Under the pieces are notes generated by a model. That model saw only the letters and a program-made list of their open reading frames with translations. It did not search any database and was not told where the DNA came from. The translations under genes were made by a program, and so were the position numbers. A stretch of 32,682 nt of DNA from an uncultured Ruminococcus sp. (GTDB lineage: Bacteria > Bacillota > Clostridia > Oscillospirales > Ruminococcaceae), in NCBI GenBank assembly GCA_902788785.1, contig CADALT010000027.1, positions 1-32,682 on the forward strand, given 5' to 3'. Shown here one piece after another: positions 1-32,682 of this stretch (position 1 is its first letter; each line of letters starts with the position of its first letter).

Positions 1-54
1 CTAAGAAGCGCTCCGCTCGCCTGAGGGGCTTTCCTCTCACCTGACAGCTTAATT

Positions 55-83
55 ATTATAGCACCTTTTTGCCTCGTTGTCAA
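55..83 (-). promoter_or_regulatory. Strong promoter firing off the left edge
   Basis: On the minus strand TTGACA (78-83) and TATAAT (55-60) are separated by exactly 17 bases, a perfect vegetative promoter. Transcription would start near base 48 and run out of the window. The visible 50 bases hold a short GAGAGG/CCCCTC hairpin and no obvious start codon with a ribosome binding site, so the product (mRNA leader or RNA gene) is unknown. The 78 bases between it and the next gene hold nothing I recognise. Confidence 0.7.
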
Positions 84-161
84 GTAAAACTATCTTCTCG
101 CCTCTTGATTTTTTATGTGCAGTTTCGACAAGCTGATACGTGCTTTCTTTACTGTTAACAT

Positions 162-833
162 TTACTTCACTTCTTCTACTTTATCAAAAAGTATTTCAAG
201 CTTATCTTCAAACTCACGGTTTATATGCCAATGCCCTGCAAACCACTTTTTAAAATCCAATTCTCTGTAAAGCCATTCAAAGTAACCTGTAAGTTCCTTA
301 TCATGTACATCCGGCACCTTACCCATACGATGTATTATCGAATCAGGAACAGTATGTGTCGCAACATAATCTACCTGATAGTTTGCCATTTCAAGATTTC
401 TTCTTGCCTCGTCGTAATCATCTTTAACAGGTATCTCCTGCTTCCACCAGCTATATCCTTCTGTACGCATGATCTTATCTATCGAATAAGCGCCGCCAAA
501 GGTAAACCAGCGCTTCCCTGCTATCTCAAATATCTGCCCTCTCATAAGATGGTAGATGTTATCAGCTATTTTATGCGCTTTACCACCGCAGTATTCTACA
601 ATGGGATATTCTTCGAGCATATCAAAATTCTCATGATTGCCGTCGATAAAAAGTATAGTGTATTTTTCTTTTGCCAGCCTATCAAGCTCTATCATATATT
701 CGGATTCTTTTGACATTACAAACCCGAAATCTCCGCAGATTATAACAGTGTCACCATCTTTAACGCATGCCGCCGCAAATCTGTCAAGAGTTTTATTCAA
801 AAATCCGTGAGTATCGCCTGTAACATATATCAT
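162..833 (-). CDS. Calcineurin-like metallophosphoesterase
   Basis: A 223-residue protein with the full metallophosphoesterase motif series: GDTHG at residues 6-10, GDFG at 34-37, GNHEN at 65-69, a THT histidine near 160 and GHWH at 200-203. These residues bind the two-metal centre that hydrolyses phosphoesters. The substrate cannot be told from sequence; relatives act on nucleotides, proteins or nucleic acids. No signal peptide is seen, so it should be cytosolic. The ATG is preceded by AAGGAGAG at good spacing. It lies 57 bases downstream of the DUF1846 gene on the same strand, but a hairpin terminator stands between, so it probably depends on readthrough or on a promoter I did not identify. 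Confidence 0.88.
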   Translation of the reverse strand: MIYVTGDTHGFLNKTLDRFAAACVKDGDTVIICGDFGFVMSKESEYMIELDRLAKEKYTILFIDGNHENFDMLEEYPIVEYCGGKAHKIADNIYHLMRGQIFEIAGKRWFTFGGAYSIDKIMRTEGYSWWKQEIPVKDDYDEARRNLEMANYQVDYVATHTVPDSIIHRMGKVPDVHDKELTGYFEWLYRELDFKKWFAGHWHINREFEDKLEILFDKVEEVK

Positions 834-857
834 GATTATCTCTCCTTAATATATAAA

Positions 858-884
858 AAGAGGACTACATTTCGCAGTCCTCTT
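858..884 (-). terminator. Rho-independent terminator after the DUF1846 gene
   Basis: A 9-bp perfect stem (AAGAGGACT at 858-866 with AGTCCTCTT at 876-884) and a 9-base loop are followed on the minus strand by a T-rich run. It sits 6 bases past the DUF1846 stop codon. Confidence 0.8.
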
Positions 885-890
885 GAAAAC

Positions 891-2360
891 TTAGCTGAAT
901 TTCGGTTCACAGGTGAGATTAACACCAAGGCGCTTGAATATCCTTTCATCTACCGCACTGAGTATTACTGTCGAATGTACTTCGCAGCCACGAAGCTTTT
1001 CAAGCTGATCCATAGCACGTTTTGCATTCTTATCGGTCGCAGCGCAGATAGAAAGCGCAATAAGCGTCTCATCTGTATGTATCCTCGGATTATTATTGCC
1101 AAGATGATTTATCTTCAGATTCTGGATAGGTTCAATTACCTCGGGCGACATAAGCAAAGTTTCATCGGGTATCTCGCCGAAGTATTTGAGCGCATTGAGT
1201 ATCAGAGCCGAGCAGGCACCCAACAGGTTTGATGTCTTGCCCGTTATCACAGTACCGTCGGGCAGTTCCATCGCAGCAGCAGGCGCACCTGTCTGCTCCT
1301 CCTTTTTAAGTGCAGCTTCTATTACCTTTCTGTCAGAAGCAGTTACCTTTGCCTGCTTCATCAGCATTTCCAGCTTGTAAATATCTTCATCCGCTACAGT
1401 ACCTTTTTTTCTGTCGCAAAGGGCTGTATAGTATCTGCGGATTATCTCCTGCTTGGCAGCTTCACGTACAACTTCATCATCTATTATACAGTTGCCTGCC
1501 ATATTTACGCCCATATCTGTAGGTGACTTATAGGGCGATTCACCGAGGATCTCACCGAACATCGCATTGAGCACGGGGAATATCTCAACATCACGGTTAT
1601 AATTGACCGTTGTTATACCGTATGCTTCAAGATGGAACGGATCTATCATATTAACGTCATTCAGGTCGGAGGTCGCAGCCTCGTATGCCAGATTGACAGG
1701 ATGTTTCAAAGGAATGTTCCATATAGGGAAGGTCTCGAACTTTGCATAGCCTGCATTTATGCCTCTCTTATGCTCATGGTAAAGCTGTGAGAGACAAGTA
1801 GCCATCTTACCGCTGCCGGGACCCGGTGCAGTTATGACTACAAGCTTTCTGCTTGTTTCGATATAATCATTCTTACCATAGCCGTCATCGCTCATGATAA
1901 GAGGAAGATTTGCAGGATAGCCCTCGATAGCGTAATGATGATATACCTTAACGCCCAGCGCTTCAAGTCTCTTCTGGAAAGCCACAGCAGAACGCTGACC
2001 TTCATATCTTGTCAGCACGACCGAGCTTACATAAAGACCTATCTTAGTGAACACATTATAAAGACGGATAACATCCACATCATAAGTGATGCCAAGGTCG
2101 CCTCTTATCTTGTTCTTCTCGATATCGCCTGCATTGATGACGATAACTATCTCAGCTTCATCCTTCAGCTGCAAAAGCATTTGCAGCTTACTATCGGGCT
2201 TGAAACCCGGCAGCACTCTTGAAGCATGGAAATCATCATAAAGCTTTCCTCCGAACTCAAGATACAGCTTATCGCCGAAGCTTGCTATCCTCTCACGGAT
2301 ACGTTCGGACTGCATTTTCAGATATTTGTCATTGTCGAAACCTATTTTTCCCAAACTCAT
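891..2360 (-). CDS. DUF1846 (UPF0371) family protein
   Basis: A 489-residue protein matching the DUF1846/UPF0371 family, recognised from its N-terminus (GFDNDKYLKMQSERIRERI) and from the overall length of about 500. Family members have known structures but no firmly established reaction. A glycine-rich GPGSGK stretch at residues 180-185 resembles a phosphate-binding loop but is not a canonical Walker A. The start at 2360 is preferred over an ATG 30 bases upstream because AAAGGGA sits about 7 bases before it. It has its own strong promoter and a terminator just past the stop, so it is probably a single-gene unit. Cytosolic. Confidence 0.85.
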   Translation of the reverse strand: MSLGKIGFDNDKYLKMQSERIRERIASFGDKLYLEFGGKLYDDFHASRVLPGFKPDSKLQMLLQLKDEAEIVIVINAGDIEKNKIRGDLGITYDVDVIRLYNVFTKIGLYVSSVVLTRYEGQRSAVAFQKRLEALGVKVYHHYAIEGYPANLPLIMSDDGYGKNDYIETSRKLVVITAPGPGSGKMATCLSQLYHEHKRGINAGYAKFETFPIWNIPLKHPVNLAYEAATSDLNDVNMIDPFHLEAYGITTVNYNRDVEIFPVLNAMFGEILGESPYKSPTDMGVNMAGNCIIDDEVVREAAKQEIIRRYYTALCDRKKGTVADEDIYKLEMLMKQAKVTASDRKVIEAALKKEEQTGAPAAAMELPDGTVITGKTSNLLGACSALILNALKYFGEIPDETLLMSPEVIEPIQNLKINHLGNNNPRIHTDETLIALSICAATDKNAKRAMDQLEKLRGCEVHSTVILSAVDERIFKRLGVNLTCEPKFS

Positions 2361-2405
2361 ATACATTCCCTTTTCTATAGTATGATACACTTCAAATACT
2401 CTATT

Positions 2406-2434
2406 ATTATACCACGTCAGCCCCGTCTTGTCAA
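2406..2434 (-). promoter_or_regulatory. Promoter of the DUF1846 gene
   Basis: Minus-strand TTGACA (2429-2434), a 17-base spacer and TATAAT (2406-2411), both perfect consensus, about 45 bases before the start codon. It is arranged divergently with the glycosyltransferase promoter. Confidence 0.8.
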
Positions 2435-2482
2435 CAAATTTCTACAGACAGATTTACCAAAGTTTATCAGTAAACCTCAAAC

Positions 2483-2512
2483 TTGACTTTATCTCGAAGC
2501 CCATGTTATAAT
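2483..2512 (+). promoter_or_regulatory. Promoter of the glycosyltransferase gene
   Basis: Plus-strand TTGACT (2483-2488) and TATAAT (2507-2512) with an 18-base spacer; the start codon follows 32 bases later. Confidence 0.7.
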
Positions 2513-2544
2513 AGCTTAAATATCAAAGCACGGGAGACATTTTT

Positions 2545-3297
2545 ATGAAAAGAAAAGTTTCGGTCATCATTCCTGCGCACAACGAAGAAAAATATGTGGT
2601 GCGCTGTATAGGTTCCATAAAACGGGCAGCCAAAGAATACGGCGGAGTTGTAGAAATAATTGTAGTATGCAACCGCTGTACGGATAAAACTGCTTTTCTC
2701 GCAGCTAAGAAAGGTGCAAAGGTCATACATAACGAGGACAGATGCATAGCTGCTGTCCGCAACGCAGGAATAGCTGCGGCAGCAGGCGATATCATCATGA
2801 CTATAGACTGCGACAACCGCATGACACAGGGTACTATCAAGGAAGCCGCAGACCTTCTTGACAGCGGCAGATACATAGGCGGCGGTGCACCCATAAGGTT
2901 CGAGAGGTATTCTATACCTTTGTTTTTAAATGATATACTATGCGAGTTCTCATTCAAGCTGACAGGGCTTTACTGCGGTATATTCTGGGCTGAAAAGTCT
3001 TCGTTTGAAGCTGTGGGCGGATTTGAAGATATTCGTGCGATGGAAGATGCCGCCACAGCTAAAAAGCTTAAAGCTTACGGCAAAAAACGTGGCAAAAGAT
3101 ACGGCACTCTCAAAAAGAACCATCTTATCAACTCCACCAGAAAATACGACGATATGGGCGACTGGATGTATCTTAAACTGATGCTGAAAAACGCAGGTAC
3201 ATTCATTAAAGCAGCCCTCGGCGACACCAAAGACCTGGATAAACTTTTCGACAAGCTTTTCTACGACTACAATGACAGCACCGAACACAAAATATAA
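2545..3297 (+). CDS. Family 2 glycosyltransferase
   Basis: A 250-residue GT-A fold glycosyltransferase. The N-terminal VSVIIPAHNEE motif (residues 5-15) is the nucleotide-sugar entry strand of GT2 enzymes, followed by the VRNAGI segment and a DCDNRM stretch near residue 94 that takes the place of the metal-binding DXD. The C-terminal third is basic and has no clear membrane helix, so it is likely cytosolic or peripheral. Donor and acceptor cannot be inferred. GGGAG precedes the ATG. It stands alone between a promoter and a hairpin terminator. Confidence 0.85.
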   Translation: MKRKVSVIIPAHNEEKYVVRCIGSIKRAAKEYGGVVEIIVVCNRCTDKTAFLAAKKGAKVIHNEDRCIAAVRNAGIAAAAGDIIMTIDCDNRMTQGTIKEAADLLDSGRYIGGGAPIRFERYSIPLFLNDILCEFSFKLTGLYCGIFWAEKSSFEAVGGFEDIRAMEDAATAKKLKAYGKKRGKRYGTLKKNHLINSTRKYDDMGDWMYLKLMLKNAGTFIKAALGDTKDLDKLFDKLFYDYNDSTEHKI

Positions 3298-3300
3298 GCA

Positions 3301-3326
3301 AAGCCCCGATATTTCCATCGGGGCTT
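3301..3326. terminator. Bidirectional terminator between converging genes
   Basis: A perfect 10-bp stem (AAGCCCCGAT at 3301-3310 with ATCGGGGCTT at 3317-3326) and a 6-base loop lie between the glycosyltransferase and methyltransferase stop codons. The T-rich tails are weak on both sides. Confidence 0.75.
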
Positions 3327-3329
3327 GAT

Positions 3330-4085
3330 CTATTTTATACTTCCGAAATATGCAACAGAACAGTTAGCTATTGTGATGATACCGTTCTGTGAATACTTTG
3401 AAAAAGCAACTTCAAGTGCCTGCATCTGTTCGGGATAAAATTTATCGCCTTCTTTAAGGGCATATGATCCCGATAGACACCTTGCGATATATTTTTCTTT
3501 ATCGAGATACAGCGGTTCATCGAATGATACTCTTTCATATTTGTTTTCAAAGAATTCTGCTATCCTCGGGTCATCTCTTTTTATACCGCCGCTAAATCCT
3601 CTGAAATCCGAACAATATTTACTGTAGATCTCAAAAAGTTCTTTATTCAGGGGCGAGTCCATATCCCTCACATTCCATATAAGGAACACCTTACCGTCGG
3701 GCTTTATTATCCGTGAACATTCCTGCCTGAACTTTTTGACATCGAACCAGTGAAAAGCCTGTGCTGTGGTTATATGATCGACCGATGCGGCTGCAAGCGT
3801 CGTATCTTCGGCACCGCCTTTCACAGATCGGAAGTTCTCATATCCCGAAAGTTCACTTTCGGCGGTATTTCGCATATCGTCATTCGGTTCAACACAGTAA
3901 ATCGTACTCCCCTTATCGAGCAGCTGCCTTGCAAACTTGCCTGTGCCCGAACCAATATCCGCTATGAAAGATCTTGAAGAAACTCCGCATTCATTAAACA
4001 TAAAACTGATAAGCTGTTCGGAATAACCGGGTCTGCCTGATGTGTAGTCTGCCGCACGTCCGTTAAAACGCTTTGTATTATCCAT
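3330..4085 (-). CDS. Class I SAM-dependent methyltransferase
   Basis: A 251-residue Rossmann-fold methyltransferase. Motif I reads DIGSGTGKFA, motif II ends in CVEPNDDM, and the AQAFHWFDV segment followed by FLIWNVRD is typical of the methyltransferase-11/UbiE-like group that acts on small molecules. The substrate is unknown. The start at 4085 is chosen because GGGAGG lies just upstream; an ATG at 4097 and a TTG at 4103 are also in frame. It begins 14 bases after the AAA/CYTH gene stops, so the two are almost certainly co-transcribed. Confidence 0.85.
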   Translation of the reverse strand: MDNTKRFNGRAADYTSGRPGYSEQLISFMFNECGVSSRSFIADIGSGTGKFARQLLDKGSTIYCVEPNDDMRNTAESELSGYENFRSVKGGAEDTTLAAASVDHITTAQAFHWFDVKKFRQECSRIIKPDGKVFLIWNVRDMDSPLNKELFEIYSKYCSDFRGFSGGIKRDDPRIAEFFENKYERVSFDEPLYLDKEKYIARCLSGSYALKEGDKFYPEQMQALEVAFSKYSQNGIITIANCSVAYFGSIK

Positions 4086-4099
4086 TTGACCTCCCATGA

Positions 4100-5191
4100 T
4101 CAATATTCAAGCTTAGCCAGAGATGCATTTTTATATTCGGGGTCATCTGTCACCTCTTTTATGACCTTGATGAAGTCGGGGAAAATGACTTCTGTTTTCT
4201 CATCGTTCAGTTCTATCTCCGCTATGGCTTTATCTTTCCAGAAAGGATAAACATCGATCTCATAATAGAGATTGTTCATGGTCAGGCAGTATCTGGTCTT
4301 CCTGATCTGGCGGCGTGTGGTATCCGCATCCATAAGAAGTGAAAGATATTCATCCTGAGTAAGCCTGCGCTCGATCTCAACACGTTTCATGCTGTTGATC
4401 GTCCTCTTCTGGGTCAGGTAATATACATAGCTGCCCTCCTTGCCACGCTGTCTTACTCTTACTTCCTCGTCGTCCTCAGATCTCAGATAGGTCTGTATTA
4501 TATCGACACTGGTGCAGTTCGGCATAGCCTCCAGCATTTCGGTGTCGGGATATTCTATCAGGAATTTGCGCTCTATCTCAAGAGGTTCAGGTTCACCGAG
4601 GAATGATGCTATCTCAGCGATAAGACGCTGCATCTTGCCTTCAAAACCCGTGGAATTATCAATGACTCTCAGGTGCGGATGACCCGTCCAGGCACTTATG
4701 AGTTTGTCATCTATCTCCGCTGCCTGTACAGCAGTTTCCGTCCTGGCAGGATTATTCTCGGTAGTATAGAAACCTTCTGCGCCCTTGGCTGCTGTGACCA
4801 GGTGGAACACCGCATCATAGTTATCACGCAGCTGAACTTCGCTCATCCCAAGATATTCCAGTACACCTGCATACTCTTCCTTAGACATATACGCTTTATT
4901 ATCCAGCGCACCTCGGTCACAGACTATCAGCAGCTTTTCAGCGCCCATGGTCGAACCTGCTTTACGGAATATCTCTTCCTTATAAAGCTGTAATGAGAAC
5001 TGCAGCTTCTGAAAATCCGAATTTGTGCCGCAGGTCCAGGGTGCAACACCGCCGCTTATAAGTTCGCTGGCAGTTTCGGGCACGAAAAGTACCTTATAGC
5101 CTTTTTTATCAAATTCCTTCTGAATACGGCTCATTGCAGTGGATTTACCACCGCATGGACCGCCTGTTATAACTATCTTATATACATCCAT
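4100..5191 (-). CDS. AAA ATPase / CYTH domain fusion protein
   Basis: A 363-residue two-domain protein. Residues 1-195 form a P-loop domain of the AAA_28 (NadR-like kinase) kind, with Walker A GGPCGGKST at 10-18 and a CDRGALDNKA segment near 91. Residues 203-363 form a CYTH triphosphate-tunnel domain, starting with the diagnostic EIERK signature (205-209) and alternating charged strands (EVRVRQR, VEIERR, EIDVY, EIELND). CYTH domains bind or hydrolyse triphosphorylated substrates using divalent metal. The same domain order occurs in the eukaryotic protein Ttd14. The reaction is not established for bacterial members. A consensus promoter and GGAGG support the start. Co-transcribed with the downstream methyltransferase. 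Confidence 0.85.
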   Translation of the reverse strand: MDVYKIVITGGPCGGKSTAMSRIQKEFDKKGYKVLFVPETASELISGGVAPWTCGTNSDFQKLQFSLQLYKEEIFRKAGSTMGAEKLLIVCDRGALDNKAYMSKEEYAGVLEYLGMSEVQLRDNYDAVFHLVTAAKGAEGFYTTENNPARTETAVQAAEIDDKLISAWTGHPHLRVIDNSTGFEGKMQRLIAEIASFLGEPEPLEIERKFLIEYPDTEMLEAMPNCTSVDIIQTYLRSEDDEEVRVRQRGKEGSYVYYLTQKRTINSMKRVEIERRLTQDEYLSLLMDADTTRRQIRKTRYCLTMNNLYYEIDVYPFWKDKAIAEIELNDEKTEVIFPDFIKVIKEVTDDPEYKNASLAKLEY

Positions 5192-5231
5192 ATTATACCT
5201 CCGCCATTGGTAGGAAAAATGTTCTGATTAA

Positions 5232-5260
5232 ATTATAAACCACGGCGGATAAATTGTCAA
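5232..5260 (-). promoter_or_regulatory. Promoter of the AAA/CYTH gene
   Basis: Minus-strand TTGACA (5255-5260), a 17-base spacer and TATAAT (5232-5237). The -35 overlaps the dpaB stop codon, so this unit is initiated separately from dpaAB. Confidence 0.75.
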
Positions 5261-5850
5261 TAGCGCAACATTGGCTGAAGCTGTCTTCCATCAAGCGCCG
5301 CAGCTATCGTTTCGGGCAGCAAAGAAAAATCCGCCACTGCTGAATTTGGTTTATTCACACTGTCATCCTGCGAATAGGGTACGAAATAATAATTGCGCAG
5401 ATTTTGCAGCATACCTATATTCTTGGCACAGGCAGCCAGGGCATCATTTGTCGATATGGCAATGACCACGGGCCTGTTGTTTCTGAGATGGCTTTTCACT
5501 GCCATGGTAAGCGGTGTATCAGTGATACCCAGTGCCAGTTTAGCTATGGTGTTTGCGGTACATGGAGCGACAGCCATTATATCGCACATCTTTTTAGGTC
5601 CTATGGGTTCTGCATCCTCGATCGTCAGTATAGCTTTTCGTCCGGCTATCTCTTCTATATGAGCTACATTGTCCTGCGCTTTACCAAATCTGGTGGACAA
5701 GTTAGCTGCGTTAAATGACATAACAGGCACCAATTCAGCCCCGAGAATTTTAAGTCTTACTGCAGCATCGAAACTTCTGCCAAAAGTACAAAACGAACCT
5801 GAAATGCCATAGCCTATCCTGATCCCGTCAAGTCTTATCTCCTTTGTCAC
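5257..5850 (-). CDS. dpaB: Dipicolinate synthase subunit B
   Basis: A 197-residue flavoprotein-like subunit of dipicolinate synthase (SpoVFB in Bacillus), which with DpaA makes the dipicolinic acid that fills the spore core. Family-typical segments are IGYGISGSFCTFG at the N-terminus, PKKMCDIMAVAPCTANTIAKLA in the middle and SHLRNNRPVVIAIS. The start is a GTG at 5850, preceded by GGGGAG, and the coding region overlaps the end of dpaA by 23 bases, which points to translational coupling. Expected in the mother cell during sporulation. The usual Bacillus companions asd, dapG and dapA do not follow. Confidence 0.92.
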   Translation of the reverse strand: MTKEIRLDGIRIGYGISGSFCTFGRSFDAAVRLKILGAELVPVMSFNAANLSTRFGKAQDNVAHIEEIAGRKAILTIEDAEPIGPKKMCDIMAVAPCTANTIAKLALGITDTPLTMAVKSHLRNNRPVVIAISTNDALAACAKNIGMLQNLRNYYFVPYSQDDSVNKPNSAVADFSLLPETIAAALDGRQLQPMLRY

Positions 5851-6685
5851 ATTTTACTCCCCTTTCTTCCAGTATTTCTATTATCGTTTCATATATCATC
5901 CTGCCAGCTGCTTTAGGTGCTGTTTTACCGGGAAGTGCAAGGGCGTGTATCGTTCTTATGCCAAGACGTTTGGCAGCTTCAAAGTCAGTTCCTCCCGGAA
6001 TGGAGGCAAGATCGATAACAAGGCAGTTTTCCTTGACATTCAACAGTACTTCTTCTGTCAGCACCATTGCAGGCACGGTATTTATAATAATGTCGTATTT
6101 ATCAGCTTTGGCTGCAAGCTCAGATATTTTTATTATATCAGATGATTCTGTCCACGCATCTGCGAGGGCTTCGCTTCTTCTGGCAGCCACAGTACAGTAT
6201 GCGCCCGATGACTTAAAAAGTCGGGCACAGCATTTAGCCGTCCTGCCCCAACCTGTTATCAATACATTACTTCCGAAAACAGTATCATCAGTATTCTCAA
6301 TAGCGATGGCAAGTGTGCCCTCGGCGGTGGGGATACTGTTTTTCACAGCCAGCGAGCCGCTTTTTAAATAATCGGCACTTTCAAGATCAAACTTGGCAAA
6401 TAAAGCTTGCTGTTCATTCGTTAAACGTCCGCCAAGGACTATACCGCCCGTTTTAACATATCCTGCAATAGCAGCCAAAGGACAGCTTACCTCACCGCAG
6501 ACCACTTCCATGCCCTTACCCATAAGCGGCAGTACAAGAGCATCTGCTTTTTCAGGCATATCCTTGTACTTATCGATTCTATCTTTGCTGCCCTTTATCC
6601 CGATGGTATAAACTTCGCCTATGCTGCGAAGCATTTCGCTCAAATACTCATATCTTTTATCTCCCCCGACGCATAATATCACCAT
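5828..6685 (-). CDS. dpaA: Dipicolinate synthase subunit A
   Basis: A 285-residue NAD(P)-binding subunit of dipicolinate synthase (SpoVFA), slightly shorter than the Bacillus protein. The N-terminus MVILCVGGDKRYEYL is typical of the family, and the Rossmann loop GWGRTA is at residues 145-150. It oxidises the cyclised product of the lysine pathway to dipicolinate. The start at 6685 is preferred to an ATG 84 bases upstream because GGGAGGG lies 8 bases before it and the upstream residues do not resemble the family. First gene of a two-gene operon with a sporulation-type promoter candidate. Confidence 0.9.
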   Translation of the reverse strand: MVILCVGGDKRYEYLSEMLRSIGEVYTIGIKGSKDRIDKYKDMPEKADALVLPLMGKGMEVVCGEVSCPLAAIAGYVKTGGIVLGGRLTNEQQALFAKFDLESADYLKSGSLAVKNSIPTAEGTLAIAIENTDDTVFGSNVLITGWGRTAKCCARLFKSSGAYCTVAARRSEALADAWTESSDIIKISELAAKADKYDIIINTVPAMVLTEEVLLNVKENCLVIDLASIPGGTDFEAAKRLGIRTIHALALPGKTAPKAAGRMIYETIIEILEERGVKCDKGDKT

Positions 6686-6719
6686 ATCCCATGCCCTCCC
6701 ATTTACAATCAACTTGATA

Positions 6720-6748
6720 TATATTATGCCTTCCGGATATGATGTGTT
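6720..6748 (-). promoter_or_regulatory. Sigma-K-like sporulation promoter candidate for dpaAB
   Basis: Reading the minus strand, AC (6746-6747, in context aACa) is followed after 17 bases by CATAATATA (6720-6728). This fits the Bacillus sigma-K consensus mAC - N16/17 - CATAnnnTA. The predicted start of transcription is about 25 bases before dpaA. The motif is short, so chance matches are possible; the match to the known mother-cell control of spoVF is what makes it credible. Confidence 0.4.
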
Positions 6749-6881
6749 ACGAACTGTGCACATTGCCAAAAGTTTTTAAAATCGACTGTAAATGCGCTGT
6801 TACGACCCATTTTTCTCTCAAATGTAAAATATTTGTTTTAAATTTTGTTCATAATCACGAAAAGTTTTTTTCGTATTGCTA

Positions 6882-6910
6882 TTGCTATTTTAGATGAAAT
6901 AGTGTATAAT
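6882..6910 (+). promoter_or_regulatory. Promoter of the EF-G-like gene
   Basis: TTGCTA (6882-6887), a 17-base spacer and TATAAT (6905-6910). The leader to the TTG start is about 90 bases and shows no clear structure. Confidence 0.6.
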
Positions 6911-7006
6911 TACTTTGTGGTGTTACAGGTTTTTGTGTATATTCACTACCGCAAATTTCTGCACCTAAATTCACAAGACGAAAGTCATAGATTGGAGCGA
7001 ATAACA

Positions 7007-9088
7007 TTGAAAAAGTTTGACAGTACGAAGATCAAAAATATTGCCATTGCAGGTCATGCAGGTTCAGGTAAGACCTCGCTGACAGAGGCTTTGTTATATA
7101 AGAGCGGCACTGTTGACCGTCTGGGTAAAGTGCTTGACGGAACAACAGTCTCAGACTATACCGCAGAGGAGATAAAGAGAAAGTGTTCGGTATACACCTC
7201 CCTTGCTGTTATGGAAACAGGTGATCTGAAGGTAAATCTGCTCGATACTCCCGGTCTGTTCGATTATGAGAGCGGCATGGTAGAGGGCATCTTCGCAGGC
7301 GGCTGCACACTGATAACAGTATCTGCTAAGTCGGGCGTTAAGGTCGGCACTCACAAGGCTTACGAATGCGCAAAGAAATTCGGCAAGCCCACCATGTTCG
7401 TTGTAACTAAGATAGATGATGAGAACGCAAACTTCAACAACGTTCTGACTCAGCTGAAATCCGAGTTCGGTCCTACAGTTTGCCCTGTAGTTGTTCCTGT
7501 TATCGCTGACAGAAAGATCGTTTCCTACATCAATCTCATCGAGATGAAGGCATACAAGTATGAGGACGGCAAGGCTGTTGAGACCGATATGCCTACAGCA
7601 GAAGTCTCCGAGAAGATGGAGTACCGTATCGACGGTCTGATAGAGGCTGTATCCGAGGCCGTTGCTGAGACTGATGAGGAACTGATGGACAAGTTCTTCT
7701 CGGGTGAAGCATTTACTCAGAAAGAACTTATCGATGGTATACACAACGGTATGAACTCAGGTGTCATCACTCCCGTTACCTGCGTATCTTCCACCGACCT
7801 TTCGGGCGTTGATATGCTGTTGAAAGAGATCGACCTGCTGCTTCCTCCTCCCTCCGAGAAGGACGCTATGGTGGGCGAAACCGCAAACGGTGATACCATA
7901 AAGGTCGAGTGCAAGGACAGCGATCCTCTGGCTGCATTCGTATTCAAGACTGTTGCCGATCCGTTTGTTGGAAAGATGTCTTTCATAAAGGTATTCGCAG
8001 GCACACTTTCTTCCAATAAGGAAGTTGTTAATGCTACCACAGGCACTACCGAAAAGGTCGGCAAGCTGGTAACATTGCAGGGCAAGAAGCAGATAGATGT
8101 TGCCGAAGCAGGCGCAGGCGATATAGTTGTTGCAAGCAAGATGAACGTCAATACCAACGACACCATCTGTGATGCTGCACGAGTTGTCAAGTTCCCTGCT
8201 ATCGAATTCCCGAAGCCTTGCTACAAGATGGCAGTTAAAGCAAAGAAACAGGGCGATGAGAGCAAGATCTCCGCTGCTATATCAAGACTGCTGGAAGAAG
8301 ATCTTACTCTTGCATACGAGATGGATACTTCCACAAACGAGATGATACTCAGCACACTGGGAGGTCTGCACCTTGACTCCGTTGCAGGCAGACTTAAAAC
8401 AGATTTCGGTGTTGATATCGACGTAGTACCTCCAAAAATCAGCTACCGTGAGACTATCCGCAAGAAGGTCAAGGTTCAGGGCAGACACAAGAAACAGTCG
8501 GGCGGTCACGGTCAGTTCGGTGATGTTTGGATCGAGTTCGAGCCTTGTGTATCTGATGAACTGATATTTGAGGAGAAGGTATTCGGCGGTGCTGTACCAA
8601 AGAACTTCTTCCCCGCAGTTGAAAAGGGATTGCAGGAAAGCGTCAAGAAGGGTGTACTGGCAGGTTTCCCTGTTGTAGGTCTGAAAGCTATACTGGTCGA
8701 TGGTTCTTACCACCCTGTTGACTCTTCGGAAATGGCATTCAAGATGGCAGCTTCCATAGCTTATAAGGAAGGTCTGCGTCAGGCTGAACCTATACTGCTC
8801 GAACCAATTGGTGCGCTGAATGTTATCGTTCCCGACGACAATACAGGTGATATGATGGGCGAGCTTAATAAGCGCCGTGGCAGAGTTCTCGGCATGAACC
8901 CCACCGATAAGCATGGTCTGACCGAGATAGTTGCAGAAGTTCCCATGGCTGAAATGCAGGACTTCACCCTTACCCTGAGACAGATGACTCAGGGCAGAGG
9001 TTCATTCACATTCGAGAAGGTAAGATACGAGCCGCTGCCTGCTAACCTGGTAGCTGACGTTATCGCTAAGAATGCAGTAAACGAATAA
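7007..9088 (+). CDS. EF-G-like translational GTPase (FusA2 type)
   Basis: A 693-residue protein with the whole EF-G layout: GTPase domain with GHAGSGKTS (residues 16-24), DTPG (80-83) and TKID (134-137), then domains II-V including the domain IV stretch GRHKKQSGGHGQFGDVW and a C-terminal domain ending in QMTQGRGSFTFE. The G3 motif reads DTPGLFDY, so the histidine of canonical EF-G (DTPGHVDF) that supports GTP hydrolysis is replaced by Leu84. This marks it as a member of the EF-G-like paralogue group rather than the main translocase. The start must be TTG at 7007, with GGAG upstream, because no ATG lies in frame before the GTPase core is under way. Role on the ribosome unknown. Confidence 0.88.
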   Translation: MKKFDSTKIKNIAIAGHAGSGKTSLTEALLYKSGTVDRLGKVLDGTTVSDYTAEEIKRKCSVYTSLAVMETGDLKVNLLDTPGLFDYESGMVEGIFAGGCTLITVSAKSGVKVGTHKAYECAKKFGKPTMFVVTKIDDENANFNNVLTQLKSEFGPTVCPVVVPVIADRKIVSYINLIEMKAYKYEDGKAVETDMPTAEVSEKMEYRIDGLIEAVSEAVAETDEELMDKFFSGEAFTQKELIDGIHNGMNSGVITPVTCVSSTDLSGVDMLLKEIDLLLPPPSEKDAMVGETANGDTIKVECKDSDPLAAFVFKTVADPFVGKMSFIKVFAGTLSSNKEVVNATTGTTEKVGKLVTLQGKKQIDVAEAGAGDIVVASKMNVNTNDTICDAARVVKFPAIEFPKPCYKMAVKAKKQGDESKISAAISRLLEEDLTLAYEMDTSTNEMILSTLGGLHLDSVAGRLKTDFGVDIDVVPPKISYRETIRKKVKVQGRHKKQSGGHGQFGDVWIEFEPCVSDELIFEEKVFGGAVPKNFFPAVEKGLQESVKKGVLAGFPVVGLKAILVDGSYHPVDSSEMAFKMAASIAYKEGLRQAEPILLEPIGALNVIVPDDNTGDMMGELNKRRGRVLGMNPTDKHGLTEIVAEVPMAEMQDFTLTLRQMTQGRGSFTFEKVRYEPLPANLVADVIAKNAVNE

Positions 9089-9096
9089 TAATCATA

Positions 9097-9124
9097 AAAG
9101 CCGCAGAACGCTCTGCGGCTTTTT
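9097..9124 (+). terminator. Terminator of the EF-G-like gene
   Basis: An 11-bp stem (AAAGCCGCAGA at 9097-9107 with TCTGCGGCTTT at 9112-9122), a 4-base loop and a T run, 9 bases past the stop. Confidence 0.9.
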
Positions 9125-9170
9125 ATATTGAATAATATAAAAGTTGTGTCTTAAAGAAAGACTTTGTGAC

Positions 9171-9290
9171 TTGGCGGCATCTCTGCTAGGGAAAACTATA
9201 TGATGTGAACAGCTGTGTTGTGCTACCGAGCGCTTATTTTTTCTATTAGACAAAATGACGTAACGAATTGGCGTCCCGGGCTAGGGAAAA
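9171..9290. repeat. Imperfect direct repeat pair in non-coding DNA
   Basis: The stretch from the EF-G-like terminator to the ferredoxin terminator has no gene. It contains two related blocks, 9171-9195 and 9268-9290, that both begin TTGGCG and end GCTAGGGAAAA. The spacing between copies is 97 bases. The second copy runs straight into the ferredoxin terminator. Function unknown. Confidence 0.5.
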
Positions 9291-9323
9291 AAATATCCGT
9301 CCTCATATAGAGAACGGATATTT
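9284..9323 (-). terminator. Terminator of the ferredoxin gene
   Basis: On the minus strand a 10-bp stem (9314-9323 with 9291-9300) is followed by a run of seven T, 12 bases after the ferredoxin stop. Confidence 0.88.
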
Positions 9324-9334
9324 CATCTCATAAA

Positions 9335-9505
9335 TTACTCAGCCTGAGGAGCACCTACAGGACATACGCCTGCACAAGCACCGCAATCCAGACAAGCAGA
9401 AGCGTCGATAACGCACTTGCCGTCAGCCTCAGAAATAGCGCCTACAGGGCACTCACCGGCACAAGCGCCGCAACCGATACAATCGTCATTGATCTTATAA
9501 GCCAT
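9335..9505 (-). CDS. 2[4Fe-4S] ferredoxin
   Basis: A 56-residue clostridial-type ferredoxin with two complete cluster motifs, C9-C12-C15-C19P and C38-C41-C44-C48P, carrying low-potential electrons in the cytosol. AAGGAGG sits 8 bases before the ATG, and it has its own promoter and terminator, so it can be made at high level. It lies downstream of the iorAB/paaK operon on the same strand and is a natural electron partner for indolepyruvate:ferredoxin oxidoreductase, though that pairing is inferred from position only. Confidence 0.95.
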
Positions 9506-9570
9506 GATATATACCTCCTTAGTATTATCGACAGAAGCCCGAGCCCTTTGCCCTGACCTCTTACATTTAT

Positions 9571-9598
9571 ATAATAGCACATTTTCTAAAATAGTCAA
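9571..9598 (-). promoter_or_regulatory. Promoter of the ferredoxin gene
   Basis: Minus-strand TTGACT (9593-9598), a 16-base spacer and TATTAT (9571-9576). Confidence 0.6.
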
Positions 9599-9861
9599 GC
9601 ACTTTTATGAAAATTTAATGAAAATTTAATAAACGATTAGCGTCAACTAACCAATTCAATAGTTAGTTATATCTAACGTAATTCTTACACCTGAGAATGC
9701 ATTATCAAAATGTATGAAAATGGCACATCTACGCCGTAAAAAGGCTGTTTAAGACCAAGCCAGTATATGTGTGGATAGAGTGATGTTTCATGCTGAAAAA
9801 TCGTTTTCGGAACAGTTTGTGCCGCTATCAGAGTTTACTAAGGTTAACATTTTATTCATAG
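9599..9861. other. AT-rich non-coding stretch
   Basis: About 260 bases with no credible gene on either strand. It holds a short tandem repeat (two copies of ATGAAAATTTA near 9608-9629) and a 7-bp inverted repeat, AACTAAC (9645-9651) with GTTAGTT (9662-9668), that could be a protein-binding site. Nothing else recognised. Confidence 0.4.
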
Positions 9862-9905
9862 AAAAATGATGCTGCTGCTATCCTCGGATCAAGAACAGCA
9901 GCAGC
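9862..9905 (-). terminator. Terminator of the ior/paaK/ACT operon
   Basis: On the minus strand GCTGCTGCT (9897-9905 reversed) pairs with AGCAGCAGC (9871-9879 reversed) as a 9-bp stem with a 17-base loop, then a TTTTT run. It lies 22 bases past the ACT-protein stop. Confidence 0.65.
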
Positions 9906-9926
9906 GCTATTATCGGCTTTATAATA

Positions 9927-10361
9927 TCAGAACTTTGCCATCTCGTCGGCAGAAAGCAGCTTGTAGCCTGCATCTACCAAAGCTTCGATAGCATTTTCGT
10001 TATTGTCTGCCCTGAGTATCAGGCAGGCTGTAACATCAGAAGGGTTGAGGAATGCAGAATACATATACTCAACACTTATATTGGCTTCGTAAAGTGTTTT
10101 CATTATACTTGCCATTCCACCGGGCTTATCTTCAGCAGTAACTGCTACGACATTTGTTATCTTTACCAGATATTCATCGGCTTTTAGACATTCGATGGCC
10201 TTATCCGTATCATCAACGATCAGTCGGAGTATACCGAAATCGCTGCTGTCGGCAGTAGTGATAGCTCTGATGTTGATATTGCACTTTTTCAGAGTTGCTG
10301 TAACATCCGATAGCCTGCCGGGCTTATTCTCTACAAAAATAGATAACTGCTTAATAGTCAT
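9927..10361 (-). CDS. Tandem ACT domain protein
   Basis: A 144-residue protein made of two ACT domains (about residues 1-68 and 69-144) and nothing else. The first begins MTIKQLSIFVENKPGRL, the second VTAEDKPGGMASIM; the N-K-PG-R and D-KPGG turns are where ACT domains bind amino acids. Such stand-alone double-ACT proteins often sit next to paaK/ior genes. Its likely role is sensing an aromatic amino acid and adjusting the pathway; partner and ligand are inferred. Last gene of the operon. Its first codons are duplicated upstream as the start of the one-helix membrane protein. Confidence 0.88.
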   Translation of the reverse strand: MTIKQLSIFVENKPGRLSDVTATLKKCNINIRAITTADSSDFGILRLIVDDTDKAIECLKADEYLVKITNVVAVTAEDKPGGMASIMKTLYEANISVEYMYSAFLNPSDVTACLILRADNNENAIEALVDAGYKLLSADEMAKF

Positions 10362-10711
10362 TTTTCTGACCTTCTTTCCTGTTAAATATATCTTCTTCCG
10401 TGATCTTATTTTCAGCTTCGTCCAAACGTTCCCATTCTTCCTCGATCCTTTGGTTTAAGCGTTTTTTCTTTATCCTTTCATAAATGATATAGAAAATGAT
10501 CCCAAAGATAAGTAAAGCTAACGCACCTAAAAACACATAGGCAAATATTGTATCAAGATCCGGAATTTCGTCTTGTCTATTCTCTGCCAGCACAGATAAC
10601 AGCTTAATAGTCATTTTTCTGACCTTCTTCCCTGTTAAATATATCTTCTTCCGTGATCTTATTTTCAGCTTCGTCCAAATGTTCCCGTTCTTCCTCGATC
10701 CGGCGGTTTAA
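10325..10711. repeat. Direct repeat pair, 134 bp each, around a membrane-protein segment
   Basis: Copies at 10325-10458 and 10578-10711 are equal in length and differ at about 12 of 134 positions (about 91% identity by eye). Each contains the 3' end of a membrane-protein frame, a ribosome binding site, and the first codons of the ACT gene. The 119 bases between them occur once and encode the membrane helix. Confidence 0.9.
10351..10614 (-). CDS. Single-helix membrane protein with ACT-derived N-terminus
   Basis: An 87-residue protein I cannot name. Residues 1-13 (MTIKLLSVLAENR) are a near copy of the ACT protein N-terminus (MTIKQLSIFVENK). Residues about 24-46 form one membrane helix (AYVFLGALALLIFGIIFYII), and the rest is a strongly charged tail (IEEEWERLDEAENKITEED) likely to be helical. 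The frame overlaps the ACT gene start by 11 bases, so translation may be coupled. The shape looks like a chimera created by the tandem duplication seen here. Whether the protein is made and useful is not known. Confidence 0.6.
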   Translation of the reverse strand: MTIKLLSVLAENRQDEIPDLDTIFAYVFLGALALLIFGIIFYIIYERIKKKRLNQRIEEEWERLDEAENKITEEDIFNRKEGQKNDY

Positions 10712-10714
10712 CAT
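10604..10714 (-). pseudogene. Remnant C-terminus of a duplicated one-helix membrane protein
   Basis: Between the paaK stop and the 87-residue gene, a 36-residue frame starting at an ATG matches the charged tail of that gene almost residue for residue (RRIEEEREHLDEAENKITEE here, QRIEEEWERLDEAENKITEE there) and ends in the same QKNDY. It lacks the membrane helix and has no good ribosome binding site. I read it as what is left of an upstream copy; it could still be translated as a short peptide. Confidence 0.55.
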
Positions 10715-10719
10715 ACAGA

Positions 10720-12036
10720 TCACACAAGTTTTCTCTTATCTATGACTCTTACTGCCTTGCCCTCGGAACGTGGAATAGTCTTAGGCTCAACAAGGCTTAT
10801 CTTAGCTTTAATGCCAAGTATCTGCACGATATCGGCGCTGAGCTTCTTTTCAAGCTCGGAGATGGACTTGACTGTATCGCCGAACATCTCATCGGAAAGC
10901 TCTACCTTGATCTCAAATGTATCTGCATTGCCCACTCTGTCAACCACTATCTGGTAGTTAGGTGTTGCATTGAAGTCTTTCAGCAGAACAGTCTCGATCT
11001 GTGATGGGAATACATTTACGCCCTTGATTATGAGCATATCGTCGCTTCTGCCCATGGGCTTGCACATCTTGACCAGTGTTCTGCCGCAGGGACACTTCTC
11101 TCTGGTAAGTATGCAGATATCTCTTGTACGGTATCTGAGCAGAGGGAAAGCTTCCTTGGTGATGCTCGTAAATACAAGCTCACCCTTTGAACCCTCGGGG
11201 AGGACCTCGCCTGTTTCGGGATCGATTATCTCAGCGATGAAGTTATCTTCATTTATATGCATACCTGTCTGTGCCTCACACTCAAACGCCACGCCCGGAC
11301 CCGAAGTTTCAGTAAGACCATAAATATCGTAAGCCTTGATGCCGAGAGACTTCTCGATCTCCTGTCTCATCTCCTCTGTCCAGGGTTCAGCGCCGAAGAT
11401 GCCTGCCTTCAGGTCGATATCATCGGGAGTAAGACCCATCTCGTGGAGAGTTTCACCAATGTAAGCTGCATATGAAGGTGTACAGCAGAGTATAGTCGAT
11501 TTCAGATCCTGCATGAACTGTATCTGTCTTTCGGTATTGCCCGAAGATACAGGCAGAGTAAGACATCCGACCTTATGAGAACCGCCGTGGATACCAAGTC
11601 CGCCTGTGAACAAGCCGTAACCGTAAGCGATATGTACAACATCATCCTTAGTACCGCCTGCCGCAGTAATAGCTCTTGCTACGCAGTCATCCCATATATC
11701 CAGATCCTTCTGGGTATAGAATGCGATGGCTCTCTTACCTGTTGTACCGCTGGTTGCGTGTATCCTTACGCACTCGGACTTCGGTACTGCCAGCAGTCCG
11801 TCGGGATAATTATCACGCAGGTCAGCTTTTGAGATGAAAGGCAGCTTGTGCAGGTCATCGATACTCTTGATATCATCGGGACAAACGCCCTTTTCTTCCA
11901 TAAGATGACGATAGTATGGCACATTGTCCCATACGTGTTTTACCTGCTTGACAAGACGCTCGCTCTGGAGAGCTTTCATCTTGTCACGCCCCATAGTTTC
12001 GATCTCTTTGTTCCAATAGATCTTTTCAGCCGCCAT
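10720..12036 (-). CDS. paaK: Phenylacetate-CoA ligase
   Basis: A 438-residue member of the adenylate-forming enzymes, the usual length for PaaK. It activates phenylacetate (or indole- or hydroxyphenyl-acetate) to the CoA thioester with ATP. Visible motifs are the phosphate loop SGTTGK (residues 96-101), YGLTE (239-243), the TRDICIL segment and GRSDDMLIIKGVNVFPSQIE, typical of the C-terminal hinge of this family. Next to iorAB it links aryl acetates with aryl-acetyl-CoA, the substrate or product of the oxidoreductase. GGAG lies 11 bases upstream of the ATG, a loose spacing. Cytosolic. Confidence 0.95.
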   Translation of the reverse strand: MAAEKIYWNKEIETMGRDKMKALQSERLVKQVKHVWDNVPYYRHLMEEKGVCPDDIKSIDDLHKLPFISKADLRDNYPDGLLAVPKSECVRIHATSGTTGKRAIAFYTQKDLDIWDDCVARAITAAGGTKDDVVHIAYGYGLFTGGLGIHGGSHKVGCLTLPVSSGNTERQIQFMQDLKSTILCCTPSYAAYIGETLHEMGLTPDDIDLKAGIFGAEPWTEEMRQEIEKSLGIKAYDIYGLTETSGPGVAFECEAQTGMHINEDNFIAEIIDPETGEVLPEGSKGELVFTSITKEAFPLLRYRTRDICILTREKCPCGRTLVKMCKPMGRSDDMLIIKGVNVFPSQIETVLLKDFNATPNYQIVVDRVGNADTFEIKVELSDEMFGDTVKSISELEKKLSADIVQILGIKAKISLVEPKTIPRSEGKAVRVIDKRKLV

Positions 12037-12118
12037 TGGTTGATCAACTCCTTTTTAATATTGAACTCTCATTTTTTACCATACATTGGTTTAAATTAGT
12101 AAACCGAAAATGTCCGAC

Positions 12119-12144
12119 AAACGCTTTCCCATAAGAGAAAGCGT
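12119..12144 (-). terminator. Hairpin between iorB and paaK
   Basis: An 8-bp stem (12137-12144 with 12121-12128) follows the iorB stop, with only TTTGTC after it on the minus strand. It may partly terminate or stabilise the upstream message rather than end the operon. Confidence 0.4.
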
Positions 12145-12157
12145 GTCATAGATAGGT

Positions 12158-12733
12158 TTAAACCTGCTCTCTGCCCAGTGCGAAAGCCTTCTTGTTCAGC
12201 TCTAAGAACTTTGCAGGAACGCACTGCTCCAGTGCCTGCTGCCATACAGCTTCATCAAAGTCCATTTTCTTGGACACTACGCCCATGAGCACCACATTAG
12301 AAGCCTTTGCTGTGCCTGCCTGTTCAGCCAGAGTAAGAGCATCAACAGCGGTAACGTCGATACCGAGACCATTGAGCTTGTCAATGATATTCTCGGGATA
12401 AACAGCTGCACCTGTGATAACAGGCATAGGATCTATCTGCTGAGTGGAAGTAACGATATGTCCGCCCTTTTTCAGGTACTGTACATATCTTGCAGCCTCC
12501 AGCTGTTCAAAGCTGATGATGATATCAGCCTCGCCCTTCTCCACCACAGGAGAATATACCTTATCGCCATACTTTACATATGTAACGACAGAGCCGCCTC
12601 TCTGGCTCATGCCGTGAACTTCGCTGACCTTGACATCAAAGCCCTGGTTCAGCAAAACGTTACCTATTATTCTTGAAGCCAGCAGCGAACCCTGTCCGCC
12701 AACGCCGACTATCATTATAGATTTAGTTTCCAT
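12158..12733 (-). CDS. iorB: Indolepyruvate:ferredoxin oxidoreductase, beta subunit
   Basis: A 191-residue gamma-type domain subunit of the 2-oxoacid:ferredoxin oxidoreductase superfamily. The signature GVGGQGSLLASRIIG is at residues 10-24, with the HGMSQRGGSV loop following. It forms the enzyme with IorA that decarboxylates aryl pyruvates to aryl-acetyl-CoA and reduces ferredoxin, or runs backwards. AAGGAGG lies 12 bases before the ATG; this site and the first codons lie next to a direct repeat shared with the start of the preceding membrane-protein gene. Confidence 0.95.
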   Translation of the reverse strand: METKSIMIVGVGGQGSLLASRIIGNVLLNQGFDVKVSEVHGMSQRGGSVVTYVKYGDKVYSPVVEKGEADIIISFEQLEAARYVQYLKKGGHIVTSTQQIDPMPVITGAAVYPENIIDKLNGLGIDVTAVDALTLAEQAGTAKASNVVLMGVVSKKMDFDEAVWQQALEQCVPAKFLELNKKAFALGREQV

Positions 12734-12740
12734 TTAAAAT

Positions 12741-13513
12741 TAGTCCTCCTTAGTTGATGATCAAATTAGATCAATACCTCTTTTTCTCGCACAGTACTGT
12801 GCTTCGTCGATCAGTATCTCATCAGAAACTGTAGCTGCTACTATGTACAAACCGATAATAGGCAGCCAGCACATGGTTACTGAGCCTGAAAACATCTTCA
12901 TTATATTATCCGAAAAAAAATTTATAAAATCTTTTGAAAACAATATCTCGGTCAATGACTTGTCCCTGCTGTTATATACATCAACTGCACATAAGATCTC
13001 AAACGAGAACATTATAAGCCAGAGTGCAGTAAAAGTAAGAAGAAGTTTTATACGACCGCTGCCATGGAACAATAGTGCAAATACCGCAAGCAGTAAAATG
13101 AGTATAAATCCAAACAACGGTGTAGCAACGGTGAAGATCATAAGTGAACACAGCGCCACATATATACCTGCTTTTAACTGAAAACCCTTAGTAATGTATA
13201 TTCTGTATTTTTCAGCCACAGGCTGTGATCTTCGCAGCAATTCATATAAAAGTGCAAGTACCACCGTGCCATATGCCAACATAGCAGGCATTTCGGGAAA
13301 CGGTTGAAAACTCGTTTGATCAAGTATTATCAGACGAATGATATATACTGCTTCGAACAATACGCAAAACAGCAGTTCAACTAACTTGACTATCTTATTC
13401 AAAATGATCGTCTTACTTTGTTTCAAAGTAAAATAGTCCCCCTTAGTTGATGATCAAATTAGATCAATACCTCTTTTCCTCGCATGGTACTGTGCTTTTT
13501 CAAGTAATATCTC
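12741..13513. repeat. Direct repeat pair, 80 bp each, flanking a membrane-protein gene
   Basis: Copies at 12741-12820 and 13434-13513 differ at about 10 of 80 positions. Each holds the last codons of the membrane protein (ending ARKRGIDLI) plus a ribosome binding site. Weaker similarity continues into the following start codons. The 221-residue gene lies between them. Confidence 0.88.
12761..13426 (-). CDS. Polytopic membrane protein inside the ior operon
   Basis: A 221-residue integral membrane protein of no family I recognise. Hydrophobic segments are seen near residues 12-34, 47-64, 86-104, 105-124, 130-150 and 185-203, suggesting five or six helices with a basic C-terminal tail (ARKRGIDLI). 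The start is a TTG at 13426, with GGGGG about 9 bases upstream; its first residues (MKQSKTII) resemble those of IorB (METKSIMI). It is unusual between iorA and iorB, which are normally adjacent. A transporter for aryl acids is an attractive idea but unsupported by any motif. Confidence 0.7.
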   Translation of the reverse strand: MKQSKTIILNKIVKLVELLFCVLFEAVYIIRLIILDQTSFQPFPEMPAMLAYGTVVLALLYELLRRSQPVAEKYRIYITKGFQLKAGIYVALCSLMIFTVATPLFGFILILLLAVFALLFHGSGRIKLLLTFTALWLIMFSFEILCAVDVYNSRDKSLTEILFSKDFINFFSDNIMKMFSGSVTMCWLPIIGLYIVAATVSDEILIDEAQYCARKRGIDLI

Positions 13514-13519
13514 CTCGGC
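13454..13519 (-). pseudogene. Remnant C-terminus of a duplicated membrane protein
   Basis: Just before the membrane-protein gene, an open stretch of 21 residues (AEEILLEKAQYHARKRGIDL plus I) matches the end of the 221-residue protein (SDEILIDEAQYCARKRGIDL plus I). A TAA stands directly upstream in the same frame, so no longer protein is possible. In another frame a 37-codon reading frame starts at the iorA stop (13459-13572), but it has no recognisable content. Confidence 0.6.
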
Positions 13520-13572
13520 TTATCTTTAAGACAGATGAAAACAGGAGAAAGTAGACCCATCGCACGTTTCAT

Positions 13573-15309
13573 TTATTCCTCATTGCCCTTGATAGCGCCA
13601 AGCTTACACATTTCGGTACATATGCCGCAGCCTACGCACTGGGTATGGTCGATGACCATTTTCTTATTGTGGATAGAAATTGCGGGACAGCCTATCTTCA
13701 GGCACTGCTTACAGCCGACACACTTATCCTGATCGCAGTGCAGTGCGGGCTTATGCTTAACATATTTAAGCAGAGCGCAGGGACGTCTTGAAATGATAAC
13801 GGAAGGCTCTTCCTTAGCAAGTTCTTCCTTGATGACAGCTTCTGTTTCAGCCATATGATAGGGATCTACCACACGAACGCTCTTGATGCCGATAGCGTGG
13901 CAAAGCTCTTCAAGATTTACCGCAGCAGCAGGATCACCCTTGAGGTTCTTACCTGTGGTGGGGTTCTGCTGATGACCTGTCATACCTGTGATGGAGTTAT
14001 CCAGAATGATAACAGTGGAGTTTGTGGCATTGTATGCGATATTTACAAGACCTGTCATACCGCTGTGCATGAATGTTGAATCACCGATAACGGCAACAGA
14101 CTTCTTCTCTGCCTCAGCGCCCAGTGCCTTATTGAAGCCATGGAGTGCGGAGATAGATGCACCCATACAGATGGTGCTGTCCATTGCACACAGAGGTGCG
14201 GTGGCACCCAGTGTATAACATCCGATATCGCCAGAAACTGTAACACCCAGCTTGCTCAGACAGTAGAACAGACCTCTGTGAGGACATCCTGCGCACATTA
14301 CGGGAGGTCTTACGGGAACGTTATCCTCAAATGTATTGAATTCGGGCTGGATACCCAGTATCTTATCCCTGATCTTGGTCTGGCTTATCTCGCCCAGCCA
14401 GCCAAAGAGTTCCTTACCCTTAACGTCAACGCCATTCTTCTTGCAGTGTGTCTCGATGATATCATCAAGCTCCTCTATAACATAGACCTTCTTGCACTTT
14501 GCGGCAAAGTCCTTGATTATCTGAACAGGCATAGGATTAACAATACCCAGTTTCAGGTAATTTACCTTATCGCCCAGAGCTTCCTTAGCGTACTGATAGC
14601 AGATACCTGCAGTAATAACGCCGATCTCACAGCCATTATCCTCAACAGTGTTCAAGGGACAGTTCTCACCATACTCGGCGATAGCCTGCATCCTGTCTTC
14701 AACGATAGGGTGTCTTCTGATAGCGTTGCCGGGCATCATAACATACTTGCCTGCGTCCTTCTTATAAGGTATAGGCTCTCTCTCTTCCCTGTCGCAGAGT
14801 TCAACTGCGGACTGTGAATGTGCAACTCTTGTGGACATTCTTACTATAACAGGCACATCGAACTTTTCTGAAAGCTCGAAAGCCATCTTTGTATATTCTT
14901 TACATTCAGCAGAGTCGGAAGGCTCGATCATCATGGTCTTTGATGCAGCCGCATGATGTCTGGAATCCTGCTCGTTCTGAGAAGAATGCATACCGGGGTC
15001 ATCAGCCACAGCAATGACCATACCGCCTGTAACACCTGTATAACCTGCGGTATAAAGGGGGTCAGCCGCAACGTTGAGGCCAACGTGCTTCATTCCGCAG
15101 AAACTTCTTACACCTGCGATGGATGCGCCCAGAGCGACTTCCATAGCAACTTTCTCATTGGGAGCCCATTCTGCATAGACCTCGTCATACTTGGCTACAG
15201 CCTCGGTTATTTCTGTCGAGGGAGTACCCGGGTAGGACGAAACTACCTTACAGCCTGCTTCATACAGACCTCTTGCGAATGCTTCGTTACCGAGCATCAA
15301 TGTTTTCAT
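13573..15309 (-). CDS. iorA: Indolepyruvate:ferredoxin oxidoreductase, alpha subunit
   Basis: A 578-residue thiamine-diphosphate enzyme subunit. The N-terminal pyrimidine domain has SSYPGTPSTEI at 24-34; CAGCPHRG (339-346) and GDSTFMHSG (409-417) through DNSITGMTG (437-445) form the thiamine diphosphate and magnesium site. The C-terminus carries two [4Fe-4S] motifs, C530-C533-C536-C541 and C558-C561-C564-C568. It converts aryl pyruvates derived from Trp, Phe and Tyr, with CoA and ferredoxin, to aryl-acetyl-CoA and CO2; the reverse reaction supports aromatic amino acid synthesis in some anaerobes. Start at 15309 fits AAGGAAAG upstream. First gene of the operon. Confidence 0.96.
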   Translation of the reverse strand: MKTLMLGNEAFARGLYEAGCKVVSSYPGTPSTEITEAVAKYDEVYAEWAPNEKVAMEVALGASIAGVRSFCGMKHVGLNVAADPLYTAGYTGVTGGMVIAVADDPGMHSSQNEQDSRHHAAASKTMMIEPSDSAECKEYTKMAFELSEKFDVPVIVRMSTRVAHSQSAVELCDREEREPIPYKKDAGKYVMMPGNAIRRHPIVEDRMQAIAEYGENCPLNTVEDNGCEIGVITAGICYQYAKEALGDKVNYLKLGIVNPMPVQIIKDFAAKCKKVYVIEELDDIIETHCKKNGVDVKGKELFGWLGEISQTKIRDKILGIQPEFNTFEDNVPVRPPVMCAGCPHRGLFYCLSKLGVTVSGDIGCYTLGATAPLCAMDSTICMGASISALHGFNKALGAEAEKKSVAVIGDSTFMHSGMTGLVNIAYNATNSTVIILDNSITGMTGHQQNPTTGKNLKGDPAAAVNLEELCHAIGIKSVRVVDPYHMAETEAVIKEELAKEEPSVIISRRPCALLKYVKHKPALHCDQDKCVGCKQCLKIGCPAISIHNKKMVIDHTQCVGCGICTEMCKLGAIKGNEE

Positions 15310-15415
15310 AGCGATCTTTCCTTTCATACAAAGCCGATAGTCGGCACAATGATAAACACGGCAGATTTGCCGTCATATTCAGCTGATCTTACGATCACAT
15401 AAATACACATAGTAT

Positions 15416-15444
15416 ATTATAGCATAAGTCATATGAAATTTCAA
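15416..15444 (-). promoter_or_regulatory. Promoter of the ior operon
   Basis: Minus-strand TTGAAA (15439-15444), a 17-base spacer and TATAAT (15416-15421). The leader of about 100 bases to iorA holds two small hairpins (GACGGCAAATCTGCCGT and GCCGACTATCGGC), which may matter for control but do not match a riboswitch I know. Confidence 0.7.
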
Positions 15445-15550
15445 GTGTAAACCCGAATTTTCCAACATCTTGTCAATTTTTGGCAAAATGACATCAAACT
15501 GCCGAAACTTATTAAAAATGTTTTACACGAGAGTTTTTCTTGGGCACCAC

Positions 15551-15579
15551 TTGCAAAAATAAGTATATTATAGTATAAT
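15551..15579 (+). promoter_or_regulatory. Promoter of the galK operon
   Basis: TTGCAA (15551-15556), a 17-base spacer and TATAAT (15574-15579). The predicted transcript would begin at about 15586, the first base of the long leader hairpin. Confidence 0.65.
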
Positions 15580-15584
15580 ATATT

Positions 15585-15673
15585 AAACGACATAAATTTC
15601 TTAACATAGGGCACTTATCGGAACAAGTATCAAAGTTCCGACAAGCGCCTATGTAGAAATTTTAATGTCGTTT
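15585..15673 (+). promoter_or_regulatory. Long hairpin at the 5' end of the galK transcript
   Basis: An 89-base imperfect palindrome. Pairings are 15585-15593 with 15665-15673 (9 bp), 15594-15600 with 15656-15662 (7 bp), 15605-15610 with 15648-15653 (6 bp), 15614-15616 with 15643-15645, and 15618-15624 with 15635-15641 (7 bp), closing a 10-base loop. No T run follows, so it is not a terminator. The galK ribosome binding site (AGGAGG, 15697-15702) lies outside. It may protect the mRNA 5' end or bind a regulator. Confidence 0.75.
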
Positions 15674-15705
15674 ACTATAGTTATTATCAAATAAAAGGAG
15701 GTCTG

Positions 15706-16944
15706 ATGATGTATACTCCCGATACTGTTTATCCACACGATGAAACAGAGTTACAGCATAAAAGATACAAAGCGGCTGCTGCTAAGTTTGAAGATATTTT
15801 CTCAAAACATGCAGAGCATTTTTTCAGTGCGCCCGGCAGGACCGAGATAGGCGGCAATCACACCGACCATAATCTGGGCTGTGTACTGGCTGCGGCGGTA
15901 TCACTTGATATGATAGCTGCTGTATCATCTTCGGACAGCGGCATCATCAGGCTTCGCTCACAAGGGTATGACCGCACGGAAGAAGTCAGTGCCTTTGACA
16001 CGTCTCCAATAGAAGCCGACAAACAGACCACAGCTTCACTTATACGTGGCGTGGCAGACTATTTTGTAAAACACGGATACAAGGTCGGTGGTTTCGAGGC
16101 TTACGTGACTTCGGAGGTATTGCAGGGCTCGGGAATGTCGTCTTCCGCCGCCTTTGAAGTGCTGGTGGGAACTATACTGAATCGGCTGTACAACGCTGGA
16201 AATATTTCTGCCGAAGAGATAGCCATAGCTTCACAGTATGCGGAGAATGTACATTTCGGCAAGCCCTCGGGACTTATGGATCAGATGGCGGCTTCCGTGG
16301 GCGGTTCGGTGATGATAGATTTTGCTGATGAAAAGTCTCCCGTGGTCAGGAGAGTCCCATGCGATCCGGGAAAGGCAGGGTTAAAGCTGTGCATCATCGA
16401 CACCAAGGGCAGCCACGCTGACCTGACAGATGAATATGCGGCTATCCCTGTGGAAATGAAAAGCGTTGCAGCATATCTGGGTAAAAATGTACTGCGTCAG
16501 ACCGACAAAGCTTCGGTCATGGAGCATATAGATGAATTAAGATCAGCCTGCGGTGACAGAGCTGTACTCAGGGCACTTCATTTCTTTGATGAAAACGAGC
16601 GTGTGCTTGCGCAGGCTGCTGCACTGGAAAACGGAGATATCAAGACTTTTCTAAGACTTGTAAACGAAAGCGGAATGTCATCGCTGGCATATCTGCAAAA
16701 CATATTCTGTGCGGCAAATGTAAAGCAGCAGGGACTTACTCTGGGACTGTATCTTGCAAGTCAGCTGCTTGAAGGTACGGGAGCGTGCAGAGTTCACGGC
16801 GGAGGTTTCGCAGGAACGATACAGGCTTTTGTTCCCAAGGACAAGCTTGATGTTTTCAAAAACGGGATAGAAAAAGTATTCGGAAAGGATGCCTGCCATG
16901 TGGTCGATATAAGGGGCTGCGGCGGCGTTGAGGTGATGATATAA
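15706..16944 (+). CDS. galK: Galactokinase (GHMP kinase)
   Basis: A 412-residue GHMP-fold sugar kinase, expected to phosphorylate galactose at C1 in the Leloir pathway. The galactokinase signature region is PGRTEIGGNHTDHN (residues 43-56), the ATP loop is LQGSGMSSSAAF, followed by KPSGLMDQMA and the C-terminal RVHGGGFAGTI. The signature is not the classical GRVNLIGEHTDYN: Asn51 stands where the substrate-contacting Glu usually is, so a related sugar is possible. Two ATGs (15706 and 15709) follow AAAGGAGG; the second has the more usual spacing. No other Leloir gene is in the window. First gene of a four-gene unit ending with trmB. Confidence 0.88.
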   Translation: MMYTPDTVYPHDETELQHKRYKAAAAKFEDIFSKHAEHFFSAPGRTEIGGNHTDHNLGCVLAAAVSLDMIAAVSSSDSGIIRLRSQGYDRTEEVSAFDTSPIEADKQTTASLIRGVADYFVKHGYKVGGFEAYVTSEVLQGSGMSSSAAFEVLVGTILNRLYNAGNISAEEIAIASQYAENVHFGKPSGLMDQMAASVGGSVMIDFADEKSPVVRRVPCDPGKAGLKLCIIDTKGSHADLTDEYAAIPVEMKSVAAYLGKNVLRQTDKASVMEHIDELRSACGDRAVLRALHFFDENERVLAQAAALENGDIKTFLRLVNESGMSSLAYLQNIFCAANVKQQGLTLGLYLASQLLEGTGACRVHGGGFAGTIQAFVPKDKLDVFKNGIEKVFGKDACHVVDIRGCGGVEVMI

Positions 16945-17526
16945 ATGAAGATGGATGAGATAAAGGGCATTCTCGGAGACCATGTAGCTTCGGGAAAACC
17001 CTATCTAAAGATGATAAGCTGCGGTGAGATAATGATAAGCGGACTGCCGTATTCGTTCAGTCTGCAGAACATCGGTGCGGCTTCAAACGAGGGACTGTGC
17101 GTTACCATTTCGGGCGATGATGTAGACTCGGGACGAGTGAGATTTACAGATCTTTATTATCTAAAAAATGTCGATGGAAAGATAGTTCCTGAGCGCACGG
17201 ATTTCTTCCTTGTGCCGAAAAAAGACGGCAAAAAGCTCTATCAGGCAAGATTTACTGATATGAAGCTTGAAGAGTTCAGTACAGGCTCAGCTTTTGAAAA
17301 AACAACGGAAGAAGAATTCATACAGGCGGTGAACTCACAGATCTCATTCAAGGTGACTCCCCTGTTCGACGGCGATGATATGCCCGAAGTGATGCTTTCG
17401 ATATACCCCTTTGCCGACCCGATAACAGGTTCGGCAACAGAGTGGAAAAAAGTTACATCGGACCAGGACTACTTTCTGCACAACCTGAAAAAAGGACGCA
17501 GGAAAATGTTCGGTAACAGGAGATGA
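16945..17526 (+). CDS. Unknown protein downstream of galK
   Basis: A 193-residue soluble protein I do not recognise. It has no signal peptide or membrane helix, is rich in short alternating hydrophobic strands, and ends in a basic tail (LKKGRRKMFGNRR). The ATG abuts the galK stop codon without a gap, and GAGGTG inside the end of galK serves as ribosome binding site, so it is translationally coupled to galK; an ATG at 16951 is an alternative start. Confidence 0.75.
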   Translation: MKMDEIKGILGDHVASGKPYLKMISCGEIMISGLPYSFSLQNIGAASNEGLCVTISGDDVDSGRVRFTDLYYLKNVDGKIVPERTDFFLVPKKDGKKLYQARFTDMKLEEFSTGSAFEKTTEEEFIQAVNSQISFKVTPLFDGDDMPEVMLSIYPFADPITGSATEWKKVTSDQDYFLHNLKKGRRKMFGNRR

Positions 17527-17533
17527 CACAGAT

Positions 17534-17875
17534 TTGAAAACACTGGTAAAAAGCAAGCATCTGTGCATTTGCCACGAGTATGAAACTGCATTTGTACTTG
17601 ATATTTCCGATGAAATAAAGCTTGCATCCCATGAATTTTACGGCGACCCGTATGGTGCGCTCATCGACAGGGACGAACGATTTGCTGTTATATACGGCTG
17701 TGAAGCTTTTGTTTATGACCTATTGAGGAAAACCTCATATGTGTTTGGTGACGGAAAAGTCTGGTTCATTGATGCTGTGCAGAATGAGGACGCAAGTGTT
17801 ACACTCAATACCGAGGACGGAAAACGATACATTATTGAGATAAATGATAAAACAGTAATTTGTAAGGAGAAGTAA
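17534..17875 (+). CDS. Unknown small protein between galK and trmB
   Basis: A 113-residue protein without recognisable family. It is predicted to be mostly beta strand and contains a series of short repeated strand-turn units (LICHEYETAFVLDIS-like and YIIEINDKTVICKE-like), so a small beta-propeller blade or WD-like fold is conceivable. The start is a TTG at 17534, with AGGAG 11 bases upstream. It is 7 bases after the previous gene and 4 bases before trmB, clearly in the same operon. Confidence 0.65.
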   Translation: MKTLVKSKHLCICHEYETAFVLDISDEIKLASHEFYGDPYGALIDRDERFAVIYGCEAFVYDLLRKTSYVFGDGKVWFIDAVQNEDASVTLNTEDGKRYIIEINDKTVICKEK

Positions 17876-17879
17876 AAAT

Positions 17880-18548
17880 ATGAGAATGAGAAGAAAAAAC
17901 AACCTCGAACAGCGCCTTGAAGCCTGCGGTGACAAGATCATCTATATGGACAGGGACGTGCTGGATTTCAGTGTAAAAGATGACAGAGACATAATAGATG
18001 TCGCAGGCATCTTCGGAAATGATAACCCTGTTGAGCTTGAGATAGGCTGCGGCAAGGGACAGTTCATCAAGGAACTGGCTAAGCGTGAGCCCCACAAGAA
18101 TTTTCTTGCTGTGGAACTCAGTTCAAATGTCATAGTCGATGCGGCGGAGAGCATAATTTCCGAGGGGATAGAGAATGTCCGCTTCATGAGAGGAAATGCC
18201 CAGTATCTTGACTGCTTTATACCCTCGGGTATCATCGGCAGGATATACCTGAATTTCAGCTGTCCGTACCCTAAGAACACCTATGCCAACCACCGCCTGA
18301 CTCATGCAGACTTTCTGAATATCTACAAACGTCTTATGACAAAGGACGGCGAGATACATCAGAAAACCGATAATATGCACTTTTTCGAGTTCTCGCTGGA
18401 ACAGTTCTCCCAGAACGGCTTTGGTCTGAAAAACATCTCCCTTGACCTGCACAACAGCGATTTCGAGGGCAACATCGTTACAGAGTACGAAAAGCGTTTC
18501 TCCGATCAGGGTATGCCCATATATCGTCTTGAAGCGTACATAAGATAA
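17880..18548 (+). CDS. trmB: tRNA (guanine-N7-)-methyltransferase, divergent
   Basis: A 222-residue SAM-dependent enzyme of the TrmB family that methylates G46 in the tRNA variable loop. The SAM loop ELEIGCGKGQF is at residues 52-62 and the KTDN motif at 162-165. Between them the strongly conserved SDPWPK reads SCPYPK (127-132), and the following RHxKRRL basic stretch reads TYANHRL. The Asp in that motif is considered important for catalysis in characterised TrmB proteins, so activity or specificity may differ. AAGGAG precedes the ATG. Last gene of the galK unit, with a terminator after it. Confidence 0.88.
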   Translation: MRMRRKNNLEQRLEACGDKIIYMDRDVLDFSVKDDRDIIDVAGIFGNDNPVELEIGCGKGQFIKELAKREPHKNFLAVELSSNVIVDAAESIISEGIENVRFMRGNAQYLDCFIPSGIIGRIYLNFSCPYPKNTYANHRLTHADFLNIYKRLMTKDGEIHQKTDNMHFFEFSLEQFSQNGFGLKNISLDLHNSDFEGNIVTEYEKRFSDQGMPIYRLEAYIR

Positions 18549-18554
18549 AAACTT

Positions 18555-18606
18555 ACCGTATCATTTGAATGTTGAGCGTATCAACATCATATGGTACGGT
18601 ATTTTT
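18555..18606 (+). terminator. Terminator after trmB
   Basis: Outer stem ACCGTA (18555-18560) with TACGGT (18595-18600), inner stem ATGTTGA with TCAACAT, followed by ATTTTT. Confidence 0.75.
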
Positions 18607-18692
18607 CTGCGAATTTGCGTGATCTTCAAATGAAAAACGATACCAAATTTTCGATTTTCAAAAATAAATTATTGTTTTTCGATAAAAAAGTA

Positions 18693-18721
18693 TTGACAAA
18701 CGGTTTTAAGTGTGCTATAAT
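18693..18721 (+). promoter_or_regulatory. Strong promoter of the structured leader and DUF2975 operon
   Basis: Perfect TTGACA (18693-18698) and TATAAT (18716-18721) with a 17-base spacer. Transcription should begin near 18728, about 250 bases before the first start codon, so the whole structured region is transcribed. The AT-rich DNA from 18607 to 18692 holds nothing else I recognise. Confidence 0.85.
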
Positions 18722-18749
18722 ACATTCAGGCTGAGAGAGATCGATGCCT

Positions 18750-18761
18750 ATTACCGGTAAT
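18750..18761. promoter_or_regulatory. 12-bp perfect palindrome, possible operator
   Basis: ATTACCGGTAAT reads the same on both strands. It lies about 22 bases after the predicted transcript start and immediately before the structured RNA. A position just downstream of a promoter suits a repressor site; the HTH protein of the same operon is the obvious candidate ligand. This is inference. Confidence 0.4.
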
Positions 18762-18762
18762 T

Positions 18763-18958
18763 AAGGCAACACCGCACGACCATTGTGTGCCAGATACGCC
18801 AAACATCAGTGAAACTGATGTTTCAGATTTTTCGTCAGGTTTTCTAAATTTGACGCAGGGAGGCTGGCGCCTTTCAAGGAGAATTTAGGAAAGATGACGG
18901 AAAATATGCAAGTGGATGGTACACAAAGGCGTTAGCCGGTGGTCATGCGGTATTGCCT
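18763..18958 (+). ncRNA. Large multi-stem structured RNA leader of unknown class
   Basis: A nested fold can be drawn by hand. P1 pairs 18764-18782 with 18940-18958 (17 pairs, two symmetric C-A mismatches). P2 pairs 18783-18792 with 18917-18926 (10 pairs, one G-U). A small hairpin GGC-GTTA-GCC (18928-18937) makes a three-way junction. Inside P2 are a 10-bp hairpin (18801-18810 with 18814-18823, GAA loop) and a long arm (18824-18837 with 18895-18908, then 18840-18850 with 18882-18892) capped by 18858-18864 with 18869-18875. The gene's AGGAGG (18966-18971) starts 8 bases after P1. I know no class that fits; a palindromic mobile element is the main alternative. Confidence 0.65.
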
Positions 18959-18979
18959 GCGACTTAGGAGGACATGATC

Positions 18980-19456
18980 ATGATAAACGAGATAACGGGC
19001 TGGTCAGAGATGAAGTCCCTGAAGCTTTCAAGGCTTCTGGTATATCTGCTGATGGTGATGCTGATACTTTTGCTTTTCATAGCATACTTTGTTGCAGTTT
19101 GGTATGATGAGCTTTCAGACGGCACGGGCATTATAAAAAGCAGCGTGGTAGTTCCGGGGACTGTAATGATATACATATGCGATCTCTTTGGGCTTACAGC
19201 TGTTTTCTACCTTAACAGGCTGCTTGCAAACATAAGCAAGGACAAGGTATTTATTGAGCAGAACACAAAATGTCTGCGGATAATATCATGGTGCTGTGTT
19301 TTCGCAGGGATAGCGATGCTGGTGTTCAGTCTTTGGCGGTACTATTTCGGGATATGCGCATTCTTTGCGATGTTTATGGGACTTGTTATGAGGGTGCTAA
19401 AAAATGTTTTTGAGAAAGCGGTAGAACTGAAATCCGAAAGCGATTTCACCATATAG
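18980..19456 (+). CDS. DUF2975 family membrane protein
   Basis: A 158-residue membrane protein with four predicted helices (about residues 18-40, 60-80, 98-118 and 122-140), matching the DUF2975 family. Such genes are typically followed by a short YozG-like HTH gene, as here. Their function is unknown; the pairing suggests a membrane partner for the regulator. The start at 18980 is chosen because AGGAGG lies 8 bases before it; an ATG at 18974 would be too close. First gene after the structured leader. Confidence 0.8.
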   Translation: MINEITGWSEMKSLKLSRLLVYLLMVMLILLLFIAYFVAVWYDELSDGTGIIKSSVVVPGTVMIYICDLFGLTAVFYLNRLLANISKDKVFIEQNTKCLRIISWCCVFAGIAMLVFSLWRYYFGICAFFAMFMGLVMRVLKNVFEKAVELKSESDFTI

Positions 19457-19467
19457 GGGGCGGTCAT

Positions 19468-19674
19468 ATGGCAATAATAGTAAATCTCGATGTCATGATG
19501 GCAAAGCGCAAGATATCCTCGGGTGAACTGGCGGAAAAAGTCGGTATAACCGCAGCTAATCTCTCGATACTGAAAACAGGAAAAGCAAAAGCTGTCCGTT
19601 TTTCTACCCTCGATAAAATATGCGATGTACTTGAATGTCAGCCCGGAGATATACTTGAACATGAGAAAGAATAA
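19468..19674 (+). CDS. YozG-like helix-turn-helix regulator
   Basis: A 68-residue Cro/C1-type DNA-binding protein consisting of one HTH domain: the helix pair is at about residues 16-38 (ISSGELAEKVGITAANLSIL), followed by TLDKICDVLECQPGDIL, the usual end of YozG/XRE_2-like proteins. It lies 11 bases after the DUF2975 gene behind a GGGGG site. Probably an autoregulator of this operon, perhaps through the palindrome at 18750-18761; that is inferred. Confidence 0.9.
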   Translation: MAIIVNLDVMMAKRKISSGELAEKVGITAANLSILKTGKAKAVRFSTLDKICDVLECQPGDILEHEKE

Positions 19675-19718
19675 TAGATATTGTACAAAAATATGTACTA
19701 TAAAAATGATATCGGCAT

Positions 19719-20105
19719 ATGAAATTACGTATAAAAGCTGTTATAGCAGTATTCGGAACAATAAAGGCAATAGTGAACATACATCTGATCTTGACAGTAC
19801 TTATGATGTTTCACATTTTCGTTATAGATAAGATACCCGAAAAACGAGCAGAGTTCAATTGTCCCGACAACGACCTCAAATTGGTCGTATATGAGATAGG
19901 CTCACCCGAATTTTATTCCGCCAACGAGTGCAAGGCTGTGCTCTATAATGGACACAGCAGCGTCGATGAAATAGAGTTTGAGGTTTATAATGACGGCGGA
20001 AATGTAGGAGAAAGCAGCTTCTCTATAGAATGGGAAGACAGCAGGGCTATTATCACCGCTAAGGGAATCGAGCAGGGCAACAAACATTACAGCTTATATT
20101 ACTGA
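19719..20105 (+). CDS. Small membrane-anchored protein, unknown
   Basis: A 128-residue protein with one N-terminal hydrophobic segment (about residues 5-37) that could be an anchor or uncleaved signal, followed by a strand-rich domain containing KLVVYEIGSPEF and FSIEWEDSRAIITAKG. The pattern resembles the DUF5412-type small exported proteins, but I am not sure. There is no strong ribosome binding site before the ATG. It lies 44 bases after the HTH gene in the same direction. Confidence 0.65.
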   Translation: MKLRIKAVIAVFGTIKAIVNIHLILTVLMMFHIFVIDKIPEKRAEFNCPDNDLKLVVYEIGSPEFYSANECKAVLYNGHSSVDEIEFEVYNDGGNVGESSFSIEWEDSRAIITAKGIEQGNKHYSLYY

Positions 20106-20131
20106 CTTCATAACCAAGAGGAGTGAACTCC

Positions 20132-20788
20132 ATGAAGGAGAATACAGCAAAAGCTAAGCTTGCGATAGCGGGTGCATTGTTTTTAATTCATGCAGTACTG
20201 ATATTCACAAATATTTGCGATAAGTCTGCTTTTGTTAGTCCTGTAAACAAATATCCCGGAGTGCTGATCTTATACTTCCTCATAAGCATAAAAATGCCTG
20301 ACAAGCCTGTGATCTGCGCTTTTATATCGGCTGTAGGCATAATGCTGATAAGGGCTGTAAAGATACCATTATCTGACGGCATAATTTTAGAAGAAAGCAT
20401 AGCCGGAAAGTTCATATACACAAACAACACTCCTGCTGATCTGATACTTTGTGCAGCACCTTTCTTACTTATCGTACTTGTTGTAAAGATGAAAGCGGAG
20501 CTGCGCAAGAACAATGTAAGTTTTATAAAAGCGCTGCTGACATTCCTGTCATTCCCATTTTTTATATTTGCATTTATTATACCTGTCCTAGCTGAAAAAC
20601 CGATCATCTCGCTCGTAGTGATAATATTTGCGCTGATAGCGGTGATAACAGTCCGCATAAAAGTTCGTGGAGTGAGGCAAATGATGAGTGCATCAGCATA
20701 CCTGTTTTTAATGTCACAGGTGATAATAATGAGTTATGTATACACAATCTTTATGACGATCGCAGATAACGGCGGTTTTCAGCACTGA
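20132..20788 (+). CDS. Polytopic membrane protein, unknown
   Basis: A 218-residue integral membrane protein with about seven predicted helices and short loops. No family was recognised. The start at 20132 follows AAGAGGAG at 8 bases; a GTG nine bases upstream is too close to that site. It lies between two other membrane-associated genes of the same operon, with gaps of 26 and 17 bases, so a shared envelope function is likely but unspecified. Confidence 0.75.
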   Translation: MKENTAKAKLAIAGALFLIHAVLIFTNICDKSAFVSPVNKYPGVLILYFLISIKMPDKPVICAFISAVGIMLIRAVKIPLSDGIILEESIAGKFIYTNNTPADLILCAAPFLLIVLVVKMKAELRKNNVSFIKALLTFLSFPFFIFAFIIPVLAEKPIISLVVIIFALIAVITVRIKVRGVRQMMSASAYLFLMSQVIIMSYVYTIFMTIADNGGFQH

Positions 20789-20805
20789 TAAAGGAGATAG
20801 TTATC

Positions 20806-22416
20806 ATGAATGAAAACAATAACACAATGAACAATATCCCATCGCAGGGTGGTATACAACCCGGTGCACAGCCAGGGATGATGCCTCCTCCGATGGTAGG
20901 TCAAGGCACTTACGGACCCATGCCATATACCTCATATGTGAGACCTGTAAAGGAACCTACCGTATTCACAAAGCCCGAGAAGATATTCGCACTGATAACA
21001 GTAGTGCTGGCTTTCCTGTTTATCCAGTTTGCTATCTGGAATGTCACGGGATATTTTACCACGCTTTTCTATATCATAATGCTGACTGCTGTGAATATCT
21101 ATCTGCGCAAGACAGATAACACATTCATGACATCACACAAAGTCTGGGCAGCGGTGATGTATCTGTTCTCAACAGTATTTTCCATTACAGCCAATAATAC
21201 CATAAAAAGTCTTAACGTGATATTCTTACAGATCGGCATAGCCTATCTTGTATACTGCGTGACCCACGATACAAAGCCCTTTGGAAGATTTGCTGTTTTT
21301 GAGATAGTAAAAGGTTCCGTGGCTGACCCTCTGTCGCATTTCGACAAGGAGTTTTCTGCCATAAACAGCACAGCAAAGGACTCCCATACAGGCAAGAACA
21401 TAAAGTCGCTTCTGATCGGGATTATCATTGCCCTGCCGCTGACACTCATCGTAGGCGGACTGCTTATGTCGGCAGATGCAGGTGTTGAGCATATGCTGAG
21501 CGGTTTTCTGAATTTTATAAATATCGGGAACTTTTTCAGTTTCATTGCCAAGCTTATATTCACCTTACCCGCAGCAGGGTATTTATTTGGACTGTTATAT
21601 TCTCACACCCACAAGGACAAGACCAAACAGCTTACCGAAGAATACTGCGACAAAGCCTGCAAGGATGCAAGAAAGATCTCAAACACTGTAATGTACACCG
21701 CAGTTACCCCCATATGCATACTGTATGTGATGTTTTTCATATCGCAGGTCAACTACTTTTTATCCGCTTTCAGAGGGATACTTCCCGAAGAATATGATTA
21801 TTCACAGTATGCACGCAGAGGATTTTTCGAGCTTTTCGCCATCGAACTGATAAACGCAGCAGTAATATTCTTCATAAACTTCTTCGCTAAAAAGACAGGT
21901 GAAGAAAAGCCTGCGGCACTAAAAATATACACCGTAGTTATCTCGGTCTTCACGCTGATAATCACAGCTACAGCCATCAGCAAGATGGCACTGTACATCT
22001 CAAACTGCGGACTCACACAGCTGAGAGTATACACCACATGGTTCATGGTGCTGACAGCATTCATGTTCATATATGTCATCATCAAGCAGTTCAAGAAGGA
22101 TCTCTCTATCATAAAACCTGCGGCTGTGACATTTGTGCTGATGTTCGGACTGCTGTGCTTTTCAAGACCCGATGCGTTGATAGCAAAGTACAATCTTGAG
22201 TTCATGGGAAACAGCCTTACCGGCAGAGATATAGAAGTTATGAAGAATATGTCGGCGGATTCTCAGGCTGTTCTTGTCTATCCAAAGTATGCAAACATCA
22301 TCAGCTCCATCACAAGTTACGAAGAAGTTTGCAGATATGCTAAAAACGGACTCGATAAGACACCTTACAACGAATTCAATCTTTCCGCAGCGATCATAAG
22401 ATCGAGACTGCACTGA
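20806..22416 (+). CDS. DUF4173 family membrane protein
   Basis: A 536-residue membrane protein. Residues 1-55 are a soluble, Pro/Gly/Met/Gln-rich stretch (PGAQPGMMPPPMVGQG) of low complexity; about ten to twelve helices follow. The segment EEYDYSQYARRGFFELFAIELIN (in the middle) is diagnostic of the DUF4173 (DUF4153-related) family. The C-terminal part, after the last helix near residue 455, is soluble (residues about 460-536). Function unknown. Last gene of the operon, closed by a strong hairpin. AAGGAG lies 10 bases before the ATG. Confidence 0.85.
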   Translation: MNENNNTMNNIPSQGGIQPGAQPGMMPPPMVGQGTYGPMPYTSYVRPVKEPTVFTKPEKIFALITVVLAFLFIQFAIWNVTGYFTTLFYIIMLTAVNIYLRKTDNTFMTSHKVWAAVMYLFSTVFSITANNTIKSLNVIFLQIGIAYLVYCVTHDTKPFGRFAVFEIVKGSVADPLSHFDKEFSAINSTAKDSHTGKNIKSLLIGIIIALPLTLIVGGLLMSADAGVEHMLSGFLNFINIGNFFSFIAKLIFTLPAAGYLFGLLYSHTHKDKTKQLTEEYCDKACKDARKISNTVMYTAVTPICILYVMFFISQVNYFLSAFRGILPEEYDYSQYARRGFFELFAIELINAAVIFFINFFAKKTGEEKPAALKIYTVVISVFTLIITATAISKMALYISNCGLTQLRVYTTWFMVLTAFMFIYVIIKQFKKDLSIIKPAAVTFVLMFGLLCFSRPDALIAKYNLEFMGNSLTGRDIEVMKNMSADSQAVLVYPKYANIISSITSYEEVCRYAKNGLDKTPYNEFNLSAAIIRSRLH

Positions 22417-22425
22417 ATCATATAC

Positions 22426-22458
22426 AAAAAGACCTTACCGCTCGAGTAAGGTCTTTTT
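22426..22458. terminator. Bidirectional terminator
   Basis: A 13-bp perfect stem (22426-22438 with 22446-22458) with A and T runs on the two flanks. It serves both the DUF4173 gene and the converging lipoprotein gene. Confidence 0.92.
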
Positions 22459-22479
22459 ACATTGTTCAATATTAAATTA

Positions 22480-23346
22480 TCATTCTTCTGTATCAGCAGG
22501 ATCTGTCTCGATGGGTTCAACATCAACAGGCTCCACTTCAACAGGACTGTCGGCTGTATCATCGCTCTTCTCGGATGCCTCATTTTCTTCAACCGTCTTA
22601 TCATCATCATTTGCCTCAGCCTGGTCTTCCCAGTCTTTAAGATCGGGCAATACGATGGCATCTACACCGCTCTTGAAATCAGTGAAGACATTCTCCATGG
22701 TCATATCCATAACAGCGATCTCGACCTTCTCGGGGTGATCGGAACCCTCTTTAAAATAGTATTTATAGCAGGTAGTATTAAAATTGTCCTTATCTTTAAC
22801 GACCTCACCTGTATCAGGGTCGGGAGAATATGTATAATATGTCTCACAGATCATACCATCGGGAGTTTTCTCCGAACCGCCGAATTCAAAGGTCTTATCG
22901 ATGCACATGGTATAAAGCTGGAGATCATTCTTCAGATAATATGCATCGGGATCCTCATTTTTGGTATAGGTCTTATTGATGTGTGTCAATGTATACAGCA
23001 CACCGTCTATAAGATATATATCGCTCTGACCCTCCTCATCGCTGAACATACTGAGACAGTAATCTTTACCGTTACACTTGATCTCAACGGAAGCCTTTCC
23101 CATGAAATCGGACTTCATATCGACCTTCATGGAAAAATTCCTGGACTTGATGATCTCGGAATACTTCTGTGTCATGGTCTTCTCAGCATCGGGAGTTTCT
23201 TCACTGTCCTCAGCCTCGGTGGTGACAGCAGCAGAGCTCTCATTCTTCTTGGTTACATTACTTTCATCCTGTGCCTTATCCGAACAGCCTGCAAATATCA
23301 TACAGCTGAGTGTCAGCGCACAAAGCATTGCTATTGTTTTTTTCAT
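22480..23346 (-). CDS. Acidic lipoprotein, unknown
   Basis: A 288-residue lipoprotein: a basic hydrophobic signal ends in the lipobox IFAGC with Cys21, so it should be attached to the outer face of the membrane. A Ser/Glu/Thr-rich linker (residues 22-60) follows, then a strand-rich domain (residues about 62-230; MKVDMKSDFMGKASVEIK, IYLIDGVLYTL) reminiscent of LolA/LppX-like ligand-binding folds, then a very acidic tail (SPVEVEPVDVEPIETD). Start at 23346 fits AAGGAA. Single gene with its own promoter and a shared terminator. Confidence 0.85.
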   Translation of the reverse strand: MKKTIAMLCALTLSCMIFAGCSDKAQDESNVTKKNESSAAVTTEAEDSEETPDAEKTMTQKYSEIIKSRNFSMKVDMKSDFMGKASVEIKCNGKDYCLSMFSDEEGQSDIYLIDGVLYTLTHINKTYTKNEDPDAYYLKNDLQLYTMCIDKTFEFGGSEKTPDGMICETYYTYSPDPDTGEVVKDKDNFNTTCYKYYFKEGSDHPEKVEIAVMDMTMENVFTDFKSGVDAIVLPDLKDWEDQAEANDDDKTVEENEASEKSDDTADSPVEVEPVDVEPIETDPADTEE

Positions 23347-23386
23347 TATAAATTCCTTTCGTTTGAACACAACTTACATAATAAGA

Positions 23387-23415
23387 TTTTAACACAAAGT
23401 CCCACAAATAGTCAA
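23387..23415 (-). promoter_or_regulatory. Promoter of the lipoprotein gene
   Basis: Minus-strand TTGACT (23410-23415), a 17-base spacer and TTAAAA (23387-23392); the -10 is weak. Confidence 0.45.
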
Positions 23416-23475
23416 TAGCATTTTTATACAATTTTTACAGAACGTCAGCGATGTTTTAGGGGCTATGCCTAAAAA

Positions 23476-23934
23476 TCACCGCACTGCCATTACATAAATC
23501 TGGCAGGGATTAGCCTCGTCCCAATAATCTGCAAGACATTCAAACTCCTTGAAACCCATGCTTTTATAGAAAGCATTTGTGCGGTCATAGTCCTCATACA
23601 TTCCCTCACGCACTGTCTTGACCTGCAGGAATTCATAGCCTTGTTCTTTAGCATAAGCATAAAGCGTCTCAAAGAGTTTTCTGCCTATACCGCTGCGGTG
23701 GCACTCGCCGCTTACGCCCATAACATAGACCTCTGCCGTATAGGGACTTGTTTCTCTGAGGGCAACGAAACCCTGAACTTTACCATCATTTTTTTCAGCC
23801 CACATAGGCTTGGTCTTAACGCCTTCGGCATATTCGATTATACTCTCCTCGACACCGAACCAGTCGGGCAGTCCGTGGAGTATCTCGGTACAGATATCAT
23901 GCTTTTCCTGTACGTTCTCAATTTTCTCTATCAT
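23476..23934 (-). CDS. GNAT family N-acetyltransferase
   Basis: A 152-residue GCN5-related acetyltransferase. The acetyl-CoA site is YVMGVSGECHRSGIGRKLF (the R-x-x-G-x-G pyrophosphate loop), followed by the helix LYAYAKEQGYEFLQV and the FYKSMGFKEF strand at the end, all in standard order. The acceptor is unknown. It lies 14 bases after the NUDIX gene and is co-transcribed with it. AAGGAG precedes the ATG. Confidence 0.88.
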   Translation of the reverse strand: MIEKIENVQEKHDICTEILHGLPDWFGVEESIIEYAEGVKTKPMWAEKNDGKVQGFVALRETSPYTAEVYVMGVSGECHRSGIGRKLFETLYAYAKEQGYEFLQVKTVREGMYEDYDRTNAFYKSMGFKEFECLADYWDEANPCQIYVMAVR

Positions 23935-23948
23935 AATTATTCTCCTTT

Positions 23949-24431
23949 TTATCTTAGTTCATTCGTAACGATGTGTTTTACACTGTCGCATGAGTTTTTC
24001 AGTTCTTCTCTGAAAAACTCGGGGTAATACTTCTCGGGAGTATCTATCTCTATCCATTTTAAGAACTCCCCTGTCCCGTTGGCGTTTATACTATCGCATA
24101 CAGGTTCAAATCCATCGGGGACTTTCATATAGAAGTAAAAACAGATCTCGTAAACAGGCTTCCCCAGAGTTGCGGCACTATCTCCCTCGAAATAGTTCTC
24201 GTGGACAAATCCGAGTCTTTCGACCTCCATCTTACAGCCTGTTTCTTCAAACACTTCACGAACTACAGCTTCTGCCGCTGTTTCGCCGAAGTTTACTCGT
24301 CCGCCGACGGAATAATAAAACGGTGTGTTAACAGACCCTGTCATCAACAGCTTTCCGTTCTTTTGGATGATAGCCCCTGCACGGATAGATACAAATCCGT
24401 CATAAGCTTTTACAGTCAAGATCTCTTCCAT
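23949..24431 (-). CDS. NUDIX hydrolase
   Basis: A 160-residue NUDIX protein with an intact Nudix box (GRVNFGE, seven residues, REVFEETGC), which binds magnesium and cleaves nucleoside diphosphate-linked compounds. The substrate is not predictable. The start at 24431 follows AAGGGGG; an earlier TTG lies upstream of that site and is rejected. First gene of a two-gene operon with the GNAT protein. Confidence 0.88.
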   Translation of the reverse strand: MEEILTVKAYDGFVSIRAGAIIQKNGKLLMTGSVNTPFYYSVGGRVNFGETAAEAVVREVFEETGCKMEVERLGFVHENYFEGDSAATLGKPVYEICFYFYMKVPDGFEPVCDSINANGTGEFLKWIEIDTPEKYYPEFFREELKNSCDSVKHIVTNELR

Positions 24432-24458
24432 AAAAATTCCCCCTTTCAAGTGAGATAT

Positions 24459-24487
24459 ATTATATCACATACATAATTAAAAGTAAA
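24459..24487 (-). promoter_or_regulatory. Promoter of the NUDIX/GNAT operon
   Basis: Minus-strand TTTACT (24482-24487), a 17-base spacer and TATAAT (24459-24464). Divergent from the sfsA promoter. Confidence 0.6.
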
Positions 24488-24496
24488 GACCCTTGC

Positions 24497-24525
24497 TTTA
24501 CTTTTGCAACGAAATATGCTATCAT
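24497..24525 (+). promoter_or_regulatory. Promoter of sfsA
   Basis: TTTACT (24497-24502), a 17-base spacer and TATCAT (24520-24525), 15 bases before the start codon. The two divergent promoters share the same TTTACT -35 hexamer. Confidence 0.5.
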
Positions 24526-24540
24526 AGAAGCGGTGATGGT

Positions 24541-25227
24541 ATGAGATACGAAAATATAGTGATCGGAAAATTTATTGACCGCCCGAACAGGTTTATCGCT
24601 AATGTACAAATAAACGGACAGCAAGTGGTCTGCCATGTGAAAAATACAGGCAGGTGCAAGGAACTGCTGAAAGAAGACGCAGTGGTATATTTACAGCACT
24701 GCCTTTCTGAACAGCGCAAGACTGCTTACGACCTGATCGCAGTCAGGAAAGGTGATATGCTCGTAAATATCGACAGCCAGGCACCGAACAAGGCGGTGCT
24801 GGAATGGCTCATCAAAAAGCATCCGTTTGGAGAAGATATGGAGCCGCACTCGGAAGTCTTTTTCGGTGATTCAAGATTTGATTTTATGCTGGAGTCCAAA
24901 ACATCGGACAGAAAGCTATATCTCGAAGTAAAGGGCTGTACCCTGGAAAAAGACGGTATCGCTCTGTTTCCCGATGCGCCAACCGAGCGTGGAGTAAAGC
25001 ACATACAAGGTCTTATGGACTGCATCGGCAAAGGATACGAAGCCGCAGTAATGATACTTGTACAGATGAAAGGCGTAAGCTGTTTCTCACCTAATTACGA
25101 GACCCACCGTGCTTTCGGCGAAGCATTGAAACAGGCACGGAAAAAGGGTGTAACTCTGCTGTGCTATGACAGCATCGTTACACCCGAAACGCTCATTGTT
25201 GACAGTCCCGTGGAGATAAAGCTTTAG
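24541..25227 (+). CDS. sfsA: SfsA family nuclease
   Basis: A 228-residue SfsA protein. The N-terminal OB-like part contains FIDRPNRFIANV and CHVKNTGRCKELL, and the C-terminal PD-(D/E)XK nuclease core shows Asp114 in SRFDFML and E129-V-K131 in LYLEVKGCTL. The family was named for sugar fermentation stimulation in E. coli but has a nuclease fold; the cellular role remains unclear. The start at 24541 is the first ATG after the promoter, with a weak GGTGATGG site; the alternative TTG at 24493 lies inside the promoter and is rejected. Confidence 0.93.
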   Translation: MRYENIVIGKFIDRPNRFIANVQINGQQVVCHVKNTGRCKELLKEDAVVYLQHCLSEQRKTAYDLIAVRKGDMLVNIDSQAPNKAVLEWLIKKHPFGEDMEPHSEVFFGDSRFDFMLESKTSDRKLYLEVKGCTLEKDGIALFPDAPTERGVKHIQGLMDCIGKGYEAAVMILVQMKGVSCFSPNYETHRAFGEALKQARKKGVTLLCYDSIVTPETLIVDSPVEIKL

Positions 25228-25235
25228 GATAGTTT

Positions 25236-25976
25236 TTATATCCAGCCGCCGTCCACACGAATCACCTGACCTTGTATGTACGAAGACTCATCGCTTGCAA
25301 GAAAAGCCGCCGCATTAGCCACATCATCGGGCGTACCTATCCTGCCCAAAGGTATCTCGTCGATGACAGCAGCAAGGTCCTCCGATGAAAGCTCGCCGTT
25401 CATCTTAGTGTCGATCAGTCCGCAGCTTATGCAGTTGACACGTACTCCGCTGGGCGCACACTCCTTTGCAAGGGCTTTTGTAAAGCCGATGAGCCCTGCC
25501 TTTGCCGCAGAATATACTACCTCACATGATGCGCCGCACTCGCCCCAAACCGAGGATATATTTATGATATTGCCCTCATGCCTTTTCAGCATTTGCGGAA
25601 GTACGGCATTTGTCAGCCTCATATGCCCCACCAGATCAACGTCCATAAGCTTGTTTATATCATCACCGCTCATGTCAGTGAAAAGCCCTATGCTCGCCTT
25701 TCCGCCGTTATTCACAAGCAGACCTATCTCGCCGAAGATGCGCTCTGTCTCTTTGATACAAAGCTTTATGCTCTCATCATCTGTAACATCACACCTTATA
25801 GCAGCAGCCGAAAGCTTCATGCTGTTAAGCTCATCAGCCAGCGCCTGCGCAGAGGTCTTATCGGAATTATAGCCTATGACCGTCAGCCAGCCTTCCATGG
25901 CAAGCCTGCGGCATATGGCACTGCCTATACCCCCTGAACCGCCTGTGACCAGAGCGGCTTTTTTTATAATGCCCAT
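25236..25976 (-). CDS. Short-chain dehydrogenase/reductase, FabG-like
   Basis: A 246-residue classical SDR enzyme with the NAD(P) loop TGGSGGIG (residues 11-18), NNGG (89-92), the catalytic serine near 141, Tyr155 and Lys159 of YSAAK, and a C-terminus ending in QVIRVDGGWI, all as in 3-oxoacyl-ACP reductases. It may be FabG or another alcohol/ketone reductase; no fatty acid genes are nearby. GGAGG fits the start at 25976. It converges on sfsA with an 8-base gap and no terminator. Confidence 0.9.
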   Translation of the reverse strand: MGIIKKAALVTGGSGGIGSAICRRLAMEGWLTVIGYNSDKTSAQALADELNSMKLSAAAIRCDVTDDESIKLCIKETERIFGEIGLLVNNGGKASIGLFTDMSGDDINKLMDVDLVGHMRLTNAVLPQMLKRHEGNIINISSVWGECGASCEVVYSAAKAGLIGFTKALAKECAPSGVRVNCISCGLIDTKMNGELSSEDLAAVIDEIPLGRIGTPDDVANAAAFLASDESSYIQGQVIRVDGGWI

Positions 25977-26037
25977 AGTATCCTCCTTCATATCACTAAG
26001 GTGAACCACATAAATATATTTGCTTGATACAACTAAC

Positions 26038-26066
26038 ATTATAACATATCAAAATAAAAAAAGCAA
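26038..26066 (-). promoter_or_regulatory. Promoter of the SDR gene
   Basis: Minus-strand TTGCTT (26061-26066), a 17-base spacer and TATAAT (26038-26043). The -35 lies in the tail of the preceding terminator. Confidence 0.65.
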
Positions 26067-26094
26067 CAAGCCGACACTCGGTGAGTATCGGCTT
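26054..26094 (-). terminator. Terminator of the 44-residue gene
   Basis: A 7-bp stem (AAGCCGA/TCGGCTT, 26068-26074 with 26088-26094), followed on the minus strand by GTTGC and seven T. Confidence 0.75.
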
Positions 26095-26098
26095 GCGT

Positions 26099-26233
26099 TC
26101 AGATGTTTTCCTCGTCATCAAATATCTGTTCGCCGAGTTCTTTAAGCGGCGAGAATCTTTTGCCCAGCGGCAGATAGATCTTTGTGCCGTCCACAGGGTC
26201 AACAGGCAGAGGATTTTTTCCGTTATTTTCCAT
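26099..26233 (-). CDS. Unknown 44-residue protein
   Basis: A short gene with a good AAAGGAG site 8 bases before its ATG and a terminator just past its stop. The protein begins MENNGKNPLPVDPVDGTKIY, continues LPLGKRFSPLKELGEQIFDD and ends EENI. It is acidic and Pro-rich, has no membrane segment and no known family. The gene signals on both sides are better than those of the longer frame that overlaps it (25996-26250). Confidence 0.65.
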   Translation of the reverse strand: MENNGKNPLPVDPVDGTKIYLPLGKRFSPLKELGEQIFDDEENI

Positions 26234-26263
26234 AATGTATCTCCTTTCATATAGGTTGTTGTT

Positions 26264-26293
26264 ATTATGCTGCATAACTCAAAAAAGATACAA
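26264..26293 (-). promoter_or_regulatory. Weak promoter candidate with palindrome
   Basis: Minus-strand TTGTAT (26288-26293), an 18-base spacer and CATAAT (26264-26269). The perfect palindrome TTATGCTGCATAA (26265-26277) overlaps the -10 and could be an operator. Confidence 0.3.
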
Positions 26294-26401
26294 GTTTAAA
26301 GCCTGCAATGATTTACATTCATGTTATTTATTTCAAAAAATCAAAGCTCAGACTATCTGTACATTTTTTGGTACAGCAGATCATGATATGCTTTTTTACT
26401 C

Positions 26402-26430
26402 TTGTATTGTTTTGATTTATGTGTTATACT
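26402..26430 (+). promoter_or_regulatory. Promoter of sbcDC
   Basis: TTGTAT (26402-26407), a 17-base spacer and TATACT (26425-26430), 37 bases before the sbcD start. Confidence 0.55.
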
Positions 26431-26467
26431 ATTAACAGCATAAAAAACTTGAAAGAAGGTCATATCC

Positions 26468-27601
26468 ATGAAGCTTGCACACGTAGCAGACCTGCATCTC
26501 GGGCGAAGATTAGGCGGCTTTTCACTTATAGAAGATCAGCGTGCCATACTCTCGCAGATCGCTGATATAACAGTTAAGGAAGAATGCAGCGGCATCATCA
26601 TCGCAGGTGATATTTACGACAAGACCGCACCCTCTGCGGAAGCGGTAAGGCTGTTCGACCGTTTTCTCACAAGGCTTTCGCAGGAAAAGCTCGAGGTCTA
26701 CATAATCAGCGGCAACCATGACAGTCCCGAACGAATAGACTATGCCAGCGAGCTTATGCGTGATGCAAATATACACATCTGCGCCGAATATGACGGAACT
26801 CTTCACACCATACGCCGTGAAGATGAGTATGGTCCACTGGATATATGTCTGCTGCCGTTTATAAAGCCCTCATATGTCAGGGGATTTTATCCCGATGCAC
26901 ATATAAACAGCTACACGGATATGATGCGCACAATACTGGAGAACAGCGAGATCGACAGGTCAAAGCGCTGCCTGCTGGTGTGCCATCAGTTCATCACGGG
27001 TGCTTCAACCTGCGATTCGGAATACATTACTGTGGGCACACTTGATAACATCGACGCTGATGTTTTTGACGGTTTTGATTATGTGGCGCTGGGACATATA
27101 CACGGTGCGCAGAATCCTCGTAAAAATATAAGATACTGCGGCACACCGCTAAAGTATTCCATATCCGAGATAAACCACAAAAAATCAGTAACGATAGTTG
27201 ATCTGAAAGGAAAAGGCGATGTGACCGTAAGCACTGTTCCACTTGTGCCGCTGCGTGATCTTGCAGAGATAAACGGAAAATACGATGAGATCATGGAGCG
27301 CAGCTTTTATGAGAAAATGTCTCTCGATGATTTCTACCACATCACCCTCACCGATGACGAGGATATACCCGGTGTTATCCACAAGCTGAGAACGGTATAT
27401 AAGAACATCATACAGCTTGATTATGACAACAACCGTACACGTAAATTTTCCATGGTAACTTCTGTAAAGCAGACCGATAAGAGAACCCCAATGGAAATGT
27501 TCTCATCTCTTTACGAGGAACAAAACGGTATGCCCATGACAGAAGAACAGCGTAAATACGTAAGCTCTCTCATCGAGAAGATATGGGGGGAAGAGATATG
27601 A
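26468..27601 (+). CDS. sbcD: Exonuclease subunit SbcD
   Basis: A 377-residue Mre11-type nuclease. Metal-binding motifs run in order: HVADLHLG (residues 5-12), AGDIYD, SGNHDSPER, CHQFITG and ALGHIHG. With SbcC it opens hairpins and processes double-strand ends and protein-blocked DNA. The C-terminal part (after residue 260) is the capping region that contacts the SbcC coiled coil. GAAGGTC lies before the ATG. It overlaps sbcC by 4 bases (ATGA), the usual coupled arrangement. Confidence 0.96.
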   Translation: MKLAHVADLHLGRRLGGFSLIEDQRAILSQIADITVKEECSGIIIAGDIYDKTAPSAEAVRLFDRFLTRLSQEKLEVYIISGNHDSPERIDYASELMRDANIHICAEYDGTLHTIRREDEYGPLDICLLPFIKPSYVRGFYPDAHINSYTDMMRTILENSEIDRSKRCLLVCHQFITGASTCDSEYITVGTLDNIDADVFDGFDYVALGHIHGAQNPRKNIRYCGTPLKYSISEINHKKSVTIVDLKGKGDVTVSTVPLVPLRDLAEINGKYDEIMERSFYEKMSLDDFYHITLTDDEDIPGVIHKLRTVYKNIIQLDYDNNRTRKFSMVTSVKQTDKRTPMEMFSSLYEEQNGMPMTEEQRKYVSSLIEKIWGEEI

Positions 27602-30372
27602 GACCTATAAAAATAACGATGCAGGCTTTCGGTCCCTATGCCGACAAGACCGTTATTGACATGGAAAAGCTGGGCGGTAAAGGTGTATATCTTATCACAG
27701 GTGATACGGGCGCAGGCAAAACAACGATCTTTGATGCGGTGTGCTATGCACTTTTCGGCAAGGCAAGCGGTGACAGCAGACTTGTCAGGATGTTCAGGAG
27801 CGAATACGCCCCCATCGACCGCAAGACCTATGTTGAAATGATATTTGAGTATAACGGAGCACGCTATCTCGTTCACCGTGAACCAAATCAGAAAACAGCT
27901 AAAAAACGTGGCGAGGGTACAACCGACCTTAATACTACAAATGAACTTTACATAGTCGGACAAGACAAGCCCATCGCTTCAACAGAGACTAAGGTCGATG
28001 AGGAGATACACAAGATCCTCGGTCTGACCCGTGACCAGTACCGCAATGTGGCAATGATAGCACAGGGCAGTTTTGCACAGGTGCTGACACTGAGATCATC
28101 AGAACGTACCGATATACTCCGTGCCATATTCTCTACCGACAAATATCAGCGCTTGCAGGAAGAAATGCGGCTAGATGTGAACAGTACTGCGCAGGAATAT
28201 AAAAATTCACTGACACGTATTTCGACGATACTCGAAGGTATGCGGCTTAGTAAAGACGATCCGTATACAGATGAGATAAAAGCTGTAGCCGAAGAGCCTG
28301 ATGCAGCAGCCGAAAATGGTCTGGAGGAGATCTGCGAAAAGGCTGTGGAATACGAAAAGCAAAAAACTTCCGATGCTGCGAAAGCACTGAAAAAAGCAAG
28401 TGAAAAAAGCACAGCCGCACAGCTTGCACTTGAAAACGGCAGAAAGCTCAATGATATTTTCGCAAGGCTTGAACTTACCAAAAAACAGCTTGCCGAGCTT
28501 TCGCCCGAACTGAAAAAAGCGAAAGATGATGCCGAGGCGCAGGAAAAACTTCGCCCGGAGATAAATGAGCTTATAGGCAGGATAGCCGCTGAACAAAAAG
28601 AGCTCAGCCGATACGATGAAGCTGATGCAGCACTTAAAGAAGCTGCCGCTTTGAACAGCGAGACAGCCGTACTTGAAACCAAATGCAAAACTATTTCCGA
28701 AAACATCAGGCAGAGCGATAGTCAGCTGGAACAATATAACAAATTCATTGCCGACACCAAAGATACTGCCGCAGAACTCACTAAGCTCGGTTTTACCATA
28801 GCCGAACATAAGAAAGAGCTTGACCGCATAAATGAGATAGGCTCAGAGATCTCGAATGTGGAAAAGCTGGAAAAAGCTGCGGCTGCGGCTGCAAAAGTTT
28901 TCGAGTCCAAAAAATCAGACTTTTACAATGCAGAACAGCACAGCCGTCAACTGTTTGAGCTTTATATAAGCGATCAGGCAGGAGTGATAGCACGCACCCT
29001 TGAACAAGGCTGTCCCTGCCCTGTCTGCGGTTCGACAGAACATCCCGCACCTGCGCATACCTCCGAAAAAGCGCCCGACAAGGAAGCAGTTGACACTGCA
29101 AATTCCGCTGCGGAAAAAGCACGAAAGATCTATGAAGAGGCAGCAAGTGCTCTCAACACTGCTAAGGTGAATTATGAGAACCGCAGAGACATCGCTATCA
29201 AAAATGCAGGCGCTTATGCCGAGGGCTGTACACTTTCGCAGGCACTGGAAAAAGCCCGTGAGAACTACAAAAAAGTAAAAGCCGAAATGACAGCCGATGA
29301 GACCACAGCAAAAGCACTGGAGGAAAGGCTCAAAAAACGTGATGAGGCTGAACGCTCGGCACAAAAGCTGAGTGAACTTATAAACAAACATAAGGATGAA
29401 CTGAAAGCGTTTGAAACCGGACTTATGGAAACAAGGATTAAAGCTGATAATCTGCAAAAGAATGCGCAAAAGCTTCTTTCTCAGCTGCCCTGCAAAAGCA
29501 AAGACGAGGCTGCCTCAAAGATAGCTGTCCTTGAAAAGCAGCGCTCCGCTATGGAAAAAGCACTGGAAGAATCGGCAAAGAAACTTGCAGAAATGACCAG
29601 AGAAGAGACTTCTCTAAAAGGCAAGCTGGCTGAACTTGAAGAGCAGACAAAGGATAAAACTCCACCCGACTGCGAAGTCCTTGAAGCCCAAACAAAGTCT
29701 GCCCGTGAAGAAGAGAAGCTGGCACTTGCGTTGCACAACGAGGCATCGGCTTGCAGCAATTCAGCTAAGGAAACGCTTAAAAAGCTCCGGCGTGAACTTG
29801 ATGCCAACCGTGAACTCCGCCACGAGCAAAGCATGAAAAGAGCACTTTCAAGCACAGCGAACGGAACGATATCGGGCAAACAGCGTGTCACACTGGAGAC
29901 TTTCGTGCAGATGGAATACTTCGACCGCATACTTTCGCTGGCAAACATACGACTGCTTAAAATGACAAACGGTCAGTACGAACTGGTGCGCAGCGATAAT
30001 TCCAGCGGCAACACCAAGGTCGGGCTGGATATCGACGTTAAAGACCATTACACAGGCAGCACCAGAAGCGTAAGGTCGCTCTCGGGCGGCGAAAGTTTCA
30101 TTGCATCTTTAGCGCTGGCACTGGGATTTTCCGATGAGATACAACAGACCTCGGGCGGAGTCAGCATAGATTCGATGTTTGTTGACGAGGGCTTCGGCAG
30201 TCTTGATGATGATACTCTAAATCAGGCAATAAAGGTGCTTTACGGTCTTGCTGAAAATTCAAGACTGGTGGGGCTTATCTCCCATGTTCCCGAGCTCAAG
30301 GAAAAACTGGAAAAACAAATGATAGTGACCAAGGACAAAGCTTCGGGCAGCAGCGTGACGATAGTCACCTGA
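27598..30372 (+). CDS. sbcC: Exonuclease subunit SbcC (Rad50-like ATPase)
   Basis: A 924-residue SMC-like ATPase. Walker A GDTGAGKT is at residues 35-42, the Q-loop region follows (IAQGSFAQVL), two long coiled-coil arms flank the zinc hook C474-P-V-C477, then the signature SGGES (829-833) and the Walker B FVDEGFGSLD (about 861-870). ATP binding drives SbcD. GGGGGG sits just before the ATG at 27598; an ATG 15 bases upstream is less well placed. The 3' end overlaps the converging spmB by 8 bases. Confidence 0.96.
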   Translation: MRPIKITMQAFGPYADKTVIDMEKLGGKGVYLITGDTGAGKTTIFDAVCYALFGKASGDSRLVRMFRSEYAPIDRKTYVEMIFEYNGARYLVHREPNQKTAKKRGEGTTDLNTTNELYIVGQDKPIASTETKVDEEIHKILGLTRDQYRNVAMIAQGSFAQVLTLRSSERTDILRAIFSTDKYQRLQEEMRLDVNSTAQEYKNSLTRISTILEGMRLSKDDPYTDEIKAVAEEPDAAAENGLEEICEKAVEYEKQKTSDAAKALKKASEKSTAAQLALENGRKLNDIFARLELTKKQLAELSPELKKAKDDAEAQEKLRPEINELIGRIAAEQKELSRYDEADAALKEAAALNSETAVLETKCKTISENIRQSDSQLEQYNKFIADTKDTAAELTKLGFTIAEHKKELDRINEIGSEISNVEKLEKAAAAAAKVFESKKSDFYNAEQHSRQLFELYISDQAGVIARTLEQGCPCPVCGSTEHPAPAHTSEKAPDKEAVDTANSAAEKARKIYEEAASALNTAKVNYENRRDIAIKNAGAYAEGCTLSQALEKARENYKKVKAEMTADETTAKALEERLKKRDEAERSAQKLSELINKHKDELKAFETGLMETRIKADNLQKNAQKLLSQLPCKSKDEAASKIAVLEKQRSAMEKALEESAKKLAEMTREETSLKGKLAELEEQTKDKTPPDCEVLEAQTKSAREEEKLALALHNEASACSNSAKETLKKLRRELDANRELRHEQSMKRALSSTANGTISGKQRVTLETFVQMEYFDRILSLANIRLLKMTNGQYELVRSDNSSGNTKVGLDIDVKDHYTGSTRSVRSLSGGESFIASLALALGFSDEIQQTSGGVSIDSMFVDEGFGSLDDDTLNQAIKVLYGLAENSRLVGLISHVPELKEKLEKQMIVTKDKASGSSVTIVT

Positions 30373-30883
30373 ACATGAGCCTGACCGTCAGTGCGGAAAG
30401 CACAAAACCTGTAATATCTGCTGCGGCAGCTGCAATAAAAATGCGGCTGCCCGCTTTTTTTCTAAGTGCCCCCGAGTAGACCGCAATGGTGTAGAAAGTA
30501 GTTTCGGTGGAAGCCATCAGCACGCTTGCTACTCTGCCCTCAAAGCTGTCGGGTGAGATAGTCGTCAAAAGTCTGTCTGCTGCCGCCAGCGCACCGCTGC
30601 CCGACACGGGACGTATCAGCACAAGGGGCAGACATTCCTGCGGAAAACCCAGTTTCTGTGCGGCATTTCCGAATATAGATGAGATGATATCAGCGGCACC
30701 CGATGCTGTGAACATACCCACAGCTGTCATCAGAAGTACAAGTATAGGAACAAGCTCAGCTGCATCACGAAGCCCCTGCGCTGCACCTGCTGTAAATTCT
30801 TCAGTGATATTTACCTTTCTGACAAGCCCCCACAACAGTATACACCCTATGACAAGCGGCACGACCATATCAGTCAGCTTCAT
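30365..30883 (-). CDS. spmB: Spore maturation protein B
   Basis: A 172-residue membrane protein of the nucleoside-recognition (Gate) domain family, of the usual SpmB length. The segments LVPILVLLMTAVGMFTASGA, PLVLIRPVSGSGA and ASTETTFYTIAVY are typical. In Bacillus SpmA and SpmB are needed for full spore core dehydration. The start at 30883 has GGAGGT 7 bases upstream; an ATG at 30889 is too close to that site. It overlaps the end of spmA by 14 bases and the end of sbcC by 8. Confidence 0.93.
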   Translation of the reverse strand: MKLTDMVVPLVIGCILLWGLVRKVNITEEFTAGAAQGLRDAAELVPILVLLMTAVGMFTASGAADIISSIFGNAAQKLGFPQECLPLVLIRPVSGSGALAAADRLLTTISPDSFEGRVASVLMASTETTFYTIAVYSGALRKKAGSRIFIAAAAADITGFVLSALTVRLMFR

Positions 30884-31451
30884 CGTCATCACCTCCGCCG
30901 TAAAGCACTCCTGCAAAAATACAGCCCACCGCCGCCGAGGCTAACGAAGTCACAAGCACCGCAGGCATTATCTCAAAGGGCGATGTCGAGCCATGTGCCG
31001 CCCTGAGAGCGCCTATGGACACAGGGATAAGCTGTATGGACGCTGTGTTAAGCACAGTCAGCATTGCAGTATTTCTTTTTGCATATCTGTGCTTATCAAG
31101 CATACGCACAGCTTTTATCCCTGTGGGAGTCGCAGCATTGCCAAGCCCCAGAAGATTTGCCGTAAGATTAAGACTCACTGCCTTTGAGGCTTCATCGCTG
31201 CCGTTAAGACCTTTGAATATCCGCCTTATCAGCGGCGAGAGCAGCCTGCCTATCGCCGAAGCTATGCCCGAACGCTCCGCTATTCTCATCAGACCTCCCC
31301 ACAAAGCCATTGACCCTGCCAGAAATATCCCAAGCTCAACAGCATCGGTACACGAGCCCACTGCCGCCGCAGATATATCTTTCCATGACGAATTCATTCC
31401 GCCTGCAAGATAGGCTGCCACGAGCATTATCACTATCAACACACCTAACAT
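30870..31451 (-). CDS. spmA: Spore maturation protein A
   Basis: A 193-residue membrane protein with a Gate domain. NLTANLLGLGNAATPTGIKA and LNTASIQLIPVSI are SpmA hallmarks. It acts with SpmB in spore maturation; the molecular activity is not known. The ribosome binding site (GGTG, 7 bases before the ATG) is weak. Its upstream region has a TTGACA but no matched -10, and I could not identify a sporulation sigma factor site. Confidence 0.93.
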   Translation of the reverse strand: MLGVLIVIMLVAAYLAGGMNSSWKDISAAAVGSCTDAVELGIFLAGSMALWGGLMRIAERSGIASAIGRLLSPLIRRIFKGLNGSDEASKAVSLNLTANLLGLGNAATPTGIKAVRMLDKHRYAKRNTAMLTVLNTASIQLIPVSIGALRAAHGSTSPFEIMPAVLVTSLASAAVGCIFAGVLYGGGDDDEAD

Positions 31452-31663
31452 TTTCAGTCACCTGTTTCATATTTTTGTCGTTCATATACTTAATTCTGTT
31501 TTTTAGTTTTTTATTTCGTATAAAAGCTTAAAAAAATAACCAAATTTTCTGTCAAAGATACAGCATTTAAGCTTCAAAATATATTAAATAGTTATATTTG
31601 TATGTATAACCTGCCGAATTTTGTAATTATTTACATTATAACCGTCAAATCAGCCAAAGCCGC

Positions 31664-31692
31664 TTGACAAATTGAGTCTGTATTGGTATAAT
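31664..31692 (+). promoter_or_regulatory. Promoter of the AbrB-type regulator gene
   Basis: Perfect TTGACA (31664-31669) and TATAAT (31687-31692) with a 17-base spacer. The rest of the 335-base gap between spmA and this gene is AT-rich and shows no other feature I can support; the leader is about 85 bases. Confidence 0.85.
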
Positions 31693-31786
31693 ATATACAT
31701 GGGATAACGAACAGATGAATAAATCTTTAAAGTAATTTGTTCGTAATACGGCTTTAAATCTATAGAAGAAAGGAAATGATAATCCA

Positions 31787-32032
31787 ATGAAATCCACAGG
31801 CATAGTAAGACAAGTTGATAATCTGGGCAGAATAGTGCTCCCTATCGAGATAAGAAGGAGCTACGATCTTGCAGTCAAGGATAATATCGAGATCTACACC
31901 GAGGATGACAAGATCATTCTCAAAAAGTGCCAGCGCAGCTGCATATTCTGCAAGGCGACAGAAAACCTTATCGACTACAAGGGCAAGTCCATCTGTGCAG
32001 AGTGCGCCGCAGATATCAAGGGCACAAAGTGA
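31787..32032 (+). CDS. AbrB/SpoVT-type transition regulator with CxxC pair
   Basis: An 81-residue DNA-binding protein. Residues 1-47 are an AbrB/MazE swapped-hairpin domain (GIVRQVDNLGRIVLPIEIRR), which binds DNA as a dimer. The C-terminal part carries C52-x-x-C55 and C70-x-x-C73 around IDYKGKSIC, likely a small zinc-binding knuckle. AbrB-type proteins control the switch to stationary phase and sporulation; the exact targets here are unknown. AAAGGAA precedes the ATG, and it has its own strong promoter. Confidence 0.9.
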   Translation: MKSTGIVRQVDNLGRIVLPIEIRRSYDLAVKDNIEIYTEDDKIILKKCQRSCIFCKATENLIDYKGKSICAECAADIKGTK

Positions 32033-32084
32033 TCACAATAAAAAATATGCAGCCTGTGCCGCAGATATGCACAGACCGCAATGA

Positions 32085-32120
32085 AAAAGGAGCTGTCAGC
32101 GAGGGCAGCTCCTTTTATTT
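32085..32120. terminator. Bidirectional terminator
   Basis: An 11-bp stem (AAAAGGAGCTG at 32085-32095 with CAGCTCCTTTT at 32106-32116) with T-rich tails; it overlaps the last codon of the ribbon-helix-helix gene. Confidence 0.8.
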
Positions 32121-32300
32121 TGTAGTTTCGTTTTTCTCTTCATTATCGAGATTTTCCAGTGCAAAATTTAAGCACTGTATCACAAGCTGATTAAGCGAGA
32201 GATTATTCTCGTATGCGAGCTTGTCGAGTTTGTCGACAAGTTCCACAGGTAACCTGAATGACTTGCTCACCGAGTCATAGCCTTTTTGTATTTTCCACAT
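32115..32300 (-). CDS. Ribbon-helix-helix protein
   Basis: A 61-residue CopG/Arc-like protein: the beta strand SKSFRLP (residues 12-18) is followed by two helices, VELVDKLDKLAYENN and SLNQLVIQCLNFALENL, the standard ribbon-helix-helix order. A likely DNA-binding dimer, either a stand-alone repressor or the antitoxin half of a pair; no toxin is seen beside it. GAGGTG is 8 bases before the ATG. Confidence 0.85.
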   Translation of the reverse strand: MWKIQKGYDSVSKSFRLPVELVDKLDKLAYENNLSLNQLVIQCLNFALENLDNEEKNETTK

Positions 32301-32405
32301 TACTGCAACACCTCTTGTTTATATTATGCAATAATATTTGTGTAATGTATACAGTTATATTGTATTTATTTTGTACTACAATTGTACTGTATTACATATG
32401 TGAAT
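32301..32405. promoter_or_regulatory. AT-rich upstream region with palindromic sites
   Basis: Upstream of the ribbon-helix-helix gene the sequence contains TACAATTGTA (32377-32386, perfect 10-bp palindrome) within a wider set of TAC/GTA-rich half sites. These may be its operator. I found no convincing -35/-10 pair. Confidence 0.3.
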
Positions 32406-32561
32406 ATGGCTACCATACTTGAAAACTATCAAAAATGGACAGATAAAATTGATTCCATTGATGAAACTAAACTTAGTCCCGCTGATGATGCATATTATAT
32501 ACTTGTAACAACACGAGTAAGTGCCAAACTATTAAAGTATACAGCAGCAACTTATTACTAA
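32406..32561 (+). CDS. Short AT-rich reading frame, possibly a gene fragment
   Basis: A 51-residue frame starting MATILENYQKWTDKIDSIDE and ending TAATYY. There is no good ribosome binding site, its codon use is more AT-rich than its neighbours, and it stops shortly before an insertion sequence. I do not recognise it. It could be the beginning of a longer gene cut short, or chance. Confidence 0.3.
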   Translation: MATILENYQKWTDKIDSIDETKLSPADDAYYILVTTRVSAKLLKYTAATYY

Positions 32562-32610
32562 TTCACTCCAAAAAGACCGCCCCACTGAATCGAACCAGTA
32601 AAAACGTACA

Positions 32611-32639
32611 ATGACAAAAAAGGCCTCCTATGGTATAAT
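32611..32639 (+). promoter_or_regulatory. Internal promoter of the insertion sequence
   Basis: ATGACA (32611-32616), a 17-base spacer and TATAAT (32634-32639). The -10 lies in the loop of the hairpin described at 32616-32658. Confidence 0.55.
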
Positions 32640-32658
32640 AGAAACCATGGGAGGTTTT
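32616..32658 (+). promoter_or_regulatory. Hairpin masking the transposase start site
   Basis: 32624-32633 pairs with 32645-32654 (10 pairs, one G-U), extended outward by G-U and A-U pairs. The right arm contains GGGAGG, the ribosome binding site of the transposase gene. Confidence 0.65.
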
Positions 32659-32661
32659 GTT

Positions 32662-32682
32662 ATGGCAAGAAGTTACAGACAC
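32662..32682 (+). CDS. Transposase-associated protein, N-terminal fragment
   Basis: Only seven codons (MARSYRH) lie in the window. GGGAGG is 7 bases before the ATG. The sequence and position suggest the first open frame of an IS3-like element; the assignment rests on very few residues. Confidence 0.45.

What the first reader, a model, noticed from the sequence alone, without database searches (positions are those of the whole stretch)
18763..18958. Large multi-stem RNA between a strong promoter and a membrane/HTH operon
Seen: a 196-nt segment folds by hand into a 17-pair closing helix with two symmetric C-A mismatches, a 10-pair second helix, a three-way junction, a 10-bp hairpin and a long branched arm. 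Almost every base is accounted for. It is preceded by a perfect promoter and followed 8 bases later by the AGGAGG of the DUF2975 gene. It lacks the conserved cores I know for TPP, lysine, cobalamin, glmS, T-box, SRP, RNase P, tmRNA or c-di-GMP RNAs. Inference: a new cis-regulatory or stand-alone RNA, or a palindromic non-autonomous mobile element whose transcript folds.
Basis: partly seen in the sequence, partly recalled or inferred. Interest (0 to 1): 0.75.

Follow-up and report, generated by a model that had tools for sequence, protein, structure and literature searches.

The report
Jumping DNA repeat with kept RNA fold
The structured segment is one of many copies of a small mobile DNA repeat that landed between a promoter and a gene; unusually, its RNA fold has been kept by matched mutations on both sides of its stems, so the fold itself seems to matter, for a reason still unknown.

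Summary
Window 18765-18957 folds far better than chance (z -11), but it is not a regulator of this operon. It is a copy of a short non-autonomous transposon (a MITE): inverted repeats at its ends, 13 complete copies found in this genome, 11 of them with identical 4-bp flanks, and no copy in any of 11 orthologous operons. A sister MITE in a genome of the same order has a matching IS5-family transposon; no partner was found in the window's own genome.

The unexpected part: although mobile, the fold is under selection. Over 22 elements of the genus, 27 of 58 pairs changed on both sides (covariation score 0.397; shuffled mean 0.193, 0 of 500 as high; slid partners at most 0.099). G-U pairs outnumber A-C mismatches 174 to 18, so one strand as a single-stranded molecule, most likely RNA, is what is kept. 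A core with an asymmetric internal loop recurs in elements with quite different ends; the core model matches 47 of 391 sampled genomes of the class. No Rfam family matches. What the RNA does is not shown: overall orientation to neighbouring genes is random and no internal promoter was seen.

The parts
18765..18957 (+). 193-bp MITE copy (subfamily A), RNA-like strand = +
   Evidence: Own-genome copies; fold z -11 for 18763-18958; core model hit 99.2 bits
18765..18782 (+). left terminal inverted repeat GGCAACACCGCACGACCA
18940..18957 (-). right terminal inverted repeat (reads GGCAATACCGCATGACCA on the - strand)
18761..18764 (.). left 4-bp flank TTAA; the right flank 18958-18961 is TGCG, so this copy has no intact target duplication
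18801..18823 (+). extra 10-pair hairpin present in subfamily A only (absent from the 171-172-nt elements)
18822..18909 (+). 88-nt RNA core shared with elements of other genera and families
   Evidence: model R1 hit, 99.2 bits, E 2.3e-24
18854..18858 (+). 5' side of the asymmetric internal loop, CGCAG (loop GCA closed by C-G and G-C)
   Evidence: read; conservation
18875..18878 (+). 3' side of the internal loop, CAAG
   Evidence: read; conservation
18928..18937 (+). small side hairpin GGC-GUUA-GCC at the three-way junction; GGC/GCC is swapped to GCC/GGC in other members
   Evidence: helix 6
18693..18721 (+). consensus promoter of the host operon, shared with orthologous operons that lack the element
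18966..18971 (+). AGGAGG ribosome-binding site of the DUF2975 gene, outside the element
18974..19456 (+). DUF2975 gene downstream of the insertion

Best explanation
Window 18765-18957 is one copy of a family of small non-autonomous transposons of the IS5-MITE kind. Shown: inverted repeats at both ends, dispersed intergenic copies, 4-bp target duplications (TTAA and variants), no coding content of note, and absence from the orthologous operons. Shown: one strand of the element folds into a three-way-junction RNA-like structure whose stems have kept pairing through many double changes, with a strong excess of G-U over A-C. Inferred from these: the fold is selected in single-stranded form, most likely as RNA. 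Inferred, less certain: the + strand RNA is made by read-through from neighbouring promoters, and works for the element and not for the flanking gene, probably by presenting the conserved C-GCA-G / C-RA-G internal loop and its apical hairpin to a protein. In this window the element landed in the 5' leader of a DUF2975-HTH operon, between the promoter and the ribosome-binding site, which lies outside the fold; any effect on the operon is a side effect.
For: Dispersed copies: 26 matching places in the own genome, 13 complete. Ends: 24 forward and 24 reverse end matches against 2 and 2 for the control pattern. Target duplication: 11 of 13 own copies; 41 of 52 in four genomes, and 15 of the 26 copies that are not TTAA on both sides (shuffled mean 3.1, largest of 2000 was 11). 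Empty site: 11 of 11 relatives with the gene have promoter, short leader and gene, with no element. Covariation: A2 27 of 58 pairs, score 0.397 against 0.193 shuffled; core A3 16 of 33 pairs, 0.405 against 0.173; family- to class-wide A6 21 of 33 pairs, 0.413 against 0.189; 0 of 500 shuffles as high in each, slid partners at most 0.132. Strand: G-U 174 against A-C 18; + strand folds better in 21 of 22 (A2) and 22 of 22 (A6). IS5 link: in G275 a 1216-bp element with an IS5 transposase (294 bits, NF033581) has ends that match the MITEs there at 14 of 18 (left) and 16-17 of 18 bases (right).
Against: No partner transposon with the GGCAACACC ends was found: 0 PF01609 hits in the own genome and in G044, no transposase-bearing end pair in the lists for four genomes. 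The window copy itself lacks the duplication. Transcription of any copy is not shown; no promoter-like site lies inside 22 of 22 elements scanned, which is awkward for an RNA with a function of its own. Folded as DNA, the + strand of L018 is also the better one (-44.0 against -37.3), so selection on single-stranded DNA is not excluded. Structures were drawn from these alignments or their folds, which favours them in the slid-partner control and in the G-U count. L050 does not fold better on the + strand. In G044 alone 14 of 17 copies point with the next gene.
Confidence: 0.8

Rival explanations
1. A cis-regulatory RNA (riboswitch-like leader) of the DUF2975-HTH operon.
For: Position between a consensus promoter and the ribosome-binding site, strong fold.
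Against: Absent from 11 of 11 orthologous operons; copies stand beside many different genes in both orientations; no Rfam match.
Confidence: 0.03
2. The fold is selected as single-stranded DNA, for example a hairpin of one strand exposed during replication or transposition and bound by the transposase.
For: The + strand folds strongly as DNA too (z -8.2); strand-biased single-stranded DNA would also favour G-T over A-C; no internal promoter.
Against: Terminal repeats and a 4-bp duplication point to a DDE transposon acting on double-stranded ends; the + over - advantage is much larger with RNA than with DNA parameters for L018 (-83.4 against -64.3 as RNA; -44.0 against -37.3 as DNA); the IS in G275 has no such core.
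Confidence: 0.2
3. No selection: the palindrome is kept by template-switch repair between the arms (quasipalindrome correction), which copies one arm onto the other and mimics covariation.
For: Long imperfect palindromes are known to mutate this way (recalled, no call).
Against: Correction should make arms perfect and symmetric between strands, but G-U pairs are kept (174 against 18 A-C) and the asymmetric internal loop recurs across the class.
Confidence: 0.1
4. A stand-alone small RNA gene that happens to be duplicated.
For: Discrete, conserved fold.
Against: Target duplications and inverted repeats, no internal promoter in 22 of 22, no consistent terminator tail (none in L018).
Confidence: 0.05

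Closest known systems
bcr1-bcr3 repeats of the Bacillus cereus group
   Same: Small dispersed intergenic repeats, called structurally and functionally similar to MITEs, often part of UTRs; bcr10 and bcr18 of the same set have conserved secondary structures and were predicted to be RNA elements (passages of PMC3446304; passages of PMC6542083).
   Different: Other hosts; one passage ties BCR mobility to a TTTAT-associated, recombination-like mechanism, whereas here the ends and 4-bp duplication fit an IS5-type transposon. Sequence was not compared: no bcr sequence was at hand.
IS5 family insertion sequences and MITEs derived from them
   Same: 4-bp target duplication; in G275 the MITE ends match an element with an IS5-family transposase.
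   Different: The IS carries no RNA core; a structured, covarying RNA inside an IS5-type MITE is not something I know of (recalled).
Self-standing transposon RNAs (IS200/IS605 guide RNAs, IS110 bridge RNAs)
   Same: Structured RNA carried by a mobile element.
   Different: No linked nuclease or recombinase gene seen, inverted repeats and duplication present, no Rfam match. Comparison recalled, not tested by a model of its own.

Membership tests
MITE (miniature inverted-repeat transposable element) | short element bounded by inverted repeats | tested here: met
   160-193 bp in 13 complete own copies, 18-bp ends
MITE (miniature inverted-repeat transposable element) | target-site duplication | tested here: met
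   11 of 13 own copies, 41 of 52 pooled with shuffle control; the window copy itself lacks it
MITE (miniature inverted-repeat transposable element) | dispersed multi-copy, mostly intergenic | tested here: met
   26 places in own genome; 5 of 93 copies inside a long ORF (crude ORF caller)
MITE (miniature inverted-repeat transposable element) | no transposase; an autonomous partner with like ends | tested here: inconclusive
   Partner found for a sister family in G275; none found for the GGCAACACC ends in the own genome, G044, G015, G136
IS5 family | IS5 transposase acting on these ends | tested here: inconclusive
   Shown by sequence for G275 only; activity not testable here. YTAR-like targets as an IS5 trait are recalled
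any Rfam 15 family | covariance-model score above gathering threshold | tested here: not met
   window 0 matches; 20 loci of relatives gave only a T-box and an L10 leader outside the elements
cis-regulatory leader (riboswitch class) | constant association with and orientation to a gene | tested here: not met
   0 of 11 orthologous operons; 48 same against 43 opposite
bcr1-like repeats | sequence homology to bcr1 | not tested
   no bcr sequence at hand

The most novel reading that the evidence does not exclude
A portable functional RNA core has spread with, and between, MITE lineages across the class Clostridia: the same core (AUUUUUCGUC..GRCGGAAAAU frame, C-GCA-G / C-RA-G loop, apical hairpin) sits inside elements with many different terminal repeats, so the RNA and not the transposon ends is the conserved unit, and it helps the elements persist or move by binding a host or transposon protein.
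Probability: 0.25. Interest if true: 0.8.

Novelty: new variant of a known kind. Interest (0 to 1): 0.5.

Why it matters
MITEs are usually seen as passive passengers of a transposase. Here a MITE superfamily of gut and rumen Clostridia keeps an RNA-like fold by compensatory change over genus, family and class, on one strand only. If an RNA role is confirmed, it would mean that some DNA transposons without genes still carry a working RNA, and it gives a ready set of natural variants (many genomes, many copies) with which to find the partner. It also warns that strong folds in leaders of such genomes can be insertions and not riboswitches.

Tried and rejected
A peptide reading: AAGGAG followed by ATGACG looks like a ribosome-binding site and start (a 13-codon frame in the window copy), but the letters are those of the pairing strands and the frame runs on in other members such as L017 and L032 (read by eye); not pursued.

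Cis-regulation: rejected on the empty orthologous sites and on orientation. The per-genome orientation counts are uneven: G044 14 same and 3 opposite, G003 7 and 13, G136 6 and 6, G275 4 and 3, own 8 and 8, other genomes 9 and 10. The ORF caller was crude (longest frames kept).

Autonomous partner: PF01609 was searched in 8 genomes and matched in 5. Only L196 had ends like a MITE. Its transposase matched no other of the 357 loci held at that time at E 1e-5. Two of the three G044 pairs were opened and hold no frame that I recognise as a transposase (by eye, no family search); the third starts with a complete MITE. A similar case in G003 was also opened, likewise.

Papers: ten searches in the held open-access library listed no paper that I recognised as describing this family; I saw listings only, apart from passages of PMC6542083 and PMC3446304. 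Subscription journals are mostly not held.

Phages and plasmids: 3 unannotated phage scaffolds matched, no plasmid, 5 viral contigs held the exact core pattern; not followed.

Rows dropped: A3 leaves out L025 and L033 of A2 (deletions in the core). A5 took 32 of the 45 matches plus L018 as reference, less L096, L041, L108 and reverse-strand or weak ones. A6 was picked by eye for elements with the full layout, so it leans towards it. Nine of 32 rows in A5 and 4 of 22 in A6 lack the loop pattern as I wrote it, among them clear members (L087, L017) and rows that may be other hairpins (L106, L110, L111, L115). So the class and order tallies at E 0.001 may include unrelated hairpins, and match counts per genome can count both strands of one place.

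Full report
What was checked. No Rfam family reaches threshold. The promoter, the DUF2975 gene and the HTH gene are as described.

What it is. The own genome (2.95 Mb, 67 contigs) holds 26 places that match the stretch; 13 are complete elements of 160-193 bp that begin GGCAACACCGCA and end TTGCC or a near variant. Three subfamilies occur: A, as in the window, with an extra hairpin; B (L017) and C (L018, L019) of 171-172 bp without it. Eleven of the 13 have identical 4-bp flanks: TTAA seven times, and TAAA, TTGA, TATA and TTTA once each. The two others are the window copy (TTAA and TGCG) and L019 (CTAA and TTAA). Pooled with copies from G003, G044 and G136, 41 of 52 have identical flanks; 10 further copies had an end that I could not place. 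Since TTAA is a palindrome, I looked apart at the 26 copies that are not TTAA on both sides: 15 have identical flanks, against a shuffled mean of 3.1 and a largest value of 11 in 2000 shuffles. These are target duplications of a transposon.

The insertion in this window. The gene 18974-19456 has relatives in 11 other genomes of the genus (of 29 searched, the own one included). In each of the stretches shown, a TTGACA..TATAAT-like promoter is followed by a short leader and the gene, with no element; the core model and an end scan find nothing in any of the 11 loci. So the element is a later arrival in the leader. Copies do not keep an orientation: over 93 copies in several genomes, the next gene downstream runs the same way in 48 and the other way in 43 (2 not scored; P 0.68), although G044 alone is skewed, 14 to 3; 5 of 93 lie inside a long frame.

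The fold is kept. The inner stems differ strongly between subfamilies, but in pairs. Over 22 elements of the genus (A2), RNAalifold finds 58 pairs, 27 with changes on both sides. Counted against controls, 96.6 per cent of cells pair, and the covariation score is 0.397 against a shuffled mean of 0.193 (0 of 500 as high) and at most 0.099 with slid partners. The core alone (A3, 20 rows) gives 16 of 33 pairs and 0.405 against 0.173. A sequence-only alignment of 22 cores from genus to class (A6, picked for the full layout) gives 21 of 33 pairs and 0.413 against 0.189. Related sequences can exceed such shuffles without structure, and the structures come from these alignments; the size of the gap, the number of pair types and the slid control make chance a poor explanation.

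One strand. In the pairs of A2, G-U occurs 174 times and A-C 18 times (86 and 14 in A3). The structure was derived on this strand, which favours G-U; but folded freely, the + strand is lower in 21 of 22 elements of A2 and in 22 of 22 cores of A6. L050, a degenerate copy, is the exception. For L018 the two strands differ by 19 kcal with RNA parameters and by 7 with DNA parameters. A cruciform of double-stranded DNA would not favour one strand. RNA is the likeliest form; single-stranded DNA is not excluded.

The core and its spread. Model R1 (88 positions) was built from A3. At E 0.001 it matches 15 of 29 genomes of the genus, 56 of 295 of the order in 36 of 149 genera, and 47 of 391 of the class in 30 of 223 genera. 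Weak matches may be other hairpins. An exact core pattern was found in at least 116 stretches of named genomes, where the scan stopped; the 80 listed are mainly Ruminococcus, Oscillospiraceae and Clostridia records, one is titled Bacteroides. Two kinds of relative stand out. In some the whole layout is kept, side hairpin included, while the ends drift, for example GGAGACACTGATTAAATC in G275 or AAGCACTGATTAAATATAG in L332. In others the core lies within a quite different closing helix without the side hairpin: L102, L104, L109, L112, L114, L092, L097, L346 and L354. L040 holds 31 letters identical to the core hairpin of L019 inside another closing helix. The recurrent feature is an asymmetric internal loop, C-GCA-G on one side and C-RA-G on the other; a loose pattern for it fits 23 of 32 rows of A5 and 18 of 22 of A6.

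The transposon behind it. In G275, which carries MITE copies with GGAGACACTGATTAAATC ends, locus L196 holds a 1216-bp element with a 341-aa transposase (NF033581 IS5 family, 294 bits; PF01609 and PF05598). Its ends match the MITE ends there at 14 of 18 bases on the left and 16 or 17 of 18 on the right, and one MITE copy has TTAG on both sides, the IS has TTAA and TTAG. The IS has no core. For the GGCAACACC ends no partner was found: PF01609 has no hit in the own genome or in G044, and end pairs at IS-like distances are absent from the lists of G015, G136 and the own genome; G044 has three, two of which were opened and show no transposase by eye. That the window's family is moved by an IS5-type enzyme is therefore inference from the like layout and the 4-bp duplication.

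How it may work. Shown: mobile, strand-specific, covarying fold, recurrent loop. Not shown: transcription. No promoter-like site lies inside 22 of 22 elements, so the RNA must come from outside promoters, as it would here. Orientation is random overall, so the flanking gene is not the client. I take it that the RNA serves the element, most likely by binding a protein at the loop and hairpin; this last step is a guess to be tested.

Known relatives. MITE-like bcr repeats of the Bacillus cereus group are transcribed in UTRs, and some have conserved secondary structures (passages of PMC3446304; PMC6542083). The present family differs in hosts and in the IS5-like ends. It is filed as a new variant of a known kind: a MITE, with an unusual, strongly covarying RNA fold across a whole class.

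Noticed in passing
window 18974-18980: The annotated-looking first ATG of the DUF2975 gene (18974) is probably not the start: relatives begin at the position of the second ATG (18980), 8 nt after AGGAGG.
   Followed up: partly
window 18577-18598: Terminator-like hairpin after the methyltransferase gene (PF02390) that precedes the operon.
   Followed up: no
L095, L107, L108, L186-L190: Two cores lie head to head, a few tens of bases apart, in several genomes of the order, without the usual terminal repeats.
   Followed up: no
L227 5540-5720 and L284 1990-2220: The core hairpin appears twice in tandem, separated by runs of N, inside a closing helix that reads ACTAATCC..GGATTAGT; possibly an assembly artefact.
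   Followed up: no
G015:C1:759090-759122, G015:C2:711644-711676, G044:C12:14634-14666: Minimal 33-bp palindromes made of the two terminal repeats with almost nothing between.
   Followed up: no
L040 1500-1532 against L019: A 31-letter core hairpin identical between two elements with unrelated ends; homology by transfer or recombination between MITEs is possible.
   Followed up: partly
L363 (MT835572.1 22964-27135): An unannotated phage scaffold from human faeces carries a full-length copy at 75 per cent identity.
   Followed up: no
L146 (G044:C14:19400-22500): Core with 94.5 bits but different ends (GGTCACCTCTGAAAACCA) in a genome whose other copies have GGCAACACC ends.
   Followed up: no
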